Part shown: positions 1-64,000 of the stretch, piece after piece
Layout of the letters: each line of letters begins with the position of its first letter
Numbering within the stretch: position 1 is the first letter of the stretch
Source of the DNA: a bacterium
GTDB taxonomy: Bacteria; Actinomycetota; Acidimicrobiia; Acidimicrobiales; Bin134
Length of the DNA stretch: 64,000 nucleotides
Direction of reading: 5' to 3'
NCBI GenBank assembly: GCA_026709025.1
Contig: JAPOTT010000029.1
Location: forward strand, 22,231 to 86,230
Program-made: the position numbers and the translations under genes
The notes under the pieces: model-generated
Seen by the model: only the letters and a program-made list of their open reading frames with translations
Told to the model about the DNA's origin: nothing
The model's database searches: none

Positions 1-492
1 GAGGTAGATCGGGTGGAGGTGGAAACCGAGGCTTTGTTGTTGGAGATACTGTCGGATTATCAGGTGTCCATACCTGAGTTAGGTACCGTATCGGCTAGTC
101 AAATCCCGCTGGTTTTTCTGACCTCCAACAACACTCGTGAGCTTTCTGAAGCCCTCAAGCGGCGTTGCTTGTTCTTGCACATCGATTATCCCGACCTAGC
201 CCGTGAGAAGGAGATCGTGCTGGCAAAGGTGCCTGGGGTAAGCGACAATTTGGCTGATCAGATTGCCCGTGTTGTGCGTTCGGTGCGCCAAATCGAGCTT
301 AAAAAGGCTCCTTCGGTTTCGGAGACCTTAGATTGGGCTCGCACTCTGGTGTTGTTGGGGGTGGAGTACATTGGCGCCGACACTGCCGCAGAGACGGTAC
401 ACATCTTGTTGAAGTACCGCAGCGACATAGAAAAGGCCCTCAAGGAGTTTAACTCCTATAGCGAGGATTTTGAGGTTGCCACAAACAGCTAG
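1..492 (+). CDS. MoxR-like AAA ATPase (CoxD-like), 5' partial
   Basis: Frame open from base 1; 'PLVFLTSNNTRELSEALKRRCLFLHIDYPD' resembles the MoxR/CoxD sensor and arginine-finger region; followed by a CoxE-like VWA gene. Confidence 0.8.
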   Translation, partial: EVDRVEVETEALLLEILSDYQVSIPELGTVSASQIPLVFLTSNNTRELSEALKRRCLFLHIDYPDLAREKEIVLAKVPGVSDNLADQIARVVRSVRQIELKKAPSVSETLDWARTLVLLGVEYIGADTAAETVHILLKYRSDIEKALKEFNSYSEDFEVATNS

Positions 493-1930
493 CACTTCAC
501 CGCTGCTGGAGCTTTTGGGAGGGTTCATCTTTGAGCTGCGCGCAGCGGGTCTGCCGGTGAGCCTGACAGAGAACTTAGATGCTATGGAGGCCATCGCCCA
601 CATTCCGTTGGAAGAAAGGGAGACCTTCAAGTTCGCTTTAGCTGCCACGCTGGTAAAAAATCACGCCCATTGGCGGGTTTTTGAGACGGTATTTGAGGTG
701 TATTTTTCGTTGCGGGGAGAAGAGTACAACCTGCAAGACAGCCCTAGTGCAGGTTCTGTCGACCTTGCCGAGTTGCCTACAGACGCCGACAAGCCACGAC
801 AAGGAGGCGGTGGTGGTACACCAATGTCGGCTGAGCAGCTAGCCGAGATGCTCTTTCAGGCACTATTGCGAGGTGATGATGTTTTATTGCGTGCGTTGGC
901 TCGCCAAGCCGTGCAGCGTTATGCGGGCATGGAGCCGGGACGACCGGTAGGCGGCACTTACTACCTGTATCGCACCTTGCGAAACCTAGACCTAGATGGC
1001 GTGCTAGAGCGCCTTATGGAACAAGCCAACAGGGACGCACCTCGGGGCTTCACACCACTAGAAGAGAAGCTGGAACGAGACGAGTTTGAAGCTCGCATTG
1101 CCGAACTGCGTAAGGAGGTGGAGGCCGAGATACGCCGCCGCTTGGTGGCAGACAGGGGAGTGGAGGCCATGGCCAAAACCTTGCGTAAGCCCCTGCCTGA
1201 GGACGTGGATTTCATGCATGCCAACAGTGAGGAGTTGATGGCGCTGCGGCGAGCCATATATCCCCTCACCCGCAAGCTAGCGGTACGCCTAGCTCGCAAG
1301 CGCCGCCACGGGCGTAAGGGGCCGCTGGACTTTCGTAACACCATTCGTCATTCGCTGTCTTATGGTGGGGTGCCTGCTGAGCCTAAGTTTCGCTACCCCC
1401 GTCCAGCCAAGCCAGAGATTATGGTGATTGCCGATGTGAGCGGCTCGGTAGCTGCTTTTGCCCGCTTCACCTTGCATTTGGTCTATGCCATCAGCAGCCA
1501 GTTCTCTAAGGTGCGCTCGTTTGCGTTTATTGACGGCTTAGATGAGGTGACGCGCTTTTTTGAGGGCGTTGAAGATATTGGCGAGGCCGTGTACAGGGTT
1601 AACTCTGAAGCAGATGTGGTTTGGGTAGACGGCCATTCCGATTACGGCCACGCCCTAGAGGTGTTTTGGGAGCGCTATGGGCGAGATGTTGGAGCCAAGA
1701 CAACGGTGCTGGTGTTGGGCGATGCTCGCAACAACTACCATGCTTCGCAGGCTTGGATACTCAAAGAGATTGAGCACCGCGCTCGCAAGGTGTTCTGGCT
1801 TAATCCCGAACCGGGTGCCTATTGGGATACGGGCGATTCCATCGTGTCTGAGTACGCAAGCCATTGTGATGGGGTGTTTGAGGTGCGCAACCTCCGCCAG
1901 TTAGAGGAATTCGTAGAGAACTTGGTGTGA
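470..1930 (+). CDS. VWA domain-containing CoxE-like protein
   Basis: 'FIFELRAAGLPVSLTENLDAMEA' N-terminus and 'IMVIADVSGSVAAFARFTLHLVYA' (DxSGS MIDAS); TTG start overlapping the MoxR gene. Confidence 0.85.
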   Translation: MRLPQTASTSPLLELLGGFIFELRAAGLPVSLTENLDAMEAIAHIPLEERETFKFALAATLVKNHAHWRVFETVFEVYFSLRGEEYNLQDSPSAGSVDLAELPTDADKPRQGGGGGTPMSAEQLAEMLFQALLRGDDVLLRALARQAVQRYAGMEPGRPVGGTYYLYRTLRNLDLDGVLERLMEQANRDAPRGFTPLEEKLERDEFEARIAELRKEVEAEIRRRLVADRGVEAMAKTLRKPLPEDVDFMHANSEELMALRRAIYPLTRKLAVRLARKRRHGRKGPLDFRNTIRHSLSYGGVPAEPKFRYPRPAKPEIMVIADVSGSVAAFARFTLHLVYAISSQFSKVRSFAFIDGLDEVTRFFEGVEDIGEAVYRVNSEADVVWVDGHSDYGHALEVFWERYGRDVGAKTTVLVLGDARNNYHASQAWILKEIEHRARKVFWLNPEPGAYWDTGDSIVSEYASHCDGVFEVRNLRQLEEFVENLV

Positions 1931-3138
1931 GCCATCATCGTTTGGACACGCTGTTTGATCCAGTTGGCGGTTTTGGTGATTTCTGCTGCCACTTCTGCGG
2001 GTGAGCCGCTGAGCTGAATGGCCAGAGTGTGGATCAGTTTGCCAGCGTGTCGCACGCTAACGGTGCGTTCAGGCTCTCCACCATCGGCCATGCAGTAGAT
2101 CAGCATACCCTCGGGTAAATTCAGCGCTGTGGTGTAGGCCAACAGTTGGTAGTAGTCGCTGTTGCGGGCTTGTGCATCGCTGGTGAGCTTGTATTTGATG
2201 TCGGCCACCAACATCTCTTGGCCCTGCTTGGCAAACACCAAGTCGGGGCGAATTGGCACCGCTTGTTTACCGGCTGTATCAGTTGCTAGATGGTCTTTCT
2301 TTTGACTCGCCACATCTAGATAGCCCCGCAACTCCCGGCGCAGCCGTTGGGTAACGAAATCCTCAAAAAGCTGGTTCATGTCCACTAGGAACGAAGAGGC
2401 AGTGCCAGTTCCACGCTGGTCGGCCAGAGTCAGGTTCTCTAGCAGCAGTCGGGCGAGGCGCAATGCGGGTTGATAGTGAGCATTCAGGCGTGTGAATTCA
2501 ATTCGGTTGAGTTCGTTGGGTTGAACGGGGGTGTTGGCCACATCCTCTAGCGAAACCATCTCTCGGAGCAGGCGTTGGCGATCTTGGGGGGCCACACCGG
2601 GTACCCGCAGTGCCAAACGGGTAGCGGCCTTGAGGTAGCGATTTTCGGCAATGTCAGAGGTGTACTCATCAAATTGACAGGCAACCGGCACTCGGATTCC
2701 TGTTTGGCGAAATTGTTCGGCAATATCAATGCGCCCGCGCAGCGCTACTAGGTTTTCTCGTGTGTAGCGGTAAGAGCGCAGCAGCCCTCGGGCCAGAGTG
2801 GTTTCCAAAGTGCGTGCGTAAAAGGCGATTACCGAAGGCAACAGATTGGAGTTGATGGCGTAGTCGAAGGCTTCTTTGCGCCATGCACCTTGTTTTAGGC
2901 CCACTTCTAGCAACAGAAACAGGTTTTCAGGGCGGATCTTCGGGCGGATAAGCACTTGCAGATCATCAACAACCAAGGTGCCCACCAAGTTTTGAGCTGT
3001 GATGGAGTAGTAGCCGTGCTGCGCCTCTGGCTCTACGGTGAGCGCGCCCTTGCCCACATAGGCTAAGCGGCGCGCTTGGGTTTCGGTGAGCTGATGTGAT
3101 GCCTGCTCGTATTCGCGGAGCGTGATCGTGGCGCTCAC
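1819..3138 (-). CDS. mcrC: McrC-like component of McrBC type IV restriction system
   Basis: 'GTLVVDDLQVLIRPKIRPENLFLLLEVG' and 'PIRPDLVFAKQGQEMLVADIKYK' (PD-(D/E)XK-like) typical of McrC; start overlaps mcrB stop. Confidence 0.85.
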   Translation of the reverse strand: MSATITLREYEQASHQLTETQARRLAYVGKGALTVEPEAQHGYYSITAQNLVGTLVVDDLQVLIRPKIRPENLFLLLEVGLKQGAWRKEAFDYAINSNLLPSVIAFYARTLETTLARGLLRSYRYTRENLVALRGRIDIAEQFRQTGIRVPVACQFDEYTSDIAENRYLKAATRLALRVPGVAPQDRQRLLREMVSLEDVANTPVQPNELNRIEFTRLNAHYQPALRLARLLLENLTLADQRGTGTASSFLVDMNQLFEDFVTQRLRRELRGYLDVASQKKDHLATDTAGKQAVPIRPDLVFAKQGQEMLVADIKYKLTSDAQARNSDYYQLLAYTTALNLPEGMLIYCMADGGEPERTVSVRHAGKLIHTLAIQLSGSPAEVAAEITKTANWIKQRVQTMMAHTKFSTNSSNWRRLRTSNTPSQWLAYSDTMESPVSQ

Positions 3139-4706
3139 TCTGTTTCGCCGTATCGCTCATAAACTTGTTTGAACCTGAATCGTTGGATTTCAGTTGGGTC
3201 GCCAAAGAACTGATCTTCTATGAACGGTTCTATGTTGTATTTCCAAATTCGCCGCACTGCCTCAGTGCTTAAACCTTTTTTCATAAAATGGCTTGGCCCG
3301 ATTAGCAGGTGATCGCCGTCTAGTGCAGTTTTCAGCTCGTCGTTAGTTTGTGCTATCAGCTCGCCCACCCATGCTGGTTCATCGTTGGCTTTTAGCCAGC
3401 GGTCTAGCAGCCCTGCAATTGGTTTACGGTTTGGGAAGAAGGGTATGAAGTGGAACCGGCGGCGCAGCGCAGCATCAACTAGGGCGATGGAGCGGTCGGC
3501 TGTGTTCATGGTGCCGATGAACCACAGGTTGTTGGGCAGAGCGAACTCGTCTTCTGTCCGATACAGCGTGTTTATGCTCTCATCGCGGTACTCCAGCAAG
3601 AACAGCAGTTCTCCGAACACTTTGGGCAGGTTGGCCCGGTTGATTTCGTCGATGATCATCACATGCTGACGGGTAGGGGATTCCTCGGCTTGGTCAGCCA
3701 TGTGAGCGAGGGGCCCAGAGCTGAGCTGGTAGTTCATCTCCCCGCTAGTTACCTTAGGGCGATATCCCTCAAAAAAGTCTTCATAAGAAGTTGATGGATG
3801 GAACTGAACTATTTTTCTTTGGGCCTGATCTGGAGCTAACGCTTTGGCAAGTTCTTGAGCCAAATAGGTTTTTCCGGTACCCGGCGGCCCATAAAATATC
3901 ACCTGTTTTTTGTCTTTTAGTAGCGCAACAACATCATCCAAAAACTCCCGCTCAATCAGCAGTTTTTCAGCCAGCTCGTCTAGAAGCTCGTCGGTAGCCT
4001 CACCACCCGTTGCTTGTACTTCAGTGCTGACTGCTTCAGCAGGCTCGTCATTTTTATAGTAGCCATCAAAATTAAACCAAGATATTGCCACAGGATCATG
4101 TGATAGCCCGAGTGCATCTCCCGGAAAGTAGGGTTTGAAGTACTCAATCAGCAGTCGATCTGCCTCTACCTGTTGTTCACCTATAGTACCTGTCGGCAAA
4201 TCTATGCCTAAGCGCTCTAGACGGCTTGTTTTCCGGTCTAAGGGGTATGCCAAGGTAAAGTCTTCAGGATGGGTGATGGCCAATAACTTCATCATCAAAG
4301 CAGGTCCAAAGCCACTTAAGCCTAAATCACTCTTATCTAAACAGCGGTCAATCCGCACCGAATAAGCGTCATCTCCCCAACATAAGTATTTGATCTTGTC
4401 TAAAAACCCACGGTACTCTTGTTCGCTGCTTTCATTTAAGAATCGATTTAGTTGAGCTTTTTGTCCACAAGAGCCATAATTAGGATGTTTCATCTTATTC
4501 CAAATTGCTCGAAGCTGTGGCCGTTCAACCTGCATGATATTTTCAGGCGCTAGCATCTTGGCCCATGTTTCACGTTGTTCATGATGGTCGCGCCACCACT
4601 TACTTGAATCATTCTCTTCTTTCTTCCACTGTGCAATATAGGTGGCCCAGCCAGAGTCGCGCCTTATGCTAGGATTTGTGTCAGTTTCTGTAGAGATGTC
4701 TGTCAT
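3135..4706 (-). CDS. mcrB: McrB-like AAA+ GTPase restriction component
   Basis: Walker A 'VIFYGPPGTGKTYLAQELAKAL', Walker B 'HVMIIDEINRANLPKVFGELLFLLEYR', 'FIGTMNTADRSIALVDAALRRRFHF'. Confidence 0.9.
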   Translation of the reverse strand: MTDISTETDTNPSIRRDSGWATYIAQWKKEENDSSKWWRDHHEQRETWAKMLAPENIMQVERPQLRAIWNKMKHPNYGSCGQKAQLNRFLNESSEQEYRGFLDKIKYLCWGDDAYSVRIDRCLDKSDLGLSGFGPALMMKLLAITHPEDFTLAYPLDRKTSRLERLGIDLPTGTIGEQQVEADRLLIEYFKPYFPGDALGLSHDPVAISWFNFDGYYKNDEPAEAVSTEVQATGGEATDELLDELAEKLLIEREFLDDVVALLKDKKQVIFYGPPGTGKTYLAQELAKALAPDQAQRKIVQFHPSTSYEDFFEGYRPKVTSGEMNYQLSSGPLAHMADQAEESPTRQHVMIIDEINRANLPKVFGELLFLLEYRDESINTLYRTEDEFALPNNLWFIGTMNTADRSIALVDAALRRRFHFIPFFPNRKPIAGLLDRWLKANDEPAWVGELIAQTNDELKTALDGDHLLIGPSHFMKKGLSTEAVRRIWKYNIEPFIEDQFFGDPTEIQRFRFKQVYERYGETE

Positions 4707-4745
4707 GGCCCACAGGCTACCCCCAACCTGTGACAGCTTGTTGTA
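4699..4745. repeat. Direct repeat A (47 bp exact), spans mcrB start codon and upstream region
   Basis: tctgtcatggcccacaggctacccccaacctgtgacagcttgttgta; identical copy at 5094-5140. Confidence 0.97.
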
Positions 4746-4752
4746 GGGCAGC

Positions 4753-4910
4753 CTATTCTGTGGCCTTGGGGTGGCCGATGTGAACGGCGGTTAACCAGAC
4801 AGTTGCCGTATCCTTGTCGACGCAGTACCAGATACGGCCTCCGCCTGTAACCTCATATTGCCACTGCGGTAGTGCCTTGTGGTGACTCGATCCCGGCGGC
4901 GGGCCATTAG
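4753..4910 (-). pseudogene. RelE/ParE-type toxin C-terminal remnant
   Basis: Reverse frame reads ...PPGSSHHKALPQWQYEVTGGGRIWYCVDKDTATVWLTAVHIGHPKATE*, typical RelE-fold C-terminus; no start or antitoxin beside it. Confidence 0.7.
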
Positions 4911-4927
4911 TGGCTGGGAGGGGGGTG

Positions 4928-5005
4928 TTAGGTGGCGCACTCCGATTCGCCTAGTACCACCTCATACGGGCCGGTTTCGTCAAAGTCTACGTAGTACTCT
5001 GGGCC
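4928..5005. repeat. Direct repeat B (78 bp exact), copy of the last 26 codons incl. stop of sulfite reductase
   Basis: ttaggtggcgcactccgattcgcctagtaccacctcatacgggccggtttcgtcaaagtctacgtagtactctgggcc; identical to 5644-5721. Confidence 0.97.
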
Positions 5006-5008
5006 TTT

Positions 5009-5101
5009 TCAACAGATGTCGGCAGTGAACCGTGCTACATGCGCTTGGTACCACCGCCTGCGGAATTGTCGCTCGGTTTCTGAAACTTCAAGGTCTGTCA
5101 T
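5009..5101 (-). pseudogene. Truncated 30-aa ORF sharing start region (repeat A') with mcrB
   Basis: Reads MTDLEVSETERQFRRRWYQAHVARFTADIC*; first 8 coding nt and upstream region identical to mcrB. Confidence 0.5.
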
Positions 5102-5140
5102 GGCCCACAGGCTACCCCCAACCTGTGACAGCTTGTTGTA
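5094..5140. repeat. Direct repeat A' (47 bp exact)
   Basis: Identical to 4699-4745. Confidence 0.97.
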
Positions 5141-5153
5141 CAGGTTTCATTGG

Positions 5154-5278
5154 TTAGGAAGCAGAGAGCGGGTTTCTGGTTTGCAGCTGAGGGAACAAGG
5201 AGAAATCCCGGTCGCGGGTAAGAAGGGTCTGCACACCGTTGGCAATGCAGATGGCAGCGATTCGTGCATCAGGAATCT
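5154..5278 (-). pseudogene. VapC PIN-domain toxin C-terminal remnant
   Basis: Reverse frame reads KIPDARIAAICIANGVQTLLTRDRDFSLFPQLQTRNPLSAS*, the PIN C-terminal pattern (DARIAA..TRDRDF); N-terminal part absent; abuts vapB-like gene. Confidence 0.75.
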
Positions 5279-5535
5279 TCTTTGTTGACGTCGTAATTTG
5301 GTGTTTCGTAGATTATGTCTCGCAATTCATCCCAAGTGTAGTCAGCCAGCGGGTTGGGCCCGTTAGGATTACCTACGCGGCAGTCTTCTAACTTGTAAGG
5401 CTTAGTCGGTTTGGGCTTACAAAGCACCTCCCGTAGTCCATCTTCCATCACTGCCTGAAGCGTTTGACCCGTCTCTTTGGCATGGCGCTTAGCCTGCTCT
5501 AGGAGGACATCATGAATGTCTATCGTAGTTTTCAT
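5269..5535 (-). CDS. VapB-like ribbon-helix-helix antitoxin
   Basis: MKTTIDIHDVLLEQAKRHAKETGQTLQAVMEDGLREVL... typical VapB (DUF2191-like) N-terminus. Confidence 0.75.
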   Translation of the reverse strand: MKTTIDIHDVLLEQAKRHAKETGQTLQAVMEDGLREVLCKPKPTKPYKLEDCRVGNPNGPNPLADYTWDELRDIIYETPNYDVNKEDS

Positions 5536-5544
5536 TCACCCATA

Positions 5545-5570
5545 CTATCCATACCTAATGATATGGATAG
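5545..5570. promoter_or_regulatory. Candidate VapB operator (9-bp inverted repeat)
   Basis: ctatccata-cctaatga-tatggatag, 10 bp upstream of the vapB-like start. Confidence 0.5.
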
Positions 5571-5643
5571 ATAATTTACCTGCATCACGCCATGTTATCT
5601 GAACTAATTCAGATATCAAGCACAAAGCGGTTGGAGGGGGAGT

Positions 5644-5721
5644 TTAGGTGGCGCACTCCGATTCGCCTAGTACCACCTCATACGGGCCGGTTTCGTCAAA
5701 GTCTACGTAGTACTCTGGGCC
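5644..5721. repeat. Direct repeat B' (native 3' end of sulfite reductase)
   Basis: Identical to 4928-5005. Confidence 0.97.
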
Positions 5722-7428
5722 GTGGTCGGGTAGTGGGAACTCGTCTAGGTCGGCTAGGGTTTTGCCCACCACACGGGCTCCTCCGCTGCGCTCTAGCCAG
5801 TGGCGAAACTCCTCACCGGCATTGCGTTCTGCGGTGAACTTACGCACCACCCGCACAACCGCATCGGGTGCGTTGCGCGCTGGTAAGCGTAAAGCCTTAG
5901 CTCCAAAGTGGATTTGGGTGTCACCCACATAGCCACCCAGTAGCATCTGATATCCCGGTGCAGAGCGCCCGTGAGCTCTTCGTTCGGCCCCGAAAAAACC
6001 GATATCGGAAGCATGGTGCTGTCCACAGGAGTTGGTGCAGCCCGAAATGTTGATGCGAAGTCCGCCTACCTCGGCCAAGCCCTCTTCTTCGAGGCGTTCG
6101 CCGATAGCATCAGCCAAACCCCTCGATTGGGTAACCGCAAGATTGCAGGTGTCGGCCCCAGGGCAGGCCACCACATCTCGCAGCAACTCAGCGCCAGGTT
6201 CGGCCATGCCAATAGCCGATAAAGCATCAAACAGCCTCGGCAGTTGCTCGTTGCTAAGGTTCCGAAACACGATGTTTTGACGATTGGTTACGCGACACTC
6301 AGCATTCAACTCTGTTTGGAGTGCGCCGAGCGCCTCAAACTGCTCGGCAGTGATGTCGCCCAAGCGAGCCCAAGCATAAGCAGATACCGTGCCCTTAGCC
6401 ACCCCGCGCACCACGTTGGCGCGCTCCCAGCGTTCATAAGGCAGGTTGCCAGCGATAGACACCGCCACCCCCTGGCCCACAGGTGTAGCAGTGGTGTTGG
6501 CATCAAGGCCCGCTGGGGTATCGCCCTGAGCTTGTACCAACTCAGGTATGCCGCCCGGCCAGCTTGAAGAGGCCAACAAGAACTTGCGCTCATGTAGGAT
6601 ACGCCGCTGCAACTCTTCAAACCCCAGTTGTTCTACCAGCCATTTCATGCGGGCGCGCAGTTTATTCTCGCGGTAGCCATCATGGTCAAACACCCGTAGG
6701 CAGGCTTCTATGGTGGGCAGGAGATCTTCGCGCGTTGTGAAGTCTTCTAGAGCTAGCGCTGGATGAGGGTTGGCCCCTAGCCCGCCAGCGATGAACACCC
6801 TAAAGCCAGCTTCTACACCACCGTTTGTTTCGCGGGTGGCTGCCACGATGCCCACGTCGTTGAACATGGCTTGACCACAATCGGTGGAGCACCCCGAGAA
6901 GTTGATCTTGAACTTGCGAGGTAGTCTTTGCGCGTAGGGGTGGCGCAGAAAGTGTGTGGCGGTGGCTTGGGCCCAAGCGGTGATGTCTAGCACCTCATGC
7001 GGGCAGGCACCAGCTAGATGACAGCCTTGTACGTTGCGTACGGTATCGCCACAAGCCTCGCGTGTGGTCAGGCCCACGGAGGCTAAGATACGCATCACAT
7101 CGGGCACCTCATCTAACTCCACAAAGTGGAACTGAATGTTTTGGCGAGTGGTGATATGGCCCCAACCTCTTGAATGGGTGCGGGCGATATGGGCGAGAGC
7201 CCCAAAATGGTCGGGCACAAGTATGCCTGCTGGAATCTTGATACGCACCATTTGACGGGTGCCGCCCTGGCGTTGTCCGTAGATGCCGTTGTTGAGCCGG
7301 AAAACCCGCATCACATCTTCGGCAAGCTCCCCGGTTTTGTAGCGGGCCAACATCTGCTCGAACTTTTCGATGTCGGCTAACTGTTCGGGATCAATTACCG
7401 GGGTGTTGTCCACTTGGACTGTAACCAT
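5644..7428 (-). CDS. sir: Sulfite/nitrite reductase hemoprotein, ferredoxin-type
   Basis: 'RVFRLNNGIYGQRQGGTRQMVRIKIPAG', 'TTRQNIQFHFVE', 'NFSGCSTDCGQAMFNDVG', 'NISGCTNSCGQHHASDIGFFG' siroheme/4Fe-4S motifs. Confidence 0.92.
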   Translation of the reverse strand: MVTVQVDNTPVIDPEQLADIEKFEQMLARYKTGELAEDVMRVFRLNNGIYGQRQGGTRQMVRIKIPAGILVPDHFGALAHIARTHSRGWGHITTRQNIQFHFVELDEVPDVMRILASVGLTTREACGDTVRNVQGCHLAGACPHEVLDITAWAQATATHFLRHPYAQRLPRKFKINFSGCSTDCGQAMFNDVGIVAATRETNGGVEAGFRVFIAGGLGANPHPALALEDFTTREDLLPTIEACLRVFDHDGYRENKLRARMKWLVEQLGFEELQRRILHERKFLLASSSWPGGIPELVQAQGDTPAGLDANTTATPVGQGVAVSIAGNLPYERWERANVVRGVAKGTVSAYAWARLGDITAEQFEALGALQTELNAECRVTNRQNIVFRNLSNEQLPRLFDALSAIGMAEPGAELLRDVVACPGADTCNLAVTQSRGLADAIGERLEEEGLAEVGGLRINISGCTNSCGQHHASDIGFFGAERRAHGRSAPGYQMLLGGYVGDTQIHFGAKALRLPARNAPDAVVRVVRKFTAERNAGEEFRHWLERSGGARVVGKTLADLDEFPLPDHGPEYYVDFDETGPYEVVLGESECAT

Positions 7429-7452
7429 TGCACCTACTTATCAGGTTGTGGG

Positions 7453-7482
7453 CTTCAAGGTTGGGGGTTTTCAACCTTGAAG
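7453..7482. promoter_or_regulatory. Hairpin/palindrome in the leader of the sulfite reductase gene
   Basis: cttcaaggttg-ggggtttt-caaccttgaag, perfect 11-bp arms, 25 bp upstream of the start codon. Confidence 0.55.
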
Positions 7483-7585
7483 GGTTTATTTAGTCAACAT
7501 CTTAAGGCTCAGCTATGTTGTGGCTGCGCTTTTCAATTCAGACTAACCCTATCTGGTTTATTGCATCAGGTTAGCAAGTAAGGGC

Positions 7586-8923
7586 TCAAACGCTCAATCG
7601 TTCGGCAATTCTGAATGCCAACTCCAAGCTCTGGGTTCCGTTCAGGCGAGGGTCGCACATTGTTTCGTAGCGACGTTCAAGGTCTTCGTCGCGTATGGCC
7701 TCAGCCCCACCCACGCATTCGGTTACATCATCTCCGGTGATCTCCACGTGAATGCCCCCGGGCCAGGTTCCAGCGTTCTGGTGGGCGGTGAAGTAATGGT
7801 CGATCTCGGTCATCACATCTTCGAAGTGCCTGGTCTTGCGTCCTGCGGCGGTGGTGTAGGTGTTGCCATGCATGGGGTCGCACTCCCAAACTACCGGGTG
7901 GCCAGCATCTCGCACAGCGGTAAGCAAGGGTGGTAGGTGTTCGGCTATTTTGTCTGCTCCCATGCGGCTGATAAGGGTAAGCCGCCCGCTGATGCGGTCT
8001 GGGTTTAAGGTGTTGCAAAGCTCTAGCACTTCGGTGGGAGTTGCAGATGGCCCTAGCTTGCACCCCAGGGGGTTTTTGATGCCGCGCATGAACTCTACGT
8101 GTGCCCCGTCTAGCTGGCGGGTGCGTTCGCCGATCCACAGCATGTGGGCCGAGCAATCATACCACTGTCCGGTAATGGAATCTTGGCGTGTCAGCGCCTG
8201 TTCGTAGTCTAAAACTAAGGCTTCATGACTGGTGTAAAAGTCCACTTGGTGAAGCGCTGGAGCGTCTAGGGGAATCCCACAGGCAGACATGAATCTTAAA
8301 GCTGCCTCAATTCCTTCAGCCACGCTTTGGTAGCGCTTCCCCTCAGGGCTAGCGGCGATGAACTCTTGGTTCCAAATGTGTACTTGACGCAGGTCTGCGT
8401 ATCCACCTTTGGTGAAAGCCCGCAGCAGGTTTAATGTGGAGGCCGACTGCTGATAAGCCCTAACTAGCCGCTCGGGGTCGGCGTTGCGAGACCCTTGTGA
8501 GAAGGCGATGTCGTTCACCATGTGGCCTCTGAAGGAGGGTAGCTCTATTCCGTCTACCACCTCGGTAGCAGCCGAACGAGGCTTAGCGAACTGCCCGGCT
8601 ATGCGACCAATCTTCACCGTAGGTACCCCGGCCGAAAAGGCCAGCACCACTGCCATCTGCAAAATTACCTTTAGCTTGTCGCGGATGCTGTCTGCGGTTA
8701 CCCCGTCAAAAGATTCGGCGCAATCACCAGCTTGAAGCACAAAGGCCCTTCCGTGGCACACCTCGCTTAGGTCTGCTGTGAGGTTGCGAGCTTCGCCTGC
8801 AAACACTAGCGGCGGTAAACCAACTAAGGTTTTACGAACTTCGCCTAGCGATGCTGCGTCTGGCCATTGTGGCTGTTGAGACGCATGTCGTTCGCGCCAA
8901 GAATCGGGTTGCCAAGCAGTCAC
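7586..8923 (-). CDS. aroG: Class II 3-deoxy-7-phosphoheptulonate (DAHP) synthase
   Basis: 'FVLQAGDCAESFDGVTADSIRDKLKVILQMAVVL', 'KIGRIAGQFAKPRS', 'VVWECDPMHGNT', 'GGIHVEITGDDVTECVGG'. Confidence 0.95.
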   Translation of the reverse strand: MTAWQPDSWRERHASQQPQWPDAASLGEVRKTLVGLPPLVFAGEARNLTADLSEVCHGRAFVLQAGDCAESFDGVTADSIRDKLKVILQMAVVLAFSAGVPTVKIGRIAGQFAKPRSAATEVVDGIELPSFRGHMVNDIAFSQGSRNADPERLVRAYQQSASTLNLLRAFTKGGYADLRQVHIWNQEFIAASPEGKRYQSVAEGIEAALRFMSACGIPLDAPALHQVDFYTSHEALVLDYEQALTRQDSITGQWYDCSAHMLWIGERTRQLDGAHVEFMRGIKNPLGCKLGPSATPTEVLELCNTLNPDRISGRLTLISRMGADKIAEHLPPLLTAVRDAGHPVVWECDPMHGNTYTTAAGRKTRHFEDVMTEIDHYFTAHQNAGTWPGGIHVEITGDDVTECVGGAEAIRDEDLERRYETMCDPRLNGTQSLELAFRIAERLSV

Positions 8924-8937
8924 AGAATGTTCAAGCT

Positions 8938-9816
8938 TTAGGCCGCGTCAATATCTAGCAGTTCGGCTTGATCTCGCACCATATCTAGAGATCGTCCGAT
9001 CATGCGACGGATGGCTTCGGAGGTGAGATCTAACACTTCGCCGATTTCGCGGTAGCTGTGCTTTTGCCCGTCTACCAAGCCAAAGCGCATCTCAAGGGCG
9101 AAACGCGCCCGCTCATCTAGCACATCCAATAACTCTGAGAGGGTATCCATCTGATCCACTGCCAACATAAGATCTTCTGGGCTAGCACTTGTGTCTGGTT
9201 GAAGATCTAGCAGTTCACTGCTGTTGTCATCTCCCACGGTGGTGTTGAGGGATGTGGGGGAGGTTAGGCGGTGCAAGAAGGCGTTTTCTGTGTCCAGTTC
9301 CTCGCCACCACCACTAGCTTGGCGCACCGCGGCCCGTAAGCTAGCAGCTCTCTCTCCGGGCAACCGGATTAGGTTGGCTTTTTGATCCAGCGCTCTGCCG
9401 ATGGACTGGCGGATCCAGAACGTGGCGTAGGTAGAGAACTTGAAGCCCTTGCGCCAGTCAAACTTGTCTACTGCTCTGTCTAAACCCAGGTTGCCTTCTT
9501 GGATCAGATCTAACAACTCCATGCCGGTGGGTAGCGGGTACTTTTTGGCCACGCTCACCACTAAGCGCAGGTTGGCGCGGATAAATCGTTCTTTGGCTCG
9601 GTCAGCTTCTCGCACTTGGGCCTTGAGGCGCGGGCTGCGTTTGCCAGCATCCATTTCTGCTTGCGCGTGGCGACCTTGTTCGATGGTCTTGGAAAGTTGT
9701 ACTTCGTCTTCTTTTGTGAGTAACGGCACTAGGCCGATGGCGTTTAGGTAATGGCCTGTTGAATCGTCCATGTCATCCTGTCTAGTCTCTTGGCTTATCT
9801 TAGTTTTAGGCTGCAA
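8938..9816 (-). CDS. RpoD/SigB-like sigma-70 family factor
   Basis: 'RFIRANLRLVVSVAKKYPLPTGMELLDLIQEGNLGLDRAVDKFDWRKGFKFSTYATFWIRQSIGRAL' region 2; HTH in region 4. Confidence 0.9.
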   Translation of the reverse strand: MQPKTKISQETRQDDMDDSTGHYLNAIGLVPLLTKEDEVQLSKTIEQGRHAQAEMDAGKRSPRLKAQVREADRAKERFIRANLRLVVSVAKKYPLPTGMELLDLIQEGNLGLDRAVDKFDWRKGFKFSTYATFWIRQSIGRALDQKANLIRLPGERAASLRAAVRQASGGGEELDTENAFLHRLTSPTSLNTTVGDDNSSELLDLQPDTSASPEDLMLAVDQMDTLSELLDVLDERARFALEMRFGLVDGQKHSYREIGEVLDLTSEAIRRMIGRSLDMVRDQAELLDIDAA

Positions 9817-9961
9817 CCTCCCTACGCCTAACTTTGTTCCCGTAGCACTGATATTTTGCTGTTAGCGTTAATATGCTTGCTGGCAACAAACCCAGGTGCA
9901 GCCCTTTGTTCGCGTTAAAAATACAGGTTCAAAGCCTGTCCTGTCGCATTAATTTGGCTAT

Positions 9962-10549
9962 ATGAGTCGCATCACGAGTCGCATCGGCATTTTCGGGGGC
10001 ACTTTTGACCCCATTCATCTAGGTCACATTTCGGTGGCTCGTTGTGTTGCCGCTCATCTAGAGTTAGATCGGGTGGAGTTAGTGGTGGCTAATGAGCCGT
10101 GGCAGAAGGTTGATACCACACAAATGCAGGCAGCAGAGCATCGCTTGGCTATGGTGCGCGCTGCGGTAGGCGAGATAGATGGGTTGGTGGCCTCATCTTT
10201 GGAGATAGAGCGGGGCGGCCCCACATATACTGTGGATACTTTGGAGCAGTTTCGAGCTAATGAGCCCGACAGCAAGCTGTTTTTGATTGTGGGCAGCGAT
10301 GCTGCTGGCGGCATGGATTCGTGGCATCGTTACTCCGACATCGCTCACCTAGCTGAGGTGGTGGTGGTAGATAGGGTTGGTTTTGTTAGACAGCGTCCCC
10401 CCGTGGCTTGTCGGGTGGTGAGGTGGCAGGGGGTGGATGTATCTAGCAGCGAGATACGCCACCGGCTTCGTGCTGGTGAGCCTGTAGGGGAGTTGATGCC
10501 AGCAGCGGCGCTGGCATATTGCCGCAAACAAGGTTTATACGGTTGTTGA
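9962..10549 (+). CDS. nadD: Nicotinate-nucleotide adenylyltransferase
   Basis: 'IGIFGGTFDPIHLGHISVA' and 'VSSSEIRHRLRAGEPVGELMPAAALAYCRKQGLY'. Confidence 0.92.
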   Translation: MSRITSRIGIFGGTFDPIHLGHISVARCVAAHLELDRVELVVANEPWQKVDTTQMQAAEHRLAMVRAAVGEIDGLVASSLEIERGGPTYTVDTLEQFRANEPDSKLFLIVGSDAAGGMDSWHRYSDIAHLAEVVVVDRVGFVRQRPPVACRVVRWQGVDVSSSEIRHRLRAGEPVGELMPAAALAYCRKQGLYGC

Positions 10550-10550
10550 G

Positions 10551-11858
10551 ATGAGCACTGGCGGTTTTTGGCGTTGGGGTTGGCCGTTGCTGCTAGTGGG
10601 GTTGGGTGTGGCGGTGCCTTTGTTGGTTTGGTTGGGGTGGACGGTCATTGTCAACAGCAGCGATGGCACTTCGGTGGGCGGGGTGATTGATCGCTCTGCG
10701 CCGGGTTTTCAGGCTTTCGTAGATCCCACACCAACGTTGTTGTTGGTTCACGGCGATGCCACAGCGCTTTATAGCTTGGCATTGCTGACGCTTACCGACG
10801 CAGGGGTTACCGATACAGGGCTTACCAATGCTGGGAGCGGCGGGGCGCAAACTAATGGGAGCGGTGTTGCTGCTTCTGCGTCTGATACCGCAGGCTCTAA
10901 CCTGAGCTCCGCTGATACCGCTTCTGACGGCGATGGTTCTGTGGCCGATAGCGCTGTTTTGCTGATTGCCCCAGAAACCCTGACCGACGCTGGCTTGTTG
11001 AGCGAACTATGGGTTACCGCGGGCACGCAAGGGTTGCTTGATGCTGTGGCTGATCTGTTGGGTACCGTACCCCAAGAAGTGCAAGTTGTGAATGATGCGG
11101 GTTGGCAGGCTCTGGTGTCGGCTACTGCTCCTGTTGTGCTAGAGAACCCTGATGTGCTCACTGCTGCTAATGGCGCTAACGCTGGTAGCGAGGTGGCTTT
11201 TGCATCTGGGGAGATTGCTTTGTCGGCCGCTCAAGTTGGCTCCTATCTGTCGTGGCGTAACGCGGGGGAGTCGCCTTTGGTTGCTTTGTTTCGCCAAGAG
11301 CTGTTCTGGCAGGCATGGTTGTCACAGGTACAGACAGCTTTGAGAGGCGCTACGCATGGTTTGGTGATCCCGGGTGAAACGGATCGCGCTATGGGTCGCT
11401 TTGTGCCAGCGATGGTGGCGGGCAGGGTGCGGGTGCTGGCATTGCCTGGGTTTTTGGGGGTAGGCGGTGCTGTCCAAACCGATGCTGAGGCCACTAAGGA
11501 TTTGTTGCGAGAGATTGTGCCTTTTGGGGTAGCCACCGCAAATGAGGAGAGGCCGCGGGTGAGGGTGTTGAACGGCACCAGCGATTTGAGCCTCACCAAT
11601 GCTGTTGCTCGTGTTTTGATTCGGGCTGGTGCTGAGATAACCGTTATCGGTAATGCCGGGGAGCTTGGTGTGTCTAATACACAGATTGCCTATCACGATG
11701 CAGGGCTTGCAGATCAGGCCCTTTTGTTGCAGCAAGCCCTGGGCGTGGGCATGGTGGTAGCTCAAGAAGCTATCGATTTAGAGTTGCACATCACAGTGAT
11801 CATTGGTGCAGACATGGTTGGAGCAGATTTCGTATCAAATGTCTCAGCGCAAGGTTAG
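10551..11858 (+). CDS. LytR_C domain protein, divergent N-terminal region
   Basis: C-terminal 'RPRVRVLNGTSDLSLTNAVARVLIRAGAEITVIGNAG' LytR_C-like; located between nadD and rsfS. Confidence 0.6.
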   Translation: MSTGGFWRWGWPLLLVGLGVAVPLLVWLGWTVIVNSSDGTSVGGVIDRSAPGFQAFVDPTPTLLLVHGDATALYSLALLTLTDAGVTDTGLTNAGSGGAQTNGSGVAASASDTAGSNLSSADTASDGDGSVADSAVLLIAPETLTDAGLLSELWVTAGTQGLLDAVADLLGTVPQEVQVVNDAGWQALVSATAPVVLENPDVLTAANGANAGSEVAFASGEIALSAAQVGSYLSWRNAGESPLVALFRQELFWQAWLSQVQTALRGATHGLVIPGETDRAMGRFVPAMVAGRVRVLALPGFLGVGGAVQTDAEATKDLLREIVPFGVATANEERPRVRVLNGTSDLSLTNAVARVLIRAGAEITVIGNAGELGVSNTQIAYHDAGLADQALLLQQALGVGMVVAQEAIDLELHITVIIGADMVGADFVSNVSAQG

Positions 11859-11878
11859 AGTGTTGGCGTGATTACATT

Positions 11879-12349
11879 ATGAGCATCATTTCTGTCGGTA
11901 AACAGTTTGACGAGCGATCTGTTGCCGGTAAACCGGTTGCCGATCGGCCTGAGGTAGATCGGCCTGAGGTAGATGAGCTAACGGTGTGGGGTTGGGTGAA
12001 AGCAGCAGTGGCTGCTGCTGAAGACGGGCCTGGATCAAACACAGTTATCATCAACGTGGGGGAGGTGCTATCCATAACTGGTTATTTTGTGATCACCAGT
12101 GGTGCCAATTCCCGAGCTGTGCGTGGGTTGACAGAGCAGGTTGAAGAAGGGGTAGATACTGTGGGTGGCCCCAAACCATTTAGTATCGAAGGTAAAGGAC
12201 AGCACGAATGGGTGCTCATGGATTATGGTGACTTTGTTGTTCACATCTTCACCGCTGGGGCAAGGGAGTACTACGCCCTAGAACAACTCTGGAAAGATTG
12301 CCCAACGCTCACAGCCGAGTTACCCCTACCCGCAGCAATGGCAGAGTAA
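11879..12349 (+). CDS. rsfS: Ribosome silencing factor RsfS
   Basis: 'DYGDFVVHIFTAGAREYYALEQLWKDCP' C-terminal signature; downstream of nadD. Confidence 0.88.
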   Translation: MSIISVGKQFDERSVAGKPVADRPEVDRPEVDELTVWGWVKAAVAAAEDGPGSNTVIINVGEVLSITGYFVITSGANSRAVRGLTEQVEEGVDTVGGPKPFSIEGKGQHEWVLMDYGDFVVHIFTAGAREYYALEQLWKDCPTLTAELPLPAAMAE

Positions 12350-12437
12350 AACGAGGGTTTGTGGAACGTTCTACACCGGTTTGGAAATCTTTTTTGAGCG
12401 TGCGTGTGGTCAAAGCTTCCAATGAGTTAATCGAGAT

Positions 12438-12572
12438 TTATTCTATGAGGTCTATCGTAACTCGGCGGCCTTGTATTTGAGTTTGAAGAGCACGAGCTAG
12501 CCGTGCAACTTCATGGGTGTGAGGAAGACTAAGAAGCCATTCCACTACGGCTGAGGAATCGAGAACGATCAC
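12438..12572 (-). pseudogene. VapC/FitB PIN toxin N-terminal fragment (about 44 aa)
   Basis: GTG start overlapping antitoxin TGA (GTGA); reads VIVLDSSAVVEWLLSLPHTHEVARLARALQTQIQGRRVTIDLIE*; stops early. Confidence 0.75.
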
Positions 12573-12796
12573 CTAGAATCGCGCTCAGCTCGAACAACAT
12601 CGGCAGCCGACTCTTTGACAGTTATTCGTTCAAACGCAGCCACGCGCTCAACAAGTTCTCGGCGGGTTGGCCGCTCCATTGCTCGTCGTAACTCTCCGAG
12701 CGCGTACTCCGAGAGGGACTGACCCTCAAGAGCAGCTCGAGCCTTCAAGCGGCGGTGCAGTTCGTCGGGAAGATTACGTATCTGAAGTGTGGGCAT
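12569..12796 (-). CDS. FitA/VapB-like Arc-type antitoxin
   Basis: MPTLQIRNLPDELHRRLKARAALEGQSLSEYALGELRRAMERPTRREL... typical FitA-like RHH. Confidence 0.85.
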   Translation of the reverse strand: MPTLQIRNLPDELHRRLKARAALEGQSLSEYALGELRRAMERPTRRELVERVAAFERITVKESAADVVRAERDSR

Positions 12797-12982
12797 GAAA
12801 CCAGCATACTTTCATGCAAAACACATGACTATTCAGCATCCGATCTAAACAAGGGTTTGGGCAGATGAACATGTTCCAGCCCAGCATGAAGGCACGTATT
12901 ATGTATGTGCCACCTGTCACCGCCAAACCCACAAACACCCCAACCAACCTCTCCATGAGCAACAAGGCGGGGAGGGGGGGAG

Positions 12983-13056
<74 letters not shown>

Positions 13057-13327
13057 GTGAAGCTGCCACTCTAGCAGCCTGCTTGGGTTGTACCACCTTG
13101 TTTACAACAGCACATAACAAGCAGCGCCACCGGTAGCCCACAACTTGGGGGGAGTTCAGATTTAGCTTGCGGAGCCATGAGCCCCATTGAGTTGCCAGCA
13201 AGGTGGACTGCACTAGGGAGAGCCTTGATTTAGCCTGTGGCGCAATAGGCCGTATATTGTCTGTAAGGTTCATATTGTCCCCTCAGGCAAGGTTATCCCT
13301 CTGCCGTTGAAGTAATGGAGGAAGCAA

Positions 13328-14581
13328 ATGACAGATGAGCACTTCATGTACGTTCGCAACCGCGATTTGCCGTACAAGACCTTCGATTCCGACAACCACC
13401 TTTATGAGACCAAGGATGCCTTTACCAGGTTCCTCCCTAAGTCCATGGAGGGTGCGGTGAAGTATGTTGAGATTGAGGGTCGCACCAAGATTGCCCTCAA
13501 AGACAAAATCAGCGGCTACATCCCAAATCCCACGTTTACTCGTGTGGCAGCACCGGGTGCGTGGGGGCTTGATCCGGCTGCTGAGGGTGGTGCCAACGCG
13601 CAAGGTTCTAGAGTGGGGAACTTTGTTCGGTCGGACGATTTCAAGCCGCAAGTAATCCCCGGTGTGGAGGCTTTCTTTGATCCCGAGCCTCGTCTACAGC
13701 TTATGCAAGATATGGGCATCGACCGCACCCTGATGTGGCCAACTTTGGCCAGCGTGCTAGAGGAGCGCCTTGCTGACGACCCACGCACGGTTTGTGGCCT
13801 CATTCATGCCTTTAACCAGTGGCTCCACGATCACTGGAGCTTCAACTACGAAGACAAGATGTTCGTTACGCCGCTCATCTCTTTGTCGATCCTAGATCGT
13901 GCCATTGAGGAATTGCAGTGGGTGGCAGAGAGAGGTGCCAAGATATTTTTGCTGCGAGTAGCCCCGGTGCCCACGTATGAGGGTCGCAAATCCTTTGCAC
14001 TGCCAGAGTTTGACCCATTCTGGGAGCTTGTTCAGGAACTAGACCTAGTTGTGGGCATGCACTCGGGCGACTCCGGCTATACCCGCTACACCGATGAGTG
14101 GGAGGGTCGCCATGGCGCAGAGTTCTTGGCGTTTCAGCCTAATGCAGCTCCGGGCTTTCAGCTTTTGGCATCTGAAAAGGACAACCTGGTGGACGCAATG
14201 GCATCCATCATCGGACATGGTCTTGCCACTCGTTTCCCCAAGCTCAGGTTTGCACCGGTGGAGTTTTCCAGCAAGTGGTTGAGGCCGTTTGTGGCTAAGC
14301 TGCGCGATGCTTCAGAGAATCAATCCATTCTGTTTGACGAAGACCCATGCGAGGCTTTTTTCCGTACCGTGTACGTGCATTGCTTCCATGAGGCCGACCC
14401 AGCGGGGCTCCTCGCTGAAACCGGCATCCCAGCCGACCGCGTGATGTTTGGCTCCGACTTCCCGCATCCTGAGGGCATGGCCGACCCCGTTGCTTACGCT
14501 GATTTAGTAAAGGACATGCCATCCCAAGAACAGGAACTGATCATGGGCGGTACTGTGGCTAACATGTTGAAGGTGGCTTAG
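13328..14581 (+). CDS. Amidohydrolase-2 family metal-dependent hydrolase
   Basis: 'KTFDSDNHLYE', 'VVGMHSGDSGY', 'VMFGSDFPHPEG'. Confidence 0.85.
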   Translation: MTDEHFMYVRNRDLPYKTFDSDNHLYETKDAFTRFLPKSMEGAVKYVEIEGRTKIALKDKISGYIPNPTFTRVAAPGAWGLDPAAEGGANAQGSRVGNFVRSDDFKPQVIPGVEAFFDPEPRLQLMQDMGIDRTLMWPTLASVLEERLADDPRTVCGLIHAFNQWLHDHWSFNYEDKMFVTPLISLSILDRAIEELQWVAERGAKIFLLRVAPVPTYEGRKSFALPEFDPFWELVQELDLVVGMHSGDSGYTRYTDEWEGRHGAEFLAFQPNAAPGFQLLASEKDNLVDAMASIIGHGLATRFPKLRFAPVEFSSKWLRPFVAKLRDASENQSILFDEDPCEAFFRTVYVHCFHEADPAGLLAETGIPADRVMFGSDFPHPEGMADPVAYADLVKDMPSQEQELIMGGTVANMLKVA

Positions 14582-14622
14582 GCCAACCAGCTCAGTTAAG
14601 TCAGTTTGGCACACCAGCCCGG

Positions 14623-15006
14623 CTAGTCCAGTGAGATCTGCACTACATCGTCTACCACGCGAGTTCTGAAGGTGTGCATGTTGCCAGACCAGCCGTCGTT
14701 GGAGGGTAGAACGCATTCTCCGGTTGACACGTCAAACACAGATCCATGTTCTGGGCATCGCAACAGAGTGCCGCGCATTAGCGGCACACCACCAAGCGGT
14801 GTTTCTTGATGCGGGCACATGGGTTGAAAAGCACACCACTTTTCTCCAGTGTTGGCTATGGCAACGGGGGTGCCGTCCACATCAACGATGGCGGTCTCAC
14901 CGGGTTCCAGATAGTCGGTGGGCGCTGCGTCAACAAAGCTGTTGGTGTCTGTGCTGTTGGTATCTGTGCTGTTGGTATCTGGCATTTGCATCTCCAAGGT
15001 GCTCAA
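14623..15006 (-). CDS. Rieske [2Fe-2S] ferredoxin
   Basis: 'MCPHQETPLGG...LLRCPEHGSVFDVSTGECV' (CxH...CxxH); N-terminal TDTNS repeats. Confidence 0.88.
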   Translation of the reverse strand: MSTLEMQMPDTNSTDTNSTDTNSFVDAAPTDYLEPGETAIVDVDGTPVAIANTGEKWCAFQPMCPHQETPLGGVPLMRGTLLRCPEHGSVFDVSTGECVLPSNDGWSGNMHTFRTRVVDDVVQISLD

Positions 15007-15081
15007 GCACCGGCATTAAGCGCAGGCCATACTGATGGCCTGCGCGCTGGTTGATGTTTTACTTTTTACAGGAGGTTACCC

Positions 15082-16026
15082 ATGAACTCTAGACCGAAAA
15101 TGAGTAGGTTTGACCAGATGCGGGCCATGGCCTCTTCCATGTTCAAGCAGCGACGCAAGCCCAATCCCGCACTTGCTATTTCGCCCGCTGATTCAGATCT
15201 CAACGGCAAAACGGTTGCCTTCACCGGTGGTACCGATGGGATGGGCAGGGTGGCAGTGGAACTGCTGCACAAGATGGGAGCCACAGTTATTTTGTTGGGT
15301 CGCAATGAGGCCAAGGGCCAAGCGCTGATAGATGAACTGGGTTCCAATGTTCGGTTCGTCCACTGCGACTTGGTTTCTTTGGAGAGCGTGCGCAGCGCTG
15401 CGTCTAAGGTGCTAGCTGATTACCCCGAAATCCATGTTCTTGTGAACAACGCTGGAGTGAATCTAGGTGATCGACAGGAAACCCCAGAGGGCTTCGAAGC
15501 GCATTGGGTGATTAACTATCTGGGGTCGTATTTGCTCACCAACCTCCTGCTAGACCGGCTCCAGGCTTCGGCACCAGCGCGTATCGTGAACGTGTCCTCA
15601 GCTACGGAAGCCCTTGGGCACATCAACTTTGACAACCTGCAACTAGAGCGCAACTTCAGCACCGGCAAGGCATATTCGCAGGCCAAGCTGGCACTCAACA
15701 TGTTTACAATCCACTTGTCCCGCCAGCTAGAAGGGTCGGGGGTGACGGTGAATGCGCTCAACCCAGGCTTTATCAAAAGCAATTTGTTGCGTGATTTGAA
15801 GGGGAAAGAAAGAGTGGGTTCTATCCTTATGTTGCTTTTTGCTTCGCCTGCGCTTGTGGGCGCAGATCGTATCGTGCGGCTTGCTGTTTCGTCGGCGTAT
15901 GAAGGGGTTAGTGGGCAGTTTGTGTTTGAAGACGCGGCACGGCTGCCAAACCCAGAAGCACTGGACGACACAATTGTGGAGCGCCTGATGGAGGTGAGCC
16001 GGGCCCAAGCTGGACTAGAAGGCTGA
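15082..16026 (+). CDS. Short-chain dehydrogenase/reductase
   Basis: 'KTVAFTGGTDGMGRVAVELL', 'VLVNNAGVN', 'YSQAKLALNMF' (YxxxK). Confidence 0.88.
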   Translation: MNSRPKMSRFDQMRAMASSMFKQRRKPNPALAISPADSDLNGKTVAFTGGTDGMGRVAVELLHKMGATVILLGRNEAKGQALIDELGSNVRFVHCDLVSLESVRSAASKVLADYPEIHVLVNNAGVNLGDRQETPEGFEAHWVINYLGSYLLTNLLLDRLQASAPARIVNVSSATEALGHINFDNLQLERNFSTGKAYSQAKLALNMFTIHLSRQLEGSGVTVNALNPGFIKSNLLRDLKGKERVGSILMLLFASPALVGADRIVRLAVSSAYEGVSGQFVFEDAARLPNPEALDDTIVERLMEVSRAQAGLEG

Positions 16027-16083
16027 GCTTCGCTGCGCTAGGTATTGTGGGATTCACTGGCTAGTTGAGCTTGGGAGAGAGCC

Positions 16084-17220
16084 GTGGATTTTGCCTACAA
16101 CGATGATCAGGCGCTGTTACAGGATGCCACCCGGCGTTTTTTGGAACAGCGCCATCCGCTAGCAGCGGTGCGCGCTCAGCTAGAAGCTGACTCTACTTTC
16201 GACCGTGAAGTGTGGCGTGCTGGGGCAGAACTCGGTTGGGCTGCTTTGTTGGTGCCCGAGCAATACGGCGGGGGCAGCGTGACGGATCAGCCCGTTGTGG
16301 ATCTTTGTGCAGTTGGCGAAGAACTTGGCAGGGTGCTTTATCCAGGCCCTTTTTTGGCAGCCAACGTGGTGGCCGATGCTGTTGCCACATTTGGCGACCC
16401 ACAACAAAAACAGCAGTATTTGACCCCAATCGCTGCTGGAGATTGCGTGCCCACATGGTGTACCACCACCGATGGCTCTGTAGATATAGCTGCTATTGGG
16501 GTTGAGGCCACAACTACGGCTACTGGGCTGCGCTTGGACGGTGTGGCTCGGTATACCCACGATGCACATCAGGCAGATTTGTTGTTGGTGGCCTGTAATG
16601 CTGTAAGTGGGCCTTCGTTGGTATTGGTGCCGCTGCCAACGTCTGGCCTGCAGGTTCGGGTGCTTGGCGGCTTAGACCTTACAAGGCGGCTCTGTGAGGT
16701 GAGTTTTGAAGGTGTCCAAGTAGATACGCAGCAGGTATTGGGCCCGGTTGGTATGGCCGAAGAAACCATCTGGCGTGCGTATCGTTTAGCCACGGTGGTA
16801 CAAGCAGCCGAGGCAGTAGGTGCCGCAGAGCAGGTTTTTGAGTTCACCGTGCAGTACGCCAAAGATCGCAAGCAGTTTGGTCGCGCCATTGGCGGCTTCC
16901 AAGCCATCAAGCATCGCTTAGCCGACTTGTTGATGGAGCTTGAGGGGGCGCGTGTGGCTACGCGTTACGCCGCTTTGGCTGTCGCAGACAATCGACATGA
17001 TCGTGATGAGGCTGTTTTTGTGGCAGGTGCAGCGGTGCGCGATGCGTTTGCGTTCATTGCGGGGGAGTCGGTGCAGATACACGGCGGTATCGGCTTTACT
17101 TGGGAGTACGATGTTCACCTGTTTATGCGTCGGGCCAAAGTAGAGCAAGTGTTGTTGGGCGATCCCGATTGGCATCGCGAGCAGCTATGCAGGTTGGTAG
17201 AAGCGGAGGTGCTGGCCTGA
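16084..17220 (+). CDS. Acyl-CoA dehydrogenase
   Basis: 'YAKDRKQFGRAIGGFQAIKHRLADLL', 'QIHGGIGFTWEYDVHLFMRRAK'. Confidence 0.9.
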   Translation: MDFAYNDDQALLQDATRRFLEQRHPLAAVRAQLEADSTFDREVWRAGAELGWAALLVPEQYGGGSVTDQPVVDLCAVGEELGRVLYPGPFLAANVVADAVATFGDPQQKQQYLTPIAAGDCVPTWCTTTDGSVDIAAIGVEATTTATGLRLDGVARYTHDAHQADLLLVACNAVSGPSLVLVPLPTSGLQVRVLGGLDLTRRLCEVSFEGVQVDTQQVLGPVGMAEETIWRAYRLATVVQAAEAVGAAEQVFEFTVQYAKDRKQFGRAIGGFQAIKHRLADLLMELEGARVATRYAALAVADNRHDRDEAVFVAGAAVRDAFAFIAGESVQIHGGIGFTWEYDVHLFMRRAKVEQVLLGDPDWHREQLCRLVEAEVLA

Positions 17221-18413
17221 TGGACATAGATATAGGCGAGATTCCAGAGCGCTACGATGCCTATAGGCAAGGTCTGCGGGACTTTATTGCCAAAAACCTG
17301 CCTGAGTTAACTTTTAGGCAGCGCTCTGGGTTGCGGGCACCTGAGGATCCCGAAGATGTGGTGAAGCTGCGGCGCTGGGTAAGCGGTTTGCACGATGCTG
17401 GTTACGGGCCTAGATGTACAGACCCCTTTGAGGCACGCATAAGCGTGGAGGAATTAGAGCGCACACGGGTGCCTTATGTTTTGGGCAACCCGCTGGTAGC
17501 TGGTGCAATCGTGCATTTCGGCACAGAACAGCAGCGTGCGTTTTACCTGCCAGCCATTGCCTCGGGCGAACACATCTGGACGCAGCTTTTTAGCGAGCCA
17601 GACGCAGGCAGCGATCTTACTTCTCTCAAGACGCGTGCTGTCTTAGATGGTGATCACTATGTGGTGAGCGGACAGAAGGTGTGGAGCACTTGGGCGCAGT
17701 TCAGTGATTTCGGCTATCTGTTGGCACGAATTGGAACCGGTACGGGGCGAGATGGCATCACTGCTTTTATTCTCGACATGAAAAGCGAAGGGGTAACCAC
17801 CCGCCCATTGCGCGAGATCACCGGCACCACCGACTTCAACGAGGTGTTTTTGGATGAGGTGCGTATTCCAGCAGAGAACATGATTGGTGAGGCTGGCTTG
17901 GGTTGGACTGTGGCCCAAGCTAGCTTGGCAGATGAGCGCGGCATCCTGCCTGGAGCCAAAGAACGTGACCCTGCTGGCGCGCTGGTGCGGGTTGCACGTC
18001 AGCGCATTAGGGCAGAAAAGCTAGCCATCACCGATAGCGCGGTGCGCCAAGAGATTGGTCGGGTGGCGGCTCGTAGCCGTATCGAGCGCTATTTGGGTTA
18101 TCAAACACAAACCCGAGCAGCTAAGGGCCAATCCACCGTGTGGGATGCGCCGATGGGCAAGATTTGGTTTAGCGAACTGAACCTTGAGACTGCCGACTAC
18201 GCGCTTCGGCTTTTGGGTGGGCGCGGCATGTTGGTGGAAGACGAACCCTTAGCTTATGAGGATGGCTATTGGCAGGATACGTTTATGTATGCCAGGTCTT
18301 GGACTATTGCGGGTGGTTCTAATGAGATCCTGCGTAACGTGATTGGCGAGCGGGGTCTTGGGCTGCCACGTGAACCTCGGAACAAGCCAAACCCTGATTC
18401 CTCCAACAAATAA
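17220..18413 (+). CDS. Acyl-CoA dehydrogenase, overlaps upstream ACAD by one base
   Basis: 'WTQLFSEPDAGSDLTSLKTRAV', 'GGSNEILRNVIGERGLGLPRE'; ATG at 17220 inside TGATG. Confidence 0.9.
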   Translation: MDIDIGEIPERYDAYRQGLRDFIAKNLPELTFRQRSGLRAPEDPEDVVKLRRWVSGLHDAGYGPRCTDPFEARISVEELERTRVPYVLGNPLVAGAIVHFGTEQQRAFYLPAIASGEHIWTQLFSEPDAGSDLTSLKTRAVLDGDHYVVSGQKVWSTWAQFSDFGYLLARIGTGTGRDGITAFILDMKSEGVTTRPLREITGTTDFNEVFLDEVRIPAENMIGEAGLGWTVAQASLADERGILPGAKERDPAGALVRVARQRIRAEKLAITDSAVRQEIGRVAARSRIERYLGYQTQTRAAKGQSTVWDAPMGKIWFSELNLETADYALRLLGGRGMLVEDEPLAYEDGYWQDTFMYARSWTIAGGSNEILRNVIGERGLGLPREPRNKPNPDSSNK

Positions 18414-18492
18414 TCGGCTGCCCTAACCAATAATCTCCCTAACCAATGATCTCTAGATAAAGCACTACAGAGATGCTACAGAAAGGCCAGCT

Positions 18493-19296
18493 ATGAGCAC
18501 TCCAACCGTGGTTCGTGAAGACCAAGATGGGATCGCAACGGTGATCCTGAACAGACCCGACAAGCTCAACGCTGCCACGGTGGAGATGATTGAGGGCTTG
18601 TGTGCAGCGCTTGAAGACCTGAGAGATCGTGACGACCTGCGTGTGCTCGTTGTGCGAGCGCGGGGCCGGTACTTTTGCGCCGGGATGGACATCTATCAGA
18701 ATCCGCAACCTGACTTTGAAGGCAGCAGCAGAGCTGCGCGCCGCTGGTACCGTGGCAACGCGCAGCCGCGCCAGAACTTTCGCTGGGCTGCTGAGCTGGC
18801 CGAAACCATCGAGAAGCCCACCATCTTGGCTGCTCATGCCCCTTGTTTAGGTGGAGCGTTGGAGTTTGCGTTGGGCTGCGATTTTCGGTTGGCGGCTCAA
18901 AGCGCCAGCTTTGGGCTTCCCGAGATTACATCGGTGGGGGTGCTACCCGGTAGTGGCGGTGTTAGTCGGCTTGCACGGTTGGTAGGCCCCGCATGGGCAC
19001 GCTGGATGGTGCTCGCGGAACAGAATGTGCCCGCAGAGCGAGCCTTAGCCATGGGGCTGGTTCACGATGTGTACCCAGATGAGGAGTTTGATAGCCGCGT
19101 GGATGATTTCGCTCGTCACATGGCCGAGCGCCCGCCAGAGGCTTTTGCTATGGGCAAGGTAGCTATTGAGCTATGTGCAGACTTGGGCCTAGCCGATTCG
19201 CGCAGCATAGAGGTGCTTGCCAATGGCCAGCTGCTCACCGGCGCTGAGGCTGCCCACCTACGACAGGGTTTCGCCGAGCGTCATCAGCGCAGGTAG
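18493..19296 (+). CDS. Enoyl-CoA hydratase/isomerase family protein
   Basis: 'GIATVILNRPDKLNAATVEMIEGL', 'CLGGALEFALGCDFRLAAQSASFGLPEI'. Confidence 0.9.
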   Translation: MSTPTVVREDQDGIATVILNRPDKLNAATVEMIEGLCAALEDLRDRDDLRVLVVRARGRYFCAGMDIYQNPQPDFEGSSRAARRWYRGNAQPRQNFRWAAELAETIEKPTILAAHAPCLGGALEFALGCDFRLAAQSASFGLPEITSVGVLPGSGGVSRLARLVGPAWARWMVLAEQNVPAERALAMGLVHDVYPDEEFDSRVDDFARHMAERPPEAFAMGKVAIELCADLGLADSRSIEVLANGQLLTGAEAAHLRQGFAERHQRR

Positions 19297-19322
19297 TACA
19301 AGCGCAGGTAGCAGGCTTAAGG

Positions 19323-20222
19323 TTAGGCAACAGCCTCACTCACCTCTTTGTTCTCTAAGAACACGTCGATCACGGCTTGTTGCATACGCTGGCCAGTGGG
19401 GTCGGGTTCGATCTTGATTCGGCACATATCCTCAACCCATTTGGATGAGAAGATACGAATGGGCGGCGTTTCAAGATGAATGCAATCTGTAACCACCTTT
19501 GCTGCGGTAGCTGCAGATTGAATGATGCCCATCTCGGGTTGGGCGCGCTGTTGTGCCCCTACCACGTACTTATCGCGCGTGGGTTTGTAATCTTCGTGCT
19601 CGCTATGTGTTGTGCCCTCGGTGAGCTTGGCGGCATTGGCAGCAAAGTCGGTACTGAGCCGCCCCGCAACCACAGATGTGAAGTTGATGCCGAAAGCTGG
19701 GGTCATGTAGGCGGCTAGGGCTTCGGTGTAGCCCTCTATGGCGAACTTGGAAGCGCAGTAGATCTCATTGAACGGTTGGCCTACCTGGCCCGCCAATGAG
19801 GAGATGTTTACAACGTGGCCTTGGCGCGCCGCTCGCATGTGGGGAATCACGGCCTTAGTGCAGCGCATCACACCATGCACGTTAATGTCTAGCACTTGGC
19901 TGATCAGCTCGTCTGGGGCATTTTCGGTGGAGAGCAAGCAACCAACTCCAGCGTTGTTGATGAGCACGTCAATCCGCTGGTGTTTTGCAATTATCGTGTT
20001 TACAACAGATTGGATGCTAGCGCTGTCTTGTGTGTCTAGCCTCTCAATGGTTACTTGAACCCCCGCTGCGCTTAGGGCGGCGCGCAGGTCGGCATCTTTG
20101 GAGAGGTTTCGCATGGTGGCGATGACGATGTGGCCCCTTTGGGCTAGATCAACGGCGAGGGCAATGCCCAACCCGCTAGAGCAACCCGTGATCAGGCAGA
20201 CTTTTTCTTGGGAGTTGGTCAT
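19323..20222 (-). CDS. Short-chain dehydrogenase/reductase
   Basis: 'VCLITGCSSGLGIALA', 'VLINNAGVG', 'YCASKFAIEGYTEAL'. Confidence 0.9.
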   Translation of the reverse strand: MTNSQEKVCLITGCSSGLGIALAVDLAQRGHIVIATMRNLSKDADLRAALSAAGVQVTIERLDTQDSASIQSVVNTIIAKHQRIDVLINNAGVGCLLSTENAPDELISQVLDINVHGVMRCTKAVIPHMRAARQGHVVNISSLAGQVGQPFNEIYCASKFAIEGYTEALAAYMTPAFGINFTSVVAGRLSTDFAANAAKLTEGTTHSEHEDYKPTRDKYVVGAQQRAQPEMGIIQSAATAAKVVTDCIHLETPPIRIFSSKWVEDMCRIKIEPDPTGQRMQQAVIDVFLENKEVSEAVA

Positions 20223-20342
20223 GGATGGCTCTTATCTACTTGTACGTTCATGGTTTCGTGCTCCTCGGTGTGTATGGTTCTGCCGACAAGTGCAGCAAAT
20301 GTTAGCCTTTGGGCAGCACTTTACACCTTTTAGAGATACCTT

Positions 20343-20750
20343 TTGGAGGTTGCCATGCGTTGCGTGATTACTGACAACGATGCCGAGGGCCGGTCTTTCG
20401 TAGCTAAAGAAATTGAGATCACCGACGCTGTAACTGATTTGTTCGTAACCGATAACGTTGCTGCGCTAACCCCGTTAGATGATGTGGTGGATTGGCCTAA
20501 TGAGATGCCACCTGCGGGTGGGGTTCGCTGGTTGTTCAGCCAATCAGAACCGGGCCAAAGCTGGGATATGCATGCCACGCCCACCATAGATTTAGATGTG
20601 GTGCTAGAAGGTGAAGCCAACATCATCTTGGATAGCGGAACCGTTACGCTCAGCGCTGGAGACAGCATCTTGATAACCGGAAGACATGGCATAGAAGCTG
20701 GCCCTGAGGGTTGCAAGATGATGATTGTGCTGCTTGGCATAGGTGGTTGA
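20343..20750 (+). CDS. Cupin domain protein (start may be 20355)
   Basis: 'WDMHATPTIDLDVVLEGEANIILDSGTVTLSAGDSILITG' cupin pattern. Confidence 0.8.
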   Translation: MEVAMRCVITDNDAEGRSFVAKEIEITDAVTDLFVTDNVAALTPLDDVVDWPNEMPPAGGVRWLFSQSEPGQSWDMHATPTIDLDVVLEGEANIILDSGTVTLSAGDSILITGRHGIEAGPEGCKMMIVLLGIGG

Positions 20751-20837
20751 GCACACGCGTCTATGAAAGGTGCTTACACACGCTGCTACTACAGGCAGCT
20801 ACTACAGGTAGCGCCCACACGTAGCGCCCACACGTAC

Positions 20838-22109
20838 CTACCATACGCAGCCGGGCGTATCCACGGCGTATTGCGTTTTCAAAGGTGACGGCTTTATGTC
20901 GGTTGCGGGGATGATTACCGGCCCGCGTGCGCGCGATGGCAAAAGCACCTTGGCTCGGCCCGGCGCAGTCACCTCACCCCTTTGGTTTTCACACCAGATC
21001 TCCAACTCCACCATGTTGCGCTGTTCTTGTTGTGATTTGCTGACCACTTTGGCGTTTACCCAGGTTGTGTCGCCGTGGAAGTTGAAAATCCGGGCTTCGT
21101 CGGCGAGTTCCCAAACAAAGCCATCGTCACCTACCCAGTTGGTTAGGTAGTGCATCATCCATGAAGTGCGCATGAACGCATAGTCGTAGGCCCGCGGATT
21201 GCCCACCTCTTTGGCTCGTTCGTCATCCCAGTGAACCCGCATGGTTGTAGACCAAGCCCCGTCTTTGGTCTTGTTATAGAAAGATGGGATGCGCTTTCGG
21301 TTCAAATAGTCTAAGCGGTTAACACCGTTACGGAACATTCCCCAACCCATGCCCATGTGCCAAGCGATGATGTCTTGCACCTGAAGTGGCCCCTTTACCA
21401 TCTTGGGCATCTCCATTTCAGGTTCCACATCTTCCCAATAGAGCGTGTTTGGGCCTCGGCGAAACTCGTTCTCGTAGGCTTCGTCAATTAATGCCAGATA
21501 ATCGTCTGTGTAGTTAGGCGGTTCATAAGTTTTAGTGTTCTTGGAGGCTTTTTGCGATGCTTCGCGTTCCACGTAGAAGAAGTGGAAGCGGCGAATAGCC
21601 ACCATCTCTTCGTGCTGGTTGATGTATTCCTTGCGGTGGCGCACGATTAACGCCCTGCCACCTCCGAACTCGCTGTTAGTTTCCTCTACGTCTTCCACGA
21701 AGTGGTTGAGATGCACCTTATCGCCGGGTTGAACCGGGCGAATCAGCTCATAGCTGCCACCGGCTAGGTAGTTGGGAACACCGCGCAGCGCCCCAGAGGT
21801 GGCAGAACGTACTTCTTTTGGTATTTCTACAGTGCCGGTGTTATCCAGCGATAAAAGGTACGTGGGGGGAGCTACGATGCCCTCCCAGCGTGTGGTTTGG
21901 GCATAGTCTTCGTCGCAAAAGATCGGATTGTCATCTCCATAGGCATGGGCGAAGTGGCGGATTGTATCTTTGTGGGGGGCTTGATTAAATGGAGCGCCTT
22001 CTTTGATCAACACACCAATCCGGTTGCGATATCGCTGGATTCCATCTGGTGTTATTTTGCCGCTTGACTTGTCTGGTTTGGGTTGCGTGTCTGGTTTGGG
22101 TTGCGCCAT
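20838..22109 (-). CDS. MaoC-like / FAS1-like hotdog dehydratase domain protein
   Basis: 'DTIRHFAHAYGDDNPIFCDEDYAQTTRWEGIVAPPTYL' and 'GGSYELIRPVQPGDKVHLNHFVEDVEETNSEFGGGRALIVRH'. Confidence 0.82.
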   Translation of the reverse strand: MAQPKPDTQPKPDKSSGKITPDGIQRYRNRIGVLIKEGAPFNQAPHKDTIRHFAHAYGDDNPIFCDEDYAQTTRWEGIVAPPTYLLSLDNTGTVEIPKEVRSATSGALRGVPNYLAGGSYELIRPVQPGDKVHLNHFVEDVEETNSEFGGGRALIVRHRKEYINQHEEMVAIRRFHFFYVEREASQKASKNTKTYEPPNYTDDYLALIDEAYENEFRRGPNTLYWEDVEPEMEMPKMVKGPLQVQDIIAWHMGMGWGMFRNGVNRLDYLNRKRIPSFYNKTKDGAWSTTMRVHWDDERAKEVGNPRAYDYAFMRTSWMMHYLTNWVGDDGFVWELADEARIFNFHGDTTWVNAKVVSKSQQEQRNMVELEIWCENQRGEVTAPGRAKVLLPSRARGPVIIPATDIKPSPLKTQYAVDTPGCVW

Positions 22110-22181
22110 GTTGTTGTCCTGTTGTATGTGCTTTATGTGGGCAAGTGGTTTCGGAGTGTGCGCCTAAGCGGTTTGTGTAGG

Positions 22182-23765
22182 TCAGATTTGTCGCCCCGAA
22201 GCAGCCCAGTAGCTGTTGCGTATCTCTCTCTTCAGTAGTTTGCCGGTGTCGCTGCGTGGCAGTTCGGTTACGAAATCCACTGAGCGGGGGCATTTGGAGG
22301 ATGCCAGCCGTTGTTTGCACAAGGCGATCAGCTCATCTTCTAGGGCTGCTTTAGCTTCATCTGTGGGCAGGTCTATGGTTGGTTCAACCACTGCTTTTAC
22401 CTGCTCGCCCCATTCTTCGTCTGGGATGCCGATCACCGCAGTTTCAGCTACGGCGGGATGAGTGGCCAAGATGTTCTCGATTTCTAGGGGGTAGATGTTC
22501 ACGCCACCGCTGATTATCATGTCTTTTTTGCGGTCGGCTAAGAACAAGTAGCCGTCTTCGTCCAAGTAGCCCAGATCGCCGATGGTAAACGCGGTGTCTT
22601 GGAAAACCTCTTCGGTTTGGGCTGGATCGCCAGCGTACTCAAAGAGGCGCTTGCCCATGTCGATGAACACCTCACCCACCTCATTGGGCCCTAGCAGCTC
22701 GCCTTTGTCGTTGCGGATGGTAACGGTTACGCCACGCACGCTGCGCCCTACTGTGCCCGGTTTTTCTAGCCAACGGTAGGGCTTGGCTATTGTTGCCCCG
22801 CCTTCGGTGCCGCCATAGGTATCCCAGAGCACAGGGCCCCACCAATCCATCATGCGATGCTTTACGGCTGGAGAACAAGGAGCCGCACCATGCACAACCA
22901 CTTCGAGGCTTGAGATGTCGTAGCTGGCCCGTGTGGTTTCTGGCAGCTTCAGCAGTCGGTGAAACATCATGGGTACGGCATAGACGGTGGTGATGCGGTG
23001 GGTTTGGATGGCTTGCAGCATTTGTTCGGCATCAAACCTGGGGTGGATCACCAGGGCTTGACCCATGTTGAGCGCTGCCATATAAAAGACGCGACTGCCT
23101 CCGTGGAACATTCCAGCGGTCATCAACAGGCTGCCTCGCAACGCCGCTAGCGTGAAGGCCCGGCCCGTCAACGCGGCATCGTGAGCCACCTTTGAAGGGT
23201 CTCCTTCTGGCAGGGGCCGTTTGATGCCCTTTGGCTTGCCGGTTGTGCCAGAGGAGAACGCAAAGAACAAGCCTGGGCTGCGCTCAGCGGGCATGGTGGT
23301 AGGGTGAGGCGCACAGAACGTATCAACCGACGTGATGTTTGGTGCCTCTCCCACCGATACTAGAGCCCGCAGGTTTTGGCATCTAGCGATTTCGCTTACC
23401 ACCTCGGCTTGGTCTGCATCAAATACCAGCGCCGCTGCGGTAGAAGCCTCAAGCACCGCGTCTATTTCTTGTTTAGATGAGCGTGGGTTGATCATCGCTA
23501 GGTAGAGCCCGCTTTGCTCGCAGGCCAGCAGCCATGCCACAAGGTGATAGTCGTTTGGCAACAAGGCGGCTACCACATCGCCTCGGCGGAGGCCAGCGTT
23601 GTGTAGTGCATGTGTGATCTGGTGTGCTTTGTGTGCTAGCTCGCCAAAGGTGAGGGTTCCTGAGGGAGAACTTAAGATGGCGGGCAGGTTGGGGTGATCC
23701 TCAGCGATCCACCAGAATCCGAGCCTGTCTGGCATAGGGTTGGTGGTTTGAGGCTGCGGGTTCAT
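22182..23765 (-). CDS. Acyl-CoA synthetase (AMP-dependent ligase)
   Basis: 'FAFSSGTTGKPKGIKRP', 'WDTYGGTEGG', 'DRKKDMIISGGVNIYPLEIE', 'LPRSDTGKLLKREIR'. Confidence 0.92.
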   Translation of the reverse strand: MNPQPQTTNPMPDRLGFWWIAEDHPNLPAILSSPSGTLTFGELAHKAHQITHALHNAGLRRGDVVAALLPNDYHLVAWLLACEQSGLYLAMINPRSSKQEIDAVLEASTAAALVFDADQAEVVSEIARCQNLRALVSVGEAPNITSVDTFCAPHPTTMPAERSPGLFFAFSSGTTGKPKGIKRPLPEGDPSKVAHDAALTGRAFTLAALRGSLLMTAGMFHGGSRVFYMAALNMGQALVIHPRFDAEQMLQAIQTHRITTVYAVPMMFHRLLKLPETTRASYDISSLEVVVHGAAPCSPAVKHRMMDWWGPVLWDTYGGTEGGATIAKPYRWLEKPGTVGRSVRGVTVTIRNDKGELLGPNEVGEVFIDMGKRLFEYAGDPAQTEEVFQDTAFTIGDLGYLDEDGYLFLADRKKDMIISGGVNIYPLEIENILATHPAVAETAVIGIPDEEWGEQVKAVVEPTIDLPTDEAKAALEDELIALCKQRLASSKCPRSVDFVTELPRSDTGKLLKREIRNSYWAASGRQI

Positions 23766-23781
23766 GAGATCTGCTTGGGAT

Positions 23782-25428
23782 TCATGAGATCTGCTTACGC
23801 AACTCAGACTTTTTTAGTTTGCCCGATGGAGTGCGGGGAAAGTCGGCAACTTCAATCACCTTCTCGGGGGTCTTCTGCTTGGACACGCCAAGCTGTTGGA
23901 AGTGATCCACCAGTTCGGCCACGCTGGGAGCTTGTTCACCTTTTTGTGGTATGACAAAAACGCATACTCGCTCTCCGTAGCGGGGATCGGCCATACCCAC
24001 TGCGGCTGCTTCTGCCACCGAGGGGTGGCGGCGCACCATGTCTTCTATCTCTAGTGAGGATAGGTTCTCGCCACCTCTGATGATGATGTCCTTGATACGG
24101 TCGGTGATGGTGAGGTTGCCGTTTTCATCTAAAACGCCCACATCGCCGGTGCGGAACCAGCCATCAGCAGAAAATGCTTCTTTGTTCAACTCAGGGTCTG
24201 TGTAGCCTATGAACTGTTCTGGCCCGATGCTCCAGATTTCACCTGCCTCACCGGGCGGAAGATCGTTGCCCGAATCATCCACGATGCGTAGCTGGATGTC
24301 TTTGTATAGGGCACCGTCAGTGCGTGCTCGCATGCTGAGTGGTTGTGTGGGAAGCCCCATGCTGATTGACGGATGCTCAGATGATCCGTAGGTGCGTCGC
24401 ATAAGCCAGCCCAACCTTTCAGAACGCTCTACTAGCGAAGGAGGAACGCCAGCGGCACCACAGGTGACATCCTTTACCGTGGCAAGTCGTGGATCGCCAG
24501 CTTCATGTAAATCCATCAGAGCACTGATATGGAAGGGGGTGCCGTTTAGTAGGTTCAACTGCCATTTTTCTACTTGATCTGCGGCTAGTTCTGGATTCCA
24601 GCGGTCTAACAGCACGTTGCGCAGGCCAGCCACTATCGGTTGGAAGAGCATGATCAGCCCAGCAATGTGGCCAGCAGGCCAGGGATGCAGCGCGGTTATG
24701 TGTGGGTCGCACATTGGGGGCCCATAGATGGCCAGCACCTCTGTTACGAAGCTTTCGTGGGTGTGGATAACCCCTTTGGGGTCTGCGGTTGTGCCAGATG
24801 TGTACACCACGAAGATGGGGTCGCTGGCGCTTAGTGTTTCTGGTTCAAAGGCTGGTTCGAGCCGGGCGCGGTCTTCAAGGTCGCTCCAAGCTGTTACCCC
24901 TGATGGCACATCTTTTCCGACCATCACCACATTTAAATCTGCGGTTGCTGGCATTTGTTGTAAGCGGCTTACGAAATCCAGGTTGCCCCATTTATCTGGA
25001 CAGATGTAAGCGCGTGCTCCCGATGCGTTCAGGATCCAGTTGGTTTCGTGAGGCCCGTAGGTGTGAACGATGGGCACAAACACCACGCCCAACATTGTCA
25101 ACGCCATATAAGCCACCGCTGTTTCGCGCCAGTTGGGTAACTGCACTGCAACAATGTCGCCCTTTTGCAGGCCCATGGCTGCTAGTGCGCTAGCCATAGC
25201 CACAGAATCGTGTTGCAGCTCTTTTAGGGTAAAAACAGAGGGGCGCTCTAGTGAGTGCAAAACGATAGGCAAATCGGGAGTTTTGCGCACCGAATCGGCT
25301 AGTGCCTCGGGCATGGTTCTGCCATCGTATTTGTTGGTATCGCGCCACTGTTGGCGCAGCTTGCGCCGCGCGCGGCGAATATCTTCGTCTACAAATAGCG
25401 CATCGGGATCAAATGGATGACCAAGCAT
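23782..25428 (-). CDS. Acyl-CoA synthetase (AMP-dependent ligase)
   Basis: 'VVYTSGTTADPKGVIHTH', 'DRIKDIIIRGGENLSSLEIED', 'FPRTPSGKLKKSELRKQ'. Confidence 0.92.
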   Translation of the reverse strand: MLGHPFDPDALFVDEDIRRARRKLRQQWRDTNKYDGRTMPEALADSVRKTPDLPIVLHSLERPSVFTLKELQHDSVAMASALAAMGLQKGDIVAVQLPNWRETAVAYMALTMLGVVFVPIVHTYGPHETNWILNASGARAYICPDKWGNLDFVSRLQQMPATADLNVVMVGKDVPSGVTAWSDLEDRARLEPAFEPETLSASDPIFVVYTSGTTADPKGVIHTHESFVTEVLAIYGPPMCDPHITALHPWPAGHIAGLIMLFQPIVAGLRNVLLDRWNPELAADQVEKWQLNLLNGTPFHISALMDLHEAGDPRLATVKDVTCGAAGVPPSLVERSERLGWLMRRTYGSSEHPSISMGLPTQPLSMRARTDGALYKDIQLRIVDDSGNDLPPGEAGEIWSIGPEQFIGYTDPELNKEAFSADGWFRTGDVGVLDENGNLTITDRIKDIIIRGGENLSSLEIEDMVRRHPSVAEAAAVGMADPRYGERVCVFVIPQKGEQAPSVAELVDHFQQLGVSKQKTPEKVIEVADFPRTPSGKLKKSELRKQIS

Positions 25429-25560
25429 TAGTCTCCTTTTGCTGGCCTAGCGGGTGCAGCTTTTCAAACAATAACTAGTTTGGCACCCTAGCACCTGCGT
25501 TGTGACCTTTGTGTACGCTGTAAGGTAGGTGTACGTGATGCACATATCAAGCCAACAGCA

Positions 25561-26952
25561 ATGATTCGCCTCCGCCCAGACGACGATTACATGATCGCCG
25601 TCCACCATCCCACTTCCCCCGCGCAGATCGGCGCGCTGCAACTTTATGATCGTGGTGGAGCTTCACCAGACCAATTCGTAGCTGACATCAGGAGCCATCT
25701 AGCGAAACGTTTGCCTCACACCCCGTTGTTGCGTGTGCGACGTTCGGCACCAGCTCACATAGATTGCGATGCCTGGTTTGAGTTGTCCTCGGTAGATATC
25801 CACACCGTTTGCGAAGTGCGCTGCGAAGACCAAGAGCTAAGCATCGATGAACTCCACCACCATGTGGGCATCTGGGCCATGGAGCAGCTTGATCCGGAAC
25901 GGGTGCCGTTTCACTTTGTTGTGGTGCCACGCATAGCGGGTGGGCAAAGTGCGGTTTATTTGCAAACCCTGCATGCGTTGGCAGATGGGGTTGGGTTCCA
26001 GTGGATTGTAAACACCCTCACTGATGGCGCAGGCGATCATCTAGGCGAGCACCCTCAAACGCCCACGCCACAAATGTCTTCACCCCGAACCCGTGATGAG
26101 CGCATCCCCTCACCGCCGGAGTGGCTTTGTCGTTCAACCGTGGCGTTGTTGGGCGATGCTTGGCGCAGCAGGTTGCACAGCGCTGAGCTGGCTCAGGCTC
26201 GAAAAGCCTTAGCAGATTTCAAGGCCGACCCGGCCCACAAGCGGGCGCGCACCCCCAAGCTTGGGTTGAGTGGGGCTAACTCGCCACAGCGTTCGTTTAC
26301 CACGCTTAGCGTGGGGCTAGATCGCTTCAAGAGCATTGGTGCGGCGTTGGGTGGCACCGTCAACGATGTGTTCTTGTTGGTTGGATCGGGTGCAGTGCGT
26401 AGCTTTTTGTTGGAGGTTGGCGATTTACCCACAGATCCGATTGTGGTGAACGCGGCGCGCAGCTATAGAAGGCCAGAACACGGCGAAATCGGCAATCGGA
26501 TTGTTTCCATCCACCCTCACCTAGCCACCCACTTGGAAGATCCACTGGCCCGCCTGAAGGCCATTCAAGCATCAATGGCATCTGAGGTTGAGCGCAGCAA
26601 GCTCCAAGAGGCAGTGATGGATCAAAACGCCACCTTCTTTTCGGCCCGTAAGGTGCGCCAGCGTGCCGCAGAGCGTGTGAGCGCGGGCGGCACCCTAACT
26701 CCGGGCAACTTAACCTTGTCCAACGTGCCGGGCCCGGATGCTGAGCGGTTGTTTGCGGGTTACCCGATGCTGGCCAATTACCCCACGCCAATCGTGGGTG
26801 CGGGGCGCTTTTTGAACATAACCATGCGCCGCTACTGCCAAAGGCTGGACTTGGGCATAATGACTGATGCCCAAAAGGTGCAAGATGCTCGCGTGGTTCG
26901 CAGTCATGTTACCGATGCGCTGAGCCAACTTGAACAACTGGTATCTGTTTGA
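25561..26952 (+). CDS. WS/DGAT family O-acyltransferase-like protein
   Basis: 'LHALADGVGFQWIVNTLTD' (HHxxxDG-like), 'GGTVNDVFLLVGSGAVRSFL', 'LTLSNVPGPDAERLFAGYPM'. Confidence 0.82.
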   Translation: MIRLRPDDDYMIAVHHPTSPAQIGALQLYDRGGASPDQFVADIRSHLAKRLPHTPLLRVRRSAPAHIDCDAWFELSSVDIHTVCEVRCEDQELSIDELHHHVGIWAMEQLDPERVPFHFVVVPRIAGGQSAVYLQTLHALADGVGFQWIVNTLTDGAGDHLGEHPQTPTPQMSSPRTRDERIPSPPEWLCRSTVALLGDAWRSRLHSAELAQARKALADFKADPAHKRARTPKLGLSGANSPQRSFTTLSVGLDRFKSIGAALGGTVNDVFLLVGSGAVRSFLLEVGDLPTDPIVVNAARSYRRPEHGEIGNRIVSIHPHLATHLEDPLARLKAIQASMASEVERSKLQEAVMDQNATFFSARKVRQRAAERVSAGGTLTPGNLTLSNVPGPDAERLFAGYPMLANYPTPIVGAGRFLNITMRRYCQRLDLGIMTDAQKVQDARVVRSHVTDALSQLEQLVSV

Positions 26953-27002
26953 GGGTATAGATGGTGCTGAGTGCTGCTATTTGGTGGGTAGATTAGGCGG
27001 TT

Positions 27003-29474
27003 ATGGACGGCTACAACCCGGCAACCATTGAGCCCAAGTGGCAGCAGCGATGGGCAGACGATACCACCTACGAGGTGGACAACGATGACCCTCGCCCACC
27101 CTATTACGTGCTGTCCATGTACCCTTACCCCAGTGGCCCAGCCCACATCGGCCATGTGCGAAACTACACTTTTGGCGATTTGTTGGTTCGCTACCGCACC
27201 ATGCAAGGCGATGGTGTGCTGTCGCCCATTGGCTTTGATAGCTTCGGTTTGCCTGCTGAAAACGCAGCCATAAAGACGGGCACCCACCCCAGGGTTCACA
27301 CCGATGCCAACATAGAGCGCTTATCTTCTTCGCTACGGCGCATTGGTGCCGTGTATGACTGGCGGCGCACCCTTAGCAGCCACAACCCCGATTACATACG
27401 TTTCACTCAGTGGATATTTTTGCGGTTCCATGAAGCTGGCCTGGTGTATCGAGATAGGGCTGCGGTGAACTGGTGCCCGGGATGTCAAACGGTGTTGGCC
27501 AATGAACAGGTTTTAGTTGATGGCACATGTGAGCGTTGCAGCAACCTTGCCGAGCAGCGCGAGCTAGAACAGTGGTTCTATCGCATCACCGCTTATGCCG
27601 AGGAGTTGCTAGCTGGCCTAGACAGCTTGGATTGGCCAAGTCGGGTAAAGACAATGCAACGCAACTGGATAGGCCGTTCTGAGGGCGTGGAGTTTTCCTT
27701 GCCCATTGCAGATGCCGATGGTAACCCGCGCAGCGATGTAGCTGGAGTGGCGGTTTTCACAACGCGTCCCGATACCAGTTTTGGGATGACGTTCGCGGTG
27801 ATGTCTCCTGAGCATCCTCGCGTGAGCGAGCTGACCGCTCCCGAGCGCCGCAGCGAGGTGGAGGCTTTTGTGGCCGCGGTGCAAGAACGCACTGAGATTG
27901 AGCGTCTCTCGGTGGCTGGTCCAGCTCATAAGCGGGGTGTGGATACCGGTACTCGGGTTGTCAACCCGTTCAACGGTCAGCCCATTCGGTTATTTTTGGC
28001 AGACTACGTGCTAACCACCTACGGCACCGGGGCAATCATGGCTGTGCCTGGCGAAGATCAGCGCGACTGGGATTTTGCTGTCGCCCACAACCTGCCCATC
28101 ATCCGTACTGTGGCACCTCCCGCCAACTTCACTGGCGAGGCTTATACCGGTGATGGCCCAGCCATAAACAGCGATTGGTTAAACGGAATGGAGATGGCCG
28201 AGGCCAAAGCTGCGGCCATAGCTTGGCTAGAAGAACAAGGCATCGGCCAGCACAAGATCAACTATCGCTTACGGGATTGGTTGTTGTCTCGCCAGCGTTA
28301 CTGGGGATGCCCCATCCCAGTGGTGTATTGCAAGCAGTGCGGGGTGGTTCCGGTTCCAGATGGGGATTTGCCGGTTTGTCTGCCTGATGATGTGGCCTTT
28401 ATGCCTACTGGTCGTTCGCCGCTGTTGGACAACGCCGATTTTTTGAACACGCCGTGCCCAAAGTGCGGCTTGATGGCCCGACGCGAAACAGACACCATGG
28501 ATACCTTTGTGGATTCTTCTTGGTACTTCTTGCGCTTTGCTGATTCCCATAACCAAGATCTGCCCTTCAGCCATGAGGCCCTAGAGCGTTGGCTACCGGT
28601 GGATCAGTACATCGGTGGGGTGGAGCATGCCATCTTGCATCTGATGTACGCCCGCTTTTTCACCAAAGCCCTAGCAGATCTGGGGGTGGTGCCTGCCGGT
28701 TTGCGGGAGCCCTTCCAGCGGCTGTTCACCCAGGGCATGGTGCGTATGGGCGGTGGAAAGATGTCTAAGTCAAAGGGCAACTTGGTAGCCCCTGAGGACA
28801 TTATTGATACCCACGGTGCTGATGCCCTGAGGCTGGCCATCTTGCAGGTGAAGCCTCCAGCTGAAGATGTTGATTGGGAAGATTTTGGCCTAGAAGGGTG
28901 CGCCCGTTTTTTGGGCAGGCTCTGGCGACTAGCCGCAGGAACTGCTGAGCGGGCCAATCCGGCTCGCTCAGGGCCGCTAACCGACACAGATGTTGCTATT
29001 GACAGCGCAACCCATCGCCACATAGATCGCATAACGGCCGAGTTCAATCGCTGGTCTTACAACACCGCTGTTGCGGGCTGCATGGAGTTTGTGAACGAAC
29101 TGTATCGCTATGTGCAGAATCCAGACGGCCCGCATCACGACACGCTGGGGTTTGCTATCGATTCGCTGCTGTTGGTGATGGCACCCATGGTGCCGCACAT
29201 TTGTGCTGAGCTTTGGGAGATACGCCGAGGTGGTAACGTCCACTCTGAGGGCTGGCCCGCAGCAGATGCTGCCAAACTGCACGCCAACACGGTGACGATG
29301 GTGGTGCAAGTAAGTGGCAAAGTACGCGACCGCATTGATGTGCCCGCCGACATTTCAGGTGAGCAGGCCGAGGCTTTAGCACTGGCATCAACAAAGGTTC
29401 AAACGTACCTAGATGGTGCCACCCCCACCCGCGTGATTGCCCGCCCCCCTAAGCTCATTAACCTAGTAACCTAA
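27003..29474 (+). CDS. leuS: Leucyl-tRNA synthetase
   Basis: '[20 protein letters not shown]' (HIGH), '[19 protein letters not shown]' (KMSKS). Confidence 0.97.
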
Positions 29475-29498
29475 GTCTGGTTTGCACAGAATACTATC

Positions 29499-29515
29499 TA
29501 TATAGCATCTATATA
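29499..29515. promoter_or_regulatory. Candidate HipB operator (palindrome tatatag-cat-ctatata)
   Basis: 7-bp perfect arms just upstream of the hipB-like start. Confidence 0.45.
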
Positions 29516-29532
29516 AGCTGTATACTATTACC

Positions 29533-29859
29533 ATGGCAGTTCCCAAAGTGCATGCACCGATGACGTTGGAAGCGATTTGTCTATTGGGTAATAGGGTTCG
29601 GCTAGGTCGTAAGGAGCGCAGGTGGACGGTTGCTGAGTTGGCTGAGCGGGTTGGGGTATCACCGGTGACAATCCGCAAAGTTGAAACCGGAGACCCCACT
29701 GTCGCTTTGGGTACTGCGTTTGAGGCCGCCGTTTTGGTAGGGGTGAGCTTGTTTCACCCCGATGCTTCACGGCGGGTTTTAGAAGCTGAACTTGTTGACG
29801 CACGCTTAGCTGTGTTGCCTTCTGTGATTCGCACCAGCCACATAGACGACAACTTCTAG
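29533..29859 (+). CDS. hipB: XRE-family HTH regulator (HipB-like)
   Basis: 'LGNRVRLGRKERRWTVAELAERVGVSPVTIRKVETGDPTVALGTAFEAAVLVGV'; directly upstream of hipA. Confidence 0.85.
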   Translation: MAVPKVHAPMTLEAICLLGNRVRLGRKERRWTVAELAERVGVSPVTIRKVETGDPTVALGTAFEAAVLVGVSLFHPDASRRVLEAELVDARLAVLPSVIRTSHIDDNF

Positions 29860-29866
29860 GGCGATA

Positions 29867-31090
29867 GTGGCAACTACTGAAGCCTTCGTGTGGGTCTGGC
29901 TGCCAGCAGCCACAGAGCCGGTGGTTGCAGGCAAGCTCACAGATAGGGGCTCGGTTGTTACGTTTGCTTATGGTCGCAGCTACCTAGAACGTCCTGATGC
30001 GATTGCGCTTTATCTGCCTGAACTCCCATTGCGACGCGGCGAGATAAGCCCTATTTCTGGTGAAATAGCTGGCTGCATTGCTGATGCTGGCCCAGATGCA
30101 TGGGGACGACGGATTATTGAATACCAGCACATGTCAGAAATGGCTGATCTAACTAGGCTGGATTATCTCGTAGCATCTGGTTCAAATCGTTTTGGAGCGC
30201 TTGACTTTCGGCACTCGGCCACACAGTACGTCTCACTAGGCGAATCACAGGTACCGCTGGGTGAACTAGCTGAGGTTGCAGACCGTGTTGAGAATGGTCG
30301 TCCCCTCTCAGCGGGGCTTGAGCGTGCTTTGTTTCACGGCAGTTCGATGGGGGGCGCGCGGCCTAAGGCGGTATTTGTAGATGGTGTTCAGCAGATGATT
30401 GCTAAGTTCACTTCGGTTACCGATTCCTATCCTGTTGTTAAAGCGGAGTTTGTGGCAATGGAGTTAGCCCGCCGAGCCGGGTTGCATGTTGCGGATGTTA
30501 GGCTTGACAGTGCTCTGGGCCGCGATATTTTGCTGGTAGATCGATTTGACCGTACCCCTGATGGTGGTCGGGCAATGGTTGTATCGGCACTTACCATCTT
30601 GGAATTGCATGATGCCCATGGCATGGCTGGTCGCTATGCCACTTATGCAGATCTTGCCTTTCACATCCGGTCGAGGTTTAGCGAGTCAGATAAAACTCTG
30701 GCAGAGCTGTTCGCTCGTATTATTTTCAACATTTTGGTAGGCAACACTGATGATCATGCCCGCAATCACGCCGCTTTTTGGGATGGTGCCCAACTCACTT
30801 TGACCCCCGCCTATGATGTTTGCCCTCAGGTGCGTGTTGGAGAAGAGGTGGCTCAGGCTATGGCCTTTGGAGACAACGGTGAACGACTTAGTCAAGTTGC
30901 GAGGTGTGTAGCACAAGCTCACATTTATCATTTGAGCACTGCTCAGGCCACAGAAATTGTAGATAAACAGATAGCAGTAATCACGCAGGAGTGGTCATCT
31001 GTTTGTGATATGGCAGGGTTATCAGCGGTTGATCGCAAACAATTATGGCACCGTCAGTTCCTCAATCCCTTTGCACTCTATGGCTACTAA
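29867..31090 (+). CDS. hipA: HipA-family serine/threonine kinase toxin
   Basis: 'GSSMGGARPKAVF' (Gly-rich loop), 'DILLVDRFDR', 'FNILVGNTDDHARNHAAFWDGAQLTLTPAYDVCP'. Confidence 0.92.
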   Translation: MATTEAFVWVWLPAATEPVVAGKLTDRGSVVTFAYGRSYLERPDAIALYLPELPLRRGEISPISGEIAGCIADAGPDAWGRRIIEYQHMSEMADLTRLDYLVASGSNRFGALDFRHSATQYVSLGESQVPLGELAEVADRVENGRPLSAGLERALFHGSSMGGARPKAVFVDGVQQMIAKFTSVTDSYPVVKAEFVAMELARRAGLHVADVRLDSALGRDILLVDRFDRTPDGGRAMVVSALTILELHDAHGMAGRYATYADLAFHIRSRFSESDKTLAELFARIIFNILVGNTDDHARNHAAFWDGAQLTLTPAYDVCPQVRVGEEVAQAMAFGDNGERLSQVARCVAQAHIYHLSTAQATEIVDKQIAVITQEWSSVCDMAGLSAVDRKQLWHRQFLNPFALYGY

Positions 31091-31240
31091 ATGCATAACC
31101 ATTGGCCTAGATTAGTCTTCTGAGCTTCCCCTGTAATAGTAGTAGGCGTGTAGCAGAAGACGTGGTTTTGTAGGTTTTAGTTTGGCACCTCTATTGGTAG
31201 TTACGACAGTCTTCAACGTGAAGAGTCATTTTTGGTTTTG

Positions 31241-31558
31241 CTATTTTTGAAATATTTGTCTAAACTTTTGCTTATACCTAGTAAACCAAGCAGCAATAGT
31301 GTCAGCATATTTTAATACTAAAATACTATATATAATCAAAATAAGTATATCATCAATAGATACATTATCTTCTCCAAGTCCAGAAATAGTTATACCAATA
31401 AGTGGGGGAAATACAAATAAAACACAGTATATTATAAGCGCTTTTTTAGCCCTCTTAGAAGAGAATTCATACTCATACTTTAGTAGATAAATATAAACGC
31501 TAGCGGATACTATCACAACACCGTATGCTACCAGTTGAAGAAATAATGTAGACTGCAT
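31241..31558 (-). CDS. Small hydrophobic (membrane) protein of unknown function
   Basis: 105-aa ORF with long hydrophobic segments in an AT-rich patch; no family recognised. Confidence 0.5.
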   Translation of the reverse strand: MQSTLFLQLVAYGVVIVSASVYIYLLKYEYEFSSKRAKKALIIYCVLFVFPPLIGITISGLGEDNVSIDDILILIIYSILVLKYADTIAAWFTRYKQKFRQIFQK

Positions 31559-31617
31559 CGTATCAATAATATTTCGTAGTCAACTAAATCAATTACATAC
31601 TATTTACAAGTATAAGG

Positions 31618-32712
31618 CTAGGTGGTTGATCTGGTTGGGACGGCTCTTAGGGCTTCGCATACCTCTGCCCAGAGATTGGCAGTATTGGGAGAATCCTCAT
31701 TGTTAGCAGGGTTGCTAAGGCCGTTGTCGGTGCCTGTGTTTAAGGTTAGGCGGTCTACTAGGCCACCTACGCTGGCGGCGACTTTTTCTGCCAAATCATG
31801 GGGTTCAGCCACCACAGCAAAGGTGTTGAGCATGGTGTCGTCTATCACTTCGGCCATTTTGTCCCACTTGCCCTGCTTGGACATCCAGTTCAACTCTTCT
31901 TGGGCACCGGCCCAACCATGGTGTTCTAACACGGGTCGATACGCTGGCGTGGAACCATAGAAGCCAATTTGGCGCCTAACGGCTTTGGCGCTAGCAGCCA
32001 TCTCTTCTTCGTTGGCTCCGGTTACAAGAAACAACGGCAGCGACACCTCTATGGATTTTGGATCTCGCCCTGACTTTTGGGCACCGCGCTGTAGCGCTGG
32101 TAGCGATACCTCACGTAGATAAGACGGCGTTGTGAAGCCGTGGCTCATCCAGCCATCTGCCACCTCGCCTGCAGTTTCGGTCATAAGGTTCCCCACGCCT
32201 GCCATGTGGATGGGCGGGGGCCCATAGGGGTTGGGGCCTGGGCTGAACATTGGGGTCATCAGCGTGTGCCTGTAGAAGTCGCCTCGAAACGCAAGGGGTT
32301 CACCGGTTTCCCAAGATTCCCAAATAGCCCGCATCGCTCGTACCATCTCGTTCATTCTTGCGGCAGGTTTAGACCAGGGCATCGAGAACCGGTTGGTTAT
32401 GTGGGCTCTGATTTGTGTTCCAAGCCCTAGTTTGAAGCGTCCTTTAGACCACGCTTGCAGATCCCAGCTGGTGTTGGCCAGCGTCATGGGGTTGCGGGCA
32501 AATGCCACTGCTATTGCGGTGCCCAAATCAATGGTCTCAGTATGTTCGGCTGCCACCACTAAAGGCAAGAAGGGATCGTGGGTTAACTCCACTGTCCAAG
32601 CGCCGCTGTAACTGGCGGCTTCTAAAGCCGCAGCACCGCTGGCGGCTTGATCCATCCACGCTGTAGGCCCAGCATTGGCCGATGGCACACCGATTCTTCC
32701 GTCAAGCTTCAT
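31618..32712 (-). CDS. Luciferase-like (LLM class, F420-type) oxidoreductase
   Basis: 'DPFLPLVVAAEHTETIDLGTAIAVAFARNPMTLANTSWDLQAWSKGRFKLGLGTQIRAHITNRF'. Confidence 0.9.
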   Translation of the reverse strand: MKLDGRIGVPSANAGPTAWMDQAASGAAALEAASYSGAWTVELTHDPFLPLVVAAEHTETIDLGTAIAVAFARNPMTLANTSWDLQAWSKGRFKLGLGTQIRAHITNRFSMPWSKPAARMNEMVRAMRAIWESWETGEPLAFRGDFYRHTLMTPMFSPGPNPYGPPPIHMAGVGNLMTETAGEVADGWMSHGFTTPSYLREVSLPALQRGAQKSGRDPKSIEVSLPLFLVTGANEEEMAASAKAVRRQIGFYGSTPAYRPVLEHHGWAGAQEELNWMSKQGKWDKMAEVIDDTMLNTFAVVAEPHDLAEKVAASVGGLVDRLTLNTGTDNGLSNPANNEDSPNTANLWAEVCEALRAVPTRSTT

Positions 32713-32851
32713 AGCGCAACATTCTATGTGACCTAGCCAACTAGTTGTGCAGGCGGGCAGATCTGGCTTGGTGCAGTTTGGGTGATCGGCCTGTTATCCT
32801 GTAACTGCTTCCCCCTGTGTCTAGCGTCGCGCCCCGCGCCAGATATGGCTC

Positions 32852-33535
32852 ATGGAAGATCAACCCCAACTGCCTCCTCGCTTAACTGCGGCTGAACGAT
32901 GCCGAGAGCTGTGGGAGGACTACCGCCATTTAATCACGCCACCGCGCATAGCTATCGGGGCTATAGCACTGCTGATCGCCATAGCGTTTATGGCGTATCG
33001 GGTGTGGGGACCCGGCGAGTCACCTCGCGCCGAGGTAATCCTTCCCCAAGCTACTGCGCTGGCAGATCGTTTCGTGGCCACACCCGAACCCACGCCCGTT
33101 TTGGTGCATGTGGCTGGGGCGGTCAAATCCCCGGGTGTGTACAGCATGCAAGGTCAAGGCCGTGTGCTGGATTTGGTGCAAGCCGCAGGCGGGCTTACCA
33201 GCGATGCCGATACCGACAGGGTGAACTTAGCGGATGCGTTGTTTGATGGGCAGTGGTTGTACATACCCCACATCGGCCAGAAGGTTATTCCAGCGCCCGT
33301 AACAGGCACTGGTAGCACTAATGGCACTTCGCCGCAGCGTTCAGGCCCAATCAACATCAACTCTGCATCGGCGCAACAGCTACAGGCCCTGCCGGGGGTG
33401 GGGCCAGCAATCGCAAATGCCATTGTTCAACACCGCGAGCGTATCGGTGGCTTTGGGTCGGTAGACGGGCTGCTAGCTGTGTCGGGCATCGGCCCAAGCA
33501 AGCTAGAACAGATGCGCCATCTCATTAGCGTGTGA
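32852..33535 (+). CDS. comEA: ComEA-like SLBB/helix-hairpin-helix protein
   Basis: 'PVLVHVAGAVKSPGVYSMQGQGRVLDLVQAAGGLT' (SLBB) and 'ININSASAQQLQALPGVGPAIANAIVQHRE' (HhH). Confidence 0.9.
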   Translation: MEDQPQLPPRLTAAERCRELWEDYRHLITPPRIAIGAIALLIAIAFMAYRVWGPGESPRAEVILPQATALADRFVATPEPTPVLVHVAGAVKSPGVYSMQGQGRVLDLVQAAGGLTSDADTDRVNLADALFDGQWLYIPHIGQKVIPAPVTGTGSTNGTSPQRSGPININSASAQQLQALPGVGPAIANAIVQHRERIGGFGSVDGLLAVSGIGPSKLEQMRHLISV

Positions 33536-35340
33536 GCGCCAACGCTTCAAGCAACGCAGGTGCCATGAACGATCAGCAGGTGGTGGCCTTAGCAGGTGCA
33601 GCCATAGTTGGTGCTTGGTGGTCTGCTGCGTTGCCACTAGTGCCCGCCATTTTGTTGGCGGTGCTAGCGCTGGCGATGCGTTGGCCGTGGGTGTTGGTGC
33701 TGGCCGTTTTGCTGGTTAGCTCCGCGTTGGGAGCTAGAGCTTGGGCAGGTTTGTACCCGCTTGAGCCCAGTGCATTTGGCGAAGGCGCAGAGCTAGAAGC
33801 CACGCTGGTATCAGATCCAACCCCCACCGGTAGTGGTGCAAGGGTGCTGCTGCGTGTACAAGGGCGGCGTTATGAAGCATGGGCCTATGGGGGAGCAGCT
33901 CCTAAGCTGTTGGCTGGTTTAGCGGGCGACCGCATATCTGTGGCTGGCAGCATTCGGCCCATCGATCCGCTGCCCAAGTATCAGGCTGCTCGCCATGTGG
34001 CGAACCGCTTGAACATCACACACATTTCACAGCATCGCAGCGGGCTTTTGCCCTTTCGTTTGGCGAATTGGTTGCGCCGCACCATTTCTGAGGGTGCTGT
34101 GTGGTTGGATGATGATCACCACAGCTTATTTACCGGTTTGTCCTATGGGGATGATCGTTACCAGTCCGCAGTGGTAGCAGACGACTTTCGGGCAGCTGGC
34201 CTCACGCACCTGTTAGCTGTTTCTGGGCAAAATGTAGCCTTCGTGCTCATCTTGGCGCGCCCGCTTATTGAGCGTTTTGGGTATCGAGGCCGTTGGGTGC
34301 TCACCTTAGGTGTGATTGCCTTTTTTGCTGTGGTTACCCGCTTTGAGCCATCTGTGTTGCGGGCCACCGTTATGGCAGCTATAGCCGCTACTAGCACTAT
34401 GTTGGGGCGCGATACCTCTGGTGTTCGTTTGCTGGCTTTAGCGGTGGCGTTGTTGGTGATGGTAGACCCGTTGCTGGTGCATTCGGTGGCCTTTCGCTTA
34501 TCGGTAGCGGCATCTGCGGGCATCATCGTATGGTCTCGTGGTTTAGCTGAGCGATTGCGGGGGCCGCGGGTGGTGCGCGAAGCAATAGCGGTTACTGCTG
34601 CGGCTCAGCTAGCTGTATCGCCACTGCTTATTGCCACCTTTGGGGGAGTGCCGGTGGCATCTTTGCCTGCCAACTTGTTGGCCGCACCAGTAGCTGGGCC
34701 GGTGATGATGTGGAGCTTGTCGGCAGGGGTGCTAGCAGGCATAGTTAGAGGGCCCTTAGCGCAGCTAATTCACTGGCCCACCGGCTTGACTATCGGTTGG
34801 ATTCAAGGTGTGGCAGATTGGGCAGCCACAGTACGACTAGGGGAACTGCGCGCTCCTCATTTGGTGGTAGTGGTGGCCGCTGCGGTGGTGTGGTGGTTGG
34901 GTGGGCGCCGTGTGTTGCGCGCCACAGCAGCGATGGGTCTTTGTGCGGCGCTGTTGTTGCCAGCTTTAGCCTTGCGGGTGCAAACACCGCCGTTTCACGC
35001 TGTGCTCAGCTCGCAAACCCAGGTTTGGCGACATCACAACACTACCGTGGTGCTGCTTGGCACTAACTCTTCGGTTGAGAGGCTCTTGGAAGATTTACGT
35101 CGCGCAGGGGTACAGGCTGTGGATTTAGCGGTGGCCGACAAAGGCAATCGAGCGCAGCGCAACCAGCTCATGGCCATGAAAGAGCGTATGTGGGTGGGCA
35201 CCATCGTCGCACCGCCGGGCCACAAAATAGGCGGCGCCAGCGAGGTTAGGGTTAATCAAGAAATCCAAATAGGCTCCATGAGGGCCGAAATTACCTCCCA
35301 CGATCCGTCCCTAGAACTCAAAGTTACTGTAATAAAATAA
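33532..35340 (+). CDS. comEC: ComEC/Rec2-like competence protein, C-terminal MBL-like part lacking HxHxDH
   Basis: 'LFTGLSYGDDRYQSAVVADDFRAAGLTHLLAVSGQNVAFV' typical ComEC; overlaps comEA. Confidence 0.88.
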   Translation: MSANASSNAGAMNDQQVVALAGAAIVGAWWSAALPLVPAILLAVLALAMRWPWVLVLAVLLVSSALGARAWAGLYPLEPSAFGEGAELEATLVSDPTPTGSGARVLLRVQGRRYEAWAYGGAAPKLLAGLAGDRISVAGSIRPIDPLPKYQAARHVANRLNITHISQHRSGLLPFRLANWLRRTISEGAVWLDDDHHSLFTGLSYGDDRYQSAVVADDFRAAGLTHLLAVSGQNVAFVLILARPLIERFGYRGRWVLTLGVIAFFAVVTRFEPSVLRATVMAAIAATSTMLGRDTSGVRLLALAVALLVMVDPLLVHSVAFRLSVAASAGIIVWSRGLAERLRGPRVVREAIAVTAAAQLAVSPLLIATFGGVPVASLPANLLAAPVAGPVMMWSLSAGVLAGIVRGPLAQLIHWPTGLTIGWIQGVADWAATVRLGELRAPHLVVVVAAAVVWWLGGRRVLRATAAMGLCAALLLPALALRVQTPPFHAVLSSQTQVWRHHNTTVVLLGTNSSVERLLEDLRRAGVQAVDLAVADKGNRAQRNQLMAMKERMWVGTIVAPPGHKIGGASEVRVNQEIQIGSMRAEITSHDPSLELKVTVIK

Positions 35341-35373
35341 CTTTCTGTTCTGCGATGATCTTATTCTGTTTAC

Positions 35374-35406
35374 ACGATTAAGATTTCAGCCTAAACTCTT
35401 AATCGT
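35374..35406. promoter_or_regulatory. Inverted repeat upstream of fic
   Basis: acgattaaga-N13-tcttaatcgt, perfect 10-bp arms. Confidence 0.5.
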
Positions 35407-35434
35407 TCCAGTTTCTCTTAAGGAGTTCTTAACG

Positions 35435-36601
35435 ATGCACCGAGGGCCCACCGGCACCTATTCGGTTACCACCCATGGCGGAGAGGAGGTTCGTGCCTTC
35501 ATTCCCTATAACCTGCCGCCAGATCCATCACTGCAACTAAACGGCACCTTGCTTAAGGCCCTTGAAGCTGCCACCCTTGCCGTTGGGTGCCTAAACGGTA
35601 TCTCCACATTGCTCCCAGATAAGTCTTTGTTTTTGTATCACTATGTGCGCAAAGAAGCGGTGCTGTCTTCGCAGATTGAGGGTACTCAATCCTCGCTCAC
35701 GGATCTTCTCCAGCATGAAAGGGGAGAAGCATCTGGCGTACCAGAAGATGATGTTGGTGAGGTGTCGTGCTATGTGGCTGCTTTGGAACATGGCTTGAAG
35801 CGATTACGGGTGGATAACTTTCCTCTGTCCAATCGCCTAATCCGAGAAGTCCATGCAGTGTTGTTGTCATCGGGTAGGGGAAGCAACATGACACCCGGTG
35901 AGTTTCGTAAAACCCAAAATTGGATTGGGGGTAGCAGGCCCGGCAACGCCAACTTTGTGCCTCCACCGCCTGAAGAAGTGCAAAACGCTATGGCCGCGCT
36001 TGAGAGGTATTTGCACCAAACCGATGATGGGTTGCCAGAACTCATCAGGGTTGGTTTAGCGCACGTGCAACTCGAGACAATCCATCCGTTTTTTGATGGT
36101 AACGGCCGTCTAGGACGATTGCTCATTACGTTTTTGTTGTGCGAGGCAGGTTTGTTGCAAGACCCTTTGTTGTATTTGAGTTTGTATCTGAAGCAGCATC
36201 GCTCTCACTATTACGAACTGCTTAATAACGTTCGCTATCAGGGTCAATGGGAGGAGTGGCTGAGCTTTTTCTTGGAGGGTGTGCGGGTGGTGGCAGAGGG
36301 TGCTTTTACCACTGCCACAAACCTTACCCACATGTTCAGCGCCCACCGCAGCAGCATCGCAGAACTAGGGCGTCCGGCTAGCTCTGCTCTGCGAATCCAC
36401 GAAGCCTTTATGCAGTTGCCGCTTCGCACTATTCCTGAGCTGGCTAGGGAAACAGGGCTTACCTATCCGGGTGCCGCAGCGGGTGTGCAACGTCTTGAGG
36501 GGTTGGGCATCATCGCAGAGGTATCGGGACGCTGGACTGCTCGGACTTTTGTGTACAGCAATTATTTAGAGATCCTAGAAGAGGGAACCGAGCCCATTTA
36601 G
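35435..36601 (+). CDS. Fic family protein (putative AMPylase), N-terminal inhibitory motif type
   Basis: 'HPFFDGNGRLGRLL' (HPFx[D/E]GNGRxxR); 'SSQIEG' fits the (S/T)xxxE(G/N) inhibitory motif. Confidence 0.93.
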   Translation: MHRGPTGTYSVTTHGGEEVRAFIPYNLPPDPSLQLNGTLLKALEAATLAVGCLNGISTLLPDKSLFLYHYVRKEAVLSSQIEGTQSSLTDLLQHERGEASGVPEDDVGEVSCYVAALEHGLKRLRVDNFPLSNRLIREVHAVLLSSGRGSNMTPGEFRKTQNWIGGSRPGNANFVPPPPEEVQNAMAALERYLHQTDDGLPELIRVGLAHVQLETIHPFFDGNGRLGRLLITFLLCEAGLLQDPLLYLSLYLKQHRSHYYELLNNVRYQGQWEEWLSFFLEGVRVVAEGAFTTATNLTHMFSAHRSSIAELGRPASSALRIHEAFMQLPLRTIPELARETGLTYPGAAAGVQRLEGLGIIAEVSGRWTARTFVYSNYLEILEEGTEPI

Positions 36602-36620
36602 AGCGTTAGTTGGGTGGGCT

Positions 36621-37508
36621 GTGCGGTGCGTTGGTGCCACACAGCCGGGTAGTGTCACAAGCGTGATTTTGGAGTTAGGGCCGAACCGTTACAACGTAGC
36701 CACCAGAGCTTTGGTGATGGGCATATTAAACCGCACCCCAGACTCCTTTTTTGATGCAGGCCAGTACTGGGGTTTTGATGATTTTTTAGCTAAGGCTGCC
36801 CAGCTGGTGGCAGAGGGCGCCGACATTTTGGATGTGGGTGGCGTGAAAGCTGGGCCTGGCCCTGAGGTTACTGAGGCTGAGGAGATGGAGCGGGTGGTGC
36901 CCGCTATAGAGGCGCTGCGACAACGCTTTGAGGTGCCGTTATCTGTGGACACTTGGCGCGCCTCGGTTGCTCGCGAGTGCTATGGCGCAGGCGCTGTTGT
37001 GGGCAACGACATCAGCGGTTTTGCCGATCCTAAATACCTGAGCGAGGCTGCTGCAGCTAAAGCATCAGTGGTGGCTTGTCACGTTAGGTTGGCCCCGCGG
37101 GTGGCCGATCCCGAACCGGTATACAAAGACCTCATGGGCGACATCAGCGCCTTTTTGAAACAACGGGCGCAGTGGGCTGTAGATGCTGGCATTCCCCCGC
37201 ACAGGGTTATGTTGGATGTTGGACATGACCTTGGCAAGACACCGCAGATGTCGGCTGAGTTGCTGCGCCGTACCGACGAGATTACAGCGCTGGGATATCC
37301 GGTTTTCTTATCGGTTTCCAACAAAGGTTTCCTCGGTGCATTAGGTGGCACAGAAGTGGGCAACCGTCGGGAGATAACCGTAGCTGCACACGCCTTAGGT
37401 ATTGGTTTAGGATGTCGTGTGCTTAGAGCCCACGATGTAGCTGGTACCCGTAGAGTTGCAGACATGATGAGCGAGATCCTGCAACGTCAAACAGAGACCA
37501 CAAAATGA
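36621..37508 (+). CDS. Dihydropteroate synthase-like protein, FolP2-type
   Basis: 'VMGILNRTPDSFFDAG', 'DILDVGGVKAGPGPEV', 'LSVDTWRASVA'; pattern resembles mycobacterial FolP2; start may be internal. Confidence 0.8.
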   Translation: MRCVGATQPGSVTSVILELGPNRYNVATRALVMGILNRTPDSFFDAGQYWGFDDFLAKAAQLVAEGADILDVGGVKAGPGPEVTEAEEMERVVPAIEALRQRFEVPLSVDTWRASVARECYGAGAVVGNDISGFADPKYLSEAAAAKASVVACHVRLAPRVADPEPVYKDLMGDISAFLKQRAQWAVDAGIPPHRVMLDVGHDLGKTPQMSAELLRRTDEITALGYPVFLSVSNKGFLGALGGTEVGNRREITVAAHALGIGLGCRVLRAHDVAGTRRVADMMSEILQRQTETTK

Positions 37509-38518
37509 GCGCCACCGTAGTGCTCATACATGGGGGAGATGAGGTGCTGTTGTCTAACGCAGTGCGAGAGCGGGTGCATGCATTGGTGGGCGAAGGCGAC
37601 CGCGAGCTCATGGTGGCCGAACTCAACGAGGCAGCCTATCTGCTAGGTGAGGAGTATGAGATTTCTCCGCTGGTAGATGCAGCGCAGACACCGCCTTTTT
37701 TGTCCTCGCGGCGGATTGTGGTAGGTCGGGAGTTAGGCCGCTTTTCTAGTAAAGATGTTTTAGCTCCGCTGCTTCGCTATCTCTCAGATCAGCTAGATAG
37801 CACAGATTTGGTGTTGGTTTGGGAAAAGGGCCCAGCGCTGCAAAGGCTAAGCGCGTTGCCCAAGCCACTCAAAGAAGCGGTTAGCGCAGTTGGCGGTGAG
37901 GTGCTTAACGCAGGTATCCCCACAGGGCGCGATGGCAGCACACAGTGGATGGATCAACAGATAAGCGCTGCTGGCTTGCGCTTGCGAGCTAGCGCTAAGC
38001 GTCTTGTGGCAGATCATTTGGGTGAAGACTTGAGCCGCCTGCCTGCGCTGTTGAAAACGCTTGAGTCAGCTCTTGGCACCGAACATCCCTTAGAGGCAGA
38101 TGATGTAGCTCCCTTCATTGGTGAGGGTGGATCGGTGCCTCCGTGGGAGCTAACCGATGCCATTGAGTCAGGCCAGATTGCCAGCGCCTTAGACAAGCTA
38201 GATCGCATGTTAAACGCTGGCGGTCGCAACGAGATGCAGGTGCTAGCTACGCTCTATAACCACTTCAGCAGGCTTTTGTACTTGGATGGAGCCGAGGTAG
38301 CCGATGAAAAACAAGCGGCTGCGCTTTTGGGGTTGAAGGGCTCTACCTTTCCAGCAAAAAAGGCTTTGCGACAGGCTCGCAAGCTTGGGCCCAAAAAGGT
38401 GGCTCGTTCAATAGAACTTTTGGCTCAAGCAGATTTGGATTTACGGGGAGCAACAGGGTTGTCATCATCAGCAGTGCTAGAGGTGTTGGTGGCCCGCTTA
38501 GCTCAGATGAACCGTTAG
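37505..38518 (+). CDS. holA: DNA polymerase III subunit delta
   Basis: 'LLSNAVRERVHALVGEGDRELMVAELN', 'PPFLSSRRIVVGRELGRF'; upstream of rpsT. Confidence 0.85.
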   Translation: MSATVVLIHGGDEVLLSNAVRERVHALVGEGDRELMVAELNEAAYLLGEEYEISPLVDAAQTPPFLSSRRIVVGRELGRFSSKDVLAPLLRYLSDQLDSTDLVLVWEKGPALQRLSALPKPLKEAVSAVGGEVLNAGIPTGRDGSTQWMDQQISAAGLRLRASAKRLVADHLGEDLSRLPALLKTLESALGTEHPLEADDVAPFIGEGGSVPPWELTDAIESGQIASALDKLDRMLNAGGRNEMQVLATLYNHFSRLLYLDGAEVADEKQAAALLGLKGSTFPAKKALRQARKLGPKKVARSIELLAQADLDLRGATGLSSSAVLEVLVARLAQMNR

Positions 38519-38585
38519 GGAAGGTTGAACTCGGCCAGCTCAGATGAACCGCTAAGGAATCTGTGCCAAACAACCCAGCTAAATG

Positions 38586-38852
38586 CTAGTTGTTAGCAGC
38601 CGCTAGTCGCTTCATCAGGCGGGATTTCTTACGAGCAGCAGTGTTGCGATGTAACACGCCCTTGCTCACGGCTTTGTCGATGCGCTTGATTGCCAGCCGA
38701 GTTGTTTCGGCAGTGGCCGCAGCATCGTCACCCTCGGCAGCTTCTAGCGCATTGCGAACGCGGGTGTTGATCTCCGAACGCACAGCACGATTACGCACCC
38801 GGCGTTTTTCATTTTGGCGGTTGCGCTTTATTTGACTTTTGATGTTTGCCAC
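38586..38852 (-). CDS. rpsT: 30S ribosomal protein S20
   Basis: 'MANIKSQIKRNRQNEKRRVRNRAVRSEINT...KGVLHRNTAARKKSRLMKRLAA'. Confidence 0.96.
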   Translation of the reverse strand: MANIKSQIKRNRQNEKRRVRNRAVRSEINTRVRNALEAAEGDDAAATAETTRLAIKRIDKAVSKGVLHRNTAARKKSRLMKRLAAANN

Positions 38853-38975
38853 AGGAGCCCAACTCTATCGCTTCGCAAGCCCAACAACCACATAGGGCAA
38901 CACACAGGCCAGAGCACTCTAGAACCGAACACATAGTCTGCCACCCAATGGGGACGGTAGCTTTTATGTTGACCC

Positions 38976-40760
38976 ATGCAACTCTCTCAGATTCGCAACA
39001 CATCCATAATCGCTCACATCGACCACGGTAAGTCCACTTTGGCCGACCGCATGTTGGAGATATGTGGCGCGGTAGACCCGCGCGAGATGCGCGCCCAGTT
39101 TTTAGACTCCATGGATTTAGAGCGAGAACGGGGTATCACCATCAAACTCCAGAGCGTGCGCCTAGACCATAAGGGCCATGTGATAAACCTGATTGATACC
39201 CCCGGGCACGTGGACTTTGGTTACGAGGTGAGCCGCTCTTTGGCTGCGTGCGAGTCGGTGATTTTGTTGGTGGATGCAGCTCAAGGCATCGAAGCTCAAA
39301 CGCTGGCCAACTGCTACCTAGCCCTAGAGAACGACCTAGAGGTGGTTGTTGCCCTCAACAAGATTGACTTACCTGCCGCTGAACCCGAGCGCCGCGCCCA
39401 AGAAGTGGAGTCGGTGCTAGGCATTGCGGCCAAAGACGTGTTGCACATCAGCGCCAAAACCGGTAGCGGTGTGGCTGAGTTGCTAGATGCGGTGGTAGAG
39501 CGCACTCCTGCCCCTACAGGCAGCGCCACCGAGCCGCTTCAGGCACTGATTTTTGACTCCCACTTCGATCAGTACCGGGGTGTGGTGAGTTCGGTTCGGG
39601 TGATGAACGGCCGTTTGCAGTCGGGCGACAAGATCCGCTTCATGCAAGCTCGTAGCGAGCGTGAAGCCGACGAGGTAGGAGTGTGGAGCCCTTCTCCTAC
39701 CCCTGTGCAAGAACTTGGCCCAGGCGAGGTGGGGTATCTTATCGCTGGCATGAAAAACGTAGCCGAGGCCCGCTCTGGTGAAACCGTCACCACAGCCCGC
39801 AACGGCGCTACAGAGCCTTTAGCTGGTTATCAAGAACCCAAGTCAATGGTGTTTTGTGGTTTGTATCCCATAGATGGCGATGAGTTTGCGGCCTTGCGCG
39901 ATGCCCTGGAACGTCTGCGTGTGAGCGACTCCAGCTTCAATTATCAGCCCGAATCTTCTGGGGCGTTGGGTTTTGGTTTTCGTTGCGGGTTTTTGGGGCT
40001 GCTGCACATGGAGATCGTGCGCGAGCGCTTGGAGCGCGAGTTTGGCGTGAGCTTGATTGCTACTGTTCCCTCAGTGGCCTATCTAGTGGAGTTGTCCAAC
40101 GGCGATGAGGTGGAGGTGGACAACCCCTCGGCTATGCCTGTAGCAGGTGAGGTGCAAGCTATCCGTGAGCCCATGTTGTCTACCACAATTATTGCCCCTT
40201 CTGCCTACACCGGCACCCTCATGGAGTTGTGTCAAGCCCGCCGGGGGGAGATGCAGAAGATGGAGTACCTCTCACCAGAGCGGGTGGAGTTGGGCTACAG
40301 GCTGCCTTTAGCAGAGGTGGTGGTGGACTTTTTCGATCAGCTCAAGAGTCGCACTCAGGGTTACGCCAGCTTAGATTACGAACCCGATGGCTACGCTACC
40401 TCCGACTTAACCAAGGTGGACATACTGTTGCAGCATGAGCCAGTAGATGCCTTTAGCTCCATCGTGCATCGCACACAGGCTTATTCTTATGGTCGCCGGA
40501 TGACAACCAAGCTGAAAGAGCTAATCCCTCGCCAGCAGTTTGATGTGCCGATACAAGCAGCCATTGGCGGCAAGATAATCGCTCGTGAAACGGTGAAGGC
40601 ATACCGTAAAGATGTCACAGCCAAACTCTATGGTGGCGATATAACCCGCAAGCGCAAGCTGCTAGAGAACCAGAAGGCAGGCAAGAAGAAGATGAAGGCC
40701 ATCGGCAGGGTAGACGTGCCCCAAGAAGCTTTCATTTCCGCCCTTCGCTTAGAGGACTAG
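38976..40760 (+). CDS. lepA: Elongation factor 4
   Basis: '[22 protein letters not shown]', '[21 protein letters not shown]', '[26 protein letters not shown]'. Confidence 0.97.
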
Positions 40761-40797
40761 AATGGCTCACATGATGAGCACTCCAGAGCACTAGACG

Positions 40798-41841
40798 ATG
40801 AGCACTCCGGACGAGATCAACGCTCAAGCTGAAACGCTATCGGCGCGCAAAGCCGCCGTGTTACGGGCTGTTGTGGAAGGCTACATATCCACCACTCAAC
40901 CCGTGGGTTCCACCCATGTTTCAGAGACGGCCGATCTTCAAGTGTCGCCCGCCACCGTTCGCAACGAGATGTTGGCCTTAGAGCAAGCTGGTTACCTGCA
41001 TCAACCCCATACCAGCGCTGGTCGGATACCTACAGAAAAGGGCTATCGCCATTTCGTGGATTCCCTGAAGCAGGCTGGCATGGATGTAGGTGCCAAATTG
41101 GGCCGTAGTGAACGCAAGCAAGTATCTGAGTTCTTTCATGACTCTTGCAATGAACTTGAGCAGATGCTGGCCGATACAAGTGCCTTGTTGGCCGACCTCA
41201 CCGCTTATGCCGCTTTGGTGGTGGCACCTGAACACTCCAGCACGCAGATTCATTCGGTTAGCTTGGTGGATCTCTCTGAGCGGTTGGTTTTGGCGTTGGT
41301 GGTTTACGACAACGGTTCGGTAGATAAGCGCACCATTGAGATGGATAATCCCCCCGATTCGGTGGAATTGGCTGCTGCTGCTAAAGCCCTCACCGATGTG
41401 CTAGCTGGCCGCTGTGTAACCGAACTGCGTCAATGCATTAGAGATTTTAGGCTCACTCCGCTGGCAAACAGGGTGTTGGGCTCTTTGGCCGATCTGGTAG
41501 ACGCGGAAGATCAGGTGTACGTGGGAGGTACCGCTAGGGTGGCCAGCTTGTTTGATGCTACAGATACTGTGCGGTCGGTTTTGGGAATATTGGAAAAGCA
41601 GTTGGTGGTTGTGACTTTGGTGCGAGACATTCTAGATCGTGGCCTTACTGTGGCCATCGGCACCGAAACCGGCGTGGCACCACTGGCCGAATGCTCCCTG
41701 ATAGTTGCACCTTATGAGGTAGACGGTCAGCCGGTAGGCTCTATTGGGGTCTTAGGCCCTACTCGTATGAACTACCCCCAAGCCTTGGCTGCGGTGGCAG
41801 TGGTTAGCCAAAAGCTTGGCGATCGTCTGTCTTCGCCCTAA
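40798..41841 (+). CDS. hrcA: Heat-inducible transcription repressor HrcA
   Basis: 'RKAAVLRAVVEGYISTTQPVGS', 'VSPATVRNEMLALEQAGYLHQPHTSAGRIPTEKGYRHFVD'. Confidence 0.95.
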   Translation: MSTPDEINAQAETLSARKAAVLRAVVEGYISTTQPVGSTHVSETADLQVSPATVRNEMLALEQAGYLHQPHTSAGRIPTEKGYRHFVDSLKQAGMDVGAKLGRSERKQVSEFFHDSCNELEQMLADTSALLADLTAYAALVVAPEHSSTQIHSVSLVDLSERLVLALVVYDNGSVDKRTIEMDNPPDSVELAAAAKALTDVLAGRCVTELRQCIRDFRLTPLANRVLGSLADLVDAEDQVYVGGTARVASLFDATDTVRSVLGILEKQLVVVTLVRDILDRGLTVAIGTETGVAPLAECSLIVAPYEVDGQPVGSIGVLGPTRMNYPQALAAVAVVSQKLGDRLSSP

Positions 41842-41892
41842 ACCCAACACACACCACGAAACCATCTTCCAACCTATGCTTGAACACAACTA

Positions 41893-43050
41893 ATGGCCAC
41901 AGATTTCTATGAGTTGCTGGGCGTAAGCCGAGATTGCTCAGCAGACGACCTTAAAAAGGCTTTTCGCAAGCTAGCCCGCCAATACCATCCCGACGCTAAC
42001 CCCAATAATGCGGAAGCCGAGGCCCGCTTTAAGGAGATCGCGTTGGCCTATGAAACCCTCAGCGATCCACAAAAGCGAGCCCATTACGATCGTTTTGGCA
42101 GCGCCCCGGGTACCGCAGGTGGCGGTGGCGGTGATCCTTTTGAGGGCATGAATTTGGGCGACATCTTTGATGCTTTTTTTGGTGGCAACAGTCCGTTTGG
42201 GGGAAGTCCGTTTGGCACCTCTAGCGCACGGGGCAGGTCTGGCCCACAGCGCGGAGCCGATATTGAGGCGGTGGTTACCTTAGATTTTGCCGAGGCTGTG
42301 CTGGGCACCGATACCGAGGTGAGCGTGCGTACTGCTGTGAAGTGCGAAGCTTGTGAGGGGCTTGGCACAGCCGAGGGCACAGCACCGATTACCTGTTCGG
42401 CTTGCGGTGGACACGGTCAGATACAGCGGGTACGTCAGTCCATATTGGGTCAAATGGTTACTAGCACCGTATGTGATGTGTGTTCAGGTTCTGGTAAGAT
42501 GATCCCCAATCCCTGCCGTGAGTGTCGTGGCGATGGGCGTATCGTCACAGATGGTGACTACACCATAACCGTGCCTGCTGGAGTAAACCATGGCTCTACT
42601 TTGCGGGTTGGTGGCCGGGGGGCAGCAGGCCCTAGGGGAGGGCCCAACGGTGATCTGTATGCACACATTGAGGTTAGACCTCACCCCCGTTTTGAACGCG
42701 AGGGTGATCACTTGCTAGGTGATCTGTCGCTCACAATGACCCAAGCTGCTCTTGGGCTTGTTGTGAAGTACGAAACTTTGGAAGGCATCGAAGAACTAAA
42801 TGTGCCAGCAGGCACCCAAAGCGGTGATGTGTTTCGACTCAAAGCACAGGGCGTGCCTCGTTTACAGGGCCGTGGTCGTGGTGATTTGCTGGTGCAAGCA
42901 GTGGTGGAAACCCCTATGGGCTTAAGCGATGAGCAGATGGATCTGCTGCGACAGCTTGCTGAGCTACGCGGCGAAGATATAGCTCCAGCTTCTAGCAAGC
43001 GTCGCAGGCAGGCTCGGCGGAAGCGAAATCGTGAAGCCCAGCGGCAGTGA
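41893..43050 (+). CDS. dnaJ: Chaperone DnaJ
   Basis: J domain with 'HPDANP', four CxxCxGxG-type zinc motifs. Confidence 0.96.
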
Positions 43051-43753
43051 CGGTCCTCACGTTTTTGTTGACGACCTAGATCTCCTAGAGCTGCGGGCGA
43101 GCGACTGGGCACATCTCACTGGTTCTTTGCGGCTGCGTGCAGGAGATCGTTTTACCGCTTCAGATGGGCGGGGTTCTTGGCGGGTTTGTCGTGTTGGGCG
43201 CGGTGGCGATCTCGTTGTGGAGCCTGACGGTGAGGTTATTTTCGTGGAAGCTCCTCAGCCTCAGCTAAGCGTTGGGTTTGCTCTAATCAAGGGCGGTCGC
43301 CCCGAGTTGATTACTCAAAAGCTCACCGAACTTGGAATAGACCAAATCCTGCCGTTTGTGTCTGAGCGCAGCGTGGTGCGCTGGGCACCAGATCGCCAAG
43401 CTCGCAATATTGAGCGCTTAGGTCGTGTGGCGCGCTCAGCTGCCATGCAAAGTCGTCAAGTACGCCTGCCACAGATCGGATTGCATGCCGATCAGCTAAC
43501 AGAACCGACAGAAGGTTTAGCAGATTTTGCTACCTTAGCTGCTGGGCCTAGCACTGCTTTAGCAGATATCGGGGGCGAACCTATTTCGCTTAGCTTGCCA
43601 CGGGTTTTGGTTGGCCCCGAAGGAGGCTGGTCTGTTGTAGAACGAGCCCAGTTGCCATCGGTATGTCTTGGTGATTCGGTTTTGCGTTCCGAAACAGCAG
43701 CCATAACTGCTGGGGCTTTGTTGGCTGCAGCACGTCACAAAATTATTTTTTAA
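43031..43753 (+). CDS. rsmE: 16S rRNA (uracil-1498-N3)-methyltransferase RsmE
   Basis: '[33 protein letters not shown]', '[34 protein letters not shown]'. Confidence 0.93.
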
Positions 43754-43807
43754 GAACGTGGGAACCTTTTGGGCTGCCTATGTGTCGTAGGGGGAAAAAT
43801 ATGGCAT

Positions 43808-43845
43808 CTTGCTTGCTCATCAGATTCTTCTGGTGAGCAAGCAAG
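43808..43845. terminator. 16-bp stem hairpin downstream of rsmE
   Basis: cttgcttgctcatcag-attctt-ctggtgagcaagcaag (one G-T wobble). Confidence 0.7.
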
Positions 43846-43860
43846 ACACACAAATCCCTC

Positions 43861-43941
43861 CCCCATACGGACGCTGGCTGAACGACTCCCACGTTCAGCC
43901 AGCGTTGCCGCGTTATGGGGCTGGATGCTGGTTTTTTTTTT
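43861..43941. terminator. Large near-palindromic hairpin followed by a T10 run
   Basis: ccccata-cgg-acgctggctgaacg-actccca-cgttcagccagcgt-tg-ccg-cg-ttatgggg (paired as 14 bp + 3 bp + 7 bp), then tttttttttt at 43932-43941. Confidence 0.7.
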
Positions 43942-43976
43942 GTAGAAACCTTTGGCGCACTGCCAATGTGTCACAG

Positions 43977-44666
43977 ATGGCTTTATCCTTGATTGTCGTG
44001 AGCGAACTGTCTTCAGAGGGTGTTGCCCCTACACCGTTTGTGTTTGGTGTGGATATTGATGGGGTTTGCGCGCAGCACACCATGGCTTTTAGGGAGATTG
44101 TGGCGCGTGAGAGGGATATTCCTGCTGAGTCGCTTACCTTGGAGTGCAGTTGGGGGTTTGAGGAGTGGGGGTTTGAAGAGGGTGACTTTGAGAAGTACCA
44201 CCGCCTAGCGGTGGTGGAGCATCGCATGCTGGCTGACATGCCGCCTATGCCTGGGGTTGCTAGGGCTTTGTGGAGGCTTTCGGAGGCTGGGGTTTGGATA
44301 CGCATCATTACCCACCGGCTCTACATAAACTGGGATCACGCCATCGCTGCTGGCGATACTGCTAAGTGGCTAGACAAGGCCAAGATTCCTTATCGCGACT
44401 TGTGTTTTGTAGGGGGCAAGACGGCGGTAGATGCCCACGTCTACATTGAAGATGCCCCGCACAATATCGAGGCTCTCAGGTCTGAGGGTCGAACGGTGAT
44501 CGTGTTTAACCAGCCTTACAACCAGGAGTTGGATCCGCCTCGTGCCAATTCTTGGGATGAGGTAGAAGCCATGGTGTATGAACAGCTAGCTGTTCACCAA
44601 GGTGCAGTGCAGCATCAGCTCCCCACCTTCGACCCCAGCACCGACCGCCTCGGCAGCCGGAACTGA
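43977..44666 (+). CDS. 5'-nucleotidase (NT5C-like) / HAD-superfamily protein (start uncertain)
   Basis: 'FVFGVDIDGVCAQHTMAFREIV', 'WIRIITHRLYINWDHAIAAGDTAKWLDKAKIPYRDLCFVGGKTAVDAHVYIEDAPHNIEAL'. Confidence 0.75.
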   Translation: MALSLIVVSELSSEGVAPTPFVFGVDIDGVCAQHTMAFREIVARERDIPAESLTLECSWGFEEWGFEEGDFEKYHRLAVVEHRMLADMPPMPGVARALWRLSEAGVWIRIITHRLYINWDHAIAAGDTAKWLDKAKIPYRDLCFVGGKTAVDAHVYIEDAPHNIEALRSEGRTVIVFNQPYNQELDPPRANSWDEVEAMVYEQLAVHQGAVQHQLPTFDPSTDRLGSRN

Positions 44667-44681
44667 AGTGGCTTCGGAATC

Positions 44682-44918
44682 TTAAGCCGAGCGCCGGCGG
44701 CAGATTTTTGAGATCGTCTGCGGCGAAGCTTCCGCTACTGCAGCGATGTCCCGAAGGGAGGCACCGTTTGCATGAGCTAGACGTACCGCCGTCTCCCACT
44801 GTTTGCTGATTTCTTTGCGTTCTTGGGTAGCTTGCTCCACAACTCGGAGCGCAGCACCCTGAGCACTGATCGAGACCTCGATCTCGTCAAGATCCCAACG
44901 TGAAACGGTTCTGCTCAT
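44682..44918 (-). CDS. Small HTH protein of unknown function
   Basis: 'AVRLAHANGASLRDIAAVAEASPQTISKICRR' HTH-like C-terminus. Confidence 0.6.
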   Translation of the reverse strand: MSRTVSRWDLDEIEVSISAQGAALRVVEQATQERKEISKQWETAVRLAHANGASLRDIAAVAEASPQTISKICRRRSA

Positions 44919-45079
44919 TCTGCCTCCCTGATCGCTCGGAGTATTTTGGCTATGACTTCTCGGATGAGGACTGCGGCCACTAGTTGATCGCTGCGGCGTT
45001 CGAGAATCTCAGCAACGACGCCAAGCGCTTCGAGCGTGTGAGCGAGTTCGGCCTCGTCGAGTTCTAGGGTGATCCGCAC
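44915..45079 (-). CDS. Small 54-aa protein (GTG start), coupled to downstream HTH gene
   Basis: VRITLELDEAELAHTLEALGVVAEILERRSDQLVAAVLIREVIAKILRAIREAE*; stop overlaps next ATG; not in ORF track. Confidence 0.6.
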   Translation of the reverse strand: MRITLELDEAELAHTLEALGVVAEILERRSDQLVAAVLIREVIAKILRAIREAE

Positions 45080-45102
45080 AGCACAAGTCTACCCTATAGA
45101 CG

Positions 45103-45125
45103 GTTTGTCTAATATTTAGACAAAC
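45103..45125. promoter_or_regulatory. 23-bp perfect palindromic operator candidate
   Basis: gtttgtctaa-tat-ttagacaaac, 10-bp perfect arms, upstream of the 54-aa/HTH gene pair. Confidence 0.65.
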
Positions 45126-45263
45126 TAACCGGAGGGGTGGCAGCGAGAGAAGGCAAGTGCTGTGCGAGCTGACGAAGTGAGGCAAAAAGGGGGTTGCGGT
45201 TGGTTGTTTGGTGTGGTACGGTGTTTCTGCCCACTCGGGGACATTGGGTGAGTCCTCCTCTTA

Positions 45264-45719
45264 TTGCTATTACATCTGAGGAGGTTGACAATGGCAACGA
45301 GTGAACCTATTGGTGACAGACGGCGTTTGGCGCTGATGTTGCGTTTGAACGAAGTTTTGGGAGAAGAGGAGGCTTCAACCATCATGGAGAGCCTGCCTCC
45401 CACTATTTGGCAGAACATTGCCACTAAGGATGATCTGAATGATCTTGCGGATCGTCTTTGCGCTCAATTTGACAGTAAGTTTGCGAAGGTTGATGCTGAG
45501 TTCGCGAAGGTTGATGGCGAGTTCGCGAAGGTTAATGCGAAGGTTGATGGCGGGTTCGCGAAGGTTGATGCTGAGTTTGCGTTGATCCGCGGGGAGATGG
45601 AAAAGAACAAGGGCGAGATAATGCAGATGATGGCTAGCCAAACTCGCACAATCATTTTGGCGTTGACGGGGTTTGCTGTGACGATTTGGATTTCTTTGCT
45701 AGTGGTGGGCATCACCTAA
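45264..45719 (+). CDS. Heptad-repeat coiled-coil protein with C-terminal TM helix (start probably 45291)
   Basis: FAKVDAEFAKVDGEFAKVNAKVDGGFAKVDAEFALIRGE repeats, then TIILALTGFAVTIWISLLVVGIT. Confidence 0.7.
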   Translation: MLLHLRRLTMATSEPIGDRRRLALMLRLNEVLGEEEASTIMESLPPTIWQNIATKDDLNDLADRLCAQFDSKFAKVDAEFAKVDGEFAKVNAKVDGGFAKVDAEFALIRGEMEKNKGEIMQMMASQTRTIILALTGFAVTIWISLLVVGIT

Positions 45720-45957
45720 CCGCGTTATTGGCTTATACCTTCCACTGTCCGTACGCGACACAGCTGACCCGCGGTCAGTCATAGCTCGGCCATAGAATAC
45801 GAACACAACCACAACCCAACACCACAAAACCAACCCCTCCACAAAAAGGGGGCACCTCAGAAGGTAACGCTAAGTACAGCGTGTGCTTGTGCCTGGCTGC
45901 CATAAGTTGAGCAATTCGTAAAGCAAAATGTGCATAATTATCTGCTAACGTGATGGT

Positions 45958-46916
45958 ATGTCTGACGCGGTGCTGACAGCCCCTCCCGTAGACATCGAAG
46001 CACTGTCGATCTCGTTGCGATGGCCTAATACAAAAGTTTCTTGCCCGCACTGCGGCGAATCCCGCGTCTCGCAACAGTCGGCAGGTGCTCGCCGCTGCTG
46101 GCGCTGCAAGCAGTGCCGCCGTAGTTTTACGGTCACCACCGGCACCAAACTCCATGCGTCAAAGCTCACGCTGAACGACTGGTGGAACGCCGCTCATACA
46201 GAAGACGACAGCGCAGCCAGCATGGCAGCGCTACTAGGGACAAGCCGAGTCACCGCCAGACGGGTGAGCCGCATTGTGCGGTCTTGTGGGCTGCCTGTAG
46301 GCGAGCGGCGATTCGCTGCCCTTCTACAGAAGAGCGACCCTTATCAAGAGACGACTAAGCCGTGGCTGCAGTGGTCAGAGGCGCAACGTCGAGTCTTCAC
46401 AGCGGTGCGTAGCTACATCGGGGGGGGGGGGCAGCGCTCTGGGCGATATCGGAAGCGGCCGACGTATCGGAGGGCCACGCTCGCCGATGCTTAGACCGCC
46501 TCAAGACTGAAGGGTTTGTGAAACACACGCAGAAGAAGAATCTGTGGGGTTACGGCTTCGTGCAAGTAAAGGTTTGGGAACTAGAACTCAACGAGCAAAC
46601 GATCCACGCCATGATGCATCTCCCGTATAAGCCACTGCCGCCCCCGCAGGAGGTGCCTACCGCTGTGCCTCCCGTCTTCTGGTCGGTGTTTTGGTCTGGT
46701 TCTTCAGCGGACACGCTACGGCTCCCTGAAGACGGTACTCAGATCGCAGAAGCGATGTTGAGCGTCCGTGACCCTTTGGCTCGAATCTGGGCGTTGAATC
46801 ATGTGCCAGTGTCAGCTTTGGAAGAGTTGCGCTCTATGCGCGGTTATGACACAGGCGAGATAGCAGCAACTCTGGATGCTGCTATCAGTAGGCGGAGCCG
46901 TGCCTGCAATCGATAG
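45958..46916 (+). CDS. Split gene: IS1595-like zinc-ribbon + winged-helix, AbiE-partner-like protein interrupted by G12 tract (ORFs 45958-46494 and 46518-46916)
   Basis: N-part 'SCPHCGESRVSQQSAGARRCWRCKQCRRSFTVTTGTKLHASKLTLNDWW'; after the G-tract a different frame reads GAALWAISEAADVSEGHARRCLDRLKTEGFVKHTQKKNLWGYGF... without stop to 46916. Confidence 0.75.
46420..46431 (+). repeat. Homopolymeric G12 tract inside coding sequence
   Basis: acatcGGGGGGGGGGGGcagcg. Confidence 0.95.
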
Positions 46917-47544
46917 CTACGAAGACGTTCTCTCTTCTAACTTGCGCGAAGTATGGCCGGTGCTGGCAGCCACAGTGCGCCGCTTGAAAGGATCGCTAGT
47001 AGGCGGAACCGCTCTAGCAACACAACTGCGCCACCGTCAATCGTTCGATCTCGATTACATGACAACTGTTTCATTCTCTGGCCGAGCTTTGCTTAGGAAA
47101 TTGCAACGGTTTACTAGTTTGCCGTGCGAAAGCACGGTCGCTGAAACAGATTATCTGGAGGTCAATGTGAACGACGTTGCTGTTCAAATCTTTAGCGTTC
47201 TGAGCCGGGGTACAAATCCAGGCCATGTGAAACAGTTAGCTGCACCGACACTGATCGACGGCCTCTCTGTGGCCTCTCTGCCCGATCTATTGGCTATGAA
47301 ACTCGATGTCATCATGTACCGCCCGAAACTGCGCGACTATATCGACATTGCCGCCATAGATCGCTCAACCATCTTAACCATTGAGGACGGTCTCTCCTTG
47401 CACGCTGAACGATACGGCGTGGATATATACGGTCATGATACTCGACAGATCATCCGCCTACTTGAATCACCCGGCAAGCTACAAGCCGACAGAGTGTTTG
47501 GAACCGAGGCCATCACCGCAGCCAAGCGAAATAGTTGTGACTGA
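46900..47544 (+). CDS. AbiEii-type nucleotidyltransferase toxin
   Basis: 'SLVGGTALATQLRHRQSFDLDYMT' (GG[T]AL...R.S.DLD); GTG start behind aggcgg, overlapping the upstream stop (ORF track start 46876 is the alternative). Confidence 0.8.
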   Translation: MPAIDSYEDVLSSNLREVWPVLAATVRRLKGSLVGGTALATQLRHRQSFDLDYMTTVSFSGRALLRKLQRFTSLPCESTVAETDYLEVNVNDVAVQIFSVLSRGTNPGHVKQLAAPTLIDGLSVASLPDLLAMKLDVIMYRPKLRDYIDIAAIDRSTILTIEDGLSLHAERYGVDIYGHDTRQIIRLLESPGKLQADRVFGTEAITAAKRNSCD

Positions 47545-47731
47545 GCGATGTTCGGATGGTAGGCCACCCAGCATCCTTGAGCTCCCCCCACATAACTGCC
47601 CAGCTTGCACCCTTACTTGCCCCGAACTGAGGGCTCCCGGCTTAGTTCGTATCGGGCTTTGGTAATTATGTCCAGCGAGATAGCGGCACCGATGGCGGTG
47701 ATGTGGTCGGTGAGAGGGCCATTGATGCATT

Positions 47732-47776
47732 TTATCCTTGAAAATCTGTTATTCAAGAAAAGATTTTCAAGGATAA
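47732..47776. terminator. 16-bp perfect inverted repeat between convergent genes
   Basis: ttatccttgaaaatct-gttattcaagaaa-agattttcaaggataa. Confidence 0.65.
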
Positions 47777-47784
47777 TGGTTGTG

Positions 47785-48561
47785 TCAGCGTTGGGTGGCC
47801 AGCCAGGTGGGGAGTTGGCCTATGTTGGATAGTGTTGTGTAGTTGGGGTGTGTGGGAGAGATGTTTGGGTCTATGCGTTGTTCCAAATCCCAGGTGAGGT
47901 GGTAGGGGATGTGTACTGCCCTTCCCCCTAGAGCAACCACAGGGTCAATGTCTGAGCGAATGGAGTTGCCCACCATCACAAACCGGTTTACCGCAATGTT
48001 GTGGCGCTCAAACAGCCGGGCGTAGGTGGCTTCGTCTTTTTCGGCCACAATCTCTATTACATCAAAGTGATCGGCTATTCCCGAGGCTGCGATCTTGGTT
48101 TCTTGGTTCCACAGGTCACCCTTAGTGATAAGCACTAAGCGGTAGCGGGTTTCTAAATCGTGAATGGTGTTGGCTACCCCGTCTAGCAACTCCACCGGGT
48201 GCTGATGCATCTCTTTAGCCCAGCCCACGATGGTATGTATCTCCTCGGCAGTGATCCGGCCCTCGGTTGCCTCGATGGCGGTCTCGATCATCGACAGCAC
48301 GAACCCCTTTATGCCGTAACCGAAAATGGCCACGTTATGGCGTTCTAGGTTGATGAGGCGTTCGTGGAAGTTGACAGCGGGTAGGTAGCGAGCCACCAGG
48401 TCAGCCATTCGCTGTTCGTAATCGGCAAAGATGGTCTCGTTGTGCCACAAGGTGTCATCAGCATCTAGCCCAATAGTGTCGATCATCTGTTTCTCCAATC
48501 GGGTTTGAGGATGCCATAAATCTTTGCTTTGCAGGCCCATAACGATAGGGGTAGTTCTCAC
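47785..48561 (-). CDS. HAD family hydrolase (start may be 48486)
   Basis: '[13 protein letters not shown]', '[13 protein letters not shown]', '[26 protein letters not shown]'. Confidence 0.85.
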
Positions 48562-49628
48562 AGCACCAGCGGGCCGTAAGCTGGTTTGATTACGTTGTTG
48601 ATGATCTCCATGCGCTCGTCAAAGGAGATGAAGGCACTCTTCATGGCGTTGATTGTGAGCCAACGAATGTCGGCCCAACCGAAACCAAACTCTTCTACTA
48701 GCTGCATCACCTCTTGAGTCATGGAGGTGGCGCTCATAAGACGGTTATCGGTGTTCACCGTCACCCTAAAGCGCAGGTCGCTGAGCAAACCTATGGGGTG
48801 AGTGGCGATGGATTTGGCAGCGCCGGTATGCACGTTGGAGGTAGGGCACAGCTCAAGGGGGATGCGCCGGTCGCGCACAAAGGCTGCCAGATGCCCCAGT
48901 TGGGGGGTGCCGTCGGAGGCGAAGCTGATGTTATCTGTAATTCGTACGCCGTGACCGAGGCGTTCGGTGCCACAGTACTGCACGGCCTCCCAGATAGAAG
49001 GTGGGCCGTAAGCCTCTCCAGCGTGGATGGTGAAGTGAAAGTTCTCTCGTTGGATCAAATGAAAGGCATCTAGGTGACGGGTAGGGGGGTTGCCAGCTTC
49101 GGCTCCAGCGATGTCAAAGCCCACCACACCTCGGTCTCGGTGGCGAATAGCCAGCTCAGCTATCTCCAGCGAGCGGGCTGCGGTACGCATGGCCGTTAGC
49201 AGCGTGCCTATACGAATGGAGCGCCCTGTAGACCCAGCGGCGAAGCCGGCCACAACTGCTTCAACCACCTCATCTAAGCTGAGCCCAGCTTCGGTGTGGA
49301 GTTCAGGTGCAAAACGCACCTCGGCATACACCACGCCATCAGCGGCGAGGTCTTCGGCGCATTCAGCGGCCACTCGCTCCAGGGCTTCGCGGGTTTGCAT
49401 CACCCCTACGGTGTGGGCGAAGGTTTCCAAGTACAAGCGCAGGTCTAGCCTGCTGGCTCCACGCACCATCCATTGAGCTAGCTCAGCGGGGTCGTTGGTG
49501 GGCAGGTTGGGGTAGCCGCTTTTTGCTGCCAGTTCTACCACTGTTTGAGGGCGCAGACCTCCATCTAGGTGATCGTGCAGGAGAACTTTAGGGGCATCTC
49601 TTACTTGTTTGAGTGTGGGGCGCAGCAT
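48558..49628 (-). CDS. add: Adenosine deaminase
   Basis: '[15 protein letters not shown]', '[32 protein letters not shown]', '[12 protein letters not shown]', '[11 protein letters not shown]'. Confidence 0.95.
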
Positions 49629-49698
49629 CTGGTTAAGCGTAGGGTGTTTAGGTGCTATGTGTGCGTAATGCGTTTGGCAACTATCAGGTTTACTGTGT

Positions 49699-51009
49699 TC
49701 ATTTGCTTGTGCTAAACGGTGTTCCAGCGGCGGCGGGGCCTACAGAGCGCCCTACTGCTCCTGCCACCACAACCAAGGTGACCACGAACGGTAAAGATTG
49801 AAAGAACTCGCTAGGAATCTCAAAGCCGCTTACCTCTACGCCGAGGAATTGCAAGCGAGTTCCTAGTGCCCTAGAGAACCCGAACAGCAGTGCTCCAGCA
49901 AAAGCCCCCCAGGGAGTCCACTTACCAAAGATCAGTGCAGCCAAAGCGATGAAGCCTGCGGCGTTGGTCATGTTGTCTTCAAACCCTCCTTGTGACTCCA
50001 TGGAGAACCAAGCTCCGGCCAGCCCAGCAATCAACCCCCCTAAGATCACCGACTGGTACCGGATTCTAAGCACGTTAATCCCCAGTGTTTCTGCGGCATG
50101 AGGGTTTTCTCCACATGCGCGAACTCGCAACCCCCACGGTGTGCGGTACATCACCAGCCATGTGCTGAACACAATCAGATACATCATCCAGTAGATGGGT
50201 CTGCTGGTGAAGAGTTGTTCGCCTATCACTGGGATTGAAGATAAAAGCGGCAGACCAATCTCTGAGGTTCGCACCCCGCTGGTGTTGCCGGTTCTAAAGA
50301 TCACCTCAGAACGCAAGAACCCTGTAAGCCCTAAGGCGAACAGGTTGATCACCACGCCCGACACGATCTGGTTCACGTTGAATCGGATGGACAGCACAGC
50401 GAGCAGTGCGGCCACCAACCCTCCCGCCAACACTGCTATGACGATCGAGAACCAAAGCCAGCCGGTGGAGTTGGCCTCGCCCAACAAGGCGTATGTCATG
50501 TAGCCAACCCCAGCGCTGGACAACATGGTGCCTTCGATGCCTATGTTGATGATGCCTGCCCGTTCACTCCACAACCCGGTTGTGGCACCAAGTGCTAATG
50601 GGGTGGCTAGGAACAGCGATTCGCTAAGCAGGATCACCACGTTGGTGCCAGCTTTATCTGATAGAGCCAAGCTAAGCACCAGCACCAACGGTACAAGCCC
50701 GAGCGCACTCAGCACCCGCGCATGGCTGGCCCATCTCTGGGCTTGTTGTGGGCCGATACCCAACGCCGCTGTAATTAGATAGAACACACCGATGGCGATG
50801 ATCCATGTGGGTGGGTTAAACCCAATTCCAGCGGGGTCAGGCGGGCGTTCTAAGTTGAAGCGGCGGGTGGTGTTGTCTATGGCCGGGGCCACACCTGCGA
50901 TGAGGGCCACCCCTATAATCCCAAACATCAAGCCGGTGATTGTGCTGCGATCTAGGTGGAATTGCCTTGCGGTGTGCGTGGTTGCTGTGGCCTGTTGGGC
51001 GGTGGTCAT
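49699..51009 (-). CDS. Nucleoside-type ABC transporter permease (NupQ/YufQ-like)
   Basis: '[29 protein letters not shown]', multi-TM, in BMP-importer operon. Confidence 0.88.
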
Positions 51010-52169
51010 ATCGCCCCGCCAACGGTGCTGGTTTGGAAGGGGTTTTGTTCTATGTCCTTCACCCTAAACAGGTAGCGCACGATGGCATCGGCGGCCACAA
51101 ACAAAAGCACTAGGGCTTGAATTATCCGCACCACATCTATGGACATGTTGGCCTCTTGTTGCATGAGGGGGGCACCTGCCAGCATTGATCCCCATAACAC
51201 CGCAGCGGCGATGATGGCAACTGGTTTGGTGCGGGCCAAAAGCGCAATGGCGATGCCGTCAAAGCCCATCAAGAAAAAAGTGCCAGGTTGGAAATGGCCG
51301 CTGGTGCCAGATATTTCAGAAGCCGCGGCTAAGCCAGCAAAAGCCCCCGATGCGGCCATGGCCCACACAAGCACTCTGTTAACGTTGATGCCCGCGTAGT
51401 GAGCGGCATGAGGGTTCAGGCCCACCGTTGCAATCTCAAAGCCGAAGTTGGTTCGGTTGAGTACAAAGGCCACCACAAAGCACATTCCCACAAGCGCTAG
51501 CAGACCAACGTGCAAGGTGGGTTGGCTGTCTACAAGCTCAGGCAGAACCGCATTATCGGAGATAGGTTTGGTTCGGGGAACGGTGCTATCGGTATCTCGT
51601 AGCACTACCGGATTGCGCGATCCCACCATCCACCGGGCAGCAAACAGCACAACCGAGTTCAACATGATGGTGCTGATTACTTCATGGGCACCGGTTTTTG
51701 TACGTAGCACTCCAGGGATGCCCCCCCAGATGGTTCCTCCTAAGGTGCCAGCCAACAAGATCGCCGGTATGGCCAAGATGCCCGGCAGGTTTGTCATCCA
51801 CGATAGGGCACCCACATAGGCCGCGGTGATGCCGCCTGCTAGAAGCTGTCCTTCAGCTCCAATGTTGAACAAGCCTGCGCGAAAGGCAAACGCCAGTGCC
51901 AACGCTGAGCCGATGAACGGCACCGAGCGAGCTAAAGAGCCAGCCAACCTGTCGGCATCTCCTGCCATTCCTCGAAGCAAGGCCCAGTAGGCAGTGAGGG
52001 GGTTCACGCCGATCAAAGAAATCAGCACTCCGCCGATAATGAACGATAACAAGATGGCATAAAGCGACACATACAGTGGTTGAAGTCGCCAAATTTCGGT
52101 TAATGCACGGTGTAGTTGCCCCGAAGCCCGGGTGATGCTTGAGCCGCTAGCCATGTCTGAGCGGCTCAC
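51006..52169 (-). CDS. Nucleoside-type ABC transporter permease (NupP/YufP-like)
   Basis: 'LAFAFRAGLFNIGAEGQLLAGGITAAYVG', multi-TM. Confidence 0.88.
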   Translation of the reverse strand: MSRSDMASGSSITRASGQLHRALTEIWRLQPLYVSLYAILLSFIIGGVLISLIGVNPLTAYWALLRGMAGDADRLAGSLARSVPFIGSALALAFAFRAGLFNIGAEGQLLAGGITAAYVGALSWMTNLPGILAIPAILLAGTLGGTIWGGIPGVLRTKTGAHEVISTIMLNSVVLFAARWMVGSRNPVVLRDTDSTVPRTKPISDNAVLPELVDSQPTLHVGLLALVGMCFVVAFVLNRTNFGFEIATVGLNPHAAHYAGINVNRVLVWAMAASGAFAGLAAASEISGTSGHFQPGTFFLMGFDGIAIALLARTKPVAIIAAAVLWGSMLAGAPLMQQEANMSIDVVRIIQALVLLFVAADAIVRYLFRVKDIEQNPFQTSTVGGAI

Positions 52170-53701
52170 GGCTGGTTCCGGTCGGTGGACGATGACGATC
52201 CGGTGGCCATCAACAGCCCTAGTTCCTCTCGGGTGGCGTCGGCAGCGTTTATTGTGGCCGCCAGGCGGCCTCGGTACAGCACGCCGATACGGTCTGAAAG
52301 CGAAATGATCTCATCTAGTTCAGCCGATACCAACAGCACTGCCACACCTCGGTCTCGCAACTCAATAATCTTGCGATGGATGAACTCTATGGAGCCCACA
52401 TCTAGGCCACGAGTGGGCTGAGCTACAACCAAGAGTTGGAGGTGGCCGGTGAGTTCTCGTGCCACAACCACTTTTTGTTGGTTACCTCCCGACAGGGTGC
52501 TTATGGCAGCCTGCACCCCGGTAGTACGCACATCAAACTGCTCCACCAAACTGGCAGCTTCGGCTTGTATGGCAGCGGTGTTACGCACACCTCGTGTAGA
52601 GAACTTCTTGTGGTTGTAGCGATTCAGCACCAGGTTGTTTGCAATGGAGTATTGCTCTACAACTCCATGTTTGGAGCGGTTTTCGGGGATGTGAGCCACG
52701 CCAAGCCGGTTGATCTTGCGGGGACTCCAGCCGGTGATGTTTTGGCCGAGTGCGTGTACTGTGCCGCTGCTAGCTGAGCGCATCCCACAGATGGTCTCTA
52801 CCAACTCTCGCTGCCCGTTGCCCTCCACTCCAGCGATGCCAAAGATTTCTCCAGCGCGTACTTCCACATCTAACCCGGTTACGGTTTCCACACCACGGTC
52901 GTCGTGGGCTCGCAAACCCTGGGTTTGTAGGGCGAGTGCTCCCGGGTTGGCTTGTGTCTTTTCTACCCGAAACACCACATCGCGCCCTACCATCAAGTTA
53001 GCTAGGGACTGTTGGGTGGCTCCCTTTACGGTAGTGCTGCCTACAACCTGGCCAGCTCGTAACACGGTTATGCGGTGCGCTACCGCTAGCACCTCGCGCA
53101 GCTTGTGGGTGATGAAGATGATGGATTTGCCCTGGCTAGTGAGGCTCTTTACTACTGCGAAGAAATCGTCTACCTCACCGGGTGTGAGCACCGCAGTGGG
53201 TTCATCTAAAATTAAGATGTCAGCATCTCTAAACAGTGCTTTCACCAGCTCTACTCGCTGTTGTTCGCCCACCGACAGGTCGCCCACCCTGGCATCTGGG
53301 TCTACGGTTAGTCCGTAGCGTTCGGCCAACTTTGAAATCTGGCGACGAGCTGTGTTTATGTCTAGGAAAGTGCCCCGTGTTATTTCGTTGCCCAAGATAA
53401 TGTTCTCGGCCACGCTGAACACTGGGATTAGTTGAAAGTGCTGGTGTACCATGCCGATGCCTGCTGAGATGGCATCGCCAGAGTTGCGAAAGTTTACCCG
53501 CTGGCCGCGGATATAAATCTCGCCAGCGTCGGGCTGCTGTAGGCCGAACACCATGTTTACCAGCGTGCTTTTGCCTGCACCGTTTTCGCCGAGCAGACAG
53601 TGGATTTCGCCTTCGTTAAGGGTGAGGTTCACGTCTTGGTTAGCCACGACCCCCGGGAAGGTCTTGGTTAGGTTGTCAACTTGCAGGAGAGGTGGAGCCA
53701 C
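52166..53701 (-). CDS. Nucleoside-type ABC transporter ATPase (NupO-like), likely GTG start at 53701
   Basis: Two ABC domains: 'LLGENGAGKSTLVNMVFGL', 'LSVGEQQRVELVKAL', 'LSGGNQQKVVVARELTG'; the ORF-track start 53746 would overlap the upstream gene. Confidence 0.9.
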   Translation of the reverse strand: MAPPLLQVDNLTKTFPGVVANQDVNLTLNEGEIHCLLGENGAGKSTLVNMVFGLQQPDAGEIYIRGQRVNFRNSGDAISAGIGMVHQHFQLIPVFSVAENIILGNEITRGTFLDINTARRQISKLAERYGLTVDPDARVGDLSVGEQQRVELVKALFRDADILILDEPTAVLTPGEVDDFFAVVKSLTSQGKSIIFITHKLREVLAVAHRITVLRAGQVVGSTTVKGATQQSLANLMVGRDVVFRVEKTQANPGALALQTQGLRAHDDRGVETVTGLDVEVRAGEIFGIAGVEGNGQRELVETICGMRSASSGTVHALGQNITGWSPRKINRLGVAHIPENRSKHGVVEQYSIANNLVLNRYNHKKFSTRGVRNTAAIQAEAASLVEQFDVRTTGVQAAISTLSGGNQQKVVVARELTGHLQLLVVAQPTRGLDVGSIEFIHRKIIELRDRGVAVLLVSAELDEIISLSDRIGVLYRGRLAATINAADATREELGLLMATGSSSSTDRNQP

Positions 53702-53702
53702 C

Positions 53703-54905
53703 CTAGCTGTCGCAGGCGGAGTTCTCGCCCAAAAAGAGCCCATCAATGCCGCAGATGCCGGTTTTGATGCTGCCGTCGGCTAGGCCAACCCGCACTCGTT
53801 CTACTTCAGCAGCAGCCTCGGAGCTGATGTCGGCATCGTGGAACGGGGCGTATGTAATCCCTGAGTTTTCTACTGTCAACGTATAGGAGCCACCTGCGAA
53901 GGTACCCCTTACGGCTTCAGCAATGTTGCGGAACACCGAGAGATCTACACGCTTGATGGCTGAACTGGCTAAGTACGCAGACCCCGGCGCACTACCACCA
54001 TCAAAGGTGGTGTAGTACTCATCTTGGTCTACGCCAATTACGAATGCTCCAGCTTCGGCAGCAGCTTTGATGCCTCCCGAACCGGTGGGGCCACCAGCGC
54101 CGAACACCACATCAGCACCTTCGCCGATGAACTGCTGGGCATCCGAAGCACCCTTGGCGGGATCTGCAAAGCTCTCGTTGTAAACCTTGAGCACCTGAAT
54201 GTTGGGATTTACGTGTGTGGCACCGGCTTCATATCCGTTTACAAACTTCACCACCGGTGGTATTTCTATACCCCCAACAACACCCACAATGTTAGTTTCG
54301 CTCAGAGATGCAGCAAGCGCTCCGGCGATGAAGCCTCCCTCGTGTTCACTGAACACAACGCCAATGTAGTTGTTGGGGTATTCGGTGTGGAACTGATCCA
54401 CCCCCACGTAGTTGATATCGGGGTTTTCCTCAGCAGCTTCTAACGTGTCGGTGCCGATTAGGAAACCCACGGTGATGATCAAATCGGGGTTCTCGCTAGC
54501 GGAGGTGTTCAGGTTGGCTATGTAGTCGGCCTGCGAAGCCGTTTCGATCACTCCGGTGTGTTCAATACCAAAGCACTGAGCGGCAGCTAGCATGCCGTCG
54601 TAGGCGAACTCGTTGAAGGTGCCATCGTCAACCTTGCCGATGTCGGTCACCATGTTCACACGGAACCCATCTGGGGCTTGTAAATCGCCCCACGCTTCGC
54701 ACTCTTGCTCCAGTGTGATCAGGGCATCGTCAGAAGCGCCAGTAGCCGTTGTGCTCTCTTTGTCATCGTTGCTGCTACAGCTAGCAGCTGTGAGAGCACA
54801 AACAAGCAGTGTGGCAAGAATGAGGAGCAGTTTGTTTCGCATCAACGTTCCTTTAGGTAGATGCTTGGTTCTTGAAGTGGGCACTTTACACCAAGCTAGA
54901 GACAA
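53703..54905 (-). CDS. BMP family nucleoside-binding lipoprotein (likely start at internal MRNKLLL)
   Basis: Lipobox 'CALTAASCSS', 'MVTDIGKVDDGTFNEFAYDGM', 'GADVVFGAGGPTGSGGIKAAAE'. Confidence 0.88.
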   Translation of the reverse strand: MSLAWCKVPTSRTKHLPKGTLMRNKLLLILATLLVCALTAASCSSNDDKESTTATGASDDALITLEQECEAWGDLQAPDGFRVNMVTDIGKVDDGTFNEFAYDGMLAAAQCFGIEHTGVIETASQADYIANLNTSASENPDLIITVGFLIGTDTLEAAEENPDINYVGVDQFHTEYPNNYIGVVFSEHEGGFIAGALAASLSETNIVGVVGGIEIPPVVKFVNGYEAGATHVNPNIQVLKVYNESFADPAKGASDAQQFIGEGADVVFGAGGPTGSGGIKAAAEAGAFVIGVDQDEYYTTFDGGSAPGSAYLASSAIKRVDLSVFRNIAEAVRGTFAGGSYTLTVENSGITYAPFHDADISSEAAAEVERVRVGLADGSIKTGICGIDGLFLGENSACDS

Positions 54906-55018
54906 TTACTCCGCTTAGGTACTCCGTTTAGGGCGCATATCCAATCAAGCCTGCTTTTGTTTTGGCGGGTGTAATATGCAACAAGCTGCATATCCCCTAA
55001 GCGGTTGAGGAGGAAGAG

Positions 55019-56149
55019 ATGGCTTCGCCTGTTCGTACAGATACAGAGATCATCGGACGCTCAAATGTGAACGACGTTGACACCATCATTGAGATTTCCC
55101 GCACCAACAGCGATGCTCAAGCGGTTATCCATGCCGTGCAAGATAACAGCGATGCCTTGTTCACTTGGGATTACGCTAAGGGCGCCCGGCCCAAGCTAGA
55201 ACGCTTGTATGAGAAAGCTAAGACATCTCAGTGGAACGCTCAGACAGACTTGGATTGGTCTATTGAGGTGGATCCTTATGAGGCGTTCTCCATATTTACC
55301 GAGTCCAATTTTGAGGCTGAGCCCGGGCGCGACACAGCTCGCCGTCTGCCCACCGACAGTTGGGGTGAGGCGGAGTGGCGGGAGTTTTCTTTGGAGTCTT
55401 TCAAATGGCGGATGAGCCAGTTCCTTCACGGTGAACAGGGGGCACTGTTGTGTACGGCCAAGATCGTGGAGACGGTGCCATGGATAGATGCCAAGTACTA
55501 CGCCGCTACCCAAGTGGTGGATGAGGCTCGCCATGTGGAGGTGTTCGATAAGTACATCAACACCAAGCTGGGCGATTCCTATCCAATAAACGTGCATCTA
55601 AAGATGCTGCTAGACGACATCATCAACGACAGTCGCTGGGACATGACCTATCTGGGCATGCAGATCATGGTGGAGGGGTTGGCCTTAGCTGCTTTCGGGT
55701 TCATGCAACAGCTCACCCCCGAGCCCCTGCTCAAGCAGCTTTTGCGCTATGTGATGGCCGACGAGGCCCGCCATGTGGCCTTCGGCGTGCTCAGCCTCCA
55801 GGAGTTCTACTGCGAGCTGACCGCGGCCGAGTTGCGTGAGCGCCAAGAGTTTGCGTTTGAGGCCGCGGTGCGGATGCGCGACCGGTTCTTGTCCCAAGAG
55901 GTGTGGGAGCGCATGGGCGTGCCGGTGCGGCCCATGGTGGAGAACTTCCTTGCGTTACCTGCCGACCAGAAGCCGTTCCAGAACATCTTGTTTTCCAAGA
56001 TCGTGCCCAACTGCAAGAAGCTGGGCCTGCTAGATGCTGGCGATGGCTGGCTGCGGCGGCGCTTTGAGGAGATTCAAGTAATCGAGTTTGAACACTGGGC
56101 CGACACCGGCGAAGAGTACGAAAACTTCCAAAACTTCACACCAACCTGA
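55019..56149 (+). CDS. Ferritin-like diiron protein
   Basis: 'HGEQGALLCTAKIVE...VVDEARHVEVFDKYI...EGLALAAFGF...MADEARHVAFGVLSL' (two DEARH motifs). Confidence 0.8.
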   Translation: MASPVRTDTEIIGRSNVNDVDTIIEISRTNSDAQAVIHAVQDNSDALFTWDYAKGARPKLERLYEKAKTSQWNAQTDLDWSIEVDPYEAFSIFTESNFEAEPGRDTARRLPTDSWGEAEWREFSLESFKWRMSQFLHGEQGALLCTAKIVETVPWIDAKYYAATQVVDEARHVEVFDKYINTKLGDSYPINVHLKMLLDDIINDSRWDMTYLGMQIMVEGLALAAFGFMQQLTPEPLLKQLLRYVMADEARHVAFGVLSLQEFYCELTAAELRERQEFAFEAAVRMRDRFLSQEVWERMGVPVRPMVENFLALPADQKPFQNILFSKIVPNCKKLGLLDAGDGWLRRRFEEIQVIEFEHWADTGEEYENFQNFTPT

Positions 56150-56185
56150 TGCATTACAAACCCAGCCATTCCTGGAGGTAGTACC

Positions 56186-56401
56186 GTGGCGACTATCGTA
56201 TACATCGACGGCTTTAATTTATATTATGGCGCTGTGAAAGATACCTCGTACAAGTGGCTCAACCTTGAGGGTATGTGCCAACGCCTGCTCCCTAAGGATA
56301 AAATCATCTTCAAGCATTTCTGTATTGCAGGTTCGCAAGTCACCTCTGGCAGGTTTTCGGGCGGCCGAATCGGGGCATGCGGTGGCGGTTTCGTGCAATA
56401 A
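56186..56401 (+). pseudogene. NYN-domain (PIN-like RNase) N-terminal fragment
   Basis: MATIVYIDGFNLYYGAVKDTSYKWLNLEGMCQRLLPKDKI... then runs into antisense of the neighbouring gene. Confidence 0.7.
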
Positions 56402-56765
56402 GGCGGTAGGTGTAGCGGGCTAGAGGACTTATCGGTGCAAGGGTGAGCATGCTGGCTAACAGGGGCCATGGCCCGTGCATGGCTCGCAGAGCTTTGGCGA
56501 TGCAGTGGTGCTCTTGGTGTAAGCAGCCGTCGGGTTCTACCCACCATGCCGAGCGGGTTACATCAGCTTCGGTGAGGCCGAATAGTTCGATGTTGAGCGC
56601 TTGCCAAGCCACCACCCGGTAGTCGTCACTTAAGCGGTTCTTGGCCCACATTGCTGTGGATGTGCAAAAGCCACAGTCCCCGTCGTATATCAGCGTGCCC
56701 GATGGGTTGGGCATCGGTGCGGGGCTCGGTTCAGCTGTTTCGTCCGACATTGGGCTTTTGCCCAT
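56340..56765 (-). CDS. DCC1-like thiol-disulfide oxidoreductase (DUF393)
   Basis: 'GTLIYDGDCGFCTSTAMWAKNRL' and 'ALRAMHGPWPLLASMLTLAPISPLARYTYRLIARNRHRM'. Confidence 0.85.
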   Translation of the reverse strand: MGKSPMSDETAEPSPAPMPNPSGTLIYDGDCGFCTSTAMWAKNRLSDDYRVVAWQALNIELFGLTEADVTRSAWWVEPDGCLHQEHHCIAKALRAMHGPWPLLASMLTLAPISPLARYTYRLIARNRHRMPRFGRPKTCQR

Positions 56766-56820
56766 GGTTGGCCTTCTTGCGCCGTGCTCGGGCTTTGCGC
56801 TTTTGGGTTCGTTTAGACAT
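56731..56820 (-). CDS. Small basic ribosomal protein, bL37-like
   Basis: Reads MSKRTQKRKARARRKKANHGQKPNVGRNS*, with GGAGG upstream of ATG; resembles actinobacterial bL37 (…KANHGKRPN…); not in ORF track. Confidence 0.7.
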   Translation of the reverse strand: MSKRTQKRKARARRKKANHGQKPNVGRNS

Positions 56821-56875
56821 CTTAACCTCCGACTACTCAGGTAATGCTACCCTGACCCGCTAGCGTGAGCGACCC

Positions 56876-57952
56876 GTGGAACGATTCGGATTTGTTGGCC
56901 TCCCCAACGCAGGTAAGTCCTCTTTGTACAATGCACTAACCGGCTCAGACGCGCTGGCGGCTCCCTATGCTTTTGCCACCACCGACCCTAACGTGGGCGT
57001 AGCAAAAGTGAGCGACCAGCGCTTAGATGCTTTGGCCAAGCTAAGCGAATCGCGCACCGTCACTCCAGCTAGCGTGCAGTGTACCGATATCGGCGGTTTG
57101 GTGGAAGGGGCCAGTAGGGGTGAGGGCTTGGGTAACCGGTTTTTGGCTGGCATTCGTGAAGTAGACGCGGTGGTGTATGTGCTTCGGGCCTTTGTAGATG
57201 ACGAGGTGCCTGGGCCTGTAGACCCTCTAGAACACCTGCGTATCTTGGAAATAGAGTTGACGCTGGCCGACTTAGCTACCGTAGAGAATCGCATTGCTAA
57301 GCGCCGTAAAGCCGCTGTTCAAGATCGTTCGCTGGCGGCTGAGGTGGACGCTCTGCAGGCAGCGTTGGAGTCGCTCAGCGAGGGCGTGCCGCTTTATCGC
57401 AGCACGCTGTCGCAAGCACAGCGAGACGATCTGCGGGAGAGCTTTTTGCTTACCAACCGACCGGTGCTAGCGGTGGTGAACATCGGCGAAGACCAACTAG
57501 CGGAGGCCAACGAGGTTATACAGCCGGTGGCTAAGGAGTTGTTGGGGCGGGCTTCGGTAATGGCTGTGTGCGTGCAGCTTGAGGCAGAGGCTGCACAGCT
57601 CTTGGGCGAGGAGCGGGCAGAGATGTTAGAAGGCTTGGGCCTCGGGGTGGGCGCGTTAGGGCGCTTTACACAGGCCGCTTATGACCTGTTGGGGTTGCGG
57701 ACATTTTTCACCACCGGTGAAAAAGAGACTCGGGCGTGGACATTCCGCATGGGCGCAACTGCACCCGAGGCTGCAGGACGCATTCATAGCGACTTTCAGC
57801 GGGGCTTTATTCGCGCCGAGGTGATTGATTGGCATGAGTTGCTGAGCGCAGGTGGTTGGAACAGTGCCAAAGACAAGGGCTTAATGCGTACCGAGGGTCG
57901 GGATTATGTGGTGGCAGACGGCGATGTGATGGAGTTCCGCTTCAACGTGTAG
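56876..57952 (+). CDS. ychF: Redox-regulated ATPase/GTPase YchF
   Basis: 'FGFVGLPNAGKSSLYNALTG', 'DIGGLVEGASRGEGLGNRFLAGIREVD', 'TTGEKETRAWTFRMGATAPEAAGRIHSDFQRGFIRAEV'. Confidence 0.95.
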   Translation: MERFGFVGLPNAGKSSLYNALTGSDALAAPYAFATTDPNVGVAKVSDQRLDALAKLSESRTVTPASVQCTDIGGLVEGASRGEGLGNRFLAGIREVDAVVYVLRAFVDDEVPGPVDPLEHLRILEIELTLADLATVENRIAKRRKAAVQDRSLAAEVDALQAALESLSEGVPLYRSTLSQAQRDDLRESFLLTNRPVLAVVNIGEDQLAEANEVIQPVAKELLGRASVMAVCVQLEAEAAQLLGEERAEMLEGLGLGVGALGRFTQAAYDLLGLRTFFTTGEKETRAWTFRMGATAPEAAGRIHSDFQRGFIRAEVIDWHELLSAGGWNSAKDKGLMRTEGRDYVVADGDVMEFRFNV

Positions 57953-58012
57953 AACGCTTCAGAAGCTGAAAAATCCCCCTAAAAATGTATTTTTATCAAG
58001 ATTGCTCTTGAA

Positions 58013-58393
58013 TTGGCGGCGCTGAGGGTAGAAAATCATCTGATGGCGTGGCTTGTTTGTAACCACCGAGTGCTGGCCACAGTAGAGGTTGCTGATGGCT
58101 GGCAGCAAAGGGCGACTGGATTGTTGGGCTGCAAAGAGTTCGAGAACGCGCTTTTGCTGCGTCCAGCATTTTGGGTACACACCATCGCGATGCGCTTTCC
58201 AATCGATGTTGCTTATCTAGATAGCAACATGGTGGTTCTGAAAACCACAACCATGGCACCTCACCGCATTGGGCTGCCAGTATGGAAGGCCAGAGCTGTG
58301 CTAGAGACAGAGGCTGGTTCGCTAGCTCGTTGGGGGATAATGCCTCAAGATCGCTTAGAAATCAGGCAAACTGCTATGGACACGCAGGCATAG
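58013..58393 (+). CDS. DUF192 family protein
   Basis: 'WQQRATGLLGCKEFENALLLRPAFWVHTIAMRFPIDVAYLD'. Confidence 0.8.
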   Translation: MAALRVENHLMAWLVCNHRVLATVEVADGWQQRATGLLGCKEFENALLLRPAFWVHTIAMRFPIDVAYLDSNMVVLKTTTMAPHRIGLPVWKARAVLETEAGSLARWGIMPQDRLEIRQTAMDTQA

Positions 58394-58426
58394 ATCACAC
58401 AGGCATAAATCACGCAGGCATAAGTC
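58382..58426. repeat. Three tandem 15-bp units
   Basis: acgcaggcatagatc / acacaggcataaatc / acgcaggcataagtc. Confidence 0.85.
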
Positions 58427-58491
58427 ACATAAGGCACCACTCAAACAAGGCAAACACCATAACGGTTAATTCATCTAGCTCGGGAGGATAC

Positions 58492-59319
58492 ATGGCTGGC
58501 AGGTTGGTACTGGTTGCAACCCCTATCGGCAATTTAGGCGACTTATCTCCGCGCGCCACCCAAGCGCTAGCCGATGCCGATTTGGTGGCTTGTGAGGACA
58601 CCCGGCGCACCGGCAAGTTGCTGGCCCATGCGGGGGTGGTTGCTGCCGGGCTTAAGGTGGTTAACGAACACACCGAGCCAACCGCTGCCCAAGAGATTGC
58701 CAGCATGGTGGCCGCTGACAAGCAGGTGGTTTTGGTAACCGATGCTGGCACTCCCGCAATATCTGATCCCGGTGCCAGGGTGGTAACCGCAGTGTTAGAG
58801 GCAGGCGGAGCAGTAGAGGCGGTGCCGGGGCCATCGGCGGTTTTGGCCGCTTTGGTGGTAAGCGGACTGCCCACGGCGCGCTTTTGCTTCGAGGGTTTTT
58901 TGCCCCGCAAATGTCGCAGCCGCTCTGAGCGGCTAGAGGCTCTATCTACCGAGCCTCGCACGATGGTGCTGTACGAAGCACCTCACAGACTGCTACGCAC
59001 CCTAGAGGAACTGGCCGATGTAATGGGCACTGCTCGCCAAGTTGCGGTTGTGCGGGAGCAAACAAAACTGTATGAGGAGGTTTGGCGTGGTGTGTTGGGT
59101 GATGCGGTTATGTGGGCTAAAGCCACCTCACCTCGAGGTGAGTATGTGCTGGTGCTGAGGGGTTGTGATGCGCCGCCTGCTCCTTCTGAGCGGCAAATAA
59201 GGGCAGCTTTAGACGCAGAGTTGTCCAACGGTCTATCTCGTCGAGATGCAGCTTTTGCGGTGGCAGCAGAGTTGGGGGTGTCTCGTCGGGTGGTATATCG
59301 GCTAAGCCTGGCGGAGTAG
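58492..59319 (+). CDS. rsmI: 16S rRNA (cytidine-1402-2'-O)-methyltransferase
   Basis: 'LVLVATPIGNLGDLSPRATQALADADLVACEDTRRTGKLL', 'TDAGTPAISDPG'; ATG behind gggagg. Confidence 0.94.
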   Translation: MAGRLVLVATPIGNLGDLSPRATQALADADLVACEDTRRTGKLLAHAGVVAAGLKVVNEHTEPTAAQEIASMVAADKQVVLVTDAGTPAISDPGARVVTAVLEAGGAVEAVPGPSAVLAALVVSGLPTARFCFEGFLPRKCRSRSERLEALSTEPRTMVLYEAPHRLLRTLEELADVMGTARQVAVVREQTKLYEEVWRGVLGDAVMWAKATSPRGEYVLVLRGCDAPPAPSERQIRAALDAELSNGLSRRDAAFAVAAELGVSRRVVYRLSLAE

Positions 59320-59352
59320 CTAGGTGTTCTGTGGGTACGCGTTAGGTATTCT

Positions 59353-60873
59353 GTGATGGCGGGGGAGTATTCTAGAGGGGTGTCGCGTTACTTTTTGACG
59401 ACCCCCATCTTTTATGTGAACGATGCCCCCCACATCGGCCACGCCTACACGGTGCTGAACGGCGATGCCGTTTCGCGCTGGCATCGACTGTTAGGTGATG
59501 AAGTGTTTTATCTAACAGGTACCGATGAGCATGGCCTCAAGGTGCAAAGAGCAGCCGAAGCCAACGGTCGGTCGCCGTTGGAGCAAGCAGATGTCACCAG
59601 CGAGCGTTTCAGACAGGCGTGGGCGGAGCTTGGCGTGGCCAACGATGAGTTCATCCGCACAACCGAACCCCGCCACCACCATGCGGTGCAGAAGCTGATG
59701 CAGCGGGCTTACGACAACGGCTACATTTACTCAGCAACCTACGACGGCTGGTACTCGGTATCAGATGAGGCTTATGTGTCTGAGGAGGATGTTGTTGCGC
59801 AAGATATTGCTTCAGGGCGTGTAGAGCGCATGACCGAGGAGAACTACTTCTTTAAGCTTTCGGAGTTTGAGGAGCCGCTGTTGGAGTGGTTCGAAGCCAA
59901 TCCCCAAAACATCACCCCTGAGGGCTACCGTAATGAGGCTTTGGGAATCATCAAGGGAGGCTTGCGTGACATTTCCATCACCCGCACCTCCATCAACTGG
60001 GGTGTGCCAGTGCCCTGGGCTGAGGGTCATGTGTTTTATGTGTGGTACGACGCGCTCACCAACTATGCCACAGCAGCGGGATATGGAGATGATGCTGAGC
60101 GGTTTGTGAGCTGGTGGCCGTCGGCCCGGCACTTAATCGGCAAAGACATCATTCGCTTTCATTGTGTGTATTGGCCTGCCATGTTGTTGGCCGCCGGGGT
60201 TACCGATCTGCCCAACTTTCATGTGCATGGCTGGCTGTTGGTGGGCGGGGAGAAGATGGCTAAGTCGGCGTTCAACCAAATATCTCCCAGCGATCTTGTG
60301 AGCGATTTTGGTGTGGACGGCTTCCGCTATGCCTTGTTGCGCGATACGCCGTTTGGTCCTGATAGTGAGGTAAGCCACGAAGCTCTCCGGCAGCGCTATA
60401 ACACCGATTTGGCAAACAACTTTGGCAACTTATTGCAGCGAACCAGCACGCTTGTGCATCGCAAGTGTGGTGGCATAGGGCCTGCCCCGCACCCCGATCA
60501 CCCCCTAGCTGATGTTGCTGCAAAGGTGTATGTCGATGCTGCTGCTGCGTGGGAGCGCTTTCAGCCTTCGGTCGCTCTAGAGGCCACTTGGCGGCTCATT
60601 CGTGACACCAACGAGTACCTGCAAGCAACCGAACCATGGAAGATGGAACCTGGGCCCGCAGTAGATAATGTTTTGGGAAACGCCTTGGAGTCTTTGCGCA
60701 TAGTGTGTGTTCTAGCCAGCCCCGCCATTCCCACATCGTGTGAGGCAGCTTGGGCTCGCTTGGGTTTAGCAGGTTCGCCGTTGCAACAGCGTTTACCCAA
60801 TGCAGCCACATGGGGCCAATACCCCGGCGGGCTGTCAGTAGCCGAAGGCAACCCCCTATTCCCTCGCCTCTGA
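59353..60873 (+). CDS. metG: Methionyl-tRNA synthetase
   Basis: 'YFLTTPIFYVNDAPHIGHAYTVLNGDAVSRW', 'GGEKMAKSAFNQISPSDLV'. Confidence 0.95.
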   Translation: MMAGEYSRGVSRYFLTTPIFYVNDAPHIGHAYTVLNGDAVSRWHRLLGDEVFYLTGTDEHGLKVQRAAEANGRSPLEQADVTSERFRQAWAELGVANDEFIRTTEPRHHHAVQKLMQRAYDNGYIYSATYDGWYSVSDEAYVSEEDVVAQDIASGRVERMTEENYFFKLSEFEEPLLEWFEANPQNITPEGYRNEALGIIKGGLRDISITRTSINWGVPVPWAEGHVFYVWYDALTNYATAAGYGDDAERFVSWWPSARHLIGKDIIRFHCVYWPAMLLAAGVTDLPNFHVHGWLLVGGEKMAKSAFNQISPSDLVSDFGVDGFRYALLRDTPFGPDSEVSHEALRQRYNTDLANNFGNLLQRTSTLVHRKCGGIGPAPHPDHPLADVAAKVYVDAAAAWERFQPSVALEATWRLIRDTNEYLQATEPWKMEPGPAVDNVLGNALESLRIVCVLASPAIPTSCEAAWARLGLAGSPLQQRLPNAATWGQYPGGLSVAEGNPLFPRL

Positions 60874-60913
60874 ACCTGAGTATCTGCGGATTGGCACAGA
60901 GATTGGATGGGTA

Positions 60914-61660
60914 ATGCGCTGGATTGATAATCACTGTCATTTAGAAGCTGAGTCGCTTGAGGACACTTTGGCTGCAGCAGCGGCTGCGGGCGTGGAGGCG
61001 ATGATTGATGTGGGTACCGATGTGGCCGCATCGCAGGCTGCTATCGATAAGGCTGCTGCTAGCAACAGGGTATGGGCCACCGCAGGGGTGCATCCGCATG
61101 AGGCTAGTGGGGGTTTTGAGGGCATAGAGGAGTTGCTGGCTGCTGAGCGCGTGGTGGCTGTGGGGGAGACCGGTTTGGATTATTACTACAACCATTCACA
61201 GCCCGAAGCCCAAAAGGAGGTGTTTGCGGCCCACATCGCAATGGCCCATCGTCAGCAGATGCCGTTGATGATTCATACCCGCGAGGCTTGGGACGACACC
61301 TTTGCTGTTTTGGATGAGGTTGGGGTGCCCGAACGCACCGTGTTTCATTGCTTTACCGGCGGGCCAGATGAGGCTGCCGCAGCGTTGGAAAGGGGGGCTT
61401 ACTTGTCGTTTAGCGGGATTGTGAGCTTCCCATCGGCTGAAGATGTGCGGGCTGCAGCCAAAATCTGCCCGCCAGATCGTTTGTTGGTGGAAACAGACTC
61501 TCCGTATCTCACGCCGGTACCACTAAGAGGTCAGCCCAACACCCCGGCCAACGTTCCCCTCGTGGGTCAAGCCTTAGCAGAGGTGTATGGCCTAAAGCCC
61601 GAAGATATTGCCCAGCAAACTTGGGATAATGCTGTAACTTTTTATCGGCTCTGCGTGTGA
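60914..61660 (+). CDS. tatD: TatD family hydrolase
   Basis: 'WIDNHCHLEAESLEDT', 'AVGETGLDYYYNHSQPEAQKEVFAAHI', 'VETDSPYLTPVPLRGQPNTPANVP'. Confidence 0.95.
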   Translation: MRWIDNHCHLEAESLEDTLAAAAAAGVEAMIDVGTDVAASQAAIDKAAASNRVWATAGVHPHEASGGFEGIEELLAAERVVAVGETGLDYYYNHSQPEAQKEVFAAHIAMAHRQQMPLMIHTREAWDDTFAVLDEVGVPERTVFHCFTGGPDEAAAALERGAYLSFSGIVSFPSAEDVRAAAKICPPDRLLVETDSPYLTPVPLRGQPNTPANVPLVGQALAEVYGLKPEDIAQQTWDNAVTFYRLCV

Positions 61661-62484
61661 GCACAACCCGCACCGAGGTTGTAGAGTTACTTGGCAGGCA
61701 TGGCCTTAAGCCCAGCAGGGCGCTGGGGCAAAACTTCGTGGTGGATGCCAACGTTATCGATGCCGTGGTGCGTGGAGCTGAACTGTCGCAGGAAGATTTG
61801 GTGGTAGAGGTTGGCCCTGGGCTAGGTGCGCTCACGGTGGCGCTAGCTGCGGCAGCCAAACAGGTATTGACTATAGAGGCAGATCGCCATTTGTTGGCCC
61901 CTCTTGCTGAGGTGCTAAGCGGGGCAAGCGTAACCAACGTGGAGGTTATACATGGCGATGCCACTACTTCAGGGTGGCGAGACCATCTCGGCGATCCCAC
62001 AAAGCGTTGGTCGATGGTGTCTAATTTGCCTTACAACATAGCCGTACCGTTGCTCATGGATTTGTTGGACAACGAGCCTCGGATTTCTACCTTCACCTTT
62101 ATGGTGCAAACAGAGGTTGCCGAGCGGCTGGTGGCTCCCGTTGGAACGAAGGCTTATGGCATACCCTCCCTCAAGGTTGCCTATTGGTGCGAAGCCCGTA
62201 TTGTGCGGCGCGTGTCGGCAACGGTGTTTTATCCCAAGCCGAAGGTGTCATCGGCGGTTGTCCGTATGGTACGCAGGCCAGCACCAGCAGTGGACGTGGA
62301 TCCCGGTCACCTTTTTCGGCTTATTCGCACCGCCTTCGGCCAGCGCCGCAAGATGCTACGCCGCTCCCTAGCACCGCTTATCAGCCCAAGCGGTTTTTCG
62401 CTTGCAGGTGTAGAGCCAACCGCCCGCCCCGAACAACTAACCATTAATGATTGGGCCCGCCTAGCCAATATTATGCTGTTGTGA
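61657..62484 (+). CDS. rsmA: 16S rRNA dimethyladenosine transferase
   Basis: 'RALGQNFVVDANVIDAVV', 'VVEVGPGLGALT', 'NLPYNIAVPLL'. Confidence 0.94.
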   Translation: MSTTRTEVVELLGRHGLKPSRALGQNFVVDANVIDAVVRGAELSQEDLVVEVGPGLGALTVALAAAAKQVLTIEADRHLLAPLAEVLSGASVTNVEVIHGDATTSGWRDHLGDPTKRWSMVSNLPYNIAVPLLMDLLDNEPRISTFTFMVQTEVAERLVAPVGTKAYGIPSLKVAYWCEARIVRRVSATVFYPKPKVSSAVVRMVRRPAPAVDVDPGHLFRLIRTAFGQRRKMLRRSLAPLISPSGFSLAGVEPTARPEQLTINDWARLANIMLL

Positions 62485-62544
62485 TCTTGCCACTGGCAAA
62501 AATTTAGATAGGATTAATTTGGAACCATGTAGAGAGGATCAGCA

Positions 62545-62748
62545 ATGGCTCTTGCATATTTGCAGCGGTTGTTTTTGTCGACGCGCAAGCTACGTCAAGA
62601 CACGAAACCTGAGATGCTGACGCTAGAAGATCTCAAGGCTAGCGCAGGCAAAGGCCCAGCTGCCGACGTTGCTGATTGCACATTTCATGGCAGTACTGAG
62701 GATTTTATCGCTGCAATGAAGGAGCAGCGAGAAGCACCAGTTGACTAA
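62545..62748 (+). CDS. Small protein, putative antitoxin partner
   Basis: 67-aa ORF directly upstream of a RelE-like toxin gene. Confidence 0.45.
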   Translation: MALAYLQRLFLSTRKLRQDTKPEMLTLEDLKASAGKGPAADVADCTFHGSTEDFIAAMKEQREAPVD

Positions 62749-62769
62749 TGGCTATTTCAACTATCCTTA

Positions 62770-63075
62770 TTGATGCCAACTCATGCTCAGAAGCCAGCGT
62801 TCATGCGCGAACTGAAACGCTTGAACTCGTCACAGGCCACGTTATTTGAACTTAGATTACTGGAGTTTGTAGCTGATTTGCTTGAAATGGAACAAGGTCG
62901 CAGAACATGGTTTCGCAAGAATTTGCGCGTGAAAAAAGTGAGAGGCCAATCGAACGTTTATGAGATGTCTTGGGCAGCGGATGGCCGGGCTACCTTTGCT
63001 CTAGGTACTTCCCCTGTGGATGGCAAGCTTCATATTGTCTGGTTACGGATTGGAAGCCACGACATCTTGCCGTAG
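62770..63075 (+). CDS. RelE/HigB-like toxin (TTG or internal ATG start)
   Basis: 'NVYEMSWAADGRATFALGTSPVDGKLHIVWLRIGSHDIL' typical C-terminus of this toxin family. Confidence 0.65.
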   Translation: MMPTHAQKPAFMRELKRLNSSQATLFELRLLEFVADLLEMEQGRRTWFRKNLRVKKVRGQSNVYEMSWAADGRATFALGTSPVDGKLHIVWLRIGSHDILP

Positions 63076-63140
63076 ATACATTGCGGAGTTGATAGGGGAT
63101 TTGACGTGTGAAGCGTTAGTTTGGTATAGGCTCTTTGCCT

Positions 63141-64000
63141 ATGGCATGTTGCCTTAAAGGTCGCAGGTGGAAGCGTTTTTGGGTGGTGCTTGTTGCGTGG
63201 TGTGTGGGTTTTGGAGGGTCGGCGCTTCCAGCTGAGGGTCAGTTTGAAGAATCCGTGCCAATTCCGAGTGTGCCACCGATAGATGTTGTTGAGGGTTTGG
63301 TTGCAGGGCAGGTGATTGGGTTTGGTGGGGTTGTAGATGATGGGTTTGTGGGGGTGGAGGCGGTCTCGGGCGTTCCTCCATTGGATGGTGATGTTGATGA
63401 GGATTTGGGTCGGTTGGATGAGTCAGGTTTGGTGGGCGGGGGAATGGGTCAGCAGGGTGAGCCCGGTCCGACAGCAGAGGTGTTTGAGGGTGGGTTCTTG
63501 GAGGCACCGGTTGAGGTAGAACCAGAGGAGGGGCCTGCGCCCGAGGGTTTTGGAGGGTTGGCGATGTGTGCGGGTGGTTTTGTGTGCGGTAGTGCGCCGC
63601 AGATTTTGCCTGGTCCAACGGGGTTGTCCTGTTCGGTTACTGCTTCGGTGATCGTGTTTTCGTGGAATGCTGTTTCGGGGGCTGATAATTATACGGCGAA
63701 GTTGCAGTTGGCGGTAGCGGGTAGCGCTCAGACAGAGAGGCATACTTCTGGGACTTCAGTGGTATTTGCGGGCTTATCGTCTTCCACTAAGTATTACATT
63801 GGGGTGCATTCCAATGTGGGTGGTGCAGCTCAGTATTACTCGGGTGTGTATTGCACCACTGCTGTAGGGCCACCACTGTGTGGTTTGGTGTCGGCAACTG
63901 CTGTATCTCTTTATTGGAAAGCAGATACTCGGGTGCATCAGTGGTTTGTAGGCCGGGCGACTTCGGGCAACCAATATGTGGATGGAAGGTCTGTGGCGGG
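63141..64000 (+). CDS. Secreted/surface protein with fibronectin-III-like segments, 3' partial
   Basis: MACCLKGRRWKRFWVVLVAWCVGFGGSALPAEGQ signal-peptide-like start; frame open to window end; 'VIVFSWNAVSGADNYTAKLQ...SSSTKYYIGVHSN' Fn3-like; not in ORF track. Confidence 0.7.
   Translation, partial: MACCLKGRRWKRFWVVLVAWCVGFGGSALPAEGQFEESVPIPSVPPIDVVEGLVAGQVIGFGGVVDDGFVGVEAVSGVPPLDGDVDEDLGRLDESGLVGGGMGQQGEPGPTAEVFEGGFLEAPVEVEPEEGPAPEGFGGLAMCAGGFVCGSAPQILPGPTGLSCSVTASVIVFSWNAVSGADNYTAKLQLAVAGSAQTERHTSGTSVVFAGLSSSTKYYIGVHSNVGGAAQYYSGVYCTTAVGPPLCGLVSATAVSLYWKADTRVHQWFVGRATSGNQYVDGRSVA

Follow-up and report, generated by a model that had tools for sequence, protein, structure and literature searches.

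A coding poly-G tract in a regulator-nucleotidyltransferase gene pair as a likely element of a phase-variable defence repertoire in an acidimicrobial genome

The 64-kb stretch of DNA analysed here (referred to as the window) contains a two-gene module in which the upstream gene carries 12 consecutive G and the downstream gene encodes an AbiEii-type nucleotidyltransferase (NTase). The module comprises the following features:

45958 to 46494, forward strand: regulator gene in its putative 12-G OFF form, 178 aa, consisting of 154 N-terminal aa and 24 out-of-frame residues from the tract onward
46012 to 46122, forward strand: IS1595-type transposase zinc ribbon, residues 19-55 (PF12760, E = 2.4e-8; found in 15/15 homologues)
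46420 to 46431, forward strand: poly-G tract of 12, in the loop between winged-helix helices 1 and 2 in a homologue model
46432 to 46916, forward strand: remainder of the regulator in frame 0, with the rest of the winged helix and a conserved C-terminal domain; stop TAG at 46914-46916
46900 to 47544, forward strand: intact AbiEii/MenT-type NTase (PF08843, E = 1.1e-8; MenT1 fold match), with its most likely start

No other run of G or C in the window exceeds 7. G runs with lengths of 4, 5, 6, and 7 occur 169, 52, 12, and 1 times, respectively, followed by the single run of 12, for which base composition alone gives an expectation of 0.027 and which lies so far beyond this distribution that we rejected a chance origin. 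The count of 12 derives from a draft assembly (56 contigs, some N gaps), in which homopolymer lengths can be off. With 12 G, the upstream ORF, which is in frame 1, stops at 46494, and with 11 G, the third frame likewise stops shortly past the tract. Frame 0 is open after the tract to 46913, and the regulator would therefore have 318 aa with 10 G or 319 aa with 13 G (154 aa, 3 or 4 Gly, and 161 aa). The first-pass annotation, which was made from the sequence alone, had placed the tract in this ORF and proposed that 10 or 13 G would give one protein of about 320 aa overlapping the AbiEii-type gene; the run count and frame check confirmed both points. The regulator gene contains no other stops on either side of the tract and is homologous throughout. 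Thus, as in an SSR locus, a coding homopolymer sets the frame of a gene that is otherwise intact on both sides.

Profile searches identified Zn_ribbon_IS1595 in the N part of the regulator, and Pfam searches gave HTH_IclR/MarR matches in most of 15 regulator homologues, while the best structure matches were to MarR/ZitR folds with E values of only about 5e-3. These matches support two earlier proposals, i.e., a transposase-type zinc ribbon in the upstream protein and a winged helix after the tract. In this architecture, the zinc ribbon is first, the winged helix is central, and the conserved C-terminal domain (VPPxFWSxFWSG...MRGYD) is of no known family. The suggestion that the upstream gene is an AbiEi variant did not hold: AbiEi is absent among the best 25 of the 56 Pfam families matched by the 15 homologues at E values up to 1, and the order of zinc ribbon and central wHTH is a different one. 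With no AbiEi model among these matches of the upstream protein, only the toxin links the pair to AbiE; judged by the partner protein, the pair is not AbiE, but its toxin is an AbiEii-type NTase. None of the viral contigs searched encodes the regulator. Upstream of the gene, we found no operator-like inverted-repeat pair beyond one 13-nt imperfect palindrome (45754-45773). Farther upstream, positions 45264-45719 encode a small protein with coding tandem repeats of 33 nt and 21 nt, a coiled coil, and a membrane tail.

Full-length regulator homologues were found in MAGs of related Acidimicrobiia, and each is one uninterrupted frame. This supports the first-pass reading of the split as a frameshift at the tract and shows that the gene is otherwise conserved. 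L114 and L115, the closest homologues, have 65-67% identity to the window regulator in the N part and 57-59% in the C part. Divergence is higher in the C part, where L114 and L115 share 73% with each other, than in the N part or the toxin, and this greater divergence fits either decay or diversification. At the tract site, L114 and L115 read SHHLKGAGTNEIAHTASVS, and the window regulator with 10 G would read SYIGGGAALWAISEAADVS, which is of equal length. Because the homologues are unbroken and the two closest match the 10-G length, the assembled regulator appears to be the OFF form of a real gene. In a structural model of the homologue L040 (mean pLDDT 81, pTM 0.41), helices H155-166 and H173-180 flank the tract site, and an extra glycine in this loop between the first two winged-helix helices should be tolerated. 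All regulator homologues compared lack a G tract at this site and have an ordinary non-G linker instead. A conserved non-G linker together with a lack of length variation had been named beforehand as evidence against phase variation, and the first half of this was found.

The NTase matches PF08843 with 35.8 bits, compared with a curated cut-off of 22.5. DUF1814 NTases have four motifs (I-IV: hGG...DhD with Arg in motif II, KLxxxxxR, and +DxxD) (PMC3985639), and all four are present in the window NTase (LVGGTALATQLRHRQSFDLDYM, KLDVIMYR, RDYID). The closest PDB fold to its AlphaFold model (pLDDT 87) is MenT1 of Mycobacterium tuberculosis (8an5/8an4, E = 1.1e-6); a PDB sequence search returned no relative, and the relation is visible by fold search. 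The profile match, motifs, and MenT/AbiEii fold bear out the original assignment of the partner as an AbiEii-type NTase. Based on homologues beginning with MxxID, the most likely start of the toxin is GTG 46900 rather than ATG 46876 of the ORF list. The GTG start yields MPAIDSYEDVLSSNLREVWPV, which aligns with the MAEIDAWSDILSPEMREVWPI type of homologue, and results in a 17-nt overlap of the toxin with the regulator stop. Because of this overlap, ribosomes that translate the regulator in full would be expected to arrive at the toxin start.

Among the genomes of the genus and family that were searched, 17/22 have an NTase relative, and several are often present in one genome. In most of the homologous loci, the C-terminal domain of the regulator is found, in one frame, in the gene before the NTase, and complete loci also have the zinc ribbon; cut contigs and a few shorter forms (L053, L059, and L060, for example) depart from this pattern. 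The regulator-first order of an overlapping two-gene operon is also seen in homologues. At three loci of relatives (L123, L124, and L051), the NTase is frameshifted or truncated beside an intact regulator, the reverse of the situation in the window. Under a simple antitoxin-loss model, a broken regulator beside an intact toxin would be harmful unless the toxin is silenced as well. The named homologue contigs belong to MAGs labelled Acidimicrobiia, Acidimicrobiales, or Acidimicrobiaceae, including Candidatus Aldehydirespirator catecholifindens. Judged from isolate names, most of these relatives are sponge-derived, and the source lineage is probably sponge-associated.

The source genome (G000; 2.2 Mb) contains 50 G/C runs of at least 9 and 44 of at least 10, and two T/A runs of at least 10, one of which is the T10 at 43932-43941 in the window. 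We rejected the idea that the genome is error-prone for every homopolymer because T10 is nearly absent. The G/C runs of at least 9 gave about 35 sites with usable flanks, of which about two thirds are intergenic according to codon-usage gene calls, so slippage also occurs outside switch genes. Mismatch repair by NucS is present in the genome, and there is therefore no obvious mismatch-repair loss. Intragenic tract genes were identified using reading frames and HMMs, with membership partly judged by eye. These tracts are almost only in phage-defence genes, i.e., three for HsdM, two for HmaB, and one each for type III Mod, HmaC, and DISARM DrmD:

C4:174031, HsdM (L018): tract of 16, broken
C54:9671, HsdM (L083): tract of 13, in frame in a long intact gene
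C16:22914, HsdM (L032): tract cluster with an assembly gap
C4:95120, type III Mod (L017): tract of 9, in frame
C10:7294, HmaB (L020): tract of 18, broken, with a gap
C12:10911, HmaB (L028): tract of 13, broken
C38:16084, HmaC (L075): tract of 14, in frame in a long intact gene
C49:39418, DISARM DrmD (L079): tract of 9, broken; the next gene is DrmMI
C46:20013, GHKL-like gene (L078): tract of 17, broken; weak PDC-M33A match
PdtaS-like histidine kinase (L026): tract at the last codons

With the window excluded, 8/10 intragenic tract genes are clear defence genes, for which a hand calculation assuming, generously, that defence makes up 10% of the coding sequence gives a probability of about 4e-7. 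An automatic filter for tracts that lie within reading frames kept five tract sites of the source genome, all in defence genes. At C10:7294-7521 (L020), the post-tract HmaB sequence is duplicated across the N gap; this is a scaffolding artefact that could reflect mixed HmaB tract lengths. In five sites of the source genome (L016, L024, L029, L070, and L073) and three of relatives (L133, L314, and L316), poly-C in gene sense directly follows a stop codon; for tracts within 40 nt of stops, a C/G sense bias was not significant overall. Other tracts lie just upstream of or in genes for fibronectin-III/laminin-G or secreted proteins (L030, L077, and L080 in G000; L158, L301, and L323 in relatives), and these are possibly phase-variable surface genes.

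G/C tracts were found throughout the genus, of which two single-contig members carry only 1 and 3 runs of at least 10. When the automatic filter was applied to 129 sites of relatives, nine rows representing eight distinct sites were kept. Three of these encode a type IIG enzyme (L167 in G004, broken), HsdM (L249/L311 in G005), and HmaB (L319 in G016, in frame), while the other five, judged from translations, encode one small protein and four that are secreted or of surface type. At the codon of the G13 tract in G000, HsdM of G001 (L219/L232) shows G12 and G41 with an N gap, and in G005, HsdM has a G11 with a frameshift at codon ~508. HsdM of G005, G010, and G016 has an ordinary linker at the G000/G001 tract codon, and HsdM of G010 and G016 is without a tract. 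Because G000 and G001 share one tract codon and G005 uses another, HsdM tracts occur at two different places across species. G000 and G001 differ in their HsdM tract, and the regulator tract is absent in related species. When an initial batch of tract loci from relatives was searched by tblastn with the tract genes of the source genome, only weak matches to surface proteins were returned; the recurrence in HsdM and HmaB was found in genus-wide protein searches and a second batch of loci. Taken together, the tracts in defence genes of this genome and in the same families of relatives support the phase-variation reading of the first-pass annotation, and the ordinary linker in the regulator homologues speaks against it.

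The chief rival to switching is decay, which we consider unlikely. In this scenario, the genome is prone to the growth of G/C runs, tracts are tolerated in dispensable defence genes, and the regulator is a fresh pseudogene without selected switching. Decay would agree with the small genome (2.2 Mb compared with mostly 3.3-3.8 Mb in the genus), with mainly intergenic tract sites, consistent with removal from essential genes, with the more diverged C part of the regulator, and with the tract-free regulator homologues. However, both parts of the regulator are free of further stops beside an intact toxin, the 13-nt tract of an HsdM gene and the 14-nt tract of HmaC keep these long intact genes in frame, HsdM tracts lie at two different places in related species, and with NucS present there is no obvious repair defect. 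An assembly or sequencing error, in which the tract has a fixed true length of 10 or 13 G and two-colour short reads inflate the runs through poly-G miscalls, is improbable. While many tracts adjoin an N gap or a contig end, long G/C runs are few in the two single-contig genus members, and 10 G is the exact homologue length, the sequence on either side of the window tract aligns to homologues with no codons lost, so an error would hardly have created the tract. Moreover, random miscalls would not choose defence and surface-type genes, and a wrong count would leave the tract, the switch element, in place. Finally, long homopolymers allow slippage and the regulator is conserved on both sides of the tract, as would suit RNA polymerase or ribosome slippage giving a steady share of full-length protein from a fixed 12-G gene, but tract lengths and ON/OFF phases vary between genes, as predicted for slippage at the DNA level, and the homologues have no conserved slippery site, making this the most improbable of the three.

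Switching is favoured over decay because long tracts are in frame in HsdM and HmaC and because HsdM acquired tracts repeatedly. Based on the genome-wide tract distribution and the precedent of pglX in an actinobacterium, it is the most likely reading here, and we consider it likely that the poly-G tract is an SSR contingency locus in a phase-variable defence repertoire, switched by slipped-strand changes in length. In this model, a length change at replication to 10 or 13 G would bring the gene in frame and give the full ~318-aa regulator with zinc ribbon, winged helix, and C-domain, while 11 or 12 G would leave a regulator that ends after helix 1 of the winged helix. Since the end of the regulator gene contains the toxin start, expression of the pair as a whole is probably set by the tract, and the gene overlap suggests that the OFF state would silence regulator and toxin both. 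ON cells would make both proteins and be poised to arrest their own translation or growth upon infection; OFF cells would have a truncated regulator and little toxin. We infer that tract length varies in living cells, that translation of the two genes is coupled, that the NTase is toxic, and that the pair acts in phage defence. More broadly, the immune systems of this genome are probably switched on and off randomly by copying slips, and because about ten genes have intragenic tracts and nearly all function in phage defence, the population would hold a shifting mix of active immune systems. The widest form of this reading, which we consider about as likely as not, is that sponge-associated Acidimicrobiia have a defence phasome in which coding G/C tracts switch each of type I, III, and IIG R-M, DISARM, Hma, and the AbiEii-type pair, the last as a phase-variable toxin-antitoxin module with a domesticated IS1595 zinc-ribbon regulator.

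If switching occurs as proposed, tract switching would extend to symbiont immunity, with one genome having tracts over several defence types and one clonal population holding many immune combinations. This would provide a natural test of whether random defence switching guards a clonal population. Also, 'broken' defence genes in MAGs may then be OFF states, and consensus-genome annotation would therefore undercount defences. A limited literature search, mostly of titles and abstract openings, returned nothing on point for phase-variable AbiE or toxin-antitoxin loci, for phase-variable DISARM, or for phase variation in sponge symbionts or Acidimicrobiia. On our best reading, what is new here is that an NTase toxin-antitoxin-like pair would be subject to SSR phase variation within a wider defence set.

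Most known cases of coding-G-tract switching concern surface and R-M genes of animal-adapted Gram-negatives, and the case known for phage defence is Pgl of Streptomyces. The accounts of PMC12707154 and PMC6321876 describe R-M and surface genes as classical phase-variable classes. The phasomes of Campylobacter, Helicobacter, and Neisseria, as outlined in PMC4965091, PMC6321876, and PMC12707154, resemble the present genome in that their R-M and surface genes hold numerous intragenic G/C tracts, some in frame and some not; however, those species are host-adapted Gram-negatives, while here the tracts are in an actinobacterial group and extend to DISARM, Hma, and the NTase pair. The MenAT systems of Mycobacterium, as presented in PMC10435456, include MenT1, the closest solved fold of the window NTase, and MenT toxins pair with antitoxins from several families; MenA1, however, is a 68-aa protein. 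AbiE type IV systems share with the window a two-gene operon with the regulator first, an overlapping DUF1814/AbiEii NTase, and the four motifs, but the AbiEi antitoxin is of the COG5340 type with an N-terminal wHTH and a CTD (PMC3985639), whereas the window partner matches no AbiEi model and has its winged helix centrally behind a transposase-type zinc ribbon. In Streptomyces coelicolor, the coding G tract of pglX reversibly changes length, according to PMC4365076, which cites Sumby and Smith 2003. By that account, Pgl is likewise a phage-defence operon of an actinobacterium that is switched by the length of a coding G tract, and it includes a toxin/antitoxin pair; in Pgl, a methyltransferase is switched by an 8-G tract, while here a tract of 12 G lies in a DNA-binding-type regulator of an NTase pair.
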